A stretch of 64,000 nt of DNA. Source: Marinifilum sp. N1E240. Lineage in GTDB: Bacteria; Bacteroidota; Bacteroidia; Bacteroidales; Marinifilaceae. The position numbers were made by a program, and so were the translations under genes. The stretch is from assembly GCF_009295825.1 (NCBI RefSeq), contig NZ_WHKF01000004.1, positions 62,001 to 126,000 on the forward strand, read 5' to 3'. The notes under the pieces are model-generated. The model had not been told where the DNA came from, searched no databases, and saw nothing but the letters and a program-made list of their open reading frames with translations. Of this stretch, positions 1 to 64,000 are shown in pieces. Within the stretch, counting starts at the first letter, position 1, and each line of letters opens with the position of its first letter.

Positions 1-642
1 CTTACTCATATTAGCCACTTTTGCAGCTTCGTCTAATTCTATTTTTTGCTGGAAATTTTTACTTACGTATTCGTATATTTTGTATAACTTTTGATTGCTT
101 GTTTGACTGAATGATTCCACAAAATTGTCAGAAGCCAAATACTCTAAATCTTCTGATTGAGCTATGATTTGAAGTATTTGAAGCAGGACGATAATTCTTT
201 GTGAATAATCTGATGAATGAAGAGTTTTTAAATGTTGTATGATTTTGTATTTGGTGCTGCCTTCAATTCTTACTCCTTGGAATGATTTAACTAAGAATTT
301 TCTAATTCTTTGCATTTCGGGAAGAAGGAAAAACTCTTTACCAAAAGTATCTTCCTTAAAATGAACCACCCAAGCGATAGCTCTTAATTCTGGATTGTTT
401 TGATAGTACGGATCATCGTTTTTCATTACGTGCGGTGTGTTAGGACCAATAAAAACCATATCACCATCTTTAAAGTGGTCAATACAATCACCAACAACCA
501 AAGTTCCTTTACTCTTTTCAATGTAAATCAATTCAAATTCCGGATGATGATGCCAGGGTACTTCTATATGTGGCAATACATCAACTTTTGAGCGAAAAGA
601 ATGTTCATTTTTAACAGATATTTCTTCCAGGATTAAAGACAT
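1..642 (-). CDS. AraC-family transcriptional regulator (3' end outside window)
   Basis: The minus strand is open from the ATG at 642 to the window edge: 214 codons, no stop. The N-terminal part has a cupin-type sugar-sensing domain, with the HHHPEFE motif near residue 30 and GPNTPH near residue 73. The open end (YEYVSKNFQQKIELDEAAKVANMSK) is the start of an AraC helix-turn-helix, so the DNA-binding domain is cut by the window edge. Cupin-AraC proteins usually activate carbohydrate genes. It is divergent from a sugar permease and a ROK kinase, which are likely targets (inference). Family call is firm; the inducer is unknown. Confidence 0.88.
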   Translation of the reverse strand, partial: MSLILEEISVKNEHSFRSKVDVLPHIEVPWHHHPEFELIYIEKSKGTLVVGDCIDHFKDGDMVFIGPNTPHVMKNDDPYYQNNPELRAIAWVVHFKEDTFGKEFFLLPEMQRIRKFLVKSFQGVRIEGSTKYKIIQHLKTLHSSDYSQRIIVLLQILQIIAQSEDLEYLASDNFVESFSQTSNQKLYKIYEYVSKNFQQKIELDEAAKVANMSK

Positions 643-737
643 ACTTGTATTATTTTATCTTATTCGTGTTGTATTTAGCTTGTACCTTGCTAATATAATA
701 CTATCCAATCACAGTGCAATTAAAAAGAGGATCAAAG

Positions 738-753
738 CTAGCTTGAAAGCTAG
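738..753. promoter_or_regulatory. Short perfect inverted repeat between the AraC gene and the sugar permease
   Basis: CTAGCTT, a 2-base spacer, then AAGCTAG. It lies in the 257-base divergent intergenic region and could be a regulator site or a small hairpin. No function is proven. Confidence 0.35.
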
Positions 754-800
754 TAGGTGTATTAAATTACCACGATATATATCATTGTATGTATCGAGTG

Positions 801-808
801 CAAATATA
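801..808 (-). promoter_or_regulatory. Bacteroidetes-type -7 element for the AraC gene
   Basis: The minus strand reads TATATTTG, an exact match to TAnnTTTG, followed by C and A as is common at these promoters. No clear TTTG -33 element is seen at the right distance. It would give a leader of about 150 bases to the ATG at 642. Confidence 0.4.
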
Positions 809-875
809 GTACAATTAAATGGTAAAATAGTAAAATGTTGTTTGTAGAAAATAGTAGAGATTTGTCAACACTTAC

Positions 876-887
876 TCAAACGATTGA
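876..887. promoter_or_regulatory. LacI-type operator-like site before the sugar permease
   Basis: TCAAACGATTGA matches the motif found upstream of susC (42467-42478, reverse complement TCAAACGATTGC) and upstream of the sugar transporter at 44206 (43809-43818). It sits only 13 bases before the ATG at 900, so binding here would more likely block than help transcription or initiation. Confidence 0.4.
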
Positions 888-899
888 AAATATTACAAT

Positions 900-2126
900 A
901 TGGTCTCTATTAACACAAATGTTGCTTCGAATACATCAGGAGCAAAAGAAGGAATGAATTATAAAGGAGCACTATGGCTTCTTACATCTCTGTTTTTCAT
1001 GTGGGGATTTTTAACCTGTATGAATGATATTTTAATACCTCATTTAAAAGGTCTGTTCGATTTAACTATCACTCAGGCAATGATGGTTCAGTTTTCATTT
1101 TTCGGTGCTTATTTTCTAATATCACTTCCATCAGGATGGATTATTGGAAAGATTGGTTATAAAATGGGAATTGTTACAGGATTGGGAGTTGCAGGAATTG
1201 GAGCAGCAATGTTTTATCCGGCAGCAGCATTTCATTCTTATCCATTTTTCTTGTTTGCTTTGTTTGTATTAGCATCTGGAATAGTTGTTTTACAGGTAGC
1301 TGCAAATCCTTATGTTGCAGAATTGGGAACTCCTGAAACGGCATCGAGTCGATTGAATTTAACTCAAGGGTTTAATGCTTTGGGTACAACTGTAGCTCCT
1401 ATGTTTGGAGCATGGTTAATTTTGGATAATACAAATCAGGATTTGGCAAGTAAAGCTGAAGCTGTGCAGTTGCCTTATGTTGGTTTAGCTTTAACTTTAG
1501 TGTTAATTGCTCTTGTTTTTGCTTTTGTAAAATTGCCTAAGATACAGGATACTGAGGATGCAAAAGCAGAAGGTTCTGCCTGGAAATTTCGTCACCTTGT
1601 TTTAGGAGCAGTTGGTATTTTTACTTATGTGGGAGCCGAAGTATCGATCGGTAGTGCATTAGTGATGTATTTTGGAGATGAGGGTTTGCACTTGTTTGGT
1701 GAAGCCGATGCAGCAAGATATGTATCTATTTTTTGGGGTGGAGCTATGGTAGGACGATTTGTTGGTTCTGCAATAATGCAAAAAATATCTGCAGCAAAAG
1801 TATTGGCTTTTAATTCTGTAATGGTAGTTGTTCTAATTGTTATTAGCATGCTTACCACAGGATATGTTGCACTTTGGAGTATTGTTTTGGTTGGCTTATT
1901 CAATTCAATCATGTTCCCTACAATATTTACATTGGCTATTGATGGATTAGGTAAGCATACTAGCCAGGGATCGGGAATTCTTTGTTTAGCAATTGTTGGA
2001 GGTGCGGTAGTTCCTATGGTTATGGGAATGTTAGCAGATAGTTTTGGATTAGCCAATTCCTTTGTAGTAGCCATTTTATGCTATGCTTATATATTGTATT
2101 ATGCATTTAAAGGGCATAAACACTAG
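900..2126 (+). CDS. Sugar MFS transporter, FHS/fucose-permease family (glucose/galactose/fucose type)
   Basis: A 408-residue, very hydrophobic inner-membrane protein with about 12 predicted helices. The N-terminal segment FFMWGFLTCMNDILIPHLK and the central ANPYVAELG are hallmarks of the FHS branch (FucP, GluP), proton-driven symporters for hexoses. The ROK kinase gene follows 24 bases later, so import and phosphorylation of a hexose, probably glucose, are coupled (inference). The ATG at 900 is used; an internal ATG at residue 19 would leave the first helix intact and cannot be excluded. The substrate cannot be read from sequence. Confidence 0.85.
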   Translation: MVSINTNVASNTSGAKEGMNYKGALWLLTSLFFMWGFLTCMNDILIPHLKGLFDLTITQAMMVQFSFFGAYFLISLPSGWIIGKIGYKMGIVTGLGVAGIGAAMFYPAAAFHSYPFFLFALFVLASGIVVLQVAANPYVAELGTPETASSRLNLTQGFNALGTTVAPMFGAWLILDNTNQDLASKAEAVQLPYVGLALTLVLIALVFAFVKLPKIQDTEDAKAEGSAWKFRHLVLGAVGIFTYVGAEVSIGSALVMYFGDEGLHLFGEADAARYVSIFWGGAMVGRFVGSAIMQKISAAKVLAFNSVMVVVLIVISMLTTGYVALWSIVLVGLFNSIMFPTIFTLAIDGLGKHTSQGSGILCLAIVGGAVVPMVMGMLADSFGLANSFVVAILCYAYILYYAFKGHKH

Positions 2127-2150
2127 AATAAAATATTGAAAAAAGTAGAA

Positions 2151-3113
2151 ATGAAAAAAGTCGCTTTAGGTATTGATATTGGTGGAACCAATACTGTGTT
2201 TGGATGCATAGATAAAGAGGGGAAATGTTTGGTGACAGGAAGTATTCCAACTCAAAAGCATGCAGATATTAATGATTATTTAGATGAGTTGTTCGAGTGT
2301 GTTAAGGTAAAACTTAAAGAGTCGAATGAGGAATTAGAAATAATTGGAATAGGTATTGGAGCACCAAATGCAAGCTATTATACAGGAACAATTGAACAAG
2401 CTGCTAATTTAAGATGGAAGGGAAGTGTGCCTTTAGTTTCTCTAGTGAAAGAAAGATTAGATGTTCCGGTAATTATTACCAATGATGCCAATGCTGCGGC
2501 AATGGGAGAAAAGGTATTTGGAGCAGCTAAAGGAATGAACAATTTCATGGTGATCACTCTGGGTACAGGATTGGGTAGTGGTATTGTGGTAAATGGTGAT
2601 TTACTATATGGACATGATGGTTTTGCTGGAGAAGTTGGACACATGATTGTTCGTAAAAGTGGACGCGAATGTGGTTGTGGGCGTAAAGGTTGCTTAGAAA
2701 CTTACGTTTCGGCTACAGGAGTTAAAAGAACTGTTTATAAATTATTGGCTCGTCATCTTGGGCATAGCGAATTGAGAGATGTGCCATTCAGTCAGCTTAC
2801 CGCAAAAATGGTTGCCGAAGCTGCTGATCGAGGAGATTTGGTTGCAAATGAAACCTTTGCTTATACTGCTCAAATGCTTGGTGAAGTTTTGGCGAATGTA
2901 GTAGCTGTTACCAGTCCGGGAGCCATCTTTTTATTTGGTGGTCTGACAAAAGCTGGAGATATTCTTTTTGATCCGGTTCGAGAAACACTGGAAAAACATC
3001 TTTTACCAATCTATAAGGATAAAATAAAAGTATTGCCTTCGGGAATTAAAGACAATGCAGCAGTTTTAGGTGCAGCAGCTTTAATTTGGAATAAAAAGGA
3101 TGAAAGAAATTAA
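2151..3113 (+). CDS. ROK-family sugar kinase (glucokinase-like)
   Basis: About 320 residues. The N-terminal phosphate loop is LGIDIGGTNT, and the ROK zinc motif CGCGRKGCLETYVS is intact. The sugar-site segments NDANAAAMGE and GEVGHM are present. It should phosphorylate a cytosolic hexose with ATP. An in-frame TTG at 2136 would add MKKVE, but the ATG at 2151 gives the usual family N-terminus. It is probably cotranscribed with the permease. It could feed on free glucose from the maltose phosphorylase encoded at 46 kb (inference). Glucose versus fructose or N-acetyl sugar is not resolved. Confidence 0.88.
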   Translation: MKKVALGIDIGGTNTVFGCIDKEGKCLVTGSIPTQKHADINDYLDELFECVKVKLKESNEELEIIGIGIGAPNASYYTGTIEQAANLRWKGSVPLVSLVKERLDVPVIITNDANAAAMGEKVFGAAKGMNNFMVITLGTGLGSGIVVNGDLLYGHDGFAGEVGHMIVRKSGRECGCGRKGCLETYVSATGVKRTVYKLLARHLGHSELRDVPFSQLTAKMVAEAADRGDLVANETFAYTAQMLGEVLANVVAVTSPGAIFLFGGLTKAGDILFDPVRETLEKHLLPIYKDKIKVLPSGIKDNAAVLGAAALIWNKKDERN

Positions 3114-3125
3114 CGAAAATCGATA

Positions 3126-3183
3126 ACTTTTGGGTAAAACCAAAAGTCCCCTCCCAAAAGCCTGCCATGTGCAGGCTTTTTTT
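3126..3183 (+). terminator. Double hairpin terminator after the ROK kinase
   Basis: The first hairpin is an 8-base stem, ACTTTTGG/CCAAAAGT (3126-3147). The second is AAAAGCCTGC/GCAGGCTTTT (3156-3180) running into a T tract to 3183. The second has classic intrinsic-terminator form. Confidence 0.75.
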
Positions 3184-3229
3184 GTAGAGCGGATTTCTAC
3201 AAAGTGTGGAATCTTTCCCACACATTTTT
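3179..3229. repeat. Further hairpins downstream of the terminator
   Basis: Two more inverted repeats follow directly: TTTGTAGA/TCTACAAA and GTGTGG/CCACAC (3204-3223), the latter followed by five T. This makes four stem-loops in about 100 bases. They may be back-up terminators or the end of an unannotated short transcript. Confidence 0.35.
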
Positions 3230-3408
3230 AATACACGAACAACCAATAATTGTATGTGCCAAATAAATATTTTTTATTGATAGACTGAAAACTAGATGAT
3301 TAAATATTATAGGTGTGTGAAAATGGCATTGAAAATATTTTCGGCACAGTATTCTCATATGTAATCGTGAATTTGAATTGATGTAAACCTGTTTAAAAAT
3401 TAAGAATT

Positions 3409-4278
3409 ATGAGAAAGTTAGTATTTGCATTATTAGTGTTACCGTTTTTTACAGCTTGTAACCAGAAAGAATTAAAACAATTACGTGAGCAAAATGTACA
3501 GCTTACACAAATGGCTCAAGAAAAGGATTCTACAATTGATGATTTTGTTGAATCATTTGATGTGATCGCAGCAAATTTGGACATTATTAAAGAGAAGGAA
3601 CAAATTATTGCAGTTAACGCAAATGAAAATCCTTCAGTTGGACAGAAAGAGCAAATTGTTAACGATTTGAATTTGGTTCGTGATCTTTTAGAAGAAAACA
3701 GAGCTAAGGTTGAGAGTTTAGATAAGAAACTAAAGAATAGTTGGTATCAAAATTCGAAATTGAAGAAATTAGTTGCTGGATTAAAAACTCAAATCGAAGA
3801 GAAAGATGCATCATTAGTGGCTTTAACTGATCAAGTTGCACAGTTAAATGTTGAAGTAGAGAATTTGAATGGTCAGGTGACTGAGTTGAATGGTACAGTT
3901 GTAGCATTAAACACTGAAAATGACAACAAAGCAAAAGTGATTGAAGAGCAAACTACCGACTTGAATACAGCACATTACGTAATTGGAGATATCAAGGAAT
4001 TGAAGATGAAGCAAGTTGTAACTAGCGAAGGTGGTTTATTAGGAATTGGAGCAACTAACAAGTTGAACCAAAAAATTAATCCTGAGAACTTCAACGAAAT
4101 TGATATTACTCAAACAACAAGCATTCCGGTTTCTGGTAAGAAAGTTAGCTTGGTAACTTCACACCCAAGTGATTCATACAGAATTGAAGGAACAGAAAAA
4201 GAGATTGAAGCAATTACAATCTTAAATCCTGAAGAATTCTGGAAAGCTTCTAAATACTTAGTAGTTGCAGTGAAATAA
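3409..4278 (+). CDS. Coiled-coil lipoprotein of unknown function
   Basis: 289 residues. A lipoprotein signal peptide ends in the lipobox FTAC with Cys17 as the lipidated residue. Residues about 20-195 are a long heptad-rich coiled coil (LREQNVQLTQ..., then repeated LN-x-x-VxxLN segments). The last 90 residues are a compact beta-rich domain with GGLLGIGATNKLNQK and a C-terminal PEEFWKASKYLVV. Proteins of this shape are common in Bacteroidetes envelopes and may act as periplasmic spacers; some databases name relatives as adhesins, which I cannot support. It stands alone, with its own terminator at 4305-4331. Confidence 0.8.
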   Translation: MRKLVFALLVLPFFTACNQKELKQLREQNVQLTQMAQEKDSTIDDFVESFDVIAANLDIIKEKEQIIAVNANENPSVGQKEQIVNDLNLVRDLLEENRAKVESLDKKLKNSWYQNSKLKKLVAGLKTQIEEKDASLVALTDQVAQLNVEVENLNGQVTELNGTVVALNTENDNKAKVIEEQTTDLNTAHYVIGDIKELKMKQVVTSEGGLLGIGATNKLNQKINPENFNEIDITQTTSIPVSGKKVSLVTSHPSDSYRIEGTEKEIEAITILNPEEFWKASKYLVVAVK

Positions 4279-4304
4279 TATATACAAACAGAGCTTGTTA
4301 TAAG

Positions 4305-4331
4305 AGCATCCCATTTTGGGATGCTTTTTTT
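4305..4331 (+). terminator. Intrinsic terminator of the coiled-coil lipoprotein gene
   Basis: Perfect stem AGCATCCC/GGGATGCT with a 5-base loop, then seven T. Confidence 0.85.
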
Positions 4332-4340
4332 ATGCTTAGG

Positions 4341-4406
4341 TCTCAAATGTTTTGTCTAATTACCATTGCTGAGGAGCGGAGGACCAGAAAAATTATTAAG
4401 CAGTAA
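4341..4406 (+). pseudogene. Remnant of a T9SS C-terminal tail
   Basis: In frame up to the TAA at 4404-4406 the DNA encodes ...CLITIAEERRTRKIIKQ. A basic KIIKQ end is typical of T9SS-sorted proteins (compare SKKIIKQ at the end of the amylase gene at 30890). There is no start and no upstream coding body: the lipoprotein terminator lies directly before it. The last 19 bases are identical to those at 5956-5974. It is read as the orphan 3' end of a lost gene. Confidence 0.5.
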
Positions 4407-4407
4407 T
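4389..4407 (+). repeat. 19-base direct repeat, copy 1 (copy 2 at 5956-5974)
   Basis: The two copies are identical and encode the KIIKQ-stop end of the two T9SS tail remnants. Each is followed within about 20 bases by a hairpin terminator. They flank the two small membrane-protein genes. Confidence 0.7.
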
Positions 4408-4421
4408 GCTTGTGTAAACAT

Positions 4422-4457
4422 AAAAAGCGTCTTGTGGTAAAAATGAGGCGCTTTTTT
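4422..4457 (+). terminator. Terminator behind the first T9SS tail remnant
   Basis: AAAAGCGTCTT pairs with GAGGCGCTTTT (two G-T pairs) around an 11-base loop, then a T tract. It terminates nothing intact now, which fits its having belonged to the lost gene. Confidence 0.65.
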
Positions 4458-4654
4458 GTATTTTCCCATTTTGAATGGAGTTGTTTAAATGATTTTACAA
4501 TATTTATTGTTGTTGGTGGAAGTGTATTATCATTGAGGAGTATGGTTATAAGCCTCAATCCTGCTAATACCATTAAATGTTTTGATGTTCAAGTTGGTAT
4601 AGCTTATTCTGTAGTTTCAGAGGTTCAAGTATTATATAATTATAATCATTAAAA

Positions 4655-5131
4655 ATGGAATATAAATTAAACTCAAATGGAGATTCCTATTTGCGCAAGA
4701 GTAAAAAAAATATCAATCAATATTTTTACCTTTCACCACTATTTATAGGTATCTTCTCTTTTCTCATGATATTTAGTGCTAGAAGCGAAGGTATAAAATA
4801 CTTAGGAATATTTCTTACCGTGGTTATGGTAGTATTTAATATTGGAGGATTGCTTAAGTGTTTACGGACAGTTAACAACACAGTGAGTAATATTACAATA
4901 GCTAACGATAAATTAATTATAAAAACTTTTAAAATACTAAATTATAAAAGTCAGCAATTAGTTTTTGATATCAACAAAGTGAAAATTAAAAATGAGACGA
5001 TAATGTTCACCCTAAAAGAAAAAGAAGAGGGGTGTAAAATTATTCTTCACAATGGTAATTTTTTTTACCTTGTTTGGTCTCACTTTACTCCAGAATTAAA
5101 GGATTTATTATTGAAAGATTTCAAGAGTTGA
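4655..5131 (+). CDS. Small two-helix membrane protein, hypothetical
   Basis: 158 residues. Two transmembrane helices at about 24-44 and 50-70 are followed by a beta-rich soluble part (NITIANDKLIIKTFK..., HNGNFFYLVW). The layout, two helices then a small beta domain, recalls bacterial PH-like membrane proteins, but no family is recognised. The next gene starts 4 bases after its stop, so the two form an operon. Both lie between two T9SS/RHS tail remnants, a position where orphan immunity genes of polymorphic toxins are often found. That role is inference only. Confidence 0.65.
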   Translation: MEYKLNSNGDSYLRKSKKNINQYFYLSPLFIGIFSFLMIFSARSEGIKYLGIFLTVVMVVFNIGGLLKCLRTVNNTVSNITIANDKLIIKTFKILNYKSQQLVFDINKVKIKNETIMFTLKEKEEGCKIILHNGNFFYLVWSHFTPELKDLLLKDFKS

Positions 5132-5135
5132 AAAT

Positions 5136-5504
5136 ATGAAGAGAAATTGGATCAAGTCTATTTATATAGGCTTAATAATTATCAGTGGAATTTTATTTTT
5201 CACTTATACTATAGAAAAACAGAGTTCCAAATTACCTCAATTATTTAAAGGACAGGTTGAAAAGGAATATATTGGAATTGTTAGTAAGAAATATATTGAC
5301 CAGAAAAACCATAATAATAAAACTCTTATTTTGGATAGATCAGGAGTAATCATGAAAACATTTTGGAATGCAGATAAAAGTGGTTTCTTTGAATATGTAA
5401 ATGAGAGTGATAGTATTGTAAAAAACTCGGGCTCCGAAATTATAAATGTTTATAGAGAAGGTTTACATCTAAAATCTTTTCGTATGTATTGGAATATAAA
5501 TTAA
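5136..5504 (+). CDS. Small membrane-anchored protein, hypothetical
   Basis: 122 residues: one N-terminal helix (about 8-26, SIYIGLIIISGILFFTYTI) and an outward-facing domain of about 95 residues with alternating beta segments. There is no lipobox and no known motif. It is translationally close to the gene before it (4-base gap). No function is assigned; see the neighbouring entries for the possible link with RHS remnants. Confidence 0.62.
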   Translation: MKRNWIKSIYIGLIIISGILFFTYTIEKQSSKLPQLFKGQVEKEYIGIVSKKYIDQKNHNNKTLILDRSGVIMKTFWNADKSGFFEYVNESDSIVKNSGSEIINVYREGLHLKSFRMYWNIN

Positions 5505-5579
5505 CTATTAAATGAATATGAAGCATATTAATACAATATTGATTTTTGCTTTGTATGTGATGTAAGTGGGAAGAGCTAA

Positions 5580-5973
5580 AACACCATAAATTTCGCTTAC
5601 GATGCCGCAGGCAACCGAGTAAGCCGAACCATTGATTTGGGCGGCGCCAAAACAGAAATAAACGGTGCAGGAACAGAGGGATTTACTTCTGAGAAAATAG
5701 AAGATTTCTTTACCGAAGTTTTGGCAGAGAAAGAAATCAAAATTTATACTAATCCAACCAGAGGGCAACTTCGGGTGGATATTTTAGGATACGAAGATTT
5801 AAGTACTAATTCTTCCATACAGGTGTTTGCCTCGGGTGGGAATTTAATTTACAGAACCAACATACTTTCACAAACCAACAACATTAACTTGAGTGATAAA
5901 CTTTGCTGGTTTGTACCTCATGGTAATTGTTATTGGCGAAGAAAGGAGTATCTGGAAAATTATTAAGCAGTAA
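5580..5973 (+). pseudogene. Frameshifted 3' remnant of an RHS/YD-repeat protein with a T9SS C-terminal domain
   Basis: The frame opens after a stop at 5577-5579 with no good start. It encodes a YD-repeat unit (NFAYDAAGNRVSRTIDLGG), a linker, then a T9SS sorting domain (KIYTNPTRGQLRVDI..., SIQVFASGGNLIY..., NLSDK). At 5901-5905 the frame breaks: removing one T from the CTTT run restores AGLYLMVIVIGEERS followed by IWKIIKQ and a TAA at 5971-5973, a textbook T9SS end. As it stands the frame stops at 5966. A signal-peptide-like MKHINTILIFALYVM at about 5518-5562, then a stop, may be the remnant 5' end of the same gene after a large internal deletion (speculative). Confidence 0.7.
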
Positions 5974-5974
5974 T
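5956..5974 (+). repeat. 19-base direct repeat, copy 2 (copy 1 at 4389-4407)
   Basis: Identical to copy 1. It encodes the KIIKQ-stop tail in the corrected frame of the RHS/T9SS remnant. Confidence 0.7.
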
Positions 5975-5991
5975 TAACGATTTATATTAAG

Positions 5992-6025
5992 AAAAGGCTC
6001 CAAAAACTATATTTGGAGCCTTTTT
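5992..6025. terminator. Terminator between the RHS remnant and the DoxX-like gene
   Basis: AAAAGGCTCCAAA pairs with a complementary arm ending GGAGCCTTTTT, then a T run. Being symmetric it can serve the convergent minus-strand gene as well. Confidence 0.8.
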
Positions 6026-6040
6026 ATTTATAGAATCCTA

Positions 6041-6409
6041 CTATTTAAATACTTTCCCGTCGTATATTCTCGATACAACTAGTAGAATCATAGCAACTAG
6101 TGCCATAAGATATTCCCCATCTTGAGCAATCCAATGTCCTCCAAAGGCTAAAAGGAAATCAAAGAAAAATCCGGCGTAAGCCCATTCCTTTAATAGTTGA
6201 GATTTACGACTTAAAATTGCAATTAAACCTAGAATCTTAGCAATAGCTAATGGATAGATAACAAAAGTTGGAAAGCCCAAATTGTTAAAAGTTTGGCTTA
6301 CCATTTCGTAATTTAAAAAATACATGCTTGCCGACATAAGCATGAGCGCCGTAAGTAATCCTGTAGCTATCCAGTAGATAATTTTATTTTTCTTTTTCAT
6401 TTGATCCAA
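6041..6409 (-). CDS. DoxX-like small membrane protein
   Basis: 122 residues with four predicted transmembrane helices (about 11-30, 49-66, 75-92, 98-116) and the family segment FPTFVIYPLAIAKILGLIAIL. This matches DoxX-like proteins, whose members are loosely tied to redox or quinone chemistry; the exact role is unknown. It is a single gene, convergent with the RHS remnant and divergent from citrate synthase. Confidence 0.75.
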   Translation of the reverse strand: MDQMKKKNKIIYWIATGLLTALMLMSASMYFLNYEMVSQTFNNLGFPTFVIYPLAIAKILGLIAILSRKSQLLKEWAYAGFFFDFLLAFGGHWIAQDGEYLMALVAMILLVVSRIYDGKVFK

Positions 6410-6690
6410 ATTAATGTTGATTTTAGATTCGTTGATTATTAACTTCTTATAAGTTAGGTAAATTCAATGAAGTATCAGTAAAGGATGATAAAAAAAACCT
6501 GAAATGTAATTAAGAAGACAATTCTATTACAGAACTTCCTTATTGTGTTTTATAAGCCATATGTTCGACTTCTATTTAACCGATATTCTAATCTTTTTTT
6601 TGTAACTTATTAAGACTTCATAAGTCTCTTAATGACGTGTATAACGTACTTTTTTTTGGATAGTTGGTGTAATGATTAAAACGGTAGGAT

Positions 6691-7989
6691 ATGTCCATTT
6701 TAAAAGAAGAAATACGATTAAATCTAAATAATTTACAAAACGAAATAGATTCCATTTTTGCACAGGGCAAAAGTGCGGTTTTATCTGAAGTGACAGTGGG
6801 TCAGGTTTATGGTGGAATGAGAGGATTAACAGCTTTAGTCTGCAATACTTCCTATGTTGATCCATATTCAGGTTTGCATATTGGAGAATACACCACAGAA
6901 GATTTTTCATCTCGTTACCCCGAAGAGATCTTTTTCCTATTATGTACGGGGAAATTTCCCGAAAGCGATTTTTTAGACGAGTTTAGGATTGAGCTAAATA
7001 AGCGAACAGGTGTACCTGAGTATACTTGGGATGTTCTTAGGGCTCTTCCTAAAGACACACATCCTATGACGATGTTAAGTTTAGGAATTTTGTCAATGGA
7101 GAATGAATCGATTTTTAAACGTGAATATCAGAAAGGGATAGCAAAGACTGAATATTGGAAATATACATTGGAAGATGCCTTAAATGTGCTTGCGAAACTG
7201 CCTGAATTGGCTGCTGGAATATATAGAATTCGTTTCGGAGATGGTGAGTTAATTCCGCACAACCCTAATTTAGATTGGGCAGGAAATCTTGCAAATATGT
7301 TGGGAATCTCCGGTACGGATGAAAAATTTGCTAAACTAATTCGATTGTACCTGGTTCTTCACTGTGATCATGAAGGAGGGAATGTAAGTGCTTTTACTTC
7401 TCGTGTGGTAAATTCTGCCTTATCGGATTTGTATTATGCAATTTCTGCAGGATTGAATGGTTTGGCAGGTCCACTGCATGGTTTGGCCAATCAGGAGTGT
7501 TTAAAGTTTATTTTAAAAATTCATGAGAGGTATGGTGTTGCGGTAACATTGGATAATGTGAAGAATTTTGTCTTGAAAACTCTTGATTCTGGAAAAGTGA
7601 TTCCAGGATACGGACACGCTGTTTTAAGAGTTACGGATCCACGTTTTACAGCATTTATGAAATTTGGTGACGAATATTGTCAGGAGAATTATTGTTTTAA
7701 AATTGCAAAAATGCTCTTTGCGGTTACACCTAATATTCTTAAAACTTATAATGGTGGAAAAGTTGCAAATCCATGGCCAAATGTTGATGCTGCTTCTGGA
7801 TCACTTCTTTTAAAGTTTGGTATGGATCAATTTGATTATTATACAGTTTTGTTTGGAGTTTCAAGAATTTTAGGATTTTGCGCACAAAATATTCTTGCGC
7901 AAGGATTAGGTCAGCCTATTATAAGACCTAAAAGTGTTACCAACAAATGGGTGGTTGAACATCTCAAAAACAATAAAATTAATGCTTAA
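6691..7989 (+). CDS. gltA: Citrate synthase
   Basis: 432 residues. It condenses acetyl-CoA and oxaloacetate to citrate in the cytosol. The catalytic triad is visible: His227 in HCDHEGGNVSAFTSRVV, His309 in GYGHAVLRVTDPRF, and Asp366 in NPWPNVDAASG. The HxDHEGGN and GYGHAVLR-x-TDPR forms place it with the eukaryote-like citrate synthases common in Bacteroidetes rather than the NADH-inhibited E. coli type. It is monocistronic. A short inverted repeat (TTAAGACTT/AAGTCTcTTAA, 6610-6632) lies upstream. Confidence 0.95.
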   Translation: MSILKEEIRLNLNNLQNEIDSIFAQGKSAVLSEVTVGQVYGGMRGLTALVCNTSYVDPYSGLHIGEYTTEDFSSRYPEEIFFLLCTGKFPESDFLDEFRIELNKRTGVPEYTWDVLRALPKDTHPMTMLSLGILSMENESIFKREYQKGIAKTEYWKYTLEDALNVLAKLPELAAGIYRIRFGDGELIPHNPNLDWAGNLANMLGISGTDEKFAKLIRLYLVLHCDHEGGNVSAFTSRVVNSALSDLYYAISAGLNGLAGPLHGLANQECLKFILKIHERYGVAVTLDNVKNFVLKTLDSGKVIPGYGHAVLRVTDPRFTAFMKFGDEYCQENYCFKIAKMLFAVTPNILKTYNGGKVANPWPNVDAASGSLLLKFGMDQFDYYTVLFGVSRILGFCAQNILAQGLGQPIIRPKSVTNKWVVEHLKNNKINA

Positions 7990-8068
7990 ATTCTTGAGGA
8001 TCTTAAATAGAAAACAATTAAAAATTTACGTAAATGACTTTGGTTCTTTAGGAATTGTATAAAGTAAT

Positions 8069-8076
8069 TATCTTTG
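8069..8076 (+). promoter_or_regulatory. -7 element (TATCTTTG) for the ABC-F gene
   Basis: An exact TAnnTTTG followed by C. It overlaps the in-frame TTG at 8074, so that codon would lie at or before the transcription start. This supports the ATG at 8098 as the true start, with a leader of only about 15 bases. The -33 element is poor. Confidence 0.5.
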
Positions 8077-8097
8077 CGGCTTAATAAAATTGAAAAG

Positions 8098-9735
8098 ATG
8101 ATTAGCGTAGATGCATTAGCTGTTGAGTTTGGTGGAACAACTCTATTTAAAGATATTTCCTTTGTTATTAATGAAAAGGACCGTATTGCCCTAATGGGTA
8201 AGAATGGTGCTGGTAAATCAACCTTGTTAAAAATAATAGCTGGTGTTGATACTCCATCAAGAGGTAGAGTTTCGGTTCCTAAAGACAAAACCATTGCCTA
8301 TTTGCCACAGCATCTTATAACTTCAAATACAAGAACAGTATTTGAGGAAACAGCTCAGGCTTTTGCCCATATTTTTGATATGGAAAAGCAAATTGAGGAG
8401 TTGAATGCACAATTGGCATCCCGTACTGATTTTGAATCGGAAAGTTACTACAAGTTGATTGAAGATGTTTCTGCTTTGAGTGAAAATTTTTACTCTATTG
8501 AGGAGATTAATTATGATGCGGAAGTGGAAAAAGCCCTTTTGGGATTGGGTTTTATGCGTGGAGATTTTACCCGACCAACCAATGAGTTTAGTGGCGGATG
8601 GAGAATGAGAATTGAATTGGCTAAAATTCTATTACAAAAACCTGATTTAATTTTATTAGATGAGCCGACAAATCACCTGGATATTGAATCGATTCAGTGG
8701 TTAGAGGATTTCCTGATTAATTCAGGAAAAGCTGTGATGGTAATTTCTCACGACCGTGCCTTTGTTGATAATATCACCTCTCGTACTGTAGAAATTACAA
8801 TGGGGCGAATTTACGATTATAAAGCATCTTACTCTGAATATTTAGAGTTGAGAAAGGAGAGAAGAGTTCATCAGCAAAAAGCTTACGATGAGCAACAAAA
8901 GATGATTGCTGAAAATAGAGCTTTTATAGAGCGATTTAAAGGAACTTACTCAAAAACTTTGCAGGTTCAATCGCGTGTTAAAATGTTGGAGAAGCTTACA
9001 ATAATTGAAGTGGATGAGGAAGATACTTCAGCTCTTCGATTAAAATTTCCACCATCGCCTCGTTCGGGTAATTATCCAGTTGTTATGGATGATGTGTCTA
9101 AAAATTATGGAGACCACCTTGTTTTCGAGAATGTGAACTTAACGCTTGAAAGAGGAGAGAAAATTGCCTTTGTTGGAAGAAATGGAGAAGGAAAATCGAC
9201 CTTAGTTAAAGCCATTATGCAGGAAATTGATCATGGTGGGACACTTACTTTGGGTCACAATAGTATGATTGGTTATTTTGCTCAAAATCAAGCATCATTA
9301 ATGGATGAAGATTTAACTGTTTTTCAAACCATTGATCATGTGGCAATAGGAGATATCCGAACTAAAATTAAGGATTTACTAGGTGCTTTTATGTTTGGAG
9401 GTGATAACTCAACCAAAAAGGTGAAAGTTTTATCAGGTGGAGAGAAAACCAGATTGGCAATGATTAAACTTCTTTTGGAACCAGTTAATTTATTGATTCT
9501 GGATGAGCCTACGAATCACTTGGATATGAAAACCAAAGATATCTTAAAATCAGCTCTTAAAGATTTTGATGGAACCATAATTGTAGTTTCTCACGATAGA
9601 GATTTTCTTGATGGTTTGGTTGAAAAGGTATATGAGTTTGGTAATAAAAAAGTGAAAGAGCACCTTGGTGATATTAATTCATATCTATCAATTAAAAAGA
9701 TGGAAAACTTAAAGGAGCTTGAACGCAAGAACTAG
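8098..9735 (+). CDS. ABC-F family ATPase (translation factor type)
   Basis: About 545 residues with two ABC domains and no membrane segments. Domain 1 has Walker A GKNGAGKST, signature FSGGW and Walker B LILLDEPTNHLD. Domain 2 has GRNGEGKST, LSGGEKTR and LLILDEPTNHLD. The inter-domain linker (about residues 235-300, basic and helical) is the P-site tRNA interaction motif region of this family. ABC-F proteins bind the ribosomal E site and relieve stalls or protect against antibiotics; which applies here is unknown. The stop overlaps the stop of the convergent kinase gene in a shared CTAG. Confidence 0.9.
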   Translation: MISVDALAVEFGGTTLFKDISFVINEKDRIALMGKNGAGKSTLLKIIAGVDTPSRGRVSVPKDKTIAYLPQHLITSNTRTVFEETAQAFAHIFDMEKQIEELNAQLASRTDFESESYYKLIEDVSALSENFYSIEEINYDAEVEKALLGLGFMRGDFTRPTNEFSGGWRMRIELAKILLQKPDLILLDEPTNHLDIESIQWLEDFLINSGKAVMVISHDRAFVDNITSRTVEITMGRIYDYKASYSEYLELRKERRVHQQKAYDEQQKMIAENRAFIERFKGTYSKTLQVQSRVKMLEKLTIIEVDEEDTSALRLKFPPSPRSGNYPVVMDDVSKNYGDHLVFENVNLTLERGEKIAFVGRNGEGKSTLVKAIMQEIDHGGTLTLGHNSMIGYFAQNQASLMDEDLTVFQTIDHVAIGDIRTKIKDLLGAFMFGGDNSTKKVKVLSGGEKTRLAMIKLLLEPVNLLILDEPTNHLDMKTKDILKSALKDFDGTIIVVSHDRDFLDGLVEKVYEFGNKKVKEHLGDINSYLSIKKMENLKELERKN

Positions 9736-11762
9736 ACATAATCAGAATCAACTTTTTCTTGCTTTTGGCTTTTGTAAGTTATTGGAATGGTGAAATAAAA
9801 AGTTGTGCCTTTACCTAAGGTCGATTCTACATTTATTTCACCACCTAACAGCTGTACCAAACCTTTTGTAATACTTAGTCCGAGACCATTTCCTTCTCGA
9901 TAATCATTATGCGAAACTTGAGAAAAACGATCGAAAATTAAATTGAATTTATTTTTAGGGATACCAAGTCCGGTATCCTTAACATAGAAATTTAGATATT
10001 TATTTTGTGATGAATCACCAAGAGTATATCCAATTTCAATAGATCCCTTTTCAGTAAATTTATATGCATTATTTAATAAGTTATTACAAATTTGAGTAAA
10101 TCTTACTTCATCTGTTTTAATCTTATAATCAATTTTTTTATTAGGTATTTGCAAATATAAATCAATGTTTTTATTCTTTGATGTCATCCTTGAGTTTTTA
10201 AATCCGGTGACTATTTCTTCTAAGCTATTGTTAATGGAAATTGAAGAAATTGATAAGGTGAGTTGATTTGATTCAATGTGCGAAATATCAATAATATCAT
10301 CAATAATTCTCATGAGTTGTTCTCCTGAGTTATTTATAATTTGTGTGAATCGTGATTTTTGATCGATGCTAATGTTTGATCCAGACAGTAAATCAGTAAA
10401 TCCTAAAATAGAATTTAAAGGGGAACGAATTTCATGACTCATATTGGCTAAAAAAGCGGTTTTTAATTGGTCACTTTCTTCAGCTTTTTTCTTTGCAATT
10501 AGTAATTCCTGCTGGGTTTTGCGCAATTTAGAGATATCATGAATGATTGAGAAAAATACCTCTTTACTATTTATTGTCATTCTCTCTGTGTATACTTCTA
10601 CATCTTTTATTTTTCCGTTCGAAAGGCGATGCTTAAATAAAAAATACTTGGATCCGGATTTATTGGTTTCGTGTATTGCCAGTTCAACTTCCTTTTTACT
10701 TAAGGTGTTAATTTTACTTATATTTATTGAGGTAATTTCATCTAAAGAATAGCCATAAAAATTTAAGGCCGCATCATTTGCATCTAAAATGTCACCGTTT
10801 GATGGATTTAGTAACATCATAATTGATTGATTGTTTCTAAAAATTACCTGATATCTCTTTTCGCTTTCAGAAAGCTGTCTTGATCTTTCTTCTACGATAT
10901 TTTCCAAAGACAAATTTATTTCTTTCAAGGCATTTTCTCGCTCATGTACTTTATTCATGTAGAATTTTAAAATATTGGTGATTCTTTTGCGATAAAACAG
11001 GGCGCTAATTATTGATAGCAAAATAGTTGTTAGTGCAATTATAACAGCTAGCTTATTGTGTTCGGTGGTTATTAGTACGCTTTTACTTGTTTCGCTGGCT
11101 ATAAATTCATCAACATCATCTAAATAAACACCTGAAGCTATAATCCAGTTGTATTTTTTATATAATTTGGCATAAGAGAGTTTTTGGGAAATTTTATTAT
11201 TGCCAAAATGTTTAAACCAATATGAAAAGTATAATTCTCCATATCGTTTTACACCTTCTAATTCAGTTAGATAAAAAGTATTTCCCTTGATGTCTTTGGT
11301 AGAGGTAGAAATAGTGTCACCTTCAGTTTCTGGAAGATTAGGGTGAACCATTCTTATGGCAAATTTGTCTCCTTCATTGTAACTAATGACTTCATCCACC
11401 CAAATGTAGCCTGAATCTTGTAGTATGGTGTTTCGAATAAATGCCTTGGCTTGTTCTTTAATTAGTTTATAAGTGGATTCATCGGGATTGTTGTTCAGCT
11501 GAAGATGCATTTTTTCAATCAACTCAATTTCAGAAATGGTTCTGTCAACAACTGCTTTCAGGTAATCTTTTTTAGCCTGAATAATTTGTTCCTTACTTTG
11601 TTGTAAATGATCTTCATTTAATTTGTCTGTATTTTTTTTATACGTGTAAACAAAGACGGTTGTAAATATCAAAATGATAAGAAGCAATGAAAAAAAGAAT
11701 CGGTTAGAGATATCTTTTGGGGCAATGCTTTTATTTAAATTATTTTTAAGTTTTGATGTCAT
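9732..11762 (-). CDS. sCache-PAS sensor histidine kinase
   Basis: 676 residues. TM1 is at about 21-41, followed by a periplasmic single-Cache domain (GYIWVDEV, MVHPNLP, then KKYNWIIASGVYLDDVDEF) and TM2 at about 238-258. A PAS domain follows (YQVIFRNNQSIMMLL..., ILDANDAALNFYGYS), then a HisKA domain with the phospho-acceptor His near 443 (NMSHEIRSPLNSI) and a HATPase domain with an N box (NNLLNNAYKF) and G boxes (DTGLGIP, GNGLGLSITKGL). Cache domains of this type bind small organic acids or similar ligands outside the cell. No response regulator is adjacent, so this is an orphan kinase. Confidence 0.9.
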   Translation of the reverse strand: MTSKLKNNLNKSIAPKDISNRFFFSLLLIILIFTTVFVYTYKKNTDKLNEDHLQQSKEQIIQAKKDYLKAVVDRTISEIELIEKMHLQLNNNPDESTYKLIKEQAKAFIRNTILQDSGYIWVDEVISYNEGDKFAIRMVHPNLPETEGDTISTSTKDIKGNTFYLTELEGVKRYGELYFSYWFKHFGNNKISQKLSYAKLYKKYNWIIASGVYLDDVDEFIASETSKSVLITTEHNKLAVIIALTTILLSIISALFYRKRITNILKFYMNKVHERENALKEINLSLENIVEERSRQLSESEKRYQVIFRNNQSIMMLLNPSNGDILDANDAALNFYGYSLDEITSINISKINTLSKKEVELAIHETNKSGSKYFLFKHRLSNGKIKDVEVYTERMTINSKEVFFSIIHDISKLRKTQQELLIAKKKAEESDQLKTAFLANMSHEIRSPLNSILGFTDLLSGSNISIDQKSRFTQIINNSGEQLMRIIDDIIDISHIESNQLTLSISSISINNSLEEIVTGFKNSRMTSKNKNIDLYLQIPNKKIDYKIKTDEVRFTQICNNLLNNAYKFTEKGSIEIGYTLGDSSQNKYLNFYVKDTGLGIPKNKFNLIFDRFSQVSHNDYREGNGLGLSITKGLVQLLGGEINVESTLGKGTTFYFTIPITYKSQKQEKVDSDYV

Positions 11763-11857
11763 TTTTTTTTGCTAATTGCTGGTCTTCAGTAAATCATCAA
11801 TGGTTAAATAAATATAATAAAAGTATCTGATAAGTTAATAATAAATTTTTATGAAAC

Positions 11858-11894
11858 AACAAAAGGCTTTAGAATCACACTAAAGCCTTTTGTT
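11858..11894. terminator. Terminator after the glutathione peroxidase gene
   Basis: A perfect 15-base stem (AACAAAAGGCTTTAG and its complement) with a 7-base loop. On the minus strand it serves the peroxidase gene. Confidence 0.75.
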
Positions 11895-11912
11895 CTTAAT
11901 TAGAAATGAAAA

Positions 11913-12452
11913 TTAATTCTCCAACCAGGATGTTATTTCTTCTGATATCGGATTTACCCTTGGAGAAATAACTTTGAACAGTTCTCCATTTTTGTTGAGA
12001 AGATATTTTTGAAAATTCCATTTTACTTTGGAATCGATAACTTTATTAAATGATTCCTGAGTTAGCCATTGATAAACAGGATGCATATCATCACCTTTCA
12101 CAGAAATTTTGGACATCATAGGAAAACTTACTCCGTAATTTTGAGAACAGAAAGATTTTATCTCTTCATTCGTCCCCGGTTCTTGTCGTAGAAAATTATT
12201 TGCAGGAAAACCTATAACGACAAAATTTTGATCTTTGTACTTTTGATACAAGCTTTCTAAATCTTTGTATTGAGGAGTAAGTCCGCATTTTGACGCCGTA
12301 TTAACAATCATTACTTTCTTACCTTTTAGCTGAGAAAAGTCAAATTCGTTACCATTAATATCTTCAACTTTAAATTGATAAATATTACTTTGTGCATATG
12401 TAATTGCGAATGCAAAACACATAACCGTTAATAAAATTATTAATTTTTTCAT
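11913..12452 (-). CDS. Glutathione-peroxidase-family thiol peroxidase, secreted
   Basis: 179 residues. The signal peptide (MKKLIILLTVMCFAFAITYAQ) points to the periplasm. The thioredoxin-fold peroxidase domain has the peroxidatic Cys56 in NTASKCGLTPQ, and the KWNFQKYL motif supplies the conserved Trp and Asn. The usual FPCNQF is FPANNF here, so the classic resolving cysteine is missing; Cys102, in SFCSQNYG, is another candidate. Such bacterial enzymes use thioredoxin-like donors rather than glutathione. It follows the monooxygenase gene by 22 bases and is probably cotranscribed. Confidence 0.87.
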   Translation of the reverse strand: MKKLIILLTVMCFAFAITYAQSNIYQFKVEDINGNEFDFSQLKGKKVMIVNTASKCGLTPQYKDLESLYQKYKDQNFVVIGFPANNFLRQEPGTNEEIKSFCSQNYGVSFPMMSKISVKGDDMHPVYQWLTQESFNKVIDSKVKWNFQKYLLNKNGELFKVISPRVNPISEEITSWLEN

Positions 12453-12474
12453 ATTTGATTTTTCTTAGAAACAA

Positions 12475-13632
12475 TCAGATAGTTTTATTGTTCGACGAAT
12501 TGATTTTATATATACTATCCAGTTGGATGTTTTCCATGAAAGATGGAGTGTACTTTAGGAAGAAATTACGAATTCCTCTAAAGTGTTTCCAATGTGCAAC
12601 TCTTCCAATCCAATAGGATCCGAATATTATCTTTCTCACTTTACCATACCTTTCATTTCTGAAAGTAGAGAATGCTTTTTCTATGTTACCTTCAAATTTC
12701 AATTTGGTAACAAGAGAATAAGCATCTTCGACAGCTTGTGCTCCACCTTGTCCCAAGTTTGGTGTTGCTGCGTGTGCTGCATCTCCAATTAAACACACTT
12801 TTCCTTTATGCCATTGTTTTAATCCGGGAAGATCGAACAAATCAGTCCTTCGAATCATATAATCAGGAGTGGCATTTATTAATTCATGCACAGGTCCATC
12901 GAACTGAGAGAATTCGTCTAAAAGATAAGCCTTAATGTTGACGGTTGTATCTTGTTCTCCTACAGGTGCAGTTTTTACAGCAAACCAATAAATTTGATTG
13001 TCTGCCATTTCAGCCATTCCAAATCGCAATTGCTTACCCCATAACTCAAGAGTAGAATTTTTCCACTCTTTCGAAAGATCATGAGTTACCATACCTCTCC
13101 AACAGGTTTGAGAAGAATAGCGCAATGGGAATTCAGGGTAAATATGAGCTCTAACTTTAGAATTCATCTCATCTGCACCAATCACAAAATCAGCTTCAGC
13201 TTTTGTTCCATCTGCGAACTCTACTTCAACTTTATTGCTATTATCGCTTACTGAAACCAATGCTTTATTTAATATTACTTTCTCAGGGCTAACAAACGAA
13301 TATAAAACCTGTTGAAGTTTGGCACGATGAACAGCCACTATTGAAGAACCGAACTTTCGTTTCATTCTGCTCATATCCAATCCATGGATTAGCTGTAGAT
13401 TTTCATTGGTTATACCTACTCTTTCCAATTCAATACCAGCATTTAAAACGGCATTCTTAACACCAATTCTATCGAATACCTGCATGGCATTAGGTGCCAT
13501 CCAAATACCAGCTCCATAAGGTTTTAGTTCAGGTGCTGCTTCGTATACAGTAAAATCTAAACCGGCTTGTTCCATTGTTATAGCAGCTGTTAACCCGGCA
13601 ATTCCACCGCCAATAATAATACCTTTCTTCAT
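12475..13632 (-). CDS. FAD-dependent monooxygenase (PHBH/TetX-like group)
   Basis: 385 residues. It has an N-terminal dinucleotide fold GGGIAGLTAAI (7-17), the mid-region DFVIGADEMNSKVR (DG-type motif) and the FAD-closing motif GDAAHAATPNLGQGGAQAVED. These are the three fingerprints of class A flavoprotein aromatic hydroxylases. Relatives include salicylate and kynurenine hydroxylases and TetX tetracycline-inactivating enzymes; the substrate cannot be told from the motifs. It probably forms an operon with the peroxidase gene downstream. Confidence 0.87.
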   Translation of the reverse strand: MKKGIIIGGGIAGLTAAITMEQAGLDFTVYEAAPELKPYGAGIWMAPNAMQVFDRIGVKNAVLNAGIELERVGITNENLQLIHGLDMSRMKRKFGSSIVAVHRAKLQQVLYSFVSPEKVILNKALVSVSDNSNKVEVEFADGTKAEADFVIGADEMNSKVRAHIYPEFPLRYSSQTCWRGMVTHDLSKEWKNSTLELWGKQLRFGMAEMADNQIYWFAVKTAPVGEQDTTVNIKAYLLDEFSQFDGPVHELINATPDYMIRRTDLFDLPGLKQWHKGKVCLIGDAAHAATPNLGQGGAQAVEDAYSLVTKLKFEGNIEKAFSTFRNERYGKVRKIIFGSYWIGRVAHWKHFRGIRNFFLKYTPSFMENIQLDSIYKINSSNNKTI

Positions 13633-13742
13633 TTATGCAGATAAAAAGAGTTTAAAATCTTCTATAAGGATAGATATTAAAGTGTTGTAAGCAATAAGCG
13701 TCTATTAAAGAGTTGTTTATTGAAGGTTTCGATTTTTTTGCA

Positions 13743-13772
13743 TAAAAAAAGAGTAGCTAAAAAAGCTACTCT
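13743..13772 (-). terminator. Terminator of the C69 dipeptidase gene
   Basis: On the minus strand a 9-base stem AGAGTAGCT/AGCTACTCT with a 5-base loop is followed by seven T. Confidence 0.8.
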
Positions 13773-13787
13773 CAAAATATTTTAATC

Positions 13788-15374
13788 TTAAAATTTCTCG
13801 TCGTATTTGGTCCAAAGTCCATCGCCAATTTCCCAGGCTTTCTCTACAACTTCGTTACCTAATTGTATACTTCTATTGGTAAGGAAACTTTTACGTTTCT
13901 TTTTGCTCAAACTTAGATATTCATCATCAATTTTAGCTTGCTCTTCAAAATATTTTTTCTGAAGAGGAACAAAAACGTTATCTACATCATGTCTCATATC
14001 TCCCCAACGTTGAGCTGTAAGTGTTCCTAAACGGTTGAATGCCCACCATGCAGATGTGCGAGTATAACCAGTTCTTCTTGCTTTAACTTTATAACTTTCC
14101 GCTAAATCAGTTGTTCCTGCATAAACCGGAATATAAATTGATGTGGCCACATTATCTTGAGCCAACCAAACAATTCCTCCTATATCATCAGGCAACCAGT
14201 CACGACACTGAATAATGGTCGCATACATAGTGTACCAACGAGCAATGGTTCTTTCTCCAAGTTCACCCCAACCTCCGTTTACACGGAAAAGACGATTCAT
14301 ACCATAAGGCATAAATGGATTGGCAAATGGAGACAATACTTCCTTACCATCTTCATCGGCTTGTTTGATGTTTTTTACAAAGTTGTATGGAGTTCCTTCA
14401 TAGTAGTCCTTAAAAATTTCTACCAATTTATCCATGCTAACTTTTTCATCTGGTTTTACCGAAAAAGGATAATTTTTATCATTCGCATCTAAATTTAAAG
14501 AAGGAGCCGCCATTGAAAGCACTCTCCACTCTCTTCTTCTTGAAGCTAATGATAGTCTGCTTTTAGGAGCATAAACAGCATTCCATTTGAATGTTTCACC
14601 TTCTTTCCACCATCCTTTTTCTTTTGCTAAAGCATAGACGTTTTTAGAAGCCATAAAATGCTCCTTGTCTTCAAGATTAATTTCTTTTATTGTACTAGCA
14701 TTGGCGTTAACTGAGATATGATTATCAGGAACACGTTGTGCTACCCAAATTGCACCTATTTTTCCTTCACCTGGACCAACAACTTCGAAATGCCAAACTT
14801 CCTTCTTATCGGCTATAGTCAAACATTCTCCATAATCTCTCCAACCGTATTTAGCTAATAAATCACCTGCTAAGGTGATCGCTTCACGTGCTGTTGTGCA
14901 CCTTTCCAACATTAATTGTTGCAAACGCTGGCAATCAATCAAACATTCTTTAGAGAAGAGTTCTTCACGTCCACCAAATGTAGACTCACCAATTGCCAAC
15001 TGCTTTTCATTAATACAAGGATAAGCAGTATTCAAATATTGGTAGGTTTTTTCAACCTGATCAATTTCTCCAATTTTTTTATGCTGATAAGTTGGCATAG
15101 CTAAACTATCATATGCCGATCTTTCGTAAAGATCAAACTTACTTCCTTTTTCGTGCTTTTTTGAAGGCATTACATTCATCCATGCGCGAGTTCGGTGACT
15201 GTCATCAGTATGTGATGTAATAACAGATCCGTCAACTGTTGCCATTTTTCCAACTGTGATGGTAGTACAGCCTTCAGGAACACCAGCTTTCCAATCTGAT
15301 TTGTCTTGTGCCATTGTTGTAGCTGAAAATAGCATTACAACGGCAAGAGATAATGTTTTAAGGTAATTGTTCAT
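13788..15374 (-). CDS. Peptidase family C69 dipeptidase, secreted
   Basis: 528 residues. A signal peptide (about 1-22, ending TMAQ) is followed by the N-terminal nucleophile region EGCTTITVGKMATVDGSV, with Cys36 the expected catalytic cysteine. The family segments SHTDDSHRTR, IGESTFGGREELF, CTTAREAI and WHFEVVGPGEGKIGAIWVA are all present. Family C69 (PepD-like) enzymes cleave dipeptides; in Bacteroidetes they act in the periplasm. It lies 24 bases after the CvfB-like gene and is likely cotranscribed with it, then stops at the 13743-13772 terminator. Confidence 0.9.
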   Translation of the reverse strand: MNNYLKTLSLAVVMLFSATTMAQDKSDWKAGVPEGCTTITVGKMATVDGSVITSHTDDSHRTRAWMNVMPSKKHEKGSKFDLYERSAYDSLAMPTYQHKKIGEIDQVEKTYQYLNTAYPCINEKQLAIGESTFGGREELFSKECLIDCQRLQQLMLERCTTAREAITLAGDLLAKYGWRDYGECLTIADKKEVWHFEVVGPGEGKIGAIWVAQRVPDNHISVNANASTIKEINLEDKEHFMASKNVYALAKEKGWWKEGETFKWNAVYAPKSRLSLASRRREWRVLSMAAPSLNLDANDKNYPFSVKPDEKVSMDKLVEIFKDYYEGTPYNFVKNIKQADEDGKEVLSPFANPFMPYGMNRLFRVNGGWGELGERTIARWYTMYATIIQCRDWLPDDIGGIVWLAQDNVATSIYIPVYAGTTDLAESYKVKARRTGYTRTSAWWAFNRLGTLTAQRWGDMRHDVDNVFVPLQKKYFEEQAKIDDEYLSLSKKKRKSFLTNRSIQLGNEVVEKAWEIGDGLWTKYDEKF

Positions 15375-15398
15375 GTTTAAGTTAGTTGTGGTTTAGTA

Positions 15399-16235
15399 TT
15401 ATTGAACCAGATAAATTCCGGCATCTTCAATTGTAATTAGTTTCTGCTTGTACAAAAGTCCAATAGCCTTTTTGAAGTTTTTCTTACTCATTTTTAGTGT
15501 GTAGTAAATGTCATCAGGAGAACTTTTATCATTTAAAGGAAGAAATCCTTCTTCATCTTTAAGCATATCTAAGATCTGTTGTCCCGATTTTGGTACTTCA
15601 TTCTGATATCCTTGCTGTTGAAGGCTAATGTCGATTTTTCCGTCAGGTCTTAGTTTCTTGATGTAAGCTTTTCTTTTATCTCCGGTTTTTAAGTGACCGA
15701 AAATTTCATTTTTGTAGATAATTCCTAATGCATCATCATTAATTAAGACTTGGAAACCTAAATCTCCTTTCTTCCCAACTAAAATATCTACTTCATCACC
15801 TTCATTATAAGATAACTCTACATCTTTAAGAATTTTTTCAATTTTAGCAGTTGCAACAATTCTTCCCGTTGATTCATCTATGTACACGAAAACCAGATAG
15901 GATAGCCCTTCTTGCAATTTATCTCTTTGCTCACTGAAAGGTACCAAAAGATCTTTGGCTAAACCCCAATCCAAAAAGGCACCAACATTGGTTACTGATT
16001 TAACTTTCATAACCGCAAATTCTCCTGCAATAGCTTTTGGAGTCAGTGTTGTAGCAATAATTCTATCTTCAGAATCACGATAAATAAAGACTTTAATAGT
16101 GTCATCAATTTGTGTTTTGGCTGGAACATATTGATTTGGAAGCAATATTAAAGCTTCATCTTCACCTTCCAGAAAAACTCCGAAATCAACTAGTTTGGCA
16201 ACTTTTAATTCTGCGTATTGTCCGATTATACTCAC
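15399..16235 (-). CDS. cvfB: S1-domain RNA-binding protein, CvfB-like
   Basis: 278 residues with no signal peptide. Three S1-like beta-barrel units are at about 1-63 (LKVAKLVDFGVFLEG), 68-132 (MKVKSVTNVGAFLDWG) and 145-205, followed by a C-terminal winged helix of about 60 residues (MSKKNFKKAIGLLYKQKLITIE). This is the CvfB/YitL architecture. Staphylococcal CvfB binds RNA and affects virulence gene expression; in Bacteroidetes the role is untested. First gene of a probable two-gene operon. Confidence 0.85.
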   Translation of the reverse strand: MSIIGQYAELKVAKLVDFGVFLEGEDEALILLPNQYVPAKTQIDDTIKVFIYRDSEDRIIATTLTPKAIAGEFAVMKVKSVTNVGAFLDWGLAKDLLVPFSEQRDKLQEGLSYLVFVYIDESTGRIVATAKIEKILKDVELSYNEGDEVDILVGKKGDLGFQVLINDDALGIIYKNEIFGHLKTGDKRKAYIKKLRPDGKIDISLQQQGYQNEVPKSGQQILDMLKDEEGFLPLNDKSSPDDIYYTLKMSKKNFKKAIGLLYKQKLITIEDAGIYLVQ

Positions 16236-16728
16236 GACCTGCTATTTAGTGCTTTGCTCCCATTTTTACAATAAGAGCAAATGCGGTTTTTATTGATTCA
16301 ATTTTAACAGGGCAAAAGTAATCATCTTTTTACGAAATGAATAGGAGATTGATCAAAACTGAACTTTTGATTTAATTTAGTGGATATGGGATTTAAATAT
16401 TACACCTAAAATTTGCTTTGAATGAAATTCTCTTCCTACAAAAGTCGAGTATTGATATGTTGTTTAGCAGTTTTTTGAAATTAAAAAAATAAGAATGGGT
16501 GTTTTACCCCTATTATTAGTTAACAGTAGGTTCTATCGGTTAATTTTGGTATGAATTTATATCGATCTCACCATCGTCCCGAATTTATTAAGATTTTCAT
16601 ATTTTGCAATCTCTGGATTACAGTTTTTGCTATCGATTGCGAAATAGAAACGAAGTTATTAAGGAAAAAAATCACTAATTAAGGTGGGTGTTTATACTCA
16701 TTAATCTTGATATCGTACAACACACAGC

Positions 16729-16758
16729 TTTTATTGAAGAAATATTTCTTCAATAAAA
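16729..16758. promoter_or_regulatory. 30-base perfect palindrome, probable operator
   Basis: Each half is TTTTATTGAAGAAAT and its complement, centred on AAATATTT with no spacer. A spacerless palindrome is a poor RNA hairpin but a good site for a dimeric regulator. It covers the expected -33 region of the promoter whose -7 element is at 16768. Confidence 0.55.
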
Positions 16759-16767
16759 AATAGTTTT

Positions 16768-16775
16768 TATTTTTG
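16768..16775 (+). promoter_or_regulatory. -7 element for the tandem carboxyltransferase gene
   Basis: TATTTTTG is an exact TAnnTTTG match 10 bases after the palindrome. It would give a leader of about 80 bases. Confidence 0.45.
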
Positions 16776-16861
16776 ATCCGGAAACAATCATCAATCAGAT
16801 TTGATTCCAAAAAAAGAACTCTCTCGAGTGATATTGATTTGAATATTTAATAAGTCAGGGT

Positions 16862-19800
16862 ATGAAAAAAAGGAAACTATTAGTCAGGGATCTAACATTA
16901 AGAGATGGACAGCAATCTCTTTTTGCGACTAGAATGCCGCAAGCAGAGATCGAGAAAGTATTGCACCTGTATAAGAAAGCAAACTTTTATGCAATGGAAG
17001 TGTGGGGTGGAGCAGTACCTGATTCTGTAATGCGTTATTTGAATGAGGATCCTTGGTATCGTCTAGAGTCCATTAAAGAGGTGATTGGTGATGTTTCCAA
17101 ACTTACCGCCTTATCTCGTGGACGAAATTTATTTGGTTATAGCCCTTATCCTGAAACAGTAATTAAGAATTTTAATACACAAGCCGTAAAATCAGGTTTG
17201 GGTATCATGCGTATTTTCGATTGTTTGAATGATATCGAAAATATGAAATCTACAATTAAGTACGTTAAAGAAGCTGGAGGTTTGGCTGATTGTGCTGTGT
17301 GTTTCACTGTAGATTCCAAGTTTCCTACTAAAAAAGAAGATTTGGAAAGATTAACAATTAAGGATCTTCCTGAGCAAATTTTTGATCTTGACTACTTTGT
17401 GAACATGGCGAAGAAGCTTGAAGCTTTAGGAGCCGATATGATTTCACTTAAAGATATGGCTGGATTAGCTTCACCTTCATTTGCAGGTAAAATCATTCGC
17501 CGATTTAAAGAAGAATTAAGTATTCCTGTTGATTTCCATTCACATTCTACACCTGGATACGGATTAGCTTCTGCTCTTTCTGCGATAGTTAATGGTGTTG
17601 ATATTATCGACACAAACATCATGAACTTTGCTGGTGGTTCAGCAGCTCCGGCATACGAATTGGTATATTTATTCTGCCAGAAATTGGGCATTGAATTAGA
17701 TGGTGATGCGAAAACTGTTGTAGAAATCAACAAAATTCTGAAAGAGATTCGTACGAATGCTTTGGCTGATGTAGATAGCTACAAGCAATTCCCAATTGAA
17801 TTTGATATTACAAAAGATAAATTGCCAGCAAACATTGATCAATTATTCGATGTGGCAATTAAGCATGCAAAAGCAGACAACGAGGAAGAATTGTTGAAAG
17901 CTTGTCATGCAATTGAAGAATATTTTAATTTCCCAGCTCCTAACGAAATGGTTAAGAATGCGGAAATTCCTGGAGGTATGTACACTAACATGCTAAACCA
18001 GTTGAAAGCTTTAGGTTTGGAAACCCTGCTTGAGAGAGTGTTAGAAGTGGTACCGGTGGTTCGTTTGGATGCAGGTTGTCCGCCATTGGTAACCCCTTCT
18101 TCTCAAATTGTAGGTGTACAGGCTGTAAACTGTGTAATCGATGAGAACTCTGGTCGTCCGTTCTATACTAACGTATCCAACCAATTCTTTAATTTGGTTA
18201 AAGGTGAATATGGAACAACTCCAATTGATATTGTTCCTGCATTTCGTGAAAAAATCACAGGAAAAGCTGAAAAAGTAGAATATGATGTAGATGCTTATGT
18301 ATCTCCTGAAAATCCAACATTGCCACAGTACGGAAACGTAAAATTGGCTAAGGACGATAAAGAATTCATGTTGCTAGAACTTTTCCCATTGGTAGCTAAA
18401 GGTTACTTAGAAGGAAAGCGTAAAGTAGAATTCGAAGCACAAAGAGAAGCAAATCGCAAGAAAATTGCTGCTGAAAGAGCTGCAATCAAACGTACAGGTA
18501 GATTAAAGATTCGTGACCTTACCCTTCGTGATGGTCAGCAATCATTATTTGCTACTCGTGTTCCTCAGGCTGAAATTGAAACAGTTCTGCCTTTGTACAA
18601 AGATGCTAACTTCTATGCAATGGAAGTATGGGGTGGAGCAATTCCTGATTCTGTAATGCGTTACTTGAATGAGGATCCATGGCATCGATTAGAGTCTATT
18701 AAAGAAGTTATTGGTGATGTTTCACATTTAACAGCTCTATCTCGTGGTAGAAACTTATTTGGTTATTCTCCATATCCAGAGTCAGTAATCGAAGGTTTCA
18801 ATAAGAATGCTGTGAAATCCGGTTTGGGTATCATGCGTATCTTCGACTGTCTGAACGATGTGAAGAACATGGAAACTACCATTAGGTATATGAAAGAGGC
18901 AGGCGGTATTGCCGACTGTGCTGTTTGTTATACTGTAGATCCTAAGTTTACAAGAAAGCAAAGATGGAAAGCATTACTTGCGGGTAAGAAGTTGCCTAAG
19001 AAGATCTTCGATGTTGACTATTTTGTTAACAAAGCGAAGCAAATGGAAGCAATGGGAGCTGATATGATTACCGTAAAGGATATGGCTGGATTGATTCCTC
19101 CATCATTATCAGGTAAGATTATCAAGCGTTTGAAGAAAGAGATTGATCTTCCTATTGATTTTCATACTCACTGTACTCCAGGTTATGGTTTAGGTGCTGT
19201 TTTAATGGCAATTGTTAATGGTGTTGATATTGTTGATACAAACATCTTGAATTTTGCAGGTGGACCAGCTGCTCCGGCATTCGAAATCATTCAGATTTTT
19301 GCTGATAAGTTAGGTTTGGACACAGGTGTGAATCTGGAGGCTGTTGTTGAAATCAACAAGGAATTAAAGGGAATTCGTGAGAGAATTGCAGAATTCGATT
19401 CTTACAAAATGTTCCCATTAGAATTTGATATTACTGCTGATTATCTTCCAAAAGAGATTGATTCATTATTCGATAAAGCTATTGAATTAGCTAAAGCTGA
19501 TAAGGAAGAAGAATTGTTAGAGGTTTGTAACGCTATTGATAAGTTCTTCAACTTCCCGGCACCAAACGAAGAGGTCAAAGCTGCTGAAATTCCAGGTGGC
19601 ATGTACACCAATATGTTGGCTCAGTTGAAAAGCTTAGGTTTGGAAGATTTATTGCCAACTGTATTATTGAAAGTACCGGAAGTACGAGTTGCAGCAGGTT
19701 GTCCTCCATTGGTTACTCCATCATCGCAAATTATCGGTGTACAGGCAGTAAACTATGTATTGGATGTGAACAGCGGTAAAGCTCCATATACAAACGTAAA

Positions 19801-20302
19801 TAACCAGTTCTTTAACCTTGTAAAAGGGGAGTACGGTGAAACTCCAATCGATATCGATCCGGAATACCGTCATAAGATCTGTGGTCAGAGCGAAGCAACT
19901 GACTTTGATGTAAGTAAATATCAATCACCGGAGAATCCAGTATTGGATGAGTTTGGTGGAGTTAAATTGGCTGAAAACGAAAAAGAAATGCTATTGTTGG
20001 AATTATTCCCAACTGTTGCTGGTCCTTTCTTGAAAAACAGAAAAGCCGATGCTTACTACGAAAAAGTAAATGCTGAAGAGGAAGAAAAACAAAGAATCAT
20101 TGACGAGAAGAAAGCTGCTTACAGAGCAATTCCTGCAGAAGAGAAAGAAGCTATGATGCTTAAGGGATTGTATAGTATGGGAGGAGATTCTACTCAAGCA
20201 ACCGGAGAAATTACTCAGCCTGAGGAGAAAGAATCAAAGCTTGATATCAAAACAAAAGAAATGCTTATGGCACAGAAGCCTAAAAGCAGATTAGTAGGGT
20301 AA
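16862..20302 (+). CDS. Tandem-duplicated biotin-dependent carboxyltransferase (OadA / pyruvate carboxylase B / 5S type)
   Basis: 1146 residues in one open frame. Residues about 1-545 and 546-1146 are two full carboxyltransferase units, each with an HMGL-like barrel and a PYC/OADA conserved domain. Both keep the signature RDLTLRDGQQSLFATR, the carbamylated-lysine motif (ISLKDMAGL and ITVKDMAGL), the metal ligands HxH (FHSHSTPGYG and FHTHCTPGYG) and a C-terminal EIPGGMYTNML segment. There is no biotin carboxylase and no biotin-carrier (MKM) domain, so partners must be encoded elsewhere. Expected chemistry is carboxyl transfer between pyruvate/oxaloacetate and biotin. Single units of this family are about 500-600 residues, so the fusion is unusual. 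Copies differ at many silent sites, so the duplication is not recent. Confidence 0.88.
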   Translation: MKKRKLLVRDLTLRDGQQSLFATRMPQAEIEKVLHLYKKANFYAMEVWGGAVPDSVMRYLNEDPWYRLESIKEVIGDVSKLTALSRGRNLFGYSPYPETVIKNFNTQAVKSGLGIMRIFDCLNDIENMKSTIKYVKEAGGLADCAVCFTVDSKFPTKKEDLERLTIKDLPEQIFDLDYFVNMAKKLEALGADMISLKDMAGLASPSFAGKIIRRFKEELSIPVDFHSHSTPGYGLASALSAIVNGVDIIDTNIMNFAGGSAAPAYELVYLFCQKLGIELDGDAKTVVEINKILKEIRTNALADVDSYKQFPIEFDITKDKLPANIDQLFDVAIKHAKADNEEELLKACHAIEEYFNFPAPNEMVKNAEIPGGMYTNMLNQLKALGLETLLERVLEVVPVVRLDAGCPPLVTPSSQIVGVQAVNCVIDENSGRPFYTNVSNQFFNLVKGEYGTTPIDIVPAFREKITGKAEKVEYDVDAYVSPENPTLPQYGNVKLAKDDKEFMLLELFPLVAKGYLEGKRKVEFEAQREANRKKIAAERAAIKRTGRLKIRDLTLRDGQQSLFATRVPQAEIETVLPLYKDANFYAMEVWGGAIPDSVMRYLNEDPWHRLESIKEVIGDVSHLTALSRGRNLFGYSPYPESVIEGFNKNAVKSGLGIMRIFDCLNDVKNMETTIRYMKEAGGIADCAVCYTVDPKFTRKQRWKALLAGKKLPKKIFDVDYFVNKAKQMEAMGADMITVKDMAGLIPPSLSGKIIKRLKKEIDLPIDFHTHCTPGYGLGAVLMAIVNGVDIVDTNILNFAGGPAAPAFEIIQIFADKLGLDTGVNLEAVVEINKELKGIRERIAEFDSYKMFPLEFDITADYLPKEIDSLFDKAIELAKADKEEELLEVCNAIDKFFNFPAPNEEVKAAEIPGGMYTNMLAQLKSLGLEDLLPTVLLKVPEVRVAAGCPPLVTPSSQIIGVQAVNYVLDVNSGKAPYTNVNNQFFNLVKGEYGETPIDIDPEYRHKICGQSEATDFDVSKYQSPENPVLDEFGGVKLAENEKEMLLLELFPTVAGPFLKNRKADAYYEKVNAEEEEKQRIIDEKKAAYRAIPAEEKEAMMLKGLYSMGGDSTQATGEITQPEEKESKLDIKTKEMLMAQKPKSRLVG

Positions 20303-20332
20303 AGTTTTCTCTATATATTTTACACGCAACCT

Positions 20333-20365
20333 AAAAGTGCTGCTCCTCGGAGTGGCACTTTTTTT
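20333..20365 (+). terminator. Terminator of the tandem carboxyltransferase gene
   Basis: AAAAGTGC and CTCC pair with GGAG and GCACTTTT across a 2-base internal mismatch, followed by a T run. Confidence 0.75.
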
Positions 20366-20403
20366 GAATAAAATTTAGCGCAAAACTCTTGATCTGAGAA
20401 AAA

Positions 20404-20439
20404 AAAGTCCGGACAACTTTTTATGATAGTCCGGACTTT
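20404..20439 (-). terminator. Terminator of the ABC exporter operon
   Basis: 11-base perfect stem AAAGTCCGGAC/GTCCGGACTTT; on the minus strand the second arm runs into a T tract. Confidence 0.75.
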
Positions 20440-20500
20440 ATTTAATCCGAATTACGGTTTTTCATGAAACAAGTTCCCACGATTCAAGTCTGTGTATTTA

Positions 20501-22933
20501 TTATTCGTACTTAAGAGCATAAATCGGATCTTTTCTTGCTGCATTCCAGGTTTGCCAGCTTACCGTAACAATTGCAATGATCAAAGCTATGATACCAGCA
20601 AGGGCAAATATCCACCATGATAAATCTGTTTTGTAAGCAAAGTGCTGTAACCAGTCTTCTGCAGTATAATAGGCTAGCGGACAGGCGATAATAAATGCCA
20701 GAGCAACCCAAATAGCATATTCCCTAATTAATTGTATCATAATTTCCAAAGAACTAGCTCCATTTGCTTTTCTAATTCCAATTTCTTTGGTTTTGTGCTG
20801 AATGCTGTAGGATGATAATGCAAACATTCCCAAAATTGATAGTAATATGGAAAGAATAGCGAACAATGTAAGTGCTTTCATTTCCTTGTATTGGTTTTTG
20901 TAAATTTCGGCGTAAATATCATCAAGAAATTTATATTTCATTAGCGAATCGGGAAATAACTGATTCCATTCTTTAGTAAGTTTCTGGATTGCTTCGGCTT
21001 TTTTGTTTTTATTAATTTTCACTAGAAAAGTTCCATTAAAAATACGTTTAAGACCAATCACCATTGGTAATTCTTTCGAAAAAAGATCAGCATAGTGTAA
21101 ATCTTTAATTACAGCTACAATTTCCCCCTTTTTAAAATACCGAGGAGCTCTAAAATGATATTGAAATTGTCTTCCGATAGCATCTTCGGGATTTTTAAAC
21201 CCTAGTTTTTTAACCGCTGATTCATTTAATATGTATTGCTCTTTAAAATTTTTGTGGATAGGATCGAGTTTTTCTAAATTCTGGAGTGCTATCTCGCTAT
21301 TGGGTGTTATTGCTTTGCATTCCCAGATAAAATCTGATCCATTCTGTAATTCTAAATTTCCAACTAAGGCTTTAATATTGAATAGTTTGAAAAAGTCTTT
21401 TTCTACTGAATTAATCATGATTCTATTCTCCTTGCTGTTTTCAATTCCTTCCATTTCGAAAGAGTGCTCGAAATCAGGAAAGATTCCAGGTGGCATGAAT
21501 GTGGAACTTAAATATTCAATTTCGGAGTGTTGTTGCACTTTTTCTTTTAACAAATCAAATTTAGCTATAGCCTCATATGGAAAATTGCTAATGGTTAATA
21601 TGGATTCTTTATCTTCTCCTGGATGTGTTTTTTGGATATAATCAACTTGCTTGTGTAATACCATGGTAAGTATTATTGCTGATATTGACAATACAAATTG
21701 GAATACAAGTGAAATGATAAATTTTTTGGATCCTTGATCAGGAGTTTTACTTAAGTTATTCGATATGTTTTTTGTATAAAGAGGCAGCAAAGCAATAAAA
21801 CTAAATAGAATTGCAAAAAAAATCGATACACATAAAAAGAGTTTTATTGAGAAATTAAACTGCAGATTAAAATTAGAAATATTATCAAAATTTATAGCAA
21901 TTAAAGTTCCAATAACAATAGCAATGCAGGTATGAAAAAGAGATACACCAATTTGATTTGTTGATAAATTCAAAAGCGAAGCTCCATTAATGATTTTTAT
22001 TTTTAAATCCTTTAGATTGGTAGTAAACTGTACAAAATTTAAATTTGAATAATTTACAATGGCGATTAGGAATACTATTAATGCACCAATAACCAGAATT
22101 ATAATGGAATTCAAATTGCCATTTGATCCCAGTTCATCACGCATGTGGCTTTTTAGATGAATATCTTTTAGATTCATTAATTTGAACGTGGGCGCTAATT
22201 CACTCTCTTTTACATTTTTTTTCCAATACAGATTTAAAGCATCTGCTAGTTGAATTGGATTACTCTCTTTTTGCAGAAGTAAATAAGTAAAAGCAGTACC
22301 ATATGGACTTTGCAGGTTTTCTGTTTTCTCTGAAATCAGTAAATTGAAAGTCATATGAGAATTAGATGGAAAATCATCAAAAACAGCTTTCACGGTATAG
22401 CTTGTTCCATCATTATTATCATATTCCGATTTTATTTTTACTTCCTTACCAACAACCTTAGTATCGCCAAAATACTTAAGCGCGGCTTTTTTACTTAAAA
22501 CAATTTCATTGGTATTTTTAAAAAGATCATTTTTATTTCCCTGTAGAAGGTTAAAATCGAATAGGTTAAAAAAGGAATGATCTGTGTAAAACGATTTTTC
22601 AATACTATATGTTTCAGCTCCGACTTTCAAGCTTAAATTGTAAGTATTAGTTAGTAAGGTAACATCTTTTATTTCGGGAAAATAATCATATAAACTCGAT
22701 GTGTAATAACCATTTAAGGAAGCTGTTTGAAGATTGTCAGCAGTTTCCATAAATCCTACTCTTCCAGGTTTATCTACGTTTAATCGGTAGATATTATCTG
22801 CCTTTGAATGGAATTTGTCAAATGACAATTCGTGTATGGTGTAGGTGCTTACCAATAAAATAGCAGCAAACGCAATAGCAATACCAATAATATTAATCGT
22901 AGCCCACTTGTTTTTTTGAGATAGTATTTTCAT
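20501..22933 (-). CDS. MacB/FtsX-like ABC transporter permease
   Basis: 810 residues. TM1 is at about 10-30, followed by a large periplasmic MacB-type core (FDKFHSKADNIYRLN, ... VVGKEVKI). Three helices lie around 280-395, then a further helix near 410 and a second periplasmic core. The last three FtsX helices include the conserved SSYSIQHKTKEIGIRKANGASSLEI. It is a double-length permease, as is usual in Bacteroidetes for this family. It probably works with the ATPase gene 12 bases upstream to move or expel an envelope-located substrate; the substrate is unknown. Confidence 0.88.
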   Translation of the reverse strand: MKILSQKNKWATINIIGIAIAFAAILLVSTYTIHELSFDKFHSKADNIYRLNVDKPGRVGFMETADNLQTASLNGYYTSSLYDYFPEIKDVTLLTNTYNLSLKVGAETYSIEKSFYTDHSFFNLFDFNLLQGNKNDLFKNTNEIVLSKKAALKYFGDTKVVGKEVKIKSEYDNNDGTSYTVKAVFDDFPSNSHMTFNLLISEKTENLQSPYGTAFTYLLLQKESNPIQLADALNLYWKKNVKESELAPTFKLMNLKDIHLKSHMRDELGSNGNLNSIIILVIGALIVFLIAIVNYSNLNFVQFTTNLKDLKIKIINGASLLNLSTNQIGVSLFHTCIAIVIGTLIAINFDNISNFNLQFNFSIKLFLCVSIFFAILFSFIALLPLYTKNISNNLSKTPDQGSKKFIISLVFQFVLSISAIILTMVLHKQVDYIQKTHPGEDKESILTISNFPYEAIAKFDLLKEKVQQHSEIEYLSSTFMPPGIFPDFEHSFEMEGIENSKENRIMINSVEKDFFKLFNIKALVGNLELQNGSDFIWECKAITPNSEIALQNLEKLDPIHKNFKEQYILNESAVKKLGFKNPEDAIGRQFQYHFRAPRYFKKGEIVAVIKDLHYADLFSKELPMVIGLKRIFNGTFLVKINKNKKAEAIQKLTKEWNQLFPDSLMKYKFLDDIYAEIYKNQYKEMKALTLFAILSILLSILGMFALSSYSIQHKTKEIGIRKANGASSLEIMIQLIREYAIWVALAFIIACPLAYYTAEDWLQHFAYKTDLSWWIFALAGIIALIIAIVTVSWQTWNAARKDPIYALKYE

Positions 22934-22945
22934 AGCTTTTATTGA

Positions 22946-23644
22946 TTAATATACAACTTGTGCAATTTCCTTTTTAGTATTTTCAAGCGCAATTTCTCCA
23001 TCGAACAATCGAATAACACGATGAGCAAATTCGGCATCTCGTTCTGAGTGGGTAACCATTACTATTGTAGTTCCATCATTATTTAATTCGCTTAATAAAT
23101 TCATTACTTCCAGCCCGGTTTTCGAATCCAGATTACCAGTAGGTTCATCGGCAAGTAAAAGTTTTGGATTTGCTGCAACAGCTCTAGCAATGGCAACTCT
23201 TTGCTGCTGTCCACCTGACAGTTGTTGTGGATAATGATTTCTTCTGTGACCTATTTTCATTCGATCTAACATTTCCAAAACACGTTCTTTCTTTTTTGCT
23301 GAAGAATAGTGCAAATATTTTAAAGGGAGTTCTACGTTTTTATAAACATTCAATTCATCAATTAAATTGAACGATTGAAAAACAAAATTGATGTTTCCTT
23401 TTCGAAGCTTATTTCTTTGATTTTCCTTTTGCATTCCAACTTCATCATCACAAAAGAAATATCGTCCATCAGATGGACTATCAAGTATTCCTAAGATATT
23501 TAAAAGTGTTGATTTTCCGCATCCAGAAGGTCCCATAATAGCGACAAATTCACCTTCTTTAATCTCTAAGTTTATACTGTTTAGGGCTGTTGTTTCTATG
23601 TCTTCAGTTTTGAAAACTTTCGTCAGATTTTCAATTTTAATCAT
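22946..23644 (-). CDS. ABC transporter ATPase, LolD/MacB type
   Basis: 232 residues: Walker A GPSGCGKST (38-46), Q loop FVFQSFNL, signature LSGGQQQRVAIARA, Walker B LLLADEPTGNLDSKTG and H-loop MVTHS. This is the MacB/LolD branch of ATPases that drives FtsX-type permeases. It is the first gene of the operon, with a possible sigma-54 promoter at 23729-23744, and is divergent from a sigma-54 activator gene. Confidence 0.92.
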   Translation of the reverse strand: MIKIENLTKVFKTEDIETTALNSINLEIKEGEFVAIMGPSGCGKSTLLNILGILDSPSDGRYFFCDDEVGMQKENQRNKLRKGNINFVFQSFNLIDELNVYKNVELPLKYLHYSSAKKKERVLEMLDRMKIGHRRNHYPQQLSGGQQQRVAIARAVAANPKLLLADEPTGNLDSKTGLEVMNLLSELNNDGTTIVMVTHSERDAEFAHRVIRLFDGEIALENTKKEIAQVVY

Positions 23645-23728
23645 TAGTGTTGGATTTTGAATTACAATTCTAAATGTTAAACTCTACAATCACAAATTAT
23701 TTTATGATTTCAATTCTATCTGACAATA

Positions 23729-23744
23729 ACCAATTGATGTGCCA
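23729..23744 (-). promoter_or_regulatory. Candidate sigma-54 promoter for the ABC exporter operon
   Basis: The minus strand reads TGGCAC-ATCAA-TTGGT. The -24 box is perfect and the spacing is right; the -12 box has TTGG in place of TTGC. It is about 85 bases before the ATPase start and points away from an NtrC-type activator gene. Confidence 0.5.
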
Positions 23745-23806
23745 TGTTTGTTAATTGATCTGTTAATAGGTCGTTAGAGTGTAATGGTGGATTTTTAGTG
23801 ATAAAA

Positions 23807-23853
23807 AAAATGTAAAATTCTTTTATTTTAACTGTATAGTTTCTTTACATTTT
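23807..23853. promoter_or_regulatory. Inverted repeat, possible activator-binding site
   Basis: AAAATGTAAA (23807-23816) and TTTACATTTT (23844-23853) are 10-base complements 27 bases apart. They lie about 65-125 bases upstream of the sigma-54-like promoter, where enhancer sites for NtrC-type activators normally sit. The right arm also overlaps the regulator's own promoter. Confidence 0.4.
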
Positions 23854-23885
23854 GTTGAGTTGTTAATCTCATTTTTCTACATTTG
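23851..23885 (+). promoter_or_regulatory. Promoter of the sigma-54 regulator gene
   Basis: TACATTTG (23878-23885) is an exact TAnnTTTG. TTTG/TTG lies at 23851-23857, 20-23 bases upstream. The leader to the ATG at 23905 is short. Confidence 0.5.
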
Positions 23886-23904
23886 GTTGTCTTAATTCTA
23901 AAAT

Positions 23905-25269
23905 ATGTCATCAGAAAAAATTTTAATTGTCGACGATCACAAACGAGTTCGTGTTTCCTTACAAATGTTATTGCAGGATGAATTTGAGCTTGTAAATACA
24001 CTTTCGAACCCTAAAAGCTTACTAAGTGAACTCCAGTCTTGCCAATATGATATTGTTCTTTTGGATATGAACTTTTCAGCAGGTATAAATACAGGAAATG
24101 AAGGATTGTTTTGGATGCAGGAAATAAAAAAACAGAATGCAGATCTAGTTGTTGTTTTATTAACAGCTTATGGCGATGTTGAATTGGCAGTTAATGCCAT
24201 AAAAAATGGAGCAAGTGATTTTGTATTGAAACCCTGGGACAATAATAAATTGATTATTACTCTAAAAACAGCATTGAAATTGCGCAATTCTAAATTGAAG
24301 ATTCAAAAATTAGAATCTGATAAAAGGGAACTGTCAAAAGAGTTAAATCACAATCAGACTGAGATTATTGGACAATCGAAAGTTATGATGGATTTGAAGA
24401 AAGTAATTTCGAAGGTGGCGAAAACCGATGCTAATGTGTTGATATTAGGCGAGCATGGTTCGGGAAAAGAGGTTGTTGCAAGAGAAATGCATCGATTGTC
24501 AAATAGATGTGAAAATGTATTTATTTCGGTTGATATGGGAGCAATTAGCGAATCATTATTTGAAAGTGAATTGTTTGGACATGAAAAGGGAGCCTTTACC
24601 GATGCTAAAGAAGCGAAAATTGGACGTTTTGAATTGGCATCAGGAGGAACTCTTTTTTTGGATGAAATAGGGAATTTAAGTCTGGAAATGCAAGCGAAAC
24701 TTCTTTCCGTATTGCAATGTAGACAAGTGACTCGCGTAGGTGATCATAAAGCAAGAAATATCGATATTCACTTGTTATGTGCTACCAATAAAAATCTTGA
24801 AAAGATGGTGGAAGAAGGAAGCTTTCGGGAAGATTTGCTTTATAGAATTAACACCATTCGGCTTGATGTACCGGCCTTACGTGATCGCGGCGGAGATATT
24901 GTTTTGCTAGCTGAATATTTCCTTCTGAAATATGCGAAAAAATACAATAAAGGAAAGCTGCGTTTTACAATAGAAGCACGTGATAAGCTTCGAAATTATT
25001 CATGGACTGGGAATGTAAGGGAGTTGCAACACGCTGTTGAGAAAGCAGTAATTCTTTCAGAACAAAATATGATTACCAGTGATGATTTTCTATTTAAACA
25101 AATCAATGGACAAGCTGTTAGGATATCGCCTAAAAGTTTTGAAGAGATGGAAAAACAAATGATAATAATGGCAATGGATCGATACAAAGGCAACCTTACT
25201 CATATGGCAAAGGAATTAGGTGTTACTCGTCCGACTCTCTATCACAAAATAAAAAAATATGATTTATAA
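23905..25269 (+). CDS. Sigma-54-dependent response regulator (NtrC family)
   Basis: 454 residues. The receiver domain (1-125) has Asp54 in IVLLDM, the switch TAYGD and LKPWD. The AAA+ domain (about 150-380) has Walker A GEHGSGKE and the sigma-54 contact loop ESELFGHEKGAFTDA; the usual GAFTGA reads GAFTDA here. The Walker B region is GGTLFLDEIGNL, with an arginine finger region FREDLLYRIN. The C-terminal Fis-type helix-turn-helix is HMAKELGVTRPTLYHKIKKY. It needs RpoN to open promoters. Its stop region overlaps the start of the kinase gene by 11 bases, so the two are partners. The divergent ABC exporter is the obvious target. Confidence 0.93.
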   Translation: MSSEKILIVDDHKRVRVSLQMLLQDEFELVNTLSNPKSLLSELQSCQYDIVLLDMNFSAGINTGNEGLFWMQEIKKQNADLVVVLLTAYGDVELAVNAIKNGASDFVLKPWDNNKLIITLKTALKLRNSKLKIQKLESDKRELSKELNHNQTEIIGQSKVMMDLKKVISKVAKTDANVLILGEHGSGKEVVAREMHRLSNRCENVFISVDMGAISESLFESELFGHEKGAFTDAKEAKIGRFELASGGTLFLDEIGNLSLEMQAKLLSVLQCRQVTRVGDHKARNIDIHLLCATNKNLEKMVEEGSFREDLLYRINTIRLDVPALRDRGGDIVLLAEYFLLKYAKKYNKGKLRFTIEARDKLRNYSWTGNVRELQHAVEKAVILSEQNMITSDDFLFKQINGQAVRISPKSFEEMEKQMIIMAMDRYKGNLTHMAKELGVTRPTLYHKIKKYDL

Positions 25270-26608
25270 AAATCTACTTGTTCAGATTGTGATTCGTTTA
25301 GTGGGGATTCTTTTATTAAGTTTTGTTGCAGGTTTTATTTATTGGGAAACAAAATTTCAATTAATAGCTTATCTTCTTTTACTTGTTTTGATATGGTTTA
25401 GCTATCGATTAATTCATTATTTAAATGCAACCAATCGTTTGTTGACTCAGTTTTTTCTCTCGGTAAAAAATGATGATATAAGCATAAAGGTTCCTCGTAA
25501 TGTAAAGGGAAAATCGTTTGAGGAATTGCATAAAAGTATGTACGAGATTAATCAAACCATAAGAGATTTGCGTTTGCAATTTCAACGTAAAGAAATGCAT
25601 AGTGAAGCCATAATAGAGCACGCATCAATTGGCTTGCTTTCTTTTAATAAAGATGGAATTGTTGGATGTATAAATATAAAAGGGAGGGAGTTGCTGGGGA
25701 TTCATAACTTGATAAATATTAAAGCTTTGCTAAAGATCGATGAGGAGTTGGTGAAGTTAATGATGAGGATTAAACCTGGAGAAACACAAGCTCATAATTT
25801 TCAAAAAAATCAGATTAATAGATATTTATTGATCTCCTGTACGAGTATAGTATTAACTGATGTAGAGTTTAAATTGGTATCAATTGCAGATATTAAAAAT
25901 GAAATAGATGCCAAAGAACTTGAATCATGGCAGAAATTAATAAATGTTCTCACGCATGAAATTATGAATTCGGTTTCACCTTTAACTTGTTTATCTGAAA
26001 AATTGGAAAACAACTATCGAAAAATAGAAGCCGGTACAATTCTTACCGAATCCGTTCTTAATAAAACCAGAGATGGTCTTCAGGTTATTAAAGAGCAGGG
26101 GCAAGGTTTAATGTATTTTGTTGAGGCTTACCGTGAATTGTCTCGTATCCCAAAGCCATTGCTAAAAAGTGTTTCGGTTGCCAAACTGTTTTTGCATCTT
26201 AAGGAGTTACTAAATTTAGAGTCAAATGAGAAAATACAGTTTCATTTTAATGTATATCCCGAAAATTTGAATGTTCATGCCGATGAAATCTTACTAAAGC
26301 AAGTGCTTATTAACCTTATTAAAAATGCTCAACAAGCAATTCATAATGAGGGCGAAATTAAGATTAATGCAGAATTTGAGGAAGATCATTTTGTGAAGAT
26401 TAGTATTGCAGACACTGGCTGTGGAATAACTGTAGAGGACCTTAAAAATGTATTTGTACCTTTTTATACGACAAAAGAGGAAGGTTCGGGAATTGGATTG
26501 AGTGTTGCTCGACAAATAATTCGTTTGCATAAGGGGAATATCAGTCTAAAATCAGACCTGAAACAAGGTACTACAGTATCTGTTTTGTTAAAATCAAAAC
26601 AGATATGA
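25259..26608 (+). CDS. NtrY-like sensor histidine kinase
   Basis: 449 residues. Two helices (about 10-30 and 33-52) with almost no periplasmic loop suggest sensing within or under the membrane. A HAMP-like segment and a PAS domain (EAIIEHASIGLLSFNKDG) follow. The HisKA motif is INVLTHEIMNSVSPL with His233, and the HATPase has NLIKNAQQAI, DTGCGI and GSGIGLSVARQII. It overlaps the upstream regulator gene, a typical two-component pair. Bacteroidetes often place such pairs next to MacB-like exporters that respond to envelope stress. Confidence 0.9.
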   Translation: MIYKNLLVQIVIRLVGILLLSFVAGFIYWETKFQLIAYLLLLVLIWFSYRLIHYLNATNRLLTQFFLSVKNDDISIKVPRNVKGKSFEELHKSMYEINQTIRDLRLQFQRKEMHSEAIIEHASIGLLSFNKDGIVGCINIKGRELLGIHNLINIKALLKIDEELVKLMMRIKPGETQAHNFQKNQINRYLLISCTSIVLTDVEFKLVSIADIKNEIDAKELESWQKLINVLTHEIMNSVSPLTCLSEKLENNYRKIEAGTILTESVLNKTRDGLQVIKEQGQGLMYFVEAYRELSRIPKPLLKSVSVAKLFLHLKELLNLESNEKIQFHFNVYPENLNVHADEILLKQVLINLIKNAQQAIHNEGEIKINAEFEEDHFVKISIADTGCGITVEDLKNVFVPFYTTKEEGSGIGLSVARQIIRLHKGNISLKSDLKQGTTVSVLLKSKQI

Positions 26609-26753
26609 ATCAAAAAAATAAACATAATTATTATATGTTTTGTTAATAAATTTTTAGAAACCTTAGTTCCAATCTTATTTATAACAAATGAAAATAGCTC
26701 TTTTCGGGATTTAGAAAGTGTTTGTGAAGCAAAAAAAATGATATTTTAGGAAA

Positions 26754-29195
26754 ATGGGAGAGCAAAAAGCATTACGATCGAGAATTTTAGAGATGTTGTA
26801 TAATGGGTATTCGGAAGATGCGATATTATTAGAAATTATTGAAAATGCTGAAAAAACAGGAAAAAATTCAATATGCTCAATATTAACGGTTGATGATCAT
26901 GGAAAATATTTATTGTCGAAAGCTGCTCCTGGTTTACCAGATTTTTACAATCGGGCTATAAATGGATTTCCAATTGGGGATTGCAAAGGATCATGCGGAA
27001 CGGCAGCTTATAGAGGCGAGAGAGTTATCGTTGAAAATATAAATACGCATCCTTATTGGTTGAATTATAGGGAGTTAGCTAATAAAGCAAATTTGGCATC
27101 TTGTTGGTCTGAACCAATAAAAGATCCTTCGGGTAAAGTTGTAGGTACTTTTGCAATATATCATCGTTCTCCAAATACTCCTCATGTACAAGATTACGAA
27201 TTGATTTTAGAATTGGCGGAAATTACAGCAATTGTATTGGATCGTCATCGAATTATTAATCAACTAAAAGAAAGTGAGAATAAATTTAAAACATTAGCAA
27301 ATGCTAGCAATGAGGCGGTATTTATTCTCGAAGGAGATAAGATAATAGAGGTAAATAAGAAATCAGAAGAGATGTTTGGGTATTCTGAAGAAGATTTATC
27401 TGGAAAATCAATTTTTAATTTGATTAAGGAAGAATATTGGGTAAATACTCTTACTGAGAAATCAAGAAATTTTAGGCATAAAATTCAAGGAATTGGGATT
27501 AGTAAAAGTGACAATAGAATAGATGTTGTAGTTAAGATTAAGAATTCCACATTTAAAAATAAAGAGGTTTGTCTACTTTCTATACGCGATGTTACCAATT
27601 ACAAAAATGCCAGGGCTGAAGTTCTTAAGCTTTCTCAATCTGTTATTCAAAGTCCAGTATCAATTATTATTACAAATAAGGAAGGAACCATTGAATATGT
27701 TAATCCAAAGTTTATTGAGTTAACAGGTTATTCCTTAGAAGAAATCGTTGGGGAAAATCCTAGAATTTTAAGTTCGGGATTAAATTCAAAAAAGGTTTAT
27801 GAGTCTTTGTGGGAATCTATAAATTCTGGTAAAGAATGGAGAGGAGAGTTTCATAACAAAAAGAAGAATGGTGGATTGTTTTGGGAGCGAGCGAGTATTT
27901 CTCCAATAAAAGGTGATGATGGTAACATCATAAATTTTTTGGCGATTAAGGAAGATATCACCGAGCAAAAGAGACAGGATGAGATACAGGAAATTATTCT
28001 AAATATATCAAATGCCGTACTGTCAGACTATACATTGGTTGAATTCATTCAATTTATTCGGGAAGAGTTAAGTAAAATAATTGATACGACTAATTTTTTC
28101 GTTGCATTATATGATGAGGAAAGTGAGTATTTTCACATGCCCTATCATAACGATGAATTCGATTCGATTGATAAATTTCCTAAAGGGAAGACAATTTCAG
28201 GATGGATTATAGATAATGGTAAACCACTTTTAGCTACAGCTGAAACCTTGAAGAAAATGGCAGAGAAAGGTGATTTAGCTCTTGAGGGAGTCCCTTCTAA
28301 AATTTGGCTAGGAATGCCATTGAAAGGAAATGGTAAAACAATTGGGGTTTTGGTTATTCAAAGTTATGATGATGAAACAGCGGTTACGGAAGAAGATAAG
28401 GAAGTGTTAGAGTTGGTTTCTCATCAAATTAGTATATCTATTGAAAAGAAAAGAATAGAAGATGATTTGAGAGTGGCACTGCAAAAAGCTAAAGAATCGG
28501 ATCGTTTAAAATCGGTATTTCTAGCCACTATGTCGCATGAATTAAGAACTCCTTTGAATGCAATAATTGGTTTTTCTGATTTAGTGGATGAGTACACTAC
28601 AATGGATACCGCAATAGATTATTGTAAAATGATAAATCAAAGTGGGAATCATTTACTTAGTATTGTTGAAGATTTATTTGATATATCTCTTATTGAATCG
28701 GGAGTTATGCAAATAAATAAGAAGACATGCCTACTTACTGAACTGTTTGAAGACATTGATGAAGTAATTAAAATTGAACAAAAACTATTAGGTAAAGAAA
28801 ATATAGATTTAATATTAAATATTCCTGAAAAATTTATTGGTAAAAACATCTTAACTGACTCTAATCGTATAAAACAGATCTTTTTGAACTTGCTGAAAAA
28901 TGCATTGAAATTTACGGATACAGGAAGTGTTGAATATGGTTTGATTGCTAATGAGAGTATAGATAATCAATTGTATTTTTTTGTGAAGGATTCGGGAATA
29001 GGTATTCCAGAAGATCAGCAAGATACCATTTTTAATAAATTTAGACAGGTAAATGCTGAAGCAAATAGACAACACGACGGGGTTGGTATTGGTTTGTCTA
29101 TTACCAAAAGTTTAGTCGGATTATTAGGTGGGGAAATTAGTATCGAATCTCAATTAGATGTGGGAACAACATTTAATTTTACGCATCCCTATTAG
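26754..29195 (+). CDS. Soluble GAF-PAS-PAS-GAF sensor histidine kinase
   Basis: 813 residues, no membrane helix. Order: an N-terminal GAF domain (about 1-165, with GDCKGSCGTAAYRGERVIVENI), PAS 1 (about 175-285, FKTLANASNEAVFIL), PAS 2 with a PAC tail (about 290-415, EYVNPKFIELTGYSLEEIVGEN), a second GAF (about 420-570, FFVALYDEESEYFHMPY), then HisKA with His595 in TMSHELRTPLNAI, and HATPase (NLLKNALKF, DSGIGIP, GVGIGLSITKSL). There is no receiver domain and no adjacent regulator. The GAF motif CGTAAYRG resembles those in cytosolic redox/light-type GAF kinases, but the ligand is unknown. Confidence 0.88.
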   Translation: MGEQKALRSRILEMLYNGYSEDAILLEIIENAEKTGKNSICSILTVDDHGKYLLSKAAPGLPDFYNRAINGFPIGDCKGSCGTAAYRGERVIVENINTHPYWLNYRELANKANLASCWSEPIKDPSGKVVGTFAIYHRSPNTPHVQDYELILELAEITAIVLDRHRIINQLKESENKFKTLANASNEAVFILEGDKIIEVNKKSEEMFGYSEEDLSGKSIFNLIKEEYWVNTLTEKSRNFRHKIQGIGISKSDNRIDVVVKIKNSTFKNKEVCLLSIRDVTNYKNARAEVLKLSQSVIQSPVSIIITNKEGTIEYVNPKFIELTGYSLEEIVGENPRILSSGLNSKKVYESLWESINSGKEWRGEFHNKKKNGGLFWERASISPIKGDDGNIINFLAIKEDITEQKRQDEIQEIILNISNAVLSDYTLVEFIQFIREELSKIIDTTNFFVALYDEESEYFHMPYHNDEFDSIDKFPKGKTISGWIIDNGKPLLATAETLKKMAEKGDLALEGVPSKIWLGMPLKGNGKTIGVLVIQSYDDETAVTEEDKEVLELVSHQISISIEKKRIEDDLRVALQKAKESDRLKSVFLATMSHELRTPLNAIIGFSDLVDEYTTMDTAIDYCKMINQSGNHLLSIVEDLFDISLIESGVMQINKKTCLLTELFEDIDEVIKIEQKLLGKENIDLILNIPEKFIGKNILTDSNRIKQIFLNLLKNALKFTDTGSVEYGLIANESIDNQLYFFVKDSGIGIPEDQQDTIFNKFRQVNAEANRQHDGVGIGLSITKSLVGLLGGEISIESQLDVGTTFNFTHPY

Positions 29196-29376
29196 TTATA
29201 AAGCCGAAATTTACTGGAATTTCATCGCCATTAGTTCCTGTGTAACAATTCTTAAGGAATTTTAACCATTTTTCACCTGCAATTCATCAAACTAATGGCG
29301 TAAAGCTAAAACATATAGGCTATTAAGAACGTATTTAAATTAATAGCAACCTTTTTTCAGCTTTAAACCTTTAGCC

Positions 29377-30822
29377 ATGATACAAAGAATATTCAAAAGT
29401 ATTTTTGGCAGGTGTTTGTTGGCACTTGCCATTTTTTTCTTTAGTGTAATAATTTCGTTTAGCCAGGAGCAGGCTACAAATGATCCTCCAATAACAGAGA
29501 AAAAAGAAAAGATAGAAGATCAACAAGTGTTTAATGTAGAATCTGAAATTATTCAAAAAAAGAATGATATTCCCATAGGATTGTTTGCCTATAATAAATG
29601 GGTTGATTTGAATGAAAATGAAATTGTAGAGCGCAATGAGTTTTTTGGTTTAGGCAAAGAATCATTTTCTAAAGGAGAATCCATTAGCGCAACTTTATAC
29701 GATCCTAAAATAAAAGAAGGAACAAGTTTAAAATTGAGAATTTGGGATACAGGTGGTAACCTCATAAGAACCATAAGAAAGATATATACTAGTAATCCAA
29801 TGTTCTCTTATTCAAATTTTGATTCGTTTCTACCCGTAGGCGATTACATATTAACTATAAATCCTGAAAATAACGCCGAAACCTACCAAATAAACTTTTC
29901 ATTAAAAGAACCCAATGGAAAAGCTTTCTTAAAAATAAGAAAGAAGCTGCTGCCAGAGAGTTTTCATCTGTTTGGAGAATGGATAGATGAAGATGGAGAT
30001 ATGAAAATGGATAGTACTGAAGTATTAGGGTTAAATCAGTATCAATTTGATTTGGGAAATGTAAACTTTCAGATAGGATTAAATTTACCTATGAGCAATC
30101 AAGAAGTTGTTTATCAGATATGGAATTCAAAATATGATCTCATTGCTATGAACATTTCTAAAATGGATAGTTTGCAGCATTATACAATGAATAGAGATAC
30201 TTTGAGTAAGGGAAATGAGTTTTTAAGGATATTGAAAGAAGCACCAGCAGGTGAGTATATGATAACAGCATCTTTCGGGCAGGATACTCCTAAGCAATAC
30301 CGATTGTTAGTTCAGGTGAATGATACCATTAAAAAATTGATTTCTGACCCGGAAATGGAAGATAGTGCTGATTCGGAACCAGAATTGGTTGTAGTAACAG
30401 ATTCTTTACCAGAAGTTCCTAAAATGGCTATGGGGATAAGCGAAAATGTAGATAATATGGCTCCAAACTTTAAAAAAGGGCAAGAAGGATTTTTCTTTTT
30501 TACCGGATTTATTGACCTTAACGAAAACAATAAGCAGGAGAGAGAAGAGTTTATGGGGGCAGATCAGGACTACTATTATTCAGAATCGGAAAATGTATTT
30601 GTGCAATTTCATCTGATGCAGTTTTTTGATAAGGAGCTTAATCTTAAGATAATCGATGCTAAGGAGAATTTGGTTCGGGAACAGATTGGAAGCTATGGAG
30701 ATTCTCCTTTTGTATTTAAGATTTCGATGCCTGATGATCCATTAATTCCTGGGAATTATCAGTTGATAATGCAGCCTGGTGATTCAGAAATACGTTATAG
30801 ATTGGAGTTGGAAATAAAATAA
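29377..30822 (+). CDS. Secreted protein of three repeated modules, each with an EF-hand-like calcium loop
   Basis: 481 residues. A signal peptide ends near 30 (FSQEQ), then a charged linker. Three modules of about 110-120 residues follow, each starting with an aromatic strand, a 12-residue EF-hand-type loop and an acidic helix, then a beta domain ending in GxYxLxxxP. The loops are 77-88 (DLNENEIVERNE), 204-215 (DEDGDMKMDSTE) and 380-391 (DLNENNKQEREE); positions 1, 3, 5, 9 and 12 carry D/N/E ligands in all three. No known family is recognised as a whole. There is no lipobox and no clear T9SS tail, so it is probably periplasmic or released. It lies downstream of a histidine kinase, but 181 bases apart. 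Confidence 0.72.
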   Translation: MIQRIFKSIFGRCLLALAIFFFSVIISFSQEQATNDPPITEKKEKIEDQQVFNVESEIIQKKNDIPIGLFAYNKWVDLNENEIVERNEFFGLGKESFSKGESISATLYDPKIKEGTSLKLRIWDTGGNLIRTIRKIYTSNPMFSYSNFDSFLPVGDYILTINPENNAETYQINFSLKEPNGKAFLKIRKKLLPESFHLFGEWIDEDGDMKMDSTEVLGLNQYQFDLGNVNFQIGLNLPMSNQEVVYQIWNSKYDLIAMNISKMDSLQHYTMNRDTLSKGNEFLRILKEAPAGEYMITASFGQDTPKQYRLLVQVNDTIKKLISDPEMEDSADSEPELVVVTDSLPEVPKMAMGISENVDNMAPNFKKGQEGFFFFTGFIDLNENNKQEREEFMGADQDYYYSESENVFVQFHLMQFFDKELNLKIIDAKENLVREQIGSYGDSPFVFKISMPDDPLIPGNYQLIMQPGDSEIRYRLELEIK

Positions 30823-30823
30823 A

Positions 30824-30859
30824 AAAATCCCGTAAGCCAGTTATGACTTGCGGGATTTT
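30824..30859. terminator. Bidirectional terminator between the EF-hand-module gene and the amylase gene
   Basis: AAAATCCCGTAAG pairs with CTTGCGGGATTTT (one mismatch), with A-rich and T-rich flanks on both sides. It can serve both convergent genes. Confidence 0.7.
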
Positions 30860-30889
30860 ACTGATTTATAAACTATAAAGAAAACTTGA

Positions 30890-33800
30890 TTACTGTTTTA
30901 TGATTTTCTTACTCAATTTGGAACCATCTTCCAATTCAAAAATCAATATGTAAACGCCGCTAGCCAAATTCCGTAAATTTAATTCTGTGGAAGCATTAGG
31001 CATATTTACAGATACAATTGCTTTGCCAGATGTATTGAATAAGTATAAAGTTTTCACATCTTTTAAATTCTCCAAATGAAGAATATCTCTCACTGGGTTT
31101 GGATAAAGCCTTAGTTCTTTCTTAAGAACATCATCTATTCCTGTGGAATACGAAATTTCATCCGAGTAAGAACTATATACAATATCTCCTTGTAATAATT
31201 CCCCACTTGCAGCAAAAGGAATTACTGAGAATCGAACAAAATTTCCTCTGTCATCTCTAACTAATGTATATGTTAGTTCTGTGGCTCCGGTAATTGCTTC
31301 TTCATTGGTACCATTGGCATCATCTGCTCGATACCACTGATAAATTGAACTAGCTTCCAAATCGCCATCAATATCAGAATAATCGTAGTTAGCTGTTAAG
31401 GTTTCATCCTCACGGTAAATTCCACTAATTGATACATTGCTAGCAAGTGGTTTATTTACCAAAGACACAATTTCACCGGTGTAAATACTAAACACAATTT
31501 CGCCATTTGAAGGATCTCCAGTTGCTGCAACTGGAACAACTGAGAAACGAATAAACTTATTCCTATCGTCAGCAGTTAAAGTGTAAGTTAAATCAGTTGC
31601 TCCGGCAATTGTTTCTTCATTTGTTCCGGAAGCATCATCTGCACGATACCATTGATAAGTGGAATTTCCTTCCAAATCGCCATCAATATCAGAGTAATCG
31701 TAGCTTGCTGTTAAAATTTCATCTTCACGTTCTGTTCCGCTTATGACAAGATTACTTGCAACAGGAGGATTTACAATTGATACAATCTTATCGGTATAAT
31801 TGCTAAATACGATTTCACCACTAGCAGGTTCTCCGGTGGCAGCAACAGGAGTAACCGAGAAACGAATATATTTATTTCTATCAGCGGCAGCTAATGTGTA
31901 GGTCAATTGCGTCGCTCCGGTAATTGATTCTTCATTTGTTCCATTTGAATCATCAGCTCGATACCATTGAAGAATTGAACTTCCTTCTAAATCATTATTT
32001 ATATCGGAGTAATCGTAACTAGCTGTTAATGTCTCTAACTCTTTGAATGTACCATTAATTACAACATTATTTGCAATTGGTGCAGCAGGAATATCAGGTG
32101 TAGTTAATTGTTTGTTTGTATAAATGTGATATTCACCAGGCTCTAATGCTATTGTTTCAGTTGGATTGCTAACCGTAATTTCCTTTCCTGTGAAATAATC
32201 ATACCAGCTTCCTGTTTCGCTAAAATTAGGATTGATTTCTCCAGCTACAACATCAAAATTTCCAATGATACGAACATTCATATCAGAATGATTAATCTCA
32301 ATTCTTTTTAGTGCCTGACTTGTAGCAAGAACAAAATCATCTGATTCGAATGCAATTTCCTCTTTCTTAAGTTTGATTAAGGCTGAAAATACATCATACA
32401 GTCTTTTGCGATTGGCATTATCCTGATAATCCCAGCGAATTGGTTTTTTGCCAACTCTTCCGTTTTCCTCGATTGAAAAATCGTAACCCAACTCGCCAAA
32501 TTGCCAGATCATTTTAGGACCAGGAATGGTAAAGAAAAAGGCTGCGGCAGTTTCAATTCTTGATAAAGCTGTATTTAAATCCGTAACATCGTAATCACCA
32601 GATGAGTTTCCGTACTGTAGGTTTTTATACATTAAACGCTCTTCATCGTGACTTTCCATGTAGTTCACAACTCTCGGAGCATTCCAACCTCTTTGTTTCC
32701 AGGAGGTCCAGCTTAAATCGGATTTGTTATTTTCATTGTATCCCATTGTGGCTTCATTATAGTTTCCATTTGCATTTCCCCACAAATGAATTCCATAATT
32801 GGCAAGTTCTGTTTCTTCTGTATTGTCAGATAAATGCTCGAAACTTACAATAGCATCAGAATTCACTTTCCAAATTTCATCTGCCATTCTTTTTAGCAAT
32901 CTGATTCTATCCGCATCGTAATCACTTCCCCAGACATCAGATCCACTATTGGGATGATTCTTATTAGAGAAACCTTTCGTGAAATCAAAACGGAAACCAT
33001 CAATGTGGTACTCATTCATCCAATATGCATTGATACGATCTACCAATTTCTGTGTAGCTTCACTTTCGTGATTAATATCATAACCCCAATGAGCATCAGT
33101 GTTTTCAAAATTATGATTTTCATTGTACCATGGATTATCTGCTGTAGGATTTGTACCATCAAAGTACATCCTTAAAAATGGCGATTGACCATAAGTGTGG
33201 TTTAATACCATATCCATAAAGACGGCAATACCTCTTTTATGGCATTCATTGATGAATGTTTTGTAATCTTCTTTTGTGCCGTATGCTTTATCAGGAGCAA
33301 AGTAAAATGATGGATTGTATCCCCACGAATCATTTCCTTCAAATTCGTTAAAAGGCATCAGTTCGATTACGTTTACTCCAAGACGATCTAAATAATCAAG
33401 AGTATCGGTTACTGTTTTTATATTACCTGTTGCAACAAAATCACGAACATGAAGTTCATAAATAACAAGATCATCGCTGGCAGGCATTGTAAATTGAGAA
33501 TCGGTCCAGTTAAAGGCAGTTTGTCCGGTCTGAAGAACACTTGCAATTTCTGTAGTTTTATCTGAAGGGTAATCAATTAAACCTGGATAAGTTGAATCGT
33601 CAATATATTGGTCATTCCAAGGATCTAAAACTTTATCGGCATAAGGATCTGCAATTTTAACATCACCGTCGATAACATACTGAAAGACGTATTCTTGTCC
33701 TGCAGTAAGATTGTCGATAGTAATCCAAAAATAATCCTCATCTTTTTTCATTTGATATGCATTGTCGACTTCCCAATTGGTAAAATCTCCAATTACAAAA

Positions 33801-34579
33801 GCAAAATCTTTCTTAGGAGCATACATCGCTAAAGTTACCGTATTATCATCAATGTAATTGATTCCTTCGATTACTCCGGTAGGCATATCTTCTACAATTA
33901 CATCTTCTCTAACATAGAAATGAATTGTTTCTCGGGCTTCTTCTGAACCAGAGGTGGCAACAGCAACTAATTCATGATTTCCAGAAACAGTGCTTTGTAT
34001 GCTTGTATTAATTTCTTGTTCGCTTGTTGTGTTCTCTACTAAATCACCATCAAGATAAAGACTTAAGCTTTCGCTGATATTTGATTTAATTTCAACTTGA
34101 AGTTCTTCATTTTTTGCGATCATTTTATTATCAGTAGGAGAGGAGAAACTTACGTTTAAACCTTCTTGGTAGATATCAATAAATAGATCGTTGGATTGTT
34201 GACTGCCATCTGCCGAGCGGAAAACAGCAGCAATTTGGGTCACGACTTCTCCTGTAGTAACAGAATAAAAATCGGTAATATTTGGTGTAATAACAAGAGT
34301 GTAAGTTCCATCGTTGTTATTCGTTAGTTGTGGTTGTGCAGTATTATCTCCCCATGAACCAATAACATGTTGCCAATCTGCATTTCCTTCAATCATTACT
34401 CCTGTATGAGCATATAATTCTCCGGTAAATGTTCCTAATCTTGAATCTTGTGAGGAATCAAATGTAATTGTGATTTCAGAATTGGCATTAGGAAATTCGG
34501 GTACAGTTGTGATTTGTGCCTTTGTTATTACAGGAACTAGTAATAACAATGAAAGGATGTATGTGTAAAAATTCTTCAT
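30890..34579 (-). CDS. Large GH13 alpha-amylase, T9SS-exported
   Basis: The ATG at 34579 gives MKNFYTYILSLLLLVPVITKAQ, a clean signal peptide; upstream in-frame codons to 34636 would spoil it. About 1229 residues. N-terminal beta domains (about 20-230) are followed by a CBM48-like module (DFTNWEVDNAYQMKKDEDYF) and a GH13 barrel with nucleophile Asp532 (FRFDFTKG), acid Glu581 (SFEHLSDN) and Asp645 (ESHDEER). Three 105-residue Ig-like repeats come next, then a T9SS type-A C-terminal domain (LYPNPVRDIL ... LSKKIIKQ). It should act on starch or pullulan at the cell surface. It is last in the sus direction but separated from susF by a strong terminator. Confidence 0.92.
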   Translation of the reverse strand: MKNFYTYILSLLLLVPVITKAQITTVPEFPNANSEITITFDSSQDSRLGTFTGELYAHTGVMIEGNADWQHVIGSWGDNTAQPQLTNNNDGTYTLVITPNITDFYSVTTGEVVTQIAAVFRSADGSQQSNDLFIDIYQEGLNVSFSSPTDNKMIAKNEELQVEIKSNISESLSLYLDGDLVENTTSEQEINTSIQSTVSGNHELVAVATSGSEEARETIHFYVREDVIVEDMPTGVIEGINYIDDNTVTLAMYAPKKDFAFVIGDFTNWEVDNAYQMKKDEDYFWITIDNLTAGQEYVFQYVIDGDVKIADPYADKVLDPWNDQYIDDSTYPGLIDYPSDKTTEIASVLQTGQTAFNWTDSQFTMPASDDLVIYELHVRDFVATGNIKTVTDTLDYLDRLGVNVIELMPFNEFEGNDSWGYNPSFYFAPDKAYGTKEDYKTFINECHKRGIAVFMDMVLNHTYGQSPFLRMYFDGTNPTADNPWYNENHNFENTDAHWGYDINHESEATQKLVDRINAYWMNEYHIDGFRFDFTKGFSNKNHPNSGSDVWGSDYDADRIRLLKRMADEIWKVNSDAIVSFEHLSDNTEETELANYGIHLWGNANGNYNEATMGYNENNKSDLSWTSWKQRGWNAPRVVNYMESHDEERLMYKNLQYGNSSGDYDVTDLNTALSRIETAAAFFFTIPGPKMIWQFGELGYDFSIEENGRVGKKPIRWDYQDNANRKRLYDVFSALIKLKKEEIAFESDDFVLATSQALKRIEINHSDMNVRIIGNFDVVAGEINPNFSETGSWYDYFTGKEITVSNPTETIALEPGEYHIYTNKQLTTPDIPAAPIANNVVINGTFKELETLTASYDYSDINNDLEGSSILQWYRADDSNGTNEESITGATQLTYTLAAADRNKYIRFSVTPVAATGEPASGEIVFSNYTDKIVSIVNPPVASNLVISGTEREDEILTASYDYSDIDGDLEGNSTYQWYRADDASGTNEETIAGATDLTYTLTADDRNKFIRFSVVPVAATGDPSNGEIVFSIYTGEIVSLVNKPLASNVSISGIYREDETLTANYDYSDIDGDLEASSIYQWYRADDANGTNEEAITGATELTYTLVRDDRGNFVRFSVIPFAASGELLQGDIVYSSYSDEISYSTGIDDVLKKELRLYPNPVRDILHLENLKDVKTLYLFNTSGKAIVSVNMPNASTELNLRNLASGVYILIFELEDGSKLSKKIIKQ
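31150..32080 (-). repeat. Three tandem 315-base repeats inside the amylase gene
   Basis: The units are about 32080-31766, 31765-31451 and 31450-31150. Each encodes a 105-residue Ig-like domain with the signature YDYSDI...QWYRADD...GTNEE. Units differ by scattered substitutions. They probably act as a spacer between the catalytic barrel and the T9SS anchor, or bind glycan. Confidence 0.85.
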
Positions 34580-34626
34580 AGTTAGCTTTGTATTGAATCC
34601 TTTTAAATTGGCTTGTTGTATGTAAA

Positions 34627-34654
34627 AAAAGAGCATACCGAAGTATGCTCTTTT
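34627..34654 (-). terminator. Terminator between susF and the amylase gene
   Basis: 12-base stem AAAAGAGCATAC and complement. On the minus strand the loop is TTCG closed by C-G, a very stable tetraloop, followed by a T tract. It should stop or reduce read-through from susCDEF into the amylase gene. Confidence 0.8.
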
Positions 34655-34666
34655 AAATTGTATGAT

Positions 34667-36520
34667 TTAGTTCTTTGTTACAGTTGCAACATTTGTCATT
34701 GTATCAAAAGTAATAGTATAATTACCAGCTTCCGCAACGTCAATGTTAGCTCCACCTGCAGTTAATGCAGCAATATCGCCACCATAGTTAACAGCCCAGT
34801 CATCATTTGCTCTAAATTTAAACTGACCTACAGTAAGATCTAATGTTACAGAGAATACATTGTTTCCAGCATCCCAAGTCATATCAGTATCAGTATCCCA
34901 TCCTCCAGGAGTGGCATCACCTATAAGTCCCCATCTGTTTGCCATATAGGTATATTTATTAGGAGTGCTTAAGTCAAGAGTAATATCGTAATCAGCTTCT
35001 TGATCTATAGCGATATTAGAATCACCTTCACCTAAAAATTCTTCTCCTGAATTTAATCCATAATTAATGCCCCAATCGTCATTTGCTCTAAATTTGATTT
35101 CAGCAGCTGTAAGATGGATTGTTCCTCTCCATGTTCTTGAAGCAGGATCGTAAGTTAGGTCTGTATCAGAATCCCAACCTCCAGGTGTTCCACTACCAAT
35201 AACACCCCAGTCAGTTGCTACTGCAGTGTAGGTAATTGGAGTAGTAGAAAGATCTACATTCATTTTATAATAGCCCATTGGAGAACTGATATTGTCACCA
35301 GAAGCATCTAATTCTCCAGCGTTTGCACCAGCACCATAATTTGGACCATCCCAATTCGGTTGAGAAGCAAACTTCCAACCATTACTTGAGTTAGCCATAT
35401 ATACATATCCCTCTAATGCAGTAGCATCGTCAACAGTGTTCATTACAATAGGAGAATTTGCAGGATCCCAATCTCCAAATGTAGAACCAGGATAACTTGC
35501 AGCAATATAATCTCCAGGTAAATACCAGGTTGTAATATCGGCTATTGTTGAGAACTGAATGTTATCGCCATAAGCAGTACCTTCACTATTGGTAGCAAAT
35601 GCTCTAACAAAGTAAGTTGTTCCTGAAGCAAGCTCTGTTAAAGCTGCAGTCATAGTTCCTGTTGTGTTTTCAGCATCTGAAATTTTTGTATCAGTAATAG
35701 TTGGATTTTCGGCCATTGCGTATACAAAACCTCTTTCTGTTATATCAACACCACCATTTACGATTACATTAGCATAAACATTAGCTGTTGTTTTGGTTAC
35801 ATCTCTTACACTATCGGTTGTTAATACAGCAACTCCAATATTAGTAGTGAATGTAATTTCGCTACTATAGGCGGTTCCTACAGAGTTAATAGCATATGCA
35901 CGAGCATAATAAGTTGTTGCTGGTAATAAACCTTTTAAATCTGCTGTGAATCCACCAATATCACTTCCGTTTAGAGTTGAATCGTTCTCTATAGTAGGAA
36001 GAGTTTCTGTATTCCAGCATACACCTTTTGAAGTTACTTCTGCTTTTCCATCATAAGGCACCTCAACAGCTACTTGTGCAAAAATATCAGTAATACCTGT
36101 TGCATCACCGGCCGTTACAGTTGCAATATTTGCTAATGTTGTAAAAGTGTCGTTATCACCATACACCACAGTTTCATCTTCCATTATTACATAGGCTCGG
36201 TATTGATATGTAGTTAAATGTTCCAAGCCATCAACAGTTATCCAGTAAACAGCTTTTTCTACTTTATCAGCTACTTTTTTAGTATCTGCAATTGTAGGGT
36301 TTTCAGTTAATCCCCAAACAACTCCATATTCTGCAATACCGTCACCTTCAGCAACAACAATACCGCTTAAGAGTACGGAAGTAGATGTAATTCCATCCGA
36401 TTTCCAAGTAGCCATTTCGGCATCTAATCTTGGAAGATCATCTTTATCACAACCAACAAACACTAATAACAAAGAAGCGAAAGCTAGTCCTAATAATTTG
36501 ATAAATATATTATTTTTCAT
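34667..36520 (-). CDS. susF: SusF-like surface starch-binding lipoprotein
   Basis: 617 residues. Lipobox LVFVGC with lipidated Cys24, followed by DKDD, the acidic stretch that sends Bacteroidetes lipoproteins to the cell surface. Residues about 35-330 are three FnIII-like repeats (TTYQYRAYVI, TTYYARAYAINSVGTAYSS, TTYFVRAFATNSEGTAYGD). Residues about 330-617 are three starch-binding modules of the SusE/F type (WGVIGSGTPGGWDSDTDL, WGLIGDATPGGWDTDTDM, each with a KFRANDDW strand). It has no catalytic site and holds glucan for the SusC/D pore. A stem-loop (36536-36565) lies between it and susE. Confidence 0.87.
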   Translation of the reverse strand: MKNNIFIKLLGLAFASLLLVFVGCDKDDLPRLDAEMATWKSDGITSTSVLLSGIVVAEGDGIAEYGVVWGLTENPTIADTKKVADKVEKAVYWITVDGLEHLTTYQYRAYVIMEDETVVYGDNDTFTTLANIATVTAGDATGITDIFAQVAVEVPYDGKAEVTSKGVCWNTETLPTIENDSTLNGSDIGGFTADLKGLLPATTYYARAYAINSVGTAYSSEITFTTNIGVAVLTTDSVRDVTKTTANVYANVIVNGGVDITERGFVYAMAENPTITDTKISDAENTTGTMTAALTELASGTTYFVRAFATNSEGTAYGDNIQFSTIADITTWYLPGDYIAASYPGSTFGDWDPANSPIVMNTVDDATALEGYVYMANSSNGWKFASQPNWDGPNYGAGANAGELDASGDNISSPMGYYKMNVDLSTTPITYTAVATDWGVIGSGTPGGWDSDTDLTYDPASRTWRGTIHLTAAEIKFRANDDWGINYGLNSGEEFLGEGDSNIAIDQEADYDITLDLSTPNKYTYMANRWGLIGDATPGGWDTDTDMTWDAGNNVFSVTLDLTVGQFKFRANDDWAVNYGGDIAALTAGGANIDVAEAGNYTITFDTMTNVATVTKN

Positions 36521-36535
36521 ACTTCATCTTTTTTA

Positions 36536-36565
36536 AGTATTCTGCCTGTATAAAGACAGAATACT
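36536..36565 (-). other. Intercistronic stem-loop between susE and susF
   Basis: 9-base perfect stem AGTATTCTG/CAGAATACT with a 12-base loop, ending just before the purine-rich leader of susF. There is no T tract, so it is more likely an mRNA processing or stability element than a terminator. Confidence 0.4.
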
Positions 36566-36585
36566 AAATTATTTCACTAATACAA

Positions 36586-37623
36586 TTAGTTCTTGATAAA
36601 TTCGTAAGTACCAGCTGCGTCACTTATGATATTTAAGATCACAGTATAGTTTCCTGGTCCATCAGGAAGTGGAATGTCATTTCCAACACCACCTTGTTGT
36701 AACGCTCCGGTAAATCCTGGAGTTTCTCCTTCTACAAATCCCATATTCCATGACCATCCATCATTTCTTCTGAACTTCACTACACCATCTACTAAGTCAA
36801 GTGTAATTGACCATGTTTTAGTTACTGGATCATAGTCCATTTTTTGATCAGGAGCATCCCATCCGTTAGGAGTTGCACTACCAACAAGTCCTATGAAGTG
36901 AGCTTCATTCGCATAAGTTAGATCATTTATGTTTGCAGTAAGTTTGTACCATCCGGCATCAACAACCGAAATTCCAGAACCATCAATAGCTAAACCAGAA
37001 CCACCAGCACCATAAGAGATGTTGTTATCTGGATCAAGTAAAGTAAATTCTTCACCAGCACCAATTTTTACAAAACCTTCATAAATTCCATTGCTTCCCG
37101 GGGATTTAATGTTTTGATTTTCTTTTCCAGCAATAATTACATCTAAACGAAGTAAACCAAAAATAGTAGCATCTGCTGTGTTGATTTCAGAGGTATATTC
37201 AAATTCTTCCACTCCAAGACCAGCATCAGTTTCTAATACACTACGTATTCTAAAATCTGCAGATGATGTTTGATCGGCAGGAAGAATGTCTAACAATAGA
37301 GTATTTAATTCACTTACTGTTATTTCAATATTGTCACATGTAAATCCACTATAAATTTGCGTGACATTTTGGAAGTTATCTCCAGTAGGAGCAGCTTCAA
37401 GAAAATAAGTAGCTGAGGCATTAAAACCTGCATCTACAGGAGTACATGTAAAAGTTAGTACATTAGCTCCATTTGCTCTAATCAATGTCAAATCTGGCAT
37501 TGATGTTATTGAGGGAGCAATGACGTTTTCTCGCATTACTAGTTGCTCTCCATCTTCATCACAACTCGTGAAAATGCCCAGCATACTTACTAATGCAAAA
37601 AGAAATATATAGTATTTTTTCAT
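36586..37623 (-). CDS. susE: SusE-like starch-binding lipoprotein
   Basis: The ATG at 37623 gives MKKYYIFLFALVSMLGIFTSC, a lipoprotein signal with Cys21 and an acidic surface-export stretch (DEDGE); the longer frame to 37776 runs into susD and lacks a signal peptide. About 345 residues. An N-terminal SusE domain (SITSMPDLTLIRANGANVLTF...) is followed by a middle Ig-like part and a C-terminal starch-binding module (FIGLVGSATPNGWDAPDQKM ... KFRRNDGWSWNMGF) of the same type as those in the SusF-like protein. It lies 19 bases after susD. Confidence 0.87.
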   Translation of the reverse strand: MKKYYIFLFALVSMLGIFTSCDEDGEQLVMRENVIAPSITSMPDLTLIRANGANVLTFTCTPVDAGFNASATYFLEAAPTGDNFQNVTQIYSGFTCDNIEITVSELNTLLLDILPADQTSSADFRIRSVLETDAGLGVEEFEYTSEINTADATIFGLLRLDVIIAGKENQNIKSPGSNGIYEGFVKIGAGEEFTLLDPDNNISYGAGGSGLAIDGSGISVVDAGWYKLTANINDLTYANEAHFIGLVGSATPNGWDAPDQKMDYDPVTKTWSITLDLVDGVVKFRRNDGWSWNMGFVEGETPGFTGALQQGGVGNDIPLPDGPGNYTVILNIISDAAGTYEFIKN

Positions 37624-37642
37624 TTTTATTGGATTTAAATTA

Positions 37643-39256
37643 TTAATACCCACTATTCTGCTTGATATTAGGATTAGCAGAAATTTCATCGCCTGGAATT
37701 GGGAAAAGATTTCTGTGGCTACTTGTACCAGTACCATCAAAAGTACCGCCTTTCCACTGCCAGTGGTAAGCACCATCAGTAAATTGACCGAATCGAATTA
37801 AGTCTGTACGTCTTTGTCCTTCGTAGTAGAATTCACGAGCACGCTCATCAAGGATGAAGTTAGCATCAATATCTCCAGCTGTAACATTCCCACTATTGTC
37901 ACCATATGCTCTTTCTCTGATAATATTAATATCAGCAACAGCAGCAGCAGCACCATCTGTATTAAACAAAGCTTCAGCTCTCATTAAATAAGCGTCTGCT
38001 AAACGGAATACAGGAAAATCTGTTGAGGCAAAAGTTGGACTGTAATTATCAGCTCGTGTACCATCGTGGTTTCTAGCAGTAAATTTATAAACACCGATTC
38101 CAAAATCTCCGCTTGAAGAAGGAGAAGGAATATTAATTGATCTTTTTTGTGCTAAATAAACTCTACCGTCAGCAGCCATTTCAAAATATGGATCAGCTGG
38201 TACAGGAACATTACCATAGGTAGCAATAGTATCTACCAAGATATTCATAAAATCTTTTCTTGCTCTGTTACCATTCCAGTTTGGATTATCAGGAAGGTCA
38301 TGCATAGTTGCGGCATCGATATAAGTTCCATCACTTGAAGACTGAATAAGGAAAGTAGTACCACCATTACCTTGAGTATTAAGACCATCTTCAGCAAAGG
38401 CAAAAATCATTTCATTATTACCATGACCTCTATCATTATCAGCACTAAAGTTTTGTCTGTAATCTGTAGCAAGTGAATAAGCTCCACTGTTAATAACCAA
38501 ATCGCAATAGGTTTTACATTCACCCCATTGTGGAGTTCCGGTATAAACTTCTGCATTTAGATATATACGTGCAAGTAACATCCAGCAAGAAGCTTTATCA
38601 GCTTGTGGATAAGAGAATCCAGGTTCACCCAAGTCAGATTCAATTTCTTTTAATTCAGTTACAATGAAATTAAATAATTGTGCTCTCTGAATTTGTTCTG
38701 GGAAATATTTACCTACACCATCAGCTTCAGTTGTAAATGGAGGATTTCCAAATAAATCCATTAAATAATAGTAAGCTAATGCTCTTAAATATCTTGCTTC
38801 AGCTCTGAATTGAATAATATCAGGATTTTCACTACTTGCTGAAGTATTTAAAAAATCGTTAGCATAAGTAATACTTAAGCTTAATCTTTGATATACCGCT
38901 GTAAGGAATGGATTTTGTGGACTCCATGTTTGAGTATTTAAATCCGCAATACCTACATCACCCCAAGCATTTATACCTTCATCGGTGGTAATTGTCTGTA
39001 AATTCCATAATGCTCTCATTGTGATAAAGAAACCATCATCATCCGATGTTATATCTGCATCTCCATCTCCTTGTCCTGAAATTATGAAACTTGCATATAT
39101 TTTTGCTAAAGTTTGTTCCATATATACAGGATCGTCACCAAGATTACCAGCTAATATTTGATTAGGGTCAATTGGTTTCACATCCAGGTCATCTGTACAA
39201 GAGGTAAATACCATAGCAGATGCCAGAATTCCTAATATTAAATATTTTATCTTCAT
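37643..39256 (-). CDS. susD: SusD/RagB-family glycan-binding lipoprotein
   Basis: 537 residues. The lipoprotein signal ends in MVFTSC (Cys20), followed by TDDLD. The SusD fold is rich in TPR-like helices: RAEARYLRALAYYYLMDLFGNPPF, DKASCWMLLARIYLNAEVYTG and the C-terminal ILDERAREFYYEGQRRTDLIRFGQF are family hallmarks. It caps the SusC barrel and delivers starch oligomers. It lies 11 bases after susC. Confidence 0.95.
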   Translation of the reverse strand: MKIKYLILGILASAMVFTSCTDDLDVKPIDPNQILAGNLGDDPVYMEQTLAKIYASFIISGQGDGDADITSDDDGFFITMRALWNLQTITTDEGINAWGDVGIADLNTQTWSPQNPFLTAVYQRLSLSITYANDFLNTSASSENPDIIQFRAEARYLRALAYYYLMDLFGNPPFTTEADGVGKYFPEQIQRAQLFNFIVTELKEIESDLGEPGFSYPQADKASCWMLLARIYLNAEVYTGTPQWGECKTYCDLVINSGAYSLATDYRQNFSADNDRGHGNNEMIFAFAEDGLNTQGNGGTTFLIQSSSDGTYIDAATMHDLPDNPNWNGNRARKDFMNILVDTIATYGNVPVPADPYFEMAADGRVYLAQKRSINIPSPSSSGDFGIGVYKFTARNHDGTRADNYSPTFASTDFPVFRLADAYLMRAEALFNTDGAAAAVADINIIRERAYGDNSGNVTAGDIDANFILDERAREFYYEGQRRTDLIRFGQFTDGAYHWQWKGGTFDGTGTSSHRNLFPIPGDEISANPNIKQNSGY

Positions 39257-39267
39257 TTTGTGATTTT

Positions 39268-42234
39268 TTAGAATGTTAAGTTCACTCCTAATGTGAATGT
39301 GCGAGGTCTTGGATAAAAATTACTATCAATACCTCCATCAACTTCAGGATCTAGACCACTGTAGTTTGTAATTGTAAATACATTTTGAACTGTAAAACTT
39401 ACTCTTGCATTCATGTCTTGTCCTGCAAATTTTTCAAATGTATAACCAGCACTAATATTATCCATCTTTAGGAATGAAGCATTCTCTACAAAATAGTCTG
39501 AAGTAAACTGTCTTTTAACAAAGTTTGTTTTACTTAGGTGAGTAGGCATATTTTTCCAGTAACCAATTTGTTGCATCTGGTCATATGATGCTCCGGAAGC
39601 CACTTGATTCAATACATAGTTATCAATATTCGCTCTTAAAGCTGTTGACATATCAAAATTCTTGTAATTAAACCTTGCTGAAAATCCTAAGATATAGTCA
39701 GGTGTTGGACTGTGATAAATGTACTTGTTAGCATTATCGCCATTAATAACTCCACCATTGCCAGCAATATCTTCGTATAAACCTTCAATTGGGTTACCAC
39801 TGTTATCGTAGATTTGCTTGTTTACAAAGAATGAATAAGCTTCTTCACCAACTCTTGTTATCTGGGTAACACCTGTCATACCACTACCATAAGTTAAACC
39901 AATATAATTAGGATCATCTGTTAGTAATAATTTGGTAACCTCTTGTTTATTATGAGTGAAATTTACCCCAATATTTAAAGACATATCAGGTGTTGAAATT
40001 GGTACTGCATTAATGGAAATCTCAATACCTTTGTTTTCCATACTACCAACATTAGTCAACAATCTGTTTGAAAAGTTACTTCCACTAGGAATTGTTACTT
40101 CGTTTAAAAGATCTTTAGTTTCACGGAAATAGTATTCAATCGAACCGTTGATTCGGTTGTTTAAGAATCCAAAATCTAATGCAATGTTTTGAGTTGTTGT
40201 TTCTTCCCATTTAATATCTGGGTCATATGTATCTGGTCTTAAGGTTGGAGAAAATACACCATCGATTGGATAGTAATACCCTTGTTGAGAAGATGTGTAT
40301 CTTGCTTGGGAAGGATAATCATTTCCAACATCTTGCTGACCTGTTACACCCCATCCTAATCTTAGTTTTAAATCAGAAAGGAAACCTAAATCTTTCATGA
40401 AATCTTCCTCATGAATTTTCCAAGCAACTGCTGCAGAAGGGAAGAATCCCCATCTGTTATCATCAGAGAAGCGAGAAGAACCATCATATCTAAATGTACC
40501 TGTAAGAAGATATTTGTTTTTGAAAGCATAGTTTAAACGTCCAAAGAAAGAAACCAAATAGTTTTCAGTTGCAGATTCTGTATCATTATCAACAATTAGA
40601 GGATGATCAGCATCTACAATCGATCTTGTATAATTTTTACTTTCTCTTTTAAAATGTTGCCATGAATAACCAGCAGTCGCATCAATTCTATGATCTTCAT
40701 TTAATTCTTTCACATAGTTTAAGTAAAAGTCAAGAAGATTATTTTTATTCTCCGCAGAATAGTCACTTAACTTACCCCAAGCCGTTACTAAAGTTGAAGG
40801 AGATGTAATAGGACGATTGTTTTTTCCATCACTCTCAGTATAATCAGTTGCTAGGTTTAAATTAGCTTGTAATTCAGGAATAAATGGCAGTTTGTAGTTT
40901 AATTTCAGATTACCTACAAATCTTGTTACGTCAGATGTATTATCTACAGCTAGAGCTTGTTCAACCGGGTTTGGAGTTCCAAGTGAAGCACCATACTTTT
41001 GCCATTGATAATATCCTCCAAATTCAGGAGCATTGGCATCATACACAGGTTGAGTTGGGTCCATTGAAATAGCAGATCCAATTGCACCATCATCACCAAA
41101 GTTATTGTTAGTGCTCATCAGTTTAGCATTTACACTAACCTTTAAGGCATCATCGAAAAAACTTGGATTTAAATTCACAGCAGCTGTAAATCTTTGCATG
41201 TCAGTGTTTTTTAAGATACCTTCTTGATCAGTATACCCCAAAGAAACTCTATATGGTAGATCTTTGTATGAACCAGATACCGCAACATTGTGATCCTGAG
41301 AAATGGCAGTTCTGAAAATTTCGTCTTGCCAGTCTGTGTTTTCGGTTCCTAATTTGTCGTAGTTTAAAGGATCATATAGTTCTGGTCGTTCGAAAGCAAT
41401 TTTTCTTAATTGATCACCAGAGTATACATCTACATAATCTTCAGGTGTTGAAATTGAGACATTACCACTATAAGATATTCGCATCGGTTTTCCCTTTGCA
41501 CCTTTTTTAGTGTTAATAATAATAACACCATTGGAAGCACGAGAACCATAAATAGCAGTTGACGATGCATCTTTAAGTACGGTAAATGTTTCAATATCGT
41601 TTGGATTAATAAACGAAAGTGCATTTGAACTACCACTTACATTGTTACCAACGCTCTCGATAGGTACACCATCTACGATAATTAAAGGATCATTAGAAGC
41701 ATTTAGTGAAGAACCACCACGAATTCTAATTGTAGCGCCACCACCAGGAGCACCACCAGAAGATGTAATAACTACACCTGAAGCTTTTCCTACTAATAAA
41801 TCTTGAGGAGAGGTAATATTACCTTTATTAAAGTCTTTTGAAGAAACACTCGTTACCGAGCCAGTTTTATCTTCCTTTTTAACTTGTCCATATCCGATTA
41901 CCACAACCTCGGAAAGGTTTTCGGTCTCAATACTTAAAACCACATTGATTTGAGTTTGATCTCCAACCAAAATTTCCTGAGGTCTGTAACCTACAAATGA
42001 ATATACAATTGTAGAATTAGCATCTACACTAAGTGTATATCTTCCGTCGATATCAGTTGTTGTACCAATAGTAGTACCCTTTACAACTACGGAAACACCG
42101 GGAATACCCATGCCATCGTTTGCATCGGTAACTGTACCGCTAACCACTTTTTCTTGTGCATGTATAATGGTAAACGAAAATACCATAACAAGCATAAGAA
42201 GCAGTTTTCTTAGCATACTAATGTTAAGTTCCAT
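39268..42234 (-). CDS. susC: SusC/RagA-family TonB-dependent outer-membrane transporter
   Basis: 988 residues. Signal peptide to about residue 26 (FTIIHAQ), then a carboxypeptidase-regulatory-like domain (VSGTVTDANDGMGIPGVSVVVKG), a TonB-box region (ENLSEVVVIGYG), the plug domain (LVGKASGVVI, GGSSLNASNDPLIIVDGVPI) and a 22-strand barrel ending in FTLGVNLTF. It imports malto-oligosaccharides with energy from TonB. The start may instead be the ATG at 42216 (MLRKLLLMLVM), which leaves a more usual signal peptide. It is first in the susCDEF operon. Confidence 0.95.
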   Translation of the reverse strand: MELNISMLRKLLLMLVMVFSFTIIHAQEKVVSGTVTDANDGMGIPGVSVVVKGTTIGTTTDIDGRYTLSVDANSTIVYSFVGYRPQEILVGDQTQINVVLSIETENLSEVVVIGYGQVKKEDKTGSVTSVSSKDFNKGNITSPQDLLVGKASGVVITSSGGAPGGGATIRIRGGSSLNASNDPLIIVDGVPIESVGNNVSGSSNALSFINPNDIETFTVLKDASSTAIYGSRASNGVIIINTKKGAKGKPMRISYSGNVSISTPEDYVDVYSGDQLRKIAFERPELYDPLNYDKLGTENTDWQDEIFRTAISQDHNVAVSGSYKDLPYRVSLGYTDQEGILKNTDMQRFTAAVNLNPSFFDDALKVSVNAKLMSTNNNFGDDGAIGSAISMDPTQPVYDANAPEFGGYYQWQKYGASLGTPNPVEQALAVDNTSDVTRFVGNLKLNYKLPFIPELQANLNLATDYTESDGKNNRPITSPSTLVTAWGKLSDYSAENKNNLLDFYLNYVKELNEDHRIDATAGYSWQHFKRESKNYTRSIVDADHPLIVDNDTESATENYLVSFFGRLNYAFKNKYLLTGTFRYDGSSRFSDDNRWGFFPSAAVAWKIHEEDFMKDLGFLSDLKLRLGWGVTGQQDVGNDYPSQARYTSSQQGYYYPIDGVFSPTLRPDTYDPDIKWEETTTQNIALDFGFLNNRINGSIEYYFRETKDLLNEVTIPSGSNFSNRLLTNVGSMENKGIEISINAVPISTPDMSLNIGVNFTHNKQEVTKLLLTDDPNYIGLTYGSGMTGVTQITRVGEEAYSFFVNKQIYDNSGNPIEGLYEDIAGNGGVINGDNANKYIYHSPTPDYILGFSARFNYKNFDMSTALRANIDNYVLNQVASGASYDQMQQIGYWKNMPTHLSKTNFVKRQFTSDYFVENASFLKMDNISAGYTFEKFAGQDMNARVSFTVQNVFTITNYSGLDPEVDGGIDSNFYPRPRTFTLGVNLTF

Positions 42235-42391
42235 AAAATAGAAATTTAAGATAAATTAGAAATTAGTTATAGGTTAAGATCCTTTAAACAAGATGCAAAT
42301 ATGAACTCAAATTTCCGACTTTTAAGCTTCCCACATTAAAATCATGTTAAAGTTATCAAAACCTTAAATTAGCCTTAGTTTTTTCTGTAAT

Positions 42392-42424
42392 CAAAGATAA
42401 ATATTGTCGTAATGATCTTATAAA
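42392..42424 (-). promoter_or_regulatory. Candidate susC promoter
   Basis: The minus strand has an exact -7 box TATCTTTG (42399-42392) and TTTA (42424-42421) 21 bases upstream as a near -33 box. The leader to the susC ATG would be about 150 bases. Confidence 0.5.
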
Positions 42425-42453
42425 TGATTGATAGTTAAGTGTGAATAAATCAT

Positions 42454-42478
42454 CGCAATCGTTACCGCAATCGTTTGA
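42454..42478. promoter_or_regulatory. Doubled LacI-type operator-like site upstream of susC
   Basis: CGCAATCGTT occurs at 42454-42463 and again at 42466-42475, a 12-base period, so the two lie on nearly the same face of the helix. The second extends to GCAATCGTTTGA, matching the sites at 876-887 and 43809-43818. The site lies about 30 bases upstream of the -33 box of the candidate susC promoter. Confidence 0.6.
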
Positions 42479-42665
42479 TATTTAAATATTGAAATAATTG
42501 AATATTATCCAAATAAATAGTATTTAAAAGGATTAAATTGTTTAATTTTTTCTATATTTACGAAGCTTGCAGCTATAAAAAAACCACAGCCATTAAAGTG
42601 TTTTAATGCTTTGATAACATTAAAGTTGCATTCAATTCTCTGATTTATTAATTTATGAAATTTTT

Positions 42666-43685
42666 ATGAGAAGCGGTCAAGTTACTATAAAAGATATCGC
42701 AAAAGAATTGGGAATTTCCGCTTCGACGGTTTCAAGAGCTTTAAAAGATCATCCTGATATCAGTTCAAAAACCAAAGAGGCTGTAAATAAGTTAGCTAAG
42801 GAGTGGCATTACAAGCCTAATGCTGTTGCTTTAAGTTTGCGACATAGTAAGACCAATATAATTGGTGTTATTATACCCGAAATTGTACACCATTTTTTTT
42901 CGTCGGTTATAAGTGGAATTGAGGAAATTGCTAATAAAGCTGGGTATAATGTAATGATGTTTCAGTCTAATGAATCATTTGAGAGGGAAATTGCCAATGT
43001 TCAAGCTCTACTTTCAAGTCGAGTTGATGGCGTTTTGGTTTCCATGTCAAAGGAAACTAAAGATTTTAGTCATTTTAAAGAGTTGAGAGACAATGGTATC
43101 CCAATTGTATTTTTCGATAGAGTTTGTAATGAACTTTCTTCTGATAATGTAATTGTTGACGATTTTGCTGGAGCTTTTGCGGCAGTTGAGCACTTAATTA
43201 ATATAGGTTGTAAACGTATTGCACATTTATCTGCACCGCAGCATATGCTGTTAGGACAAAACAGACTAAAAGGATATCGCCAGGCTCTGTTAAAGCACAA
43301 AATGCCAATTGATGAAAATTTGATTATTAAGTGCGATAGTTATGAAGAATCAATTGAGTTGACACCTGAACTGTTAAAGTTATCCACACCGCCTGATGCG
43401 ATTTTTGCAGTTAATGAATTAACGGCAGCAGGGGCATTAACGGCAGTAAAAAAAGTTGGTTTTAGAGTGCCAGAGGATATTTCAATTGTTGGTTTTACTG
43501 ATGGACTTGTGTCCAGGACTACTGATCCTAACTTAACAACTCTGGAGCAGCATGGTTATGAGGTTGGTTTAAGAGCCAGTGAATTGTTGGTAGGGCGTAT
43601 TAAAGAAGGAGATATGGATTATGAGCCTGTTACCAAAGTTGTAAAAACGAATTTGATTGTTAGAGGGTCAACAAAGAAACTTTAA
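42666..43685 (+). CDS. LacI/GalR-family regulator of the maltodextrin locus
   Basis: 339 residues. The N-terminal LacI helix-turn-helix is VTIKDIAKELGISASTVSRALKDHP with hinge KPNAVALSLR. The periplasmic-binding-like sensor domain has TNIIGVIIPEIVHHFFSSVISGIEE, DGVLVSMS, HLINIGCKRIAHLS and a C-terminal DISIVGFTDG. It is divergent from susC and upstream of the maltose catabolic genes, so maltose or maltodextrin is the probable effector (inference). It replaces the membrane regulator SusR of Bacteroides. Its terminator is at 43708-43734. Confidence 0.92.
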   Translation: MRSGQVTIKDIAKELGISASTVSRALKDHPDISSKTKEAVNKLAKEWHYKPNAVALSLRHSKTNIIGVIIPEIVHHFFSSVISGIEEIANKAGYNVMMFQSNESFEREIANVQALLSSRVDGVLVSMSKETKDFSHFKELRDNGIPIVFFDRVCNELSSDNVIVDDFAGAFAAVEHLINIGCKRIAHLSAPQHMLLGQNRLKGYRQALLKHKMPIDENLIIKCDSYEESIELTPELLKLSTPPDAIFAVNELTAAGALTAVKKVGFRVPEDISIVGFTDGLVSRTTDPNLTTLEQHGYEVGLRASELLVGRIKEGDMDYEPVTKVVKTNLIVRGSTKKL

Positions 43686-43707
43686 ATTTTTACTTATATA
43701 ATAATAT

Positions 43708-43734
43708 ACAGGCTGCATTTTGCAGCCTTTTTTT
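43708..43734 (+). terminator. Terminator of the LacI-type gene
   Basis: 8-base perfect stem AGGCTGCA/TGCAGCCT with a 3-base loop, then a T tract. Confidence 0.85.
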
Positions 43735-43808
43735 GTTTGCAAAATGAAATAAGCCTAGGAAAATTGTTAATTCCTGATACAAAAATGATTTTTTTTTACA
43801 AATTGTTG

Positions 43809-43818
43809 CAAACGTTTG
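43809..43818. promoter_or_regulatory. LacI-type operator palindrome
   Basis: CAAACGTTTG is a perfect palindrome inside TTGCAAACGTTTGAT, the classic LacI-family operator shape with a central CG. It lies 57 bases upstream of the -33 box of the transporter promoter. Confidence 0.65.
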
Positions 43819-43875
43819 ATATAGGTGTTTCAGCCCGTAATTAGTGGGTTGTAGAGTTTTGTGTGCTATAGAAAT

Positions 43876-43907
43876 TTTGATGGATTCGTTAATTTTCTTT
43901 AATTTTG
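43876..43907 (+). promoter_or_regulatory. Promoter of the maltose catabolic operon
   Basis: TTTG (43876-43879), a 20-base spacer, then TAATTTTG (43900-43907). Both boxes and the spacing match the Bacteroidetes primary-sigma consensus exactly. Confidence 0.7.
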
Positions 43908-44205
43908 CTCACAGAGGGAAACCTCATTTCCGACTTAAGTAATATACTTCCTTACAAAAATATGATCTCATTTCCGGATAGACGAAGGAAATGTAAACGA
44001 TCTGAATCTATTAAATGTTAGTTGTGATATTTAATGGTTAGTTGGTCTTTGTAGTGTGTTCTTTCACATTGATTCACGATCCTTTCTTTGTTTCTTCTTC
44101 CTAATAAATTGTTGCGATATTGTAGGCTCATTAGGCTAGAGTTATACTAATATAAGCAAATTCAAACGTCTGTATTTTTTAAGACAGAGTATTAAAATTG
44201 ATCAA

Positions 44206-45549
44206 ATGAAGAAACAACCTCGTTTAAGCTTTTGGCAAATCTGGAATTTAAGTTTCGGTTTTCTTGGAGTACAATTCGGTTTTGCACTACAAAATGCAAA
44301 TGCAAGTAGAATTTTAACAAGTTTGGGAGCCGACCCACACGAATTATCATTTTTCTGGTTGGTAGCACCTATTATGGGATTACTGGTTCAACCAGTAGTT
44401 GGAGCAGCTAGTGACAAGACCTGGAATAAACTTGGAAGAAGATCTCCTTACATTCTTTTTGGAGCTATTGTTTCTATGCTAGCCATGTTCTTTATGCCAA
44501 ACGCTCCTATGATAGTTAAAGGCGGAAGCGCATTGATATTTGGTGTGGTAATGTTGGCACTAATGGATGGTTCATTTAATGTAACTTTTCAGCCATTTAG
44601 AGCCTTGGTTGCCGATATGACACCAGAGGAACAACGAAATGTAGGTTATTCTGTTCAAAGTTTCCTAATTAATGTTGGAGCTGTAATTGGATCGGCTTTG
44701 CCATTTATATTAACAGCTGCAGGAATTTCAAATGATTCTATTGGTGGTAATGTAGCACCTTCTGTTATATGGTCGTTTTATATAGGAGGATCTCTTCTTT
44801 TAATCAGTGTATTGGTTACTGTATTTAAAACAAAAGAATATCCACCGGAAGAATTCGAAGCATACAATAATATTACTGAAGAAGATAAATCTGTAAAAGA
44901 AAGCTTTTGGACTTTATTGATGAATATGCCAAAAACAATGAAGCAACTGTCAATTGTACAGCTGTTTTCTTGGTTTCCGCTTTTCTTATTGTGGGTTTAC
45001 TCTACAACAGCAATTTCACAACATTATTTTGGTGTTCCAATTGATTTTAATGCCGAGACAGAGACGAATACTAATATTTTAAGTGCCTTTAATGAGGCTG
45101 GAAACTGGGTTGGAATGTGCTTTGCCATGTACAGTTTAGTTGCAGCTTTGTTCTCTATTGTAATGCCTAAATTAATCAGTTTAACAAGTCGTAAAACTGT
45201 ATATGCTGGAGCATTATTAGTTGGAGGATTAGGATTCATTTCTACAATGTTATTTACAAATCAATACATGCTTCTGATTTCGATGATTGGAGTTGGAATA
45301 GCATGGGCTGGAATTCTTGCAATGCCTTATACGATTTTATCAGGAGTTTTACCTGCAAAGCGTATGGGAATCTACATGGGATTATTCAATTTAACTGTTG
45401 TTGTGCCACAGATTTTAAGTGGTGTATTTGGAGGTCCTATTCTTAGAACTTTCTTCAGTGGACAAGGAATCTATATTCTTGTTTTTGCCGGAGTGATTAT
45501 GATTTTAGGATCCATATCTGTGCTTTTTGTTAAGCAATCAGAAAATTAA
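44206..45549 (+). CDS. Maltose-type MFS/GPH sugar transporter (SLC45-like)
   Basis: 447 residues, about 12 transmembrane helices. The N-terminal FWQIWNLSFGFLGVQFGFALQNANASRI, the cytoplasmic loop SDKTWNKLGRRSPYILFGAI and FQPFRALVADMTPEEQRN are typical of the SLC45/GPH branch that carries sucrose, maltose and related sugars with protons or sodium. The position before pgmB and maltose phosphorylase argues for maltose uptake from the periplasm (inference). First gene of the plus-strand operon. Confidence 0.88.
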   Translation: MKKQPRLSFWQIWNLSFGFLGVQFGFALQNANASRILTSLGADPHELSFFWLVAPIMGLLVQPVVGAASDKTWNKLGRRSPYILFGAIVSMLAMFFMPNAPMIVKGGSALIFGVVMLALMDGSFNVTFQPFRALVADMTPEEQRNVGYSVQSFLINVGAVIGSALPFILTAAGISNDSIGGNVAPSVIWSFYIGGSLLLISVLVTVFKTKEYPPEEFEAYNNITEEDKSVKESFWTLLMNMPKTMKQLSIVQLFSWFPLFLLWVYSTTAISQHYFGVPIDFNAETETNTNILSAFNEAGNWVGMCFAMYSLVAALFSIVMPKLISLTSRKTVYAGALLVGGLGFISTMLFTNQYMLLISMIGVGIAWAGILAMPYTILSGVLPAKRMGIYMGLFNLTVVVPQILSGVFGGPILRTFFSGQGIYILVFAGVIMILGSISVLFVKQSEN

Positions 45550-45568
45550 AATTTATTTAAACAAACCG

Positions 45569-46216
45569 ATGGGAAAGATTAGTGCATGCATCTTTGATTT
45601 AGATGGAGTGGTTGTTGATACAGCAAAGTATCATTACATCGCATGGAAAAGTTTAGCAAATGAATTGGGATTTGACTTTACCGAGGAAGATAATGAAAGA
45701 TTAAAAGGAGTTAGTAGAATGACTTCATTAGATATCTTATTAGAAATTGGGGGAGTTGAATTAGACGATAAAACAAAGCTAGAGTTAGCTGATAAAAAGA
45801 ACAAAAACTACGTGGAGTTTATTTTGAAAATGACTCCGGACGAGATTCTTCCAGGTGTAAAAGATTTCTTTAATGAACTAAAAGCGGAAGGGGTGAAAAT
45901 AGCTTTGGGTTCGGCAAGTAAAAATGCCATGACTATTTTAAATCAGTTGGAATTGACTGATTACTTCGATGCTGTTGTTGACGGAACTCATGTTAGCAAT
46001 GCAAAGCCTGATCCTGAAGTGTTCCTGAAAGGAGCCGAGCTATTAGGATTTTCACCATCGGAATGTATCGTTTTTGAAGATGCCGAAGCAGGTGTCGAAG
46101 CTGCCATTAATGGTAATATGAGATGTGTTGGGATTGGTTCACCAGAAGTACTCGGAAAAGCAAATATTGTTGTTCCGGGATTCGTAGGATTTACCATGGC
46201 TCAATTAAATTTTTAA
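45569..46216 (+). CDS. pgmB: Beta-phosphoglucomutase (HAD superfamily)
   Basis: 215 residues from the ATG at 45569 (MGKISACIFDLDGVVVDTA); the longer in-frame reading from 45527 overlaps the transporter gene and is unlikely. Asp10 and Asp12 in FDLDGVV are the nucleophile and acid/base. HAD motif II is LGSASKNA, motif III has Lys in NAKPDPEVF, and motif IV is FEDAEAGVEAA. The helical cap keeps the RLKGVSRMTSL segment seen in beta-PGMs. It converts beta-glucose-1-phosphate from the adjacent maltose phosphorylase to glucose-6-phosphate. Confidence 0.92.
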   Translation: MGKISACIFDLDGVVVDTAKYHYIAWKSLANELGFDFTEEDNERLKGVSRMTSLDILLEIGGVELDDKTKLELADKKNKNYVEFILKMTPDEILPGVKDFFNELKAEGVKIALGSASKNAMTILNQLELTDYFDAVVDGTHVSNAKPDPEVFLKGAELLGFSPSECIVFEDAEAGVEAAINGNMRCVGIGSPEVLGKANIVVPGFVGFTMAQLNF

Positions 46217-46221
46217 TAAGA

Positions 46222-46288
46222 ATCAGTAAATAGTGTAAAACAAACAGTGAGTGGTTAACGGTGAATAAAATAATTGCTGTTTACTGAT
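46222..46288 (+). other. Large intercistronic stem-loop between pgmB and the GH65 gene
   Basis: ATCAGTAAATAG (46222-46233) pairs with CTGTTTACTGAT (46277-46288), 12 pairs with one G-U, around a 43-base loop. There is no T tract. It could protect or mark a cleavage point in the operon mRNA. Confidence 0.4.
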
Positions 46289-46329
46289 ACTGTTATTGCG
46301 GTAGGATTACATTTTTAAAGAAATTAATC

Positions 46330-48642
46330 ATGAACGAGTATTTAAAGCATGATGAGTGGTGCATAATTGAAGAGGGATTTAATCCTGAAAACCACCGCGC
46401 ATCTGAAAGCATATTTAGTTTGGGTAATGGTAATATGGGACAGCGTGCCATGTTCGAGGAACATTACTCAGGAGAAACATTACAAGGAACCTATGTTGCA
46501 GGAGTTTATTATCCTGATAAAACTCGTGTAGGTTGGTGGAAAAACGGATACCCTGAATATTTTGCAAAAGTATTAAACGCTCCAACCTGGATTGGAATTG
46601 ATGTGAAAATCAATGGAGAAATGCTTGATTTGGCAAAGTGTGAGGTGAGTGGTTTTGTACGTACCTTGAACATGAAGGAAGGTGTTTTAGAACGCTCTTT
46701 CATTGCAAAACTATCTAATGGCAATCAAGTAAAGATTGAAGCCAAAAGATTTTTGAGTATTGTTACATCGGAAGTTGGTGCAATTCGTTATTCAGTAACT
46801 CCTTTAAATTTTGATGGTAAAATTAGCTTCACTCCATACATCGATGCCGATGTTATGAACGAGGATTCAAATTACGATGAGAAATTTTGGGAAATCCTAC
46901 AGGTAAAATCATTATCTGGAGAAGGATTTGTAACTGCCAAAACCAAAAAACTAGATTTTCATGTTTGTATGAGCATAAAATATGATGTTTACAAGGATGG
47001 TCAGAAACTGGTGCTAAATCCTTCTTTGAACGAAGAAGAAAAATACATTTCAAATACTCTAGAGTTTGAAGTAGAGCAAAACCAAGAATTGTCTATTTAC
47101 AAATATGCAGGTGTTCTAAGTTCATTAAATCACAGTAAATCTGATATTGCATCGGATGCACAAACTGTTGTTTCTGCTGCCTATGCTAAAGGCTACGGTG
47201 CTTTATTGGAAGAACATGTTAATGCCTGGGCTGATAAGTGGGCAAATAGTGATATTGTAATTGAAGGAGATGTAGCAGCGCAACAGGCAATTCGATTCAA
47301 TATTTTCCAAATGAACCAGACCTATACTGGAGAGGATGAAAGATTGAATATTGGTCCAAAAGGATTTACTGGAGAGAAATATGGTGGATCAACTTATTGG
47401 GATACTGAAGCATATTGTGTTCCTTTCTATTTGAGTACTTCTAAGCCAGAGGTTACTCGAAATTTGTTGATTTATCGTCACAAGCAATTACAAAAAGCGA
47501 TTGAGAATGCGGAAAAGCTTGGATTTACCAATGGAGCTGCTTTGTATCCAATGGTAACCATGAATGGTGAGGAGTGCCATAATGAGTGGGAAATTACATT
47601 TGAAGAAATTCATCGTAATGGAGCCATTGCTTTTGCCATTTACAATTACGTCCGTCATACTGCAGATGAAAAATACTTGGCGGAATTTGGATTGGACGTT
47701 TTGATAGGTATTTCTAGATTCTGGAGTCAACGTGTTTCTTTTTCTCAAGCTAAGAAAAAGTATGTGATGATTGGTGTTACAGGACCTAATGAATATGAAA
47801 ACAATATCAATAACAATTGGTACACTAGTACAATTGCAACCTGGTGTATGAAATATGCACAGGAGGCAATGCAAATTGTTAAAGATTCAGATGCTACTCG
47901 TTTTAATGAGATAATGAGCAATTTGAATTTCGATTTTGCAACAGAGACTGCAAAGTGGAATGATATTATTGAAAATATGTTCTACCCGGTTGATGAGGAA
48001 ACAGGTGTTTTCTTGCAACAGGAAGGATATATGGATAAGGAACAAATTTTAGCTGCTGATCTTGATCCGGCAATTCGCCCAATTAACCAGCATTGGTCAT
48101 GGGATAGAATTTTGCGTTCATGTTTCATTAAGCAAGCTGATGTTTTGCAGGGAATCTATTTGTTCGAAGATCAGTACGATTTGGAAACAATTAAGAAGAA
48201 CTACGATTTCTACGAGCCAAGAACATTGCACGAGTCTTCTCTTTCTCCATGTATTCATTCCATTCTTGCATCAAAGGTTGGTGATATTGAAGGAGCATAC
48301 GATTTGTACTTGAGAACTTCTCGTCTCGATTTGGATGATTACAACAAAGAGGTTCACGAAGGTCTGCACATTACAAGTATGGCTGGAACATGGATGTCGA
48401 TTGTTGAAGGATTCGGGGGGTTACGCGTTGTGAATGGTCAATTGGTATTGAACCCATTGATTCCGAAAGAATGGAAATCATACTCTTTCAAAGTTCGTTT
48501 CAGAGGGAACTTGATTAATGTTACCGTTTCGGATGAAGGTGTTGGCGTTATCAACGAAGAAGGTGAAAATATCAGCATTTTCATTAAGGATGACGAATAT
48601 AAAATTGAAAAAGAGAGCAGTTTGGTAATCGAACATGCCTAA
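46330..48642 (+). CDS. GH65 family glycoside phosphorylase, probably maltose phosphorylase
   Basis: 770 residues, cytosolic (no signal peptide). The N-terminal beta domain (about 1-265, SESIFSLGNGNMGQRAMFEE) is followed by an (alpha/alpha)6 barrel. The motif MNGEECHNEWEITFEEIHRN (from about 411) holds the catalytic acid cluster, and GGSTYWDTEAYCVPFYL lies in the active-site wall. The C-terminal part has PLIPKEWKSYSFKVRFRG. Family members use phosphate to split maltose, trehalose or kojibiose into glucose and beta-glucose-1-phosphate. Neighbouring pgmB and amylases favour maltose. Other disaccharide specificities are possible. Confidence 0.9.
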   Translation: MNEYLKHDEWCIIEEGFNPENHRASESIFSLGNGNMGQRAMFEEHYSGETLQGTYVAGVYYPDKTRVGWWKNGYPEYFAKVLNAPTWIGIDVKINGEMLDLAKCEVSGFVRTLNMKEGVLERSFIAKLSNGNQVKIEAKRFLSIVTSEVGAIRYSVTPLNFDGKISFTPYIDADVMNEDSNYDEKFWEILQVKSLSGEGFVTAKTKKLDFHVCMSIKYDVYKDGQKLVLNPSLNEEEKYISNTLEFEVEQNQELSIYKYAGVLSSLNHSKSDIASDAQTVVSAAYAKGYGALLEEHVNAWADKWANSDIVIEGDVAAQQAIRFNIFQMNQTYTGEDERLNIGPKGFTGEKYGGSTYWDTEAYCVPFYLSTSKPEVTRNLLIYRHKQLQKAIENAEKLGFTNGAALYPMVTMNGEECHNEWEITFEEIHRNGAIAFAIYNYVRHTADEKYLAEFGLDVLIGISRFWSQRVSFSQAKKKYVMIGVTGPNEYENNINNNWYTSTIATWCMKYAQEAMQIVKDSDATRFNEIMSNLNFDFATETAKWNDIIENMFYPVDEETGVFLQQEGYMDKEQILAADLDPAIRPINQHWSWDRILRSCFIKQADVLQGIYLFEDQYDLETIKKNYDFYEPRTLHESSLSPCIHSILASKVGDIEGAYDLYLRTSRLDLDDYNKEVHEGLHITSMAGTWMSIVEGFGGLRVVNGQLVLNPLIPKEWKSYSFKVRFRGNLINVTVSDEGVGVINEEGENISIFIKDDEYKIEKESSLVIEHA

Positions 48643-48657
48643 TAATTAGTAATGAAA

Positions 48658-48695
48658 TTTCAGGATAGGGGAAGCATCTCTTATCCTGATTTTTT
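48658..48695 (+). terminator. Terminator-like hairpin inside the operon, after the GH65 gene
   Basis: TCAGGATA pairs with TATCCTGA, with further pairing inside, followed by six T. The next start codon is only 21 bases on and there is no room for a full promoter, so this may be a partial terminator that lowers expression of the downstream exported enzymes. Confidence 0.6.
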
Positions 48696-48715
48696 AAATC
48701 ATAGTTTTTTAAAGT

Positions 48716-50578
48716 ATGAACTCAGTTAGACAATTTTTATTCACGTTACTTTTCATTTCTTTTTTAGCTGTAGGTGCACTAGCACAAGAAACTAAAATAG
48801 AGAAGCTGGAACCTATGTTTTGGTGGACAGGAATGAAAAATCAAAATCTACAATTATTGGTTTACGGTGAAGGAATTGGAGAGTATAAACCTGAGTTTTC
48901 ATTTACAGGAGTTGAATTAAAGGGTATTCGGGAAGTCGAGAATAAGAATTATCTATTTATTGATTTGTTGATTACAAAGAAGGCTAAGCCCGGAGTTTTC
49001 GATTTGACCTTTGTGAATAAAGAAGGAAAGAAACTAGTCTATCAATACGAATTAAAAAAGAGAAAAGAGGCTTCTGCTGATCGTAAAGGATTTGATTCAT
49101 CAGATGTGATCTATCTGTTGATGCCGGATCGGTTTGCTAATGGAAATCCTGAAAACGATTCAGTTGAAGGATTGACTGAAAAACTTGATCGTGAAAACTA
49201 CGATGGACGTCATGGTGGTGATATTCAAGGAATCATCAATCATCTTGATTACCTTCAAGAAATGGGAGTAACTGCCTTGTGGAATACACCATTGCTTGAA
49301 GATAATGAAGCCAGAGGTTCTTATCACACTTATGCAATATCCGATTATTACAATATTGATGCTCGATATGGTGGTAATGAAGCCTATTTGCAATTGTCCA
49401 AAGAATGTAAAAAACGCGGCATTAAATTGATTAAAGATATGGTCTTTAATCATTGCGCAAGAGCTCATTGGTGGATGAATGATTTGCCACAAAAAGATTG
49501 GGTTCATGTGCACGATGAATATATGAATTCAAATCACCGAAAATCTACACTTCAAGATCCATACGCTTCTAAAGCGGATAAAATTCAATTTTCGAATGGT
49601 TGGTTTGATAAAAGCATGCCCGATTTAAATCAGCAAAATGAATTGTTGATGACTTACTTAATTCAAAATAGCATTTGGTGGGTTGAATATGCCAATTTGG
49701 ATGGAATTCGTATGGATACTCATCCTTATAATGATCCTAAGGGAATGTCCAAATGGGGAAAAGCTCTGCTTAACGAGTATCCTCATTTGAATATTGTCGG
49801 AGAGACATGGTATAAATCTGCTGCTGATATTGCCTATTGGCAAAAGGATGCTCTAAATGCCGATGGATACAATTCGAATTTGCCTTGCGTTATGGATTTC
49901 CAATTGTTTGTTGCTTTGGAAAAAGCTTTTCTTGAGAAACAGGAATGGGAGAATGGCATGGTGAGACTTTACAAAAGTTTGGCTTCGGATTATCTTTATC
50001 TAGACAAAGAAAATTTGTTGGTATTCTCAGAAAATCACGATACCAATCGGATCATGTCAACTTTAAAGGGAGATATTCAAAAGTTTAAGCTCATGATGAC
50101 ATTTTTAATGACTACACGTGGAATTCCTCAAATCTATTCTGGAATAGAAATCTTGATGGAAGGAAAGAAAAGTGATGGTGATGGTAAAATGAGAATCGAT
50201 TTTCCCGGAGGTTGGGATGGTGACGGTCGAAATGCATTTAACAAGGTAGGAAGAACCGAAAAAGAGAATGAAGCTTTTAATTTTTTGAAGAAATTATTGA
50301 ATTGGCGGAAGAATAATCCAGTCATCCATACCGGAAAATTGATGCACTACATTCCAGAAAACAATGTTTACGTTTATTTTAGATCGAACGAAAACAAAAC
50401 GGTAATGGTTGTGATTAATAGTGGTGACATTTCACAGAATATAAGTTTAGATCGATTTTCCGAAAGTTTAAAGAATTTCAGTACAGGAGAGGATATTTTA
50501 AGTGAGAAAAAGTATGATTTATCAACAAGGAAAATCACTTTGACTCCAAACACATCTTTAATATTAGAATTAGAATAA
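48716..50578 (+). CDS. susA: SusA-like GH13 neopullulanase/cyclomaltodextrinase, periplasmic
   Basis: 620 residues. Signal peptide ends ALAQE (about 24). The N-terminal beta domain (KIEKLEPMFWWTGMKNQNLQLLVYG) is typical of Bacteroidetes SusA. The GH13 barrel has nucleophile Asp334 (IRMDTHPY), acid Glu363 (IVGETWY) and Asp442 (SENHDTNRI). It should cut imported malto-oligosaccharides, cyclodextrins or pullulan in the periplasm. A paralogue of the same layout is at 60890. The gene symbol is by homology of function. Confidence 0.9.
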   Translation: MNSVRQFLFTLLFISFLAVGALAQETKIEKLEPMFWWTGMKNQNLQLLVYGEGIGEYKPEFSFTGVELKGIREVENKNYLFIDLLITKKAKPGVFDLTFVNKEGKKLVYQYELKKRKEASADRKGFDSSDVIYLLMPDRFANGNPENDSVEGLTEKLDRENYDGRHGGDIQGIINHLDYLQEMGVTALWNTPLLEDNEARGSYHTYAISDYYNIDARYGGNEAYLQLSKECKKRGIKLIKDMVFNHCARAHWWMNDLPQKDWVHVHDEYMNSNHRKSTLQDPYASKADKIQFSNGWFDKSMPDLNQQNELLMTYLIQNSIWWVEYANLDGIRMDTHPYNDPKGMSKWGKALLNEYPHLNIVGETWYKSAADIAYWQKDALNADGYNSNLPCVMDFQLFVALEKAFLEKQEWENGMVRLYKSLASDYLYLDKENLLVFSENHDTNRIMSTLKGDIQKFKLMMTFLMTTRGIPQIYSGIEILMEGKKSDGDGKMRIDFPGGWDGDGRNAFNKVGRTEKENEAFNFLKKLLNWRKNNPVIHTGKLMHYIPENNVYVYFRSNENKTVMVVINSGDISQNISLDRFSESLKNFSTGEDILSEKKYDLSTRKITLTPNTSLILELE

Positions 50579-50598
50579 ACATCAAATATTAGCACATA

Positions 50599-50617
50599 CT
50601 GTGATCTTGGATCACAG
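50599..50617 (+). other. Intercistronic inverted repeat between susA and the GH31 gene
   Basis: CTGTGATC-TTG-GATCACAG, a perfect 8-base stem with a 3-base loop, 19 bases before the GH31 start. It is probably an mRNA hairpin; a regulator site is possible. Confidence 0.45.
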
Positions 50618-50635
50618 AACAATTTATCTCTGAAT

Positions 50636-53047
50636 ATGATTAGAATTAATCAAATTGTAATAAAGCTTATAGTTTTAATAGTTTTTGCAGTTGGCTCGAT
50701 GACTGTAAAGGCTCAAAATAGCCAAAGAGTTTATCAATCTCATTCGGTGGGAGAAAATGGTTTGTTGGTAAAAACCAATCAAGGTAAATATCTGATTCAA
50801 TTTTACAATCAAAACATTGTAGAAACGGCATTTGTTCCTAATGAAGAAAAATTTGTAAAAGAATCTCATGCAGTTGTTTTAAAGCCTAACAATCAGTTGG
50901 CAAAATTGTCTGATAAGAAAAATCAGTTGGTTTATAAAACAAAAGGTATAGTGGTTGTTGTAATGAAATCACCTTTCAATATCGAATACTTTTATAAAGG
51001 GAATGAACTCTTATCAGAAAAAGAAGGATACGTAAAAACCGATAGTACCGAAAATATAGATTTTACCATTGAAAACGACGAGGTTTTGTTTGGTGGTGGT
51101 GCTAGGGTTTTGGGAATGAACCGACGTGGTAACAGATTGCAATTGTATAACCGAGCTCACTATGGTTATGGAACACGTTCTGAGTTGATGAATTATACGA
51201 TGCCTGTTGTTATTTCTTCTAAAAAATATGCGGTGCATTTCGATAATGCCCCAATAGGTTATCTTGATTTAGACAGCAAAAAAACAAATACACTTCGATA
51301 CGAAACCATTAGTGGAAGAAAAGTATATCAGGTAATTGCTTCTGATACTTGGGAACGTTTCATCTATGAATTTACTAATCTAACAGGAAGACAACCTATG
51401 CTTCCACGTTGGAGTTTTGGTAACTTTTCAAGTCGTTTTGGATATCATTCTCAGAAAGAAACGGTAGAGACCATTGATCAGTTTTTGAAAGATTCTATAC
51501 CCGTTGATGCTATAATCCTGGATTTGTTTTGGTTCGGTAAAGAGATGAAAGGCGAGATGGGTAATCTTGCTTTCCATCGTGATTCTTTTCCTAATCCGGA
51601 AAAAATGATTTCAGATTTGAATACTAAGGGTGTAAAAACCGTTCTGATTACCGAGCCATTTATTTTAACGACATCAAAAAGATGGCAGGAAGCTGTAGAT
51701 AGCAAGGTTTTGGGAACCGATACAAAGGGAAATCCTTATACTTATGATTTCTATTTTGGAAATACAGGTTTGGTTGATGTGTTTAAACCTGAGGCAATTG
51801 ATTGGTTTTGGAATATCTATAAAGGATTAGCCGATAAAGGTGTTGCCGGATGGTGGGGAGACCTTGGTGAGCCAGAAGTTCATCCTTCTGCGTTGCAACA
51901 TGTAAATGGAAGTGCCGATGAAGTTCACAATATTTACGGACATTACTGGGCAAAGCTGGTACATGATGGCTATCAAAAAGAGATTACGAATCAGCGACCA
52001 TTTATTTTGATGAGAGCTGGTGCTGTAGGATCTCAGCGTTATGGAATGGTTCCATGGACTGGGGATGTGAGTCGATCGTGGGATGGACTGAAACCACAAA
52101 CTGAAATATCCCTACAGATGGGATTACAGGGAATTTCCTACATGCATTCCGATTTAGGTGGTTTTGCAGGCGATAATTTGGATGATGAATTGTACACACG
52201 TTGGTTACAGTATGGAGTGTTCCAACCAATTTTCCGTCCTCATGCACAGGAAGCAGTTCCATCTGAACCTGTTTTTCGTGAGCCTAAGACAAAAGCATTG
52301 GCAAAAAAATCAATCGAATTAAGATATGAATTGATGCCTTACATTTACACATTGGCATTTGAGAACAATCAAACAGGATTGCCTTTGATGAGACCATTGT
52401 TCTTCGAAGAACAATCAAATACAGATCTTTTGCATATTTCTGATACTTACCTATGGGGAGATGCCTTTGTGGTGTCTACTGTAACGGAAGCGGGATTAAA
52501 AGAAAAAGAGGTGTATCTTCCAAACGGATCGATTTGGTTCGACTTTGTTTCGGATAAAAAATATGAAGGAGGAAAATCGTATACAATTGCCCTGAAAGAA
52601 GATCATATTCCGGTATTTGTTCGTGGTGGGTCTTTTATTCCTACAAAAAAAGGAATGAAAAATACGATAGATTATTCATTGGAAGATATGAATGTAGATT
52701 ACTACTACGAACCTTCAGTTGTATCAGCAAATGGAAAATTATACAATGATAACGGAGAAACTCCAAATGCATTTGAGAAAGGGGAATATGAGTTGTTGAA
52801 ATTTGAGTCTAAATCTTCAAAATCGAAAATTGTTTTGAATGTAAGTACAGAAATGGGAGCAAATTACCAGTCTATCAATAAGAAGATAAGTTGGACGATT
52901 CACAACATCAATAAAGAACCCAAGCAAATTAAATTGGATAAGAAATCCATCGATTTTGAATGGAATAAAGAAACTAAAACTATTCAGTTTAGTGGAGAAT
53001 TAGAAGAAGGAAAAAATCAATCAATCACTATAAAACTAGCGAAATAA
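50636..53047 (+). CDS. GH31 alpha-glucosidase, periplasmic
   Basis: 803 residues. Signal peptide ends TVKAQN (about 27). A beta-sandwich N-terminal domain (about 30-250) is followed by a GH31 barrel. Nucleophile Asp409 is in GWWGDLGEPE and acid/base Asp477 in WTGDVSRSWDGL; FGNFSSRFGYHSQKE opens the barrel. It releases glucose from non-reducing ends of malto-oligosaccharides. It takes the place that GH97 SusB has in Bacteroides thetaiotaomicron. Its stop codon shares a base with the next ATG, so the two are translationally coupled. Confidence 0.9.
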   Translation: MIRINQIVIKLIVLIVFAVGSMTVKAQNSQRVYQSHSVGENGLLVKTNQGKYLIQFYNQNIVETAFVPNEEKFVKESHAVVLKPNNQLAKLSDKKNQLVYKTKGIVVVVMKSPFNIEYFYKGNELLSEKEGYVKTDSTENIDFTIENDEVLFGGGARVLGMNRRGNRLQLYNRAHYGYGTRSELMNYTMPVVISSKKYAVHFDNAPIGYLDLDSKKTNTLRYETISGRKVYQVIASDTWERFIYEFTNLTGRQPMLPRWSFGNFSSRFGYHSQKETVETIDQFLKDSIPVDAIILDLFWFGKEMKGEMGNLAFHRDSFPNPEKMISDLNTKGVKTVLITEPFILTTSKRWQEAVDSKVLGTDTKGNPYTYDFYFGNTGLVDVFKPEAIDWFWNIYKGLADKGVAGWWGDLGEPEVHPSALQHVNGSADEVHNIYGHYWAKLVHDGYQKEITNQRPFILMRAGAVGSQRYGMVPWTGDVSRSWDGLKPQTEISLQMGLQGISYMHSDLGGFAGDNLDDELYTRWLQYGVFQPIFRPHAQEAVPSEPVFREPKTKALAKKSIELRYELMPYIYTLAFENNQTGLPLMRPLFFEEQSNTDLLHISDTYLWGDAFVVSTVTEAGLKEKEVYLPNGSIWFDFVSDKKYEGGKSYTIALKEDHIPVFVRGGSFIPTKKGMKNTIDYSLEDMNVDYYYEPSVVSANGKLYNDNGETPNAFEKGEYELLKFESKSSKSKIVLNVSTEMGANYQSINKKISWTIHNINKEPKQIKLDKKSIDFEWNKETKTIQFSGELEEGKNQSITIKLAK

Positions 53048-54699
53048 TGAGGATTAAAGGATTCAGCATTTTTGCAGCATTACTATTTTTACTTTCGGCT
53101 TGTTCGACAGTGGAAAAGAAAGTTGAAACAGCTAAGAAGCCTTTCGTGTGGGAAGGAGCTAATTTGTACTTTTTGCTGACAGATCGTTTTAATAACGGAA
53201 CAACAGCAAACGATGTGAACTTCGAACGAGAATTGCCAACAGGTAAATTAAGAGGATTCGAAGGAGGAGATATCAAAGGTATCACTCAGAAAATTAAAGA
53301 AGGTTATTTTACCAAGCTAGGAATTAATGCGATTTGGTTTACTCCTGTAACCGAACAAATTCATGGTTCAGTTGATGAGGGAACGGGTAATACTTATGGT
53401 TTTCACGGATATTGGGCGAAAGATTGGACTGCTTTGGATCCAAATTTTGGTAGTATGGAAGATTTAGCTGAATTGGTTGAAGTAGCTCATGCCAGTGGAA
53501 TTAGAATTGTGATGGATGCGGTTATCAATCATACTGGTCCTGCAACAGAAAAAGATCCAGCCTGGGAAAATGAGTGGGTAAGAGTTGAACCAACTTGTAC
53601 TTATCAATCTTATGAAACTACTATAGAATGTACTTTAACCAGTAATTTACCGGATATAAAAACAGAAAGTACCGAGGAAGTTAATATTCCAGTTAGTTTG
53701 GCGCAAAAGTGGAAAGATGAAGGAAGATATGAGCAGGAAATGAAAGAATTAGATGAATTCTTCGCTCGTACAGGATATCCAAGAACACCAAAATATCACA
53801 TGATAAAATGGTTGTGCGATTACATTATTCAGTTTGGAATAGATGGTTACAGAGCCGATACGGTAAAGCATACAGAAGAATCTGTTTGGGCTGATTTCAG
53901 AAAAGAATGTGAATATGCATTCCAATTGTGGAAAAAAAATAATCCTGATAAAGTATTGGATAGCAATGAGTTTTATTCGGTTGCCGAAGTGTATGGATAT
54001 GGAATCAGTAATAAATTTGCTTACGATTTTGGAGACAAGAAAGTGAACTATTATGGAAATGGCTTCACCGATTTAATCAATTTTGAGTTCAAATACGATG
54101 CTCAATCTTCATACGAAGAGCTGTTTATCAAGTACTCTGAAATTCTACAAGGGGATTTAAAAGGATATGGTATTTTAAATTACCTGACTTCACATGATGA
54201 TGGAACACCTTTCGATCAGAAAAGAGAAAATAGTATTGTATGTGCAAATAAACTATTGCTTTCACCTGGTACTTCTCAAGTGTATTATGGAGATGAATCA
54301 GCTCGCCCATTAATTATTGAAGGAACAGTTGGAGATGCAACATTGCGTTCTTTTATGAACTGGGAAGAGATAGAAACTGATGAGCACACACAAGCAGTAT
54401 TGAGTCACTGGCAAAAATTGGGACAGTTTAGAAGAGATCATCCGGCAGTTGGAGCAGGAATGCACAAAATGATTTCTGAAAAGCCATATGTATTCCATAG
54501 ATCGTTTGAAAAAGGAGAAATCAGTGATCAAGTTTTTGTTGCGCTTGATCTTGAAAAAGGGATGAAAGAAATTCCAATGGAATCATTACAAGATGGAACC
54601 AAACTGTGTGATGCTTACTCGGGAAAAGTTGCAGAAGTAAAAGCTGGAAAATTAAAAATTGACACTGATTTTGACATTCTATTGTTAGAGATAATCTAA
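53047..54699 (+). CDS. GH13 alpha-amylase lipoprotein
   Basis: 550 residues. Lipobox LLSAC (Cys19), so it is membrane-anchored. The GH13 barrel begins NLYFLLTDRFNNG. Conserved region I is MDAVINH; nucleophile Asp271 is in GYRADTVKH, Glu314 in VAEVYGYG, and Asp384 in TSHDDGTPF. Residues about 180-265 form a large domain-B insert, rich in acidic residues. It is probably an endo-acting amylase (SusG-like role), on the periplasmic or outer face. It overlaps the GH31 stop by one base. Confidence 0.88.
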   Translation: MRIKGFSIFAALLFLLSACSTVEKKVETAKKPFVWEGANLYFLLTDRFNNGTTANDVNFERELPTGKLRGFEGGDIKGITQKIKEGYFTKLGINAIWFTPVTEQIHGSVDEGTGNTYGFHGYWAKDWTALDPNFGSMEDLAELVEVAHASGIRIVMDAVINHTGPATEKDPAWENEWVRVEPTCTYQSYETTIECTLTSNLPDIKTESTEEVNIPVSLAQKWKDEGRYEQEMKELDEFFARTGYPRTPKYHMIKWLCDYIIQFGIDGYRADTVKHTEESVWADFRKECEYAFQLWKKNNPDKVLDSNEFYSVAEVYGYGISNKFAYDFGDKKVNYYGNGFTDLINFEFKYDAQSSYEELFIKYSEILQGDLKGYGILNYLTSHDDGTPFDQKRENSIVCANKLLLSPGTSQVYYGDESARPLIIEGTVGDATLRSFMNWEEIETDEHTQAVLSHWQKLGQFRRDHPAVGAGMHKMISEKPYVFHRSFEKGEISDQVFVALDLEKGMKEIPMESLQDGTKLCDAYSGKVAEVKAGKLKIDTDFDILLLEII

Positions 54700-54741
54700 A
54701 AAATAAAACATCATACATACTAATCATTTAAATTATTAGAA

Positions 54742-56118
54742 ATGAAAAGAATTTATCAGACTATTTTAAGCTTTTTGGTTTTAGCTGGAATTTTGGTGGG
54801 TTGCCAAAACAAGCCAGCAGCTAAAGCTGTAGCTGAAGAAAATAAGGCTGAAAAGCCTTTGGAGTGGAGTAGAAATGCTAATATTTATGAGGTTAATATT
54901 CGTCAATATACTCCTGAAGGAACCATTAATGCTTTTGCAGAACACATGCCTCGTTTGAAAGAGATGGGTGTTGATATTCTTTGGTTAATGCCGGTTTATC
55001 CTATTTCTGAAAAGAACAGAAAAGGTAGCATGGGTAGCTATTATGCTGTAGCAGATTATCGTGCTGTGAATCCTGAGTTTGGAACTATGGAAGATTTAAA
55101 AAATCTTGTAAAGAAGGCTCATGAAATGGATATGAAAGTGATTCTTGACTGGGTGGCTAACCACACAGGATGGGATAATGTGATCATGGATGAGCACAAA
55201 GATTGGTACACTCAAAACGAAGAAGGTGAAATTGTAATTCCTGAAGGAACCGATTGGACTGATACTGCAGATTTAAACTACGATAACGAAGACATGCGCA
55301 AGTACATGACAGAATCCTTGAAATTCTGGATAACGAATGCTGATGTTGACGGATTCCGTTGTGATGTTGCAGGTATGGTTCCAACTGATTTCTGGGAAAA
55401 AGCTCGTAAAGAATTAGACGCTGTTAAGCCTGTATTTATGTTGGCTGAAGACGGTGGACATGAACTATTAGAGAATGCCTTTGATATGGGATATGGATGG
55501 GATTTCCACCATATTATGAACGACGTTGCAAAAGGTGAAAAGAATGCTAACGATATGGAAGCTTTCTTTGCTAAAGTTGATACTATCTACCCTGCTGATT
55601 CCTATATAATGAACTTTATTACCAACCACGATGAGAATTCATGGAATGGTACTGTTAAAGAGAGAATGGGCGAAGGTGGAAAAGCTTTTGCTGTTTTAAC
55701 ATTCACCATGCCAGGTATGCCATTAATTTATAGTGGACAAGAAGCCGGAATGGACAAGCGTTTGAAATTCTTCGAAAAGGATGAGATCGATTGGTCAAAT
55801 ATGGAATTGGCTTCTTTTTACAAAGAGTTAATTGCTTTGAAAAAGAACAATAAAGCACTTCAGAATGGTGTTAAAGGTGGAAAACTAGTTCGTATACCAT
55901 CGGATAAGAACGAAGAGATTTTTGCATTTTCCCGTGAAGCAGAAGGAAACAAAGTTGTTGTGATTTTGAATCTAAGTAAAAATGCTGTTAAAGCAACACT
56001 TGAATTGGGAGCAAACGAAGGAAATTATGCTTGCTATAAAGATGGTAACAAGCACGATTTAGCTGCTAAACTTGAGGTGGAATTAAAGCCTTGGGAATAC
56101 AGAGTGTATGTAAAATAA
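54742..56118 (+). CDS. Compact GH13 alpha-amylase lipoprotein
   Basis: 458 residues. Lipobox LVGC (Cys21) followed by an Ala/Lys/Glu-rich linker. The GH13 barrel begins ANIYEVNIRQYTPEGTINA; region I is LDWVANHT. Nucleophile Asp208 is in GFRCDVAGM, acid Glu236 in MLAEDGG, and Asp297 in TNHDENS. Domain B is short, so it is a small exo- or endo-acting amylase. It is last in the operon, before the strong terminator at 56167. Confidence 0.88.
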   Translation: MKRIYQTILSFLVLAGILVGCQNKPAAKAVAEENKAEKPLEWSRNANIYEVNIRQYTPEGTINAFAEHMPRLKEMGVDILWLMPVYPISEKNRKGSMGSYYAVADYRAVNPEFGTMEDLKNLVKKAHEMDMKVILDWVANHTGWDNVIMDEHKDWYTQNEEGEIVIPEGTDWTDTADLNYDNEDMRKYMTESLKFWITNADVDGFRCDVAGMVPTDFWEKARKELDAVKPVFMLAEDGGHELLENAFDMGYGWDFHHIMNDVAKGEKNANDMEAFFAKVDTIYPADSYIMNFITNHDENSWNGTVKERMGEGGKAFAVLTFTMPGMPLIYSGQEAGMDKRLKFFEKDEIDWSNMELASFYKELIALKKNNKALQNGVKGGKLVRIPSDKNEEIFAFSREAEGNKVVVILNLSKNAVKATLELGANEGNYACYKDGNKHDLAAKLEVELKPWEYRVYVK

Positions 56119-56166
56119 ATTTAGTAAAACCGATTTCCGATTATTCGGAAAACCGATATCCCAGTG

Positions 56167-56191
56167 AAAAGCCGCTCAAAGAGCGGCTTTT
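56167..56191. terminator. Terminator at the end of the maltodextrin operon
   Basis: 11-base perfect stem AAAAGCCGCTC and complement with a 3-base loop. The A/T flanks make it bidirectional, serving the LytTR gene on the other strand as well. Confidence 0.88.
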
Positions 56192-56215
56192 CTGTTAATA
56201 ACTATTTTATAGGAT

Positions 56216-56941
56216 TTAATCGATAGAGTTTTCTTCCAGAATGCTCATCACCATATTTTTGTAGTTTCTGCCAATTGGAATTTGTTGAGAATTAATGCCA
56301 ATTATTGTTGTCGTGTAGCTTTCAATTTTATCAATAGCAATAATGAATGATCTGTGGACTCTTAGGAAACTACTTTCAGGCAGTTTTTCTTCAATATTGC
56401 TAATTGTATTTAGTGTTACAACTTCTCGATTATTTTCCAGATAAATCGACACATAGTTTCTCTGACTTTCGATATATAAAATCTCATGAAGAAAAACTTT
56501 CACCATTTTTTTTTCTGATTTTACAAATACAAAAGGGTTTTCTGTAGCATTTTGCTCTTTTTTCTCGGGGATTCTAAATTCATGCTTTTTGAGTTTGAAA
56601 TATCGGTTAACAGCATTAATGAATCTGCCAAAAGGAATAGGCTTTATTAAATAGTCCAGTGCTTCCAATTCAAATCCTTCTAAGGCAAATTCTGAATAAG
56701 CAGTTGTGAAAATAACTGTTGGCGGATTAGATATATTTCTAAGTAATTGAATACCCGTTAAGCCCGGCATTTGAATGTCAAGGAAAAGTAAGTCAATCTG
56801 TTTACTGTTTAAAATTGATAAGGCTTCAACAGCACTTTTACATTTTCCTTCCAACTGCAAATATTCAATTCGATTTATATATTCTTCAATGACATCAAGA
56901 GCCAAATCTTCATCGTCAACAATCAAACATTTTATCTTCAT
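56216..56941 (-). CDS. LytTR-family response regulator
   Basis: 241 residues. The receiver (1-120) has acidic DDED near the start, Asp55 in LFLDIQMPG, the TTAY switch and the YLIKPI lysine. The LytTR DNA-binding domain (about 140-238) has EILYIESQRNYVSIYL and the closing FLRVHRSFIIAIDKI and IPIGRNYK. Its ATG overlaps the stop of the kinase gene by one base (TAATG), so the pair is coupled. Targets are unknown; the DUF5916 gene lies divergent. Confidence 0.93.
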   Translation of the reverse strand: MKIKCLIVDDEDLALDVIEEYINRIEYLQLEGKCKSAVEALSILNSKQIDLLFLDIQMPGLTGIQLLRNISNPPTVIFTTAYSEFALEGFELEALDYLIKPIPFGRFINAVNRYFKLKKHEFRIPEKKEQNATENPFVFVKSEKKMVKVFLHEILYIESQRNYVSIYLENNREVVTLNTISNIEEKLPESSFLRVHRSFIIAIDKIESYTTTIIGINSQQIPIGRNYKNMVMSILEENSID

Positions 56942-58002
56942 TACAATTCTAAATTTAAGTGAACACAGTAGGTTTCTTCGGTTCTCTCGATTTTTAAATC
57001 ATGTCGTTTCGGATAAATTAAAGATAATCTCCTTTTTACATTTTGCAAACCAATTCCTCCTACTATTGAATCCTGATCAGAACTTGAATTAGGAATACTA
57101 TTTTCAATTTTAAGGATTAAATCCTTATTCTTAATGCCAATTTCTATCGTAATCCATGCTTGTCCATCGAATCCTTTTGTGCTATGCTTAAAGGCATTTT
57201 CTAAAAAAGGTAGAATAATCATAGGAGCAATTCGATTTGTATTGATATCTCCCCAAATATTCAAACTAAGATCTATTCGATTACTATAGCGAATCTTTTC
57301 TAAATCCAGATAACTTTTGATGCAGTCAATTTCTTTCGGTAAATCAACTTGGGTAGAATTGGTCTCATAAAGCATATATCTTAATAATTCTGATAATTTT
57401 AAAACCACATCAAGCGATTGATCAGATTTTTTCAGAATTAAAGAATATAGACTGTTTAGCGTATTAAATAAGAAGTGAGGTTGAACCTGATTTTTCAAAA
57501 AAGAAAGTTCTGCTTCTACTTTTTCTTTTGCAAGTATTTGCTCGTTTTGCTGAACCATTGCCAGATATTCCATTATTTTCACAGTCATTGGAAGAACCAA
57601 AACGGATCCAAGATTAACAGCACTTCTAACGATTTGAGAAAAGGAAAATGTTGGCGCTTTTTCCCAATTCGGGAAAAAGTATTCTACAATAATTAGATTA
57701 TCTGTTATACGTTGTAAAACTGCCGCCAAAGAAACGAATATTACAAAGAAGAACAGAAAGAGCCAAATCTTTCTGTTGAACAAGAACTTGGGATACAGGT
57801 AGTAAATTACACTATAGACAAGAAGGATTTTTACTGGTAGATTAATCAGCTCAACCTTAATTGTCTTTAGATAATTAGCATCGTAAGTTCCCCAGGCATA
57901 AGCAAAGAACAGTACAAAAATAATCCAATAAGAAAGGTGTTGCACGGCTCTATTATTAATGATAATGGAAAGCCATTTGTTGTCCGATGTTATGATTTGC
58001 AT
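56941..58002 (-). CDS. LytS/YehU-type sensor histidine kinase
   Basis: 353 residues. Four transmembrane helices lie in the first 150 residues, followed by a short coiled coil. The HisK domain has the acceptor His176 in QVQPHFLFNTLNSLYSL, a conserved linker (LSELLRYMLYE) and an ATPase domain (PFLENAFKHS, GGIGLQNVKRRL). There is no separate sensory domain; signals would come through the membrane helices. It is partner of the LytTR regulator. Confidence 0.92.
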   Translation of the reverse strand: MQIITSDNKWLSIIINNRAVQHLSYWIIFVLFFAYAWGTYDANYLKTIKVELINLPVKILLVYSVIYYLYPKFLFNRKIWLFLFFFVIFVSLAAVLQRITDNLIIVEYFFPNWEKAPTFSFSQIVRSAVNLGSVLVLPMTVKIMEYLAMVQQNEQILAKEKVEAELSFLKNQVQPHFLFNTLNSLYSLILKKSDQSLDVVLKLSELLRYMLYETNSTQVDLPKEIDCIKSYLDLEKIRYSNRIDLSLNIWGDINTNRIAPMIILPFLENAFKHSTKGFDGQAWITIEIGIKNKDLILKIENSIPNSSSDQDSIVGGIGLQNVKRRLSLIYPKRHDLKIERTEETYCVHLNLEL

Positions 58003-58256
58003 TTGTTAACAGGTCAATTCTTAATACACATATGTAAGGTATTTTAAAATATTTTGCAACTATTCATTGATTTTATATTTTCGGAATGGATGGAACGCAT
58101 GTTTACAAGGACGAAGCACATGAATTGTAATTGGTGTGTTTTAAAATGCAAATGTAAACCGAGTAGCATAGACATAAAGTTGTTGGTCAATAGGATTAGT
58201 AGGATTCAATTGGAGTAGATATAATTGTCATCGTCTAAGAAAATCTAACTAATCCT

Positions 58257-60680
58257 ATGAAATTATATTCTTTTATATTGATCATTTTATGTTGTGCTTT
58301 GTTTTCATCTGTTCATGCAAAAAACAAACGCAAAATTTTTCAAACATCAAGATGTACCCAAGCTCCTAAAATTGATGCTAACTTGAATGATGAATCTTGG
58401 AAGCATGCTCCTTCTATTGAAAATTTTATTCAACAAAGTCCTATAAATGGTGGGAAACCAAGTGAACGTACCATTGTAAAAGTAATTTACGATGATGATG
58501 CGCTTTATGTTGGAGCCATGCTTTACGATTCAGCTCCGGATAGTATTCTTACAGAATATGGATTGAGAGATGCAGGAGATCAGCTTAATGCAGATCTGTT
58601 TTCAATAGAAATTAATCCTTGGAATGACAGCAGAACAGCTACGGAATTTATGGTATCAGCTTCAGGAATTCAAATGGATTCGCACAATACAATTGCTAGA
58701 ATGAATAAAAGTTGGGATGCAGTTTGGAGTAGTAAGGTACGACTCAATGATGAAGGATGGATTGTTGAAATGAGTATTCCTTACTCGGCTCTTCGGTTTC
58801 CAAAAAAGGATATTCAAGTGTGGGAATTGAACATCTTTAGATTGATCAAGCGCAAGAATGAAGGTATTACCTGGAATTTTGTAAATAAAGATGTTGAAGG
58901 CTGGTTGAATCAGGCAGGTGAACTGCATGGAATTGAAGGAGTAGAACCCAAAACCCGATTGTCATTTAGTCCTTATGTTTCGTCTTATATTAGCAGCAAT
59001 AGTAATAGTAAAAACGATTCATGGTCTTTTAAGGGAGGAATGGATGTAAAATATGGTATTAACGAGAGTTTTACACTCGATATGATGCTAATTCCTGATT
59101 TTGGACAGGTAGAATCTGATGACCAGGAATTAAATCTAAGTCCATTTGAAACTTTCTACGATGAAAAGCGATCTTTTTTTACCGAGGGAACGGAGATTTT
59201 TAACAAGGGTAATATATTTTATTCCCGTCGTTTAGGTGGAGAACCGATTAATAAAGAACTGGTTTCTGAATCTTTACAGCAAAATGAAATCATAACAGAA
59301 AATCCTAATGAAACACGGTTAATTAATGCTGTTAAAATATCGGGTAGAACCAATAAAGGACTAGGAATAGGATTCATAAATGCTGTGAATAAGAAAACTT
59401 ATGCACACATAAAGGATACGGTGAGCAAAACCACAAGAAACTATTTGACTCAGGGAATAGCCAATTATAATATGCTTGTTTTAGATCAATCTTTGGGAAA
59501 TCAATCTTACCTAAGTTTGGCGAATACGCACATGCTACATCCTAGTGATGATTATCGTTCGATGGTTAGTGCTACAGAATTCAAACTCACAAATAAAAGT
59601 GGTGTTTATGCTATTTCGGGAAATGCAGCTTTAAGTCAAAATAAAAAGGAAGAATCTAATAAATATGGTGTGCGTTATCAATTGCAATTGTCACGCATCA
59701 AAGGAAAATTTCAGTTTGATTTAATACATAAAAGCATCGATCATAAATTTGATCCCAATGCTATGGGATATCTTGAAAAGAACAATGAACAGAGCAATGT
59801 CGCAGTTCTTAAATACAATAATTATCATCCATTTGGCAATATAAATGAGTTCACAAATCAGCTAAGTATTACTCATAATAGTTTGTATCATCCAAATCGG
59901 TTTTCAAAATTGGAATTGTACGGGCAAAGCAAATTAGTATTTCAGAATTATTCGGCTATTACTATGGAAGGTAGCCTGACACCTGTGCCAAAATATGATT
60001 ATTACGAACCACGTGTTACTAGCAGAAAGTATAAAGAGCCTACCGATTTTTGGCTTCGCTTAACTCATGATACCGATCACCGAAAATCATTGGCTTTAAA
60101 TTCGCGTATTGCATATTGGAAAGGAAGAACATTTGGCAAGTTGAGCTATTGGCTAGAGCTTACTCCTCAATTACGAGTGAGTGATAAACTCTTGTTTAAG
60201 CATTATTTCTATTACGAACTGAATAAGAATAGCCTGGGATTTGCTGATTATAACGAGGAAACAAATGAGATCTATTTTGTCAATCGTGATATCAATACTT
60301 TTACCAATACATTGGAAGCAAGCTGGATTTTTAATCAGAAGGCATCTTTAAGTTTGAGAGCGAGGCATTATTGGTCTGAAGTGGAATACAAGGAGAGTTA
60401 TTTGCTGAATGATAATGGCTCAATGAGAGATCAATCTGAATACGAAAATCACAACCATATTAACTACAATTCTTTTAATTTAGATATGATTTATACCTGG
60501 GAGTTTGCCCCGGGAAGTGAATTAACATTAGCATGGAAAAATAGTGTACAGGCGAATAATTCTCGTATTGATAGAAATTATTGGGATAATTTTTCCGGTA
60601 TGTTTGGTAAAGACCAGGTTAACAGCCTTTCGCTTCGATTGAAATATTATATAGATTATCACAAAATTAAAGGTAAATAG
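58257..60680 (+). CDS. DUF5916 outer-membrane protein with CBM9-like N-terminus
   Basis: 807 residues. The signal peptide ends VHAKN (about 22). The N-terminal CBM9-like domain (about 30-215: APKIDANLNDESWKHAPSIENFIQ..., LYVGAMLYDS, TEFMVSASGIQMD) is followed by a porin-like beta barrel with the family segment IPDFGQVESDDQELNLSPFETFYDEKRSFFTEG and an aromatic-rich C-terminus. This is the DUF5916 arrangement. The function is not known; the CBM9 fold suggests glycan contact at the outer membrane. It is monocistronic, with the LytTR system divergent. Confidence 0.87.
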   Translation: MKLYSFILIILCCALFSSVHAKNKRKIFQTSRCTQAPKIDANLNDESWKHAPSIENFIQQSPINGGKPSERTIVKVIYDDDALYVGAMLYDSAPDSILTEYGLRDAGDQLNADLFSIEINPWNDSRTATEFMVSASGIQMDSHNTIARMNKSWDAVWSSKVRLNDEGWIVEMSIPYSALRFPKKDIQVWELNIFRLIKRKNEGITWNFVNKDVEGWLNQAGELHGIEGVEPKTRLSFSPYVSSYISSNSNSKNDSWSFKGGMDVKYGINESFTLDMMLIPDFGQVESDDQELNLSPFETFYDEKRSFFTEGTEIFNKGNIFYSRRLGGEPINKELVSESLQQNEIITENPNETRLINAVKISGRTNKGLGIGFINAVNKKTYAHIKDTVSKTTRNYLTQGIANYNMLVLDQSLGNQSYLSLANTHMLHPSDDYRSMVSATEFKLTNKSGVYAISGNAALSQNKKEESNKYGVRYQLQLSRIKGKFQFDLIHKSIDHKFDPNAMGYLEKNNEQSNVAVLKYNNYHPFGNINEFTNQLSITHNSLYHPNRFSKLELYGQSKLVFQNYSAITMEGSLTPVPKYDYYEPRVTSRKYKEPTDFWLRLTHDTDHRKSLALNSRIAYWKGRTFGKLSYWLELTPQLRVSDKLLFKHYFYYELNKNSLGFADYNEETNEIYFVNRDINTFTNTLEASWIFNQKASLSLRARHYWSEVEYKESYLLNDNGSMRDQSEYENHNHINYNSFNLDMIYTWEFAPGSELTLAWKNSVQANNSRIDRNYWDNFSGMFGKDQVNSLSLRLKYYIDYHKIKGK

Positions 60681-60889
60681 GAAAAGTATAAGGAAAACGA
60701 AAAGTTTTAAATACAGATTTACTGCTACCAAATACAAGTTTATGAGGACATATGGTTTCGGTCTTCTAAAGAGTTTATCCATATATTTGAAGAGGTGTTC
60801 GGTGGAAATAATTTGCTAGATATGAGTAACTTTCTTTAATTGTCAATTGTATTCGAACAGAACGAAATAGAATAAAATATTTTAATTAT

Positions 60890-62737
60890 ATGAAACGAGT
60901 ATTATTAGTATTTATAAGTGTATTGTTATTAGGAAATTTAGCTTTTTCAACAAAACACAAAATAGATCATTTGGAGCCTGCATTTTGGTGGGCAGACATG
61001 CAAAATCCAAATCTGCAATTGTTAGTTCATGGTGAAAATATCTCTGAGCTGGTGCCAGAATTAACTTATCCTGGGATAAGTATTAAAAAGATTAACAAAG
61101 TAGAGAATCCCAACTATTTGTTTATTGATTTACAATTGACAAAGGATGTGAAAGCGGGGAGTTTTGATATCCTTTTTAAAAAGGGAAAGAAAACAAAAGT
61201 GAAATACAACTATCAGCTAAAAGAGAGAAGAAATGCTTCGGCTGAACGTAAAAGTTTTACTCCTGCTGATGTAATGTATCTAATTACTCCGGATCGCTTT
61301 GCCAATGGAAATCCGGGTAACGATAATGTAGAAGGATTATTGGAAGGTTTGGATCGTGAGGAGAAAAATGGTCGCCATGGAGGAGATATCCAAGGGATTA
61401 TTGATCATTTGGATTACATTGCCGATATGGGATTTACCTCTATTTGGTCTACTCCCTTATTGGAGAACCGTCAAACCACATCTTATCATGGCTATGCGAT
61501 AACTGACTTCTACAATATTGATGCACGCATTGGTACAAACGAAGATTATCGCAAACTATCGAAATTGGGAAAAGATAAGGGAATCGGAATCATCATGGAT
61601 ATTGTCTTGAACCACTGTGGCTCTGGACATTGGTGGATGAAAGACATCCCTACCAAAGATTGGATTAATAACGAAGGGAATTTCACAAGTTGCACGCACA
61701 AGAGAACTACCGTTCAGGATCAGTACGCATCGAAAGAGGATTTAAAACAATTTTCGGATGGATGGTTTGTGAAAAGCATGCCTGATTTGAATCAACGCAA
61801 CGAGTTCATGGCAAATTATTTGATTCAAAACACCATTTGGTGGATTGAATATGCCGATTTATATGGTCTACGTGTGGATACTTATCCTTATTCAGATGCA
61901 GATTTTTTACGAGAGTGGAACTTAAGAGTATTAGCTGAATATCCAAACCTAAATATTGTTGGTGAAGAATGGAGTACAAATCCTGCTATTGTATCATATT
62001 GGCAAAAGGCTAAGGTAAATAAGAATGGATACGATTCCAATTTGCCAAGCTTAATGGATTTTCCATTGCAGAATGCCTTGGTAGAAGGGCTGACACAAGA
62101 GGATACATGGGGGACAGGATTAATCAGATTGTATGAAATGTTAGTAAATGATGTTCAATATCCAGATCCTAATAATTTAGTGATTTTCCCAGATAATCAT
62201 GATATGGCCAGAATTTTTAATCAGCTGAATAAAGATTATAATCTATATCAAATGGCAATGACTTACTTTCTTACTATGAGGGGAATACCTCAAATTTATT
62301 ATGGAACAGAGGTTTTAGCAAACAGCGATGCGGGTGGTGATCATGGATTGTTACGCATGGATTTTCCTGGTGGTTGGGAAGGCGATAAAGTTAACGCATT
62401 TACTGGAAAAGGATTAAGTGAGCAAGAGAAAGACGCTCAGGATTTTCTTAAAAAGCTATTAAATTGGAGAAAGAATAACGAAATCATTCATACTGGTAAA
62501 TTGATGCACTATGCACCAGATTTTGGAGTTTATACCTACTTTAGATATACCGATAATGGAAAAGTAATGGTAATCCTGAACAAGAATACAGAAGCAGTTC
62601 AACTGGCTACAGATAGATATCGTGAAATGCTAGGTGGTAAAACATCTGCTAAAGATATTATCACTGGCAAAACATTTGAATTGAAGGAGAGTTTTGAAGT
62701 TCCGGCTCGCTCTGCAATGATATTAGAGATAAATTAG
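60890..62737 (+). CDS. Second SusA-like GH13 enzyme
   Basis: 615 residues. Signal peptide about 1-20, then KIDHLEPAFWWADMQNPNLQLLVHG, the same N-terminal domain as the SusA-like gene at 48716. Catalytic Asp330 (LRVDTYPY), Glu359 (IVGEEWS) and Asp438 (PDNHDMARI) are all present. Many substitutions separate it from its paralogue, so the copies are old and may differ in substrate length or linkage. It lies outside the main operon, next to a LuxR-type regulator, and may be regulated on its own. Confidence 0.9.
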   Translation: MKRVLLVFISVLLLGNLAFSTKHKIDHLEPAFWWADMQNPNLQLLVHGENISELVPELTYPGISIKKINKVENPNYLFIDLQLTKDVKAGSFDILFKKGKKTKVKYNYQLKERRNASAERKSFTPADVMYLITPDRFANGNPGNDNVEGLLEGLDREEKNGRHGGDIQGIIDHLDYIADMGFTSIWSTPLLENRQTTSYHGYAITDFYNIDARIGTNEDYRKLSKLGKDKGIGIIMDIVLNHCGSGHWWMKDIPTKDWINNEGNFTSCTHKRTTVQDQYASKEDLKQFSDGWFVKSMPDLNQRNEFMANYLIQNTIWWIEYADLYGLRVDTYPYSDADFLREWNLRVLAEYPNLNIVGEEWSTNPAIVSYWQKAKVNKNGYDSNLPSLMDFPLQNALVEGLTQEDTWGTGLIRLYEMLVNDVQYPDPNNLVIFPDNHDMARIFNQLNKDYNLYQMAMTYFLTMRGIPQIYYGTEVLANSDAGGDHGLLRMDFPGGWEGDKVNAFTGKGLSEQEKDAQDFLKKLLNWRKNNEIIHTGKLMHYAPDFGVYTYFRYTDNGKVMVILNKNTEAVQLATDRYREMLGGKTSAKDIITGKTFELKESFEVPARSAMILEIN

Positions 62738-62756
62738 AAATAGAAGTTAGTTTAAA

Positions 62757-62791
62757 AGAATCCCTCAACAAAATCGTGTTGGGGGATTTTT
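62757..62791. terminator. Terminator between the second SusA-like gene and the LuxR-type gene
   Basis: AATCCCTCAACA pairs with TGTTGGGGGATT (one G-T), then five T. It is suited to both convergent genes. Confidence 0.75.
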
Positions 62792-62807
62792 AGATTAATA
62801 CAGTTCA

Positions 62808-63572
62808 TTATATAATCTTTAGTCTAATAGCGATACGTACAGCTTCTAATGAATTATTTACTTGTAATTTAAGTAGTATATTCTGACGATGTCGATTAAT
62901 AGTGTTTATACTTATGTGTAACTTTTCGGCTATTTCTTTGCTTAAAAACCCATCACGAACTAGGATTAATACTTGTTTTTCTCTTGGCGATAAAAGCTCG
63001 GTACAGTTATTATAAGTAGTTACATCGAAACTTTCTCCTGTTTTACTATTATTGATTTTACCATTAATGTTGTTAGCTGGAGCATCTTCAAATGAATAGT
63101 TGTAAAGACAAACTGCAAGCCAGAGACCATTTTTACTACTATTTTTCACGTACTGAGTTCGATGTGATATGTATTGATAATTTTGTTGTTGATTCGTAGC
63201 TCTAATTTGACAGGAAGTATGGTAGTTTAAACGATCATTAGGAGGTAATTGTTTTAGAAAATTAAAAAACTCCAGTTCAAGAAGGTGTCTTTCAAATATA
63301 TCATCAGGATGGATTCTATTGTATATTTCCTTTTCCCAAATGGAATCAATAATAATATGTTCTGATTCTTTCATTCCCAAATATCGACCAAAAGAACCAA
63401 CAATTATATGACTCTTGTTTTCGGCAAGATCGGATAAAACTGCAACTGATTGGTCTATGTTTACAAATGCTTTTATAGTTTGTATTGTCTCGTTGAGTTT
63501 GGAAATTCTGATATCCTTACTATCGAAAGTTTCTTGAGCAAATTGATCTTCTATTTTTTTTATTAATTCCAT
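62808..63572 (-). CDS. LuxR-type transcriptional regulator with PAS-like N-terminus
   Basis: 254 residues. Residues about 190-250 are a LuxR/GerE helix-turn-helix (LSPREKQVLILVRDGFLSKEIAEKLHISINTINRHRQNIL). The N-terminal 180 residues look like a PAS-like sensor fold (VLSDLAENKSHIIVGSFGRYLG..., QNYQYISHRTQYVKNSSKNGLWLAVCLYNYS) as found in many Bacteroidetes regulators of this size. No receiver domain is present. It is divergent from the partial secreted-protein gene at 63670 and convergent with the second SusA-like gene. Confidence 0.85.
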   Translation of the reverse strand: MELIKKIEDQFAQETFDSKDIRISKLNETIQTIKAFVNIDQSVAVLSDLAENKSHIIVGSFGRYLGMKESEHIIIDSIWEKEIYNRIHPDDIFERHLLELEFFNFLKQLPPNDRLNYHTSCQIRATNQQQNYQYISHRTQYVKNSSKNGLWLAVCLYNYSFEDAPANNINGKINNSKTGESFDVTTYNNCTELLSPREKQVLILVRDGFLSKEIAEKLHISINTINRHRQNILLKLQVNNSLEAVRIAIRLKII

Positions 63573-63601
63573 TCAAATGTAAAGTATGGTTATTTTTCAG
63601 T

Positions 63602-63633
63602 ATTGTCCTGTCGACTAAAAAACTTCAATTTTG
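63602..63633 (+). promoter_or_regulatory. Promoter candidate for the partial gene at 63670
   Basis: ATTG (63602-63605), a 20-base spacer, then CAATTTTG (63626-63633), a one-base departure from TAnnTTTG. Spacing is as in the promoter at 43876-43907. Confidence 0.5.
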
Positions 63634-63669
63634 TAAAATTAGAAAATTCTAAAAGTAAAATTAATTGAT

Positions 63670-64000
63670 ATGAAAAAATTAGCAGTTATATTGTTTTTAA
63701 TTAGTTTGTATACAACCTCTGTACTTGCTCAAAAAATGGAAGCAATGCAGTGGTTTAATGAACCTGATTCATGGGGTATAGACAATGGTAAATTAACTAT
63801 GGAAGTGACGCCTCAGACTGATTATTGGAATAAAACTCATTATGGATTTACAGTAAATGATGCTCCTTTTCTATATACAGAAAGAGGTGGTGAATTTGAA
63901 GTAATTGTTGAAATTGAAGGAGAATACAAAACTCGATTTGATCAAATGGGTTTAATGTTACGAATTGATGAAAATCATTGGGTTAAAACCGGTATTGAAT
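63670..64000 (+). CDS. Secreted DUF1349-like protein (3' end outside window)
   Basis: 110 codons from the ATG at 63670 to the window edge without a stop. A signal peptide ends SVLAQ (about 21). Then come MQWFNEPDSWGIDNGKLTMEVTPQTDYW and a concanavalin-like strand pattern (FEVIVEIEGEYKTRFDQMGLMLRIDENHWVKTGIE), the signature of DUF1349 proteins (regulation of enolase 1 type). This fold often binds or acts on glycans; no function is proven. Confidence 0.8.
   Translation, partial: MKKLAVILFLISLYTTSVLAQKMEAMQWFNEPDSWGIDNGKLTMEVTPQTDYWNKTHYGFTVNDAPFLYTERGGEFEVIVEIEGEYKTRFDQMGLMLRIDENHWVKTGIE

Follow-up and report, generated by a model that had tools for sequence, protein, structure and literature searches.

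The question raised by this locus is why a single polypeptide should carry the same carboxyltransferase (CT) module twice, whether both modules are sound, and which biotin enzyme they serve. The window, a stretch of 64,000 nucleotides from Marinifilum sp. N1E240, contains an open reading frame of 1146 codons (16862..20302, + strand, ATG start) whose product matches the Pfam families HMGL-like and PYC_OADA twice each, the HMGL-like barrel preceding the PYC_OADA domain in both units. Scores for the whole tandem were 105.7 bits (cut-off 29) and 220 bits (cut-off 27), respectively. No other family was detected by the Pfam scan at E 0.001, so that neither a biotin domain nor a biotin-carboxylase domain is found on the chain. 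An earlier note had described two complete CT units in one polypeptide devoid of carrier and carboxylase domains, and the doubled Pfam domains, together with halves that align over most of their length, bear this out. The gene is organised as follows.

16862..18385, + strand: unit 1, the N half (residues 1-508), with barrel and funnel, HMGL-like and PYC_OADA (Pfam); active-site residues R14, D15, Q18, R86, Y93, K197, H226, H228, T411 and S414
18386..18481, + strand: charged helical linker (residues 509-540), a helix over 509-540 in the AlphaFold2 model
18482..20053, + strand: unit 2, core of the C half (residues 541-1064), with barrel and funnel (Pfam); active-site residues R556, D557, Q560, R628, Y635, K739, H768, H770, T952 and S955
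20054..20302, + strand: charged C-terminal helix followed by a tail (residues 1065-1146 plus the stop codon)

The linker, a predicted helix of 32 residues, has the same length in all the tandems compared (no gaps in a 9-row alignment or in a set of 9 linkers). The C-terminal part contains an EEKxxxLxGLY peptide (residues 1093-1104) and ends in a tail modelled with low confidence (AlphaFold2 pLDDT below 50 at 1106-1128, 1130-1132 and 1138-1146), which is present in the Marinifilaceae tandems and absent from the shorter JC049 and second-family tandems.

Both units appear to be maintained. Residues 1-545 and 546-1146 share 363 of 543 aligned positions (67% identity, 81% positives), a likeness far above chance at the sequence level. 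Nucleotide identity between the halves is also 67%, and silent sites are near saturation (dS about 2.0, dN 0.27, NG86). Compared to 8 orthologues, dN/dS ranged from 0.035 to 0.081 for half 1 and from 0.028 to 0.052 for the half 2 core. Both halves are thus under strong purifying selection, as the earlier note had proposed from their silent differences. Ten active-site positions, including the pyruvate arginine, are the same in both halves of 25 out of 25 tandems (alignment A2: the window and 24 of the 25 named tandems), and are likewise identical in 62 of 62 units; on closer alignment, no key residue is lost from either half. The positions for the metal, the lysine, pyruvate, the catalytic Thr and the biotin Ser were taken from the L. 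lactis numbering in section 7 of PMC9581989, and in the alignment register those corresponding to the pyruvate carboxylase CT active site occur in both halves. The catalytic Thr was placed in VTPSSQ by register to the R. etli pyruvate carboxylase and by the Thr867/Ser870 spacing given in that section of PMC9581989. One earlier observation had to be reversed: the local change attributed to copy two is in fact the family-typical form. Its segment, RKQRWKALLAGKKL, follows the consensus DPKFTxKQKxKAxLxGKxLP, drawn from 21 rows (the two window halves and 19 single units), and it is the corresponding segment of copy one, PTKKEDLERLTIKDLPEQ, that diverges from it.

Of the 56 genomes in the window's family, 22 have the tandem (three of these are single-contig), as do 5 of the 27 in a second family. 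The genera concerned include Labilibaculum, Marinifilum, Ancylomarina and Perlabentimonas. Other proteins with two HMGL-like plus PYC_OADA units, which the earlier note had proposed to search for, do exist. In these surveys the named loci and the numbered genomes overlap, some being the same assemblies; lengths were read for 76 of 78 loci (L188 and L191 unread); the thinned sequence set omits 10 tandems, the partial L096, and L014, L026 and L095, whose start motif was unread; and G136, which has short CT fragments of 64-66%, was counted as lacking the family. Since the tandem recurs in several genera and in three single-contig genomes, a misassembly of two separate genes is excluded. More broadly, we regard an assembly artefact or a recent, functionless duplication as extremely improbable: no point in its favour was found, the tandem is present in other assemblies, single-contig genomes among them, and a dS of about 2 between halves that both have a dN/dS below 0.1 is at odds with it.

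Family members usually have a single unit, as the earlier note stated: 44 of the 46 relatives in an order-wide sample of 198 genomes do. They split into a biotin-less clade, which contains the tandem, and a biotin-fused clade; the tree shows no more than two changes of biotin state. Single biotin-less relatives, such as L190 of Breznakibacter xylanolyticus, are 61-70% identical to unit 2 (19 aligned), share the family inserts with the tandem, and consist of one unit of 563-594 residues, bar one shorter read. A C-terminal GLY pattern was found in 41 of 51 named ones, and the longer peptide Y..LSPEEKxxRLxxGLYNYxW stands where the sister clade has its fused biotin domain.

In a tree including 9 tandems, the halves grouped by position and not by species. 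Unit 1 formed its own clade (support 100/98), and the second-family C halves fell among the singles (99/93). Neither a single clade of all tandem halves (p-AU 0.111) nor one of the C halves (p-AU 0.063) was rejected. Quick trees of two gene segments kept the N halves together, with support down to 94 and 91, and required 2 and 3 changes for the C halves. Each matching genome gave one match at E 1e-60, with no second copy in the tandem genomes at that threshold. From the gene structure, its conservation and this lack of a second copy, we conclude that the tandem arose by duplication and fusion of an ordinary single-unit gene, in whose place it now stands. Because the linker lengths are equal, we favour one fusion with a C unit replaced later, the alternative being an independent fusion in the second family.

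Apart from the CT gene itself, no open reading frame resembling the genome's own biotin proteins was found, either in the whole window or in the stretches of 15 relatives; the apparent biotin-enzyme neighbours in L105 and L114 were motif-only matches with no similarity to these proteins and were discarded. As the operon offered no biotin-enzyme neighbour, the partner was sought genome-wide. The 12S subunit of transcarboxylase belongs to the Carboxyl_trans family, of which the genome has five genes; the four that were scanned fitted mmdA best, at 778-852 bits, under its cut-off of 998.8. Two biotin carboxylases and pump-type carriers are also present. At C11:1084k, a glyoxalase-family gene (taken as the epimerase), an mmdA-like CT, OAD gamma, a carrier and the Na+ pump beta subunit lie on one strand, and at C11:1057k a propionyl-CoA-carboxylase-like operon includes a biotin carboxylase and a carrier. 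Finally, at C32:592k a 12S-like CT of 514 residues and a small biotin carrier of 102 residues lie side by side (pair B). Pair B is present in 18 of 20 chosen genomes, by Pfam matches only in G268. In the 17 genomes where its stretch was read, the CT is 74-99% identical to that of Marinifilum sp. N1E240, and the roughly 10 kb of each stretch contain no match to a biotin carboxylase or to OadB. Within the window's family, all 22 genomes with the tandem have the small carrier (71-100% identity).

Across the 198 genomes, counting the CT of pair B and leaving its carrier aside, it was found in 31 of 34 genomes with a biotin-less unit, 4 of 12 with a fused one and 95 of 152 in which the family is missing (Fisher tests, p 2.3e-4 and 9e-4). 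Six genomes with only 56-59% matches were scored as lacking pair B, and the E-value limit would miss short orthologues. As biotin state changes only twice, the tree offers just two independent pairs, and the Fisher values do not speak for independent coupling; the co-occurrence is confounded by descent and weighs little. G003, G054 and G162 have a biotin-less unit and no pair-B CT, and in G222 (94% complete) the carrier is present at 68% with nothing matching the CT at E 1e-60.

Our leading reading, to which we give a probability of about 0.43, is that the tandem is a covalent pair of equivalent, biotin-less 5S/OadA-type units in a dispersed methylmalonyl-CoA:pyruvate transcarboxylase. Judging from the invariant residues, each unit would bind a divalent metal by way of two histidines and a carboxylated lysine, and would interconvert pyruvate and oxaloacetate with carboxybiotin. 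The chain having no biotin domain, a free carrier is needed, and the most likely one would be the small carrier of pair B; tandem and pair B together may form the dispersed transcarboxylase, as part of the succinate/propionate pathway. According to PMC5760507, some propionate is formed by Labilibaculum strains, 'likely' via the methylmalonyl-CoA pathway. The tandem would probably offer two pyruvate/oxaloacetate sites already paired, with a separate biotin carrier serving both, one polypeptide supplying what would be a two-site CT particle. By analogy, a built-in dimer is plausible, the transcarboxylase being described with a dimer of barrels in PMC10604320. Several findings weigh against the leading reading: the lack of a linked partner, the pair-B CT in many genomes without the family, scores of the 12S-like genes under the mmdA cut-off and of the halves under the 5S cut-off, and the pump-type carriers and two biotin carboxylases of the genome. 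A broader proposal is possible, if doubtful: that Bacteroidales possess an unrecognised dispersed transcarboxylase, in which the conserved C-terminal peptide of the biotin-less unit (a unit doubled in Marinifilaceae and in some of their relatives) brings it to the free small carrier or the 12S-like partner. This enzyme would coexist with the Na+-pump decarboxylase, and the cell could then either retain the carboxyl group in oxaloacetate or use it up for Na+ export.

Two other biotin enzymes compete with a dispersed transcarboxylase. The tandem might be the alpha CT subunit of a Na+-pumping oxaloacetate decarboxylase, borrowing both the carrier and the OadB-type pump of the methylmalonyl-CoA decarboxylase operon. 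The C11:1084k gene set would suit this, as would G003, where a biotin-less unit occurs with one Carboxyl_trans gene and a pump-type carrier as the only carrier over the Pfam cut-off. We nevertheless find it unlikely, given that the pair-B CT mostly accompanies biotin-less members and is often missing beside fused ones (a pattern confounded by descent), and that the OadA model TIGR01108, which includes the biotin domain, gives the halves 339 and 356 bits and the whole 687 for a cut-off of 756.5. It is quite unlikely, too, that the tandem acts as CT subunit in an ATP-dependent pyruvate carboxylase of the split type, together with the C11:1057k carboxylase and carrier. Pyruvate carboxylase subunit B (NF006761, cut-off 402 bits) is admittedly the best model, at 386.2 and 401.9 bits for the halves (the whole, 778, is the sum of two units), and a biotin carboxylase is present in the genome of Marinifilum sp. 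N1E240 and in the 5 tandem genomes among the 20 chosen ones. Against it, neither the window nor the 15 relatives' stretches have a biotin carboxylase close to the CT gene, and none was matched in 7 of the 20 genomes, four with fused units and three with biotin-less single ones (G086, G089 and G003, each 98% complete). Members of the family thus do not have to work as ATP-driven pyruvate carboxylases.

That the units differ in function, unit 1 having shifted to another substrate or to a regulatory or structural role, seems to us improbable. Unit 1 does form its own clade, lacks the C-terminal peptide, has HSHS in Marinifilaceae in place of HTHC, and carries five private residues, one of them, Ala203, close to the lysine motif, compared to one in a control clade of singles with 9 rows. 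Yet a 12-row control clade also has five, none of the private substitutions in unit 1 falls at a position conserved in at least 85% of other units, dN/dS is similar for both, and the active-site positions are identical and invariant. The more specific suggestion of the earlier note, a pyruvate site and a methylmalonyl-CoA site, finds no support in these ten shared positions, and in the known transcarboxylase the methylmalonyl-CoA step is carried out by the separate 12S subunit (PMC10604320).

Among the open-licence papers listed for the subject, we found no account of a tandem CT. In the sections available, the open-licence papers PMC9403272 and PMC3962364 assign no transcarboxylase to Bacteroidales; the former, a human gut genome survey, places the 5S/12S enzyme in two Actinobacteria genera and never with the other two methylmalonyl-CoA decarboxylating enzymes. 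If a dispersed transcarboxylase is the right reading, Bacteroidales own a route unassigned to them in genome reconstructions. As a natural covalent pair in which each site can be disabled separately, the tandem makes the independence of paired CT sites directly testable.

Modelling each half against known structures, as had been suggested, gave fold matches for both. Residues 2-523 of the AlphaFold2 model matched pyruvate carboxylase CT domains (e. g. 5vyz_A, Z 40.4, rmsd 2.5, 443 aligned), and residues 544-1064 matched OadA (2nx9_A, Z 42.5), PycB (5ks8_D, Z 42.1) and 5S (1rqb, Z 41.8). The two tandem models had pTM of 0.63 and 0.71 and gave no definite packing of the halves, unit 1 of the second resting on 17 rows because all 34 rows of single units went to unit 2 in the alignment. 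Compared to 5S of Propionibacterium shermanii, unit 2 has the same barrel-plus-funnel fold (rmsd 2.1 over 439 residues, 35% identity), with aligned metal and lysine motifs and no biotin domain on either chain; the tandem differs by having two units instead of one, and by two inserts typical of its family, one of about 20 residues (151-171), the other of about 50 and placed between barrel and funnel. 5S works with the separate subunits 12S and 1.3S, for which the 12S-like CT and small carrier of pair B, encoded elsewhere in the genome, would be candidate counterparts. The 5S model NF008984 (cut-off 827 bits) scores the halves at 281 and 296 and the whole at 568, below that value. The OadA CT of Vibrio cholerae likewise shares fold (rmsd 2.2, 442 residues) and motifs, but the tandem lacks the biotin domain with which the OadA model closes (positions 458-580 of that model are matched by a lone carrier). 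Among solved structures, PycB of Methylobacillus flagellatus gives each half its best sequence match (8.2e-74 and 9.4e-78); it is a 617-residue chain with one CT unit where the tandem has two, and members of the tandem's family also occur in genomes with no biotin carboxylase match. The enzyme class itself is known; what is new is the doubling of an otherwise single CT unit.

The tandem gene encodes a single intact polypeptide, and the genes on either side of it lie on the opposite strand:

15399-16235, minus strand, gene on one side of the tandem
16862-20302, plus strand, tandem carboxyltransferase (CT) open reading frame, 1146 aa, intact
20501-22933, minus strand, gene on the other side of the tandem

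At locus L116, from a second genome of the same family, the tandem sits among the neighbours that it has in the window (clusters c5-c10). HMGL-like and PYC_OADA domains are each found twice by Pfam, and unit 1 (N-terminal) and unit 2 (C-terminal) are 67% identical over 543 aligned positions, which bears out the earlier note's description of two complete CT units in one polypeptide. In the second of two AlphaFold2 models (mean pLDDT 88.9, pTM 0.71), a 32-residue helix (509-540) connects the units.

In the window's family, a CT match at E <= 1e-60 was obtained in 47 of 56 genomes, of which 22 carry a tandem (85-100% identity) and the other 25 a single unit. The second family, that of G138, had matches in 23 of 27 genomes (5 tandem, 18 single). 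Because every matching genome of both families gave one match at this threshold, tandem and single unit were not seen together in any genome. Named relatives were also searched, as had been proposed, for other two-unit proteins: the best 80 of 426 relatives correspond to 78 loci, some from the same assemblies as our sampled genomes, and the 76 read comprised 25 tandems and 51 single units without biotin motif. Within these best 80, tandems occur in Labilibaculum, Marinifilum, Ancylomarina and Marinifilaceae MAGs, and further in Prolixibacteraceae bacterium JC049, Perlabentimonas gracilis and Bacteroidales MAGs, the closest to the window tandem being Labilibaculum MAGs (94%), which suggests that the organism belongs to Marinifilaceae. 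Misassembly is ruled out by the presence of the tandem in 22/56 and 5/27 genomes of two families, single-contig genomes G223, G224 and G231 included. We conclude that the tandem is a real, conserved architecture, of which our searches of an open-licence library found no report.

In L. lactis pyruvate carboxylase (PMC9581989), the CT metal is bound by His732, His734, Arg533, Asp534 and carboxylysine 703, Arg606 contacts pyruvate, and Thr867 and Ser870 contact the carboxyl group and biotin. Alignments, with residues mapped through motif order and spacing, give as equivalents R14 D15 R86 K197 H226 H228 T411 S414 in half 1 and R556 D557 R628 K739 H768 H770 T952 S955 in half 2. With Q18/Q560 and Y93/Y635, which we take to be active-site positions, these ten are identical in 25/25 tandems (window and 24 loci) and in 62/62 units, so that both sites are intact, as had been proposed. 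Against eight orthologues, dN/dS was 0.035-0.081 for half 1, 0.028-0.052 for residues 546-1060 of half 2 and 0.06-0.17 for the tail, in agreement with the view that selection has kept both copies.

Two other claims fared less well. The local change attributed to copy two is family-typical there, and copy one is the divergent one. Unit 1, which is without the C-terminal extension, has five private residues (P155, A203, G281, V396, V399); a control clade of 12 rows also had five, and another of 9 rows had one. The idea of two specialised sites is unsupported, since no private change of unit 1 falls at positions conserved at 85% or more in other units and the 12-row control has as many. On sequence, specialisation of unit 1 would be possible but is not supported.

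In a 62-row tree, the nine tandem N halves form one clade (100/98), meaning that tandem halves cluster by position rather than species. The sister group of all N halves is formed by the C halves of Marinifilaceae and JC049 (96/97), and the C halves of the second family are placed among single units (99/93), where an independent fusion in that family could also have put them. Constraining all tandem halves together (p-AU 0.111), or all C halves together (p-AU 0.063), was not rejected; trees of gene segments had weaker support. Given the equal linker, the history is read most economically as one fusion, after which one lineage replaced its C unit. Drawn with a midpoint root, the tree has its deepest split between biotin-fused and biotin-less rows (100/100), with one biotin-less row, from G105, on the biotin-fused side.

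Biotin-less single units (79 rows, some genomes counted twice) end in a charged stretch of low conservation, after which comes a peptide of high conservation (K 0.96, R 0.87, L 0.91, G 0.95, L 0.94, Y 0.83). The motif [RKL][LIMV]xxG[LI]Y was present in 25 of the 34 biotin-less members in the order sample (the 34 include two tandems, both without it), in 41/51 named singles and in 2/25 named tandems, many Marinifilaceae tandems keeping a looser GLYS or ALYN form. It was found in 0/12 biotin-fused members and at the end of unit 1 in 0/25 tandems. From its place and conservation, our guess is that it may be a docking peptide.

Besides the CT gene, no open reading frame resembling the genome's own biotin proteins was found in the whole window, nor around the CT gene in the stretches of 15 relatives. 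Elsewhere the genome has one further PYC_OADA gene (contig C2, biotin-fused, adjoining a 12S-like CT), two biotin carboxylases and five Carboxyl_trans genes. One of the latter, 12S-like and on contig C32, adjoins a 102-aa biotin carrier (together, pair B), with no carboxylase or pump nearby. The four Carboxyl_trans proteins scanned had mmdA as best model at 778-852 bits, below its cut-off of 998.8, so that we infer their substrate. At L097 (C2:50000-64000), a 12S-like CT (518 aa) adjoins a biotin-fused OadA-type CT (634 aa), with a tyrosine integrase about 1.4 kb away; the two genes are possibly a mobile carboxyl-transfer pair.

A biotin-less CT of the 5S/OadA type needs a free carrier. A biotin carboxylase match was missing in 7 of 20 chosen relatives, three biotin-less (G086, G089, G003) and four biotin-fused (G205, G214, G195, G113); the biotin carriers found in G086 and G089 adjoin Carboxyl_trans genes. 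Pair B was present in 18 of the 20 (exceptions G003 and G113), with CT and carrier adjacent in each of 17 genomes read as sequence, and G268 scored by Pfam matches only. In the 198-genome order sample, the CT family (E < 1e-100) occurs in 46 genomes and the pair-B CT (at least 72% identity, scored without the carrier) in 130, namely 31/34 biotin-less, 4/12 biotin-fused and 95/152 without the CT family (Fisher p 2.3e-4 and 9e-4, descent ignored; two independent pairs on the tree). The small carrier is at 71-100% identity in the 22 tandem genomes of the window's family, at 46-58% in most listed fused-single genomes, and at 68% in G222, which is without CT match. The Fisher values take no account of descent, and two independent pairs are available on the tree; the partner argument therefore rests mainly on the genomes without biotin carboxylase and on the chemistry. 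Other arrangements were seen. L255 (G105:C123), a 525-aa member of the biotin-fused clade, stops directly after the CT domain and has neither a biotin motif nor the C-terminal peptide; the pair-B CT is present in its genome. Two biotin-domain matches share one open frame in the biotin-fused single CT genes at G195:C1:1563155-1563622 (712 aa) and G113:C2:46016-46516 (723 aa). At G195:C1:3210395-3211249, an open frame of 372 aa contains three biotinyl-domain matches and has a Carboxyl_trans gene about 1.2 kb away.

We tentatively favour, at a probability of about 0.43, that the tandem would be part of a transcarboxylase. Roles in a sodium-pump oxaloacetate decarboxylase or in a split pyruvate carboxylase are both live alternatives. 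Unit 2 of the second AlphaFold2 model matches OadA (2nx9_A, Z 42.5), PycB (5ks8_D, Z 42.1) and 5S (1rqb, Z 41.8), and unit 1 matches the CT of pyruvate carboxylase (e.g. 5vyz_A, Z 40.4). Two inserts, which in unit 1 cover residues 151-171 and about 300-360 and which recur in unit 2, are common to the family's single units too, and are absent from 5S, OadA and PycB.
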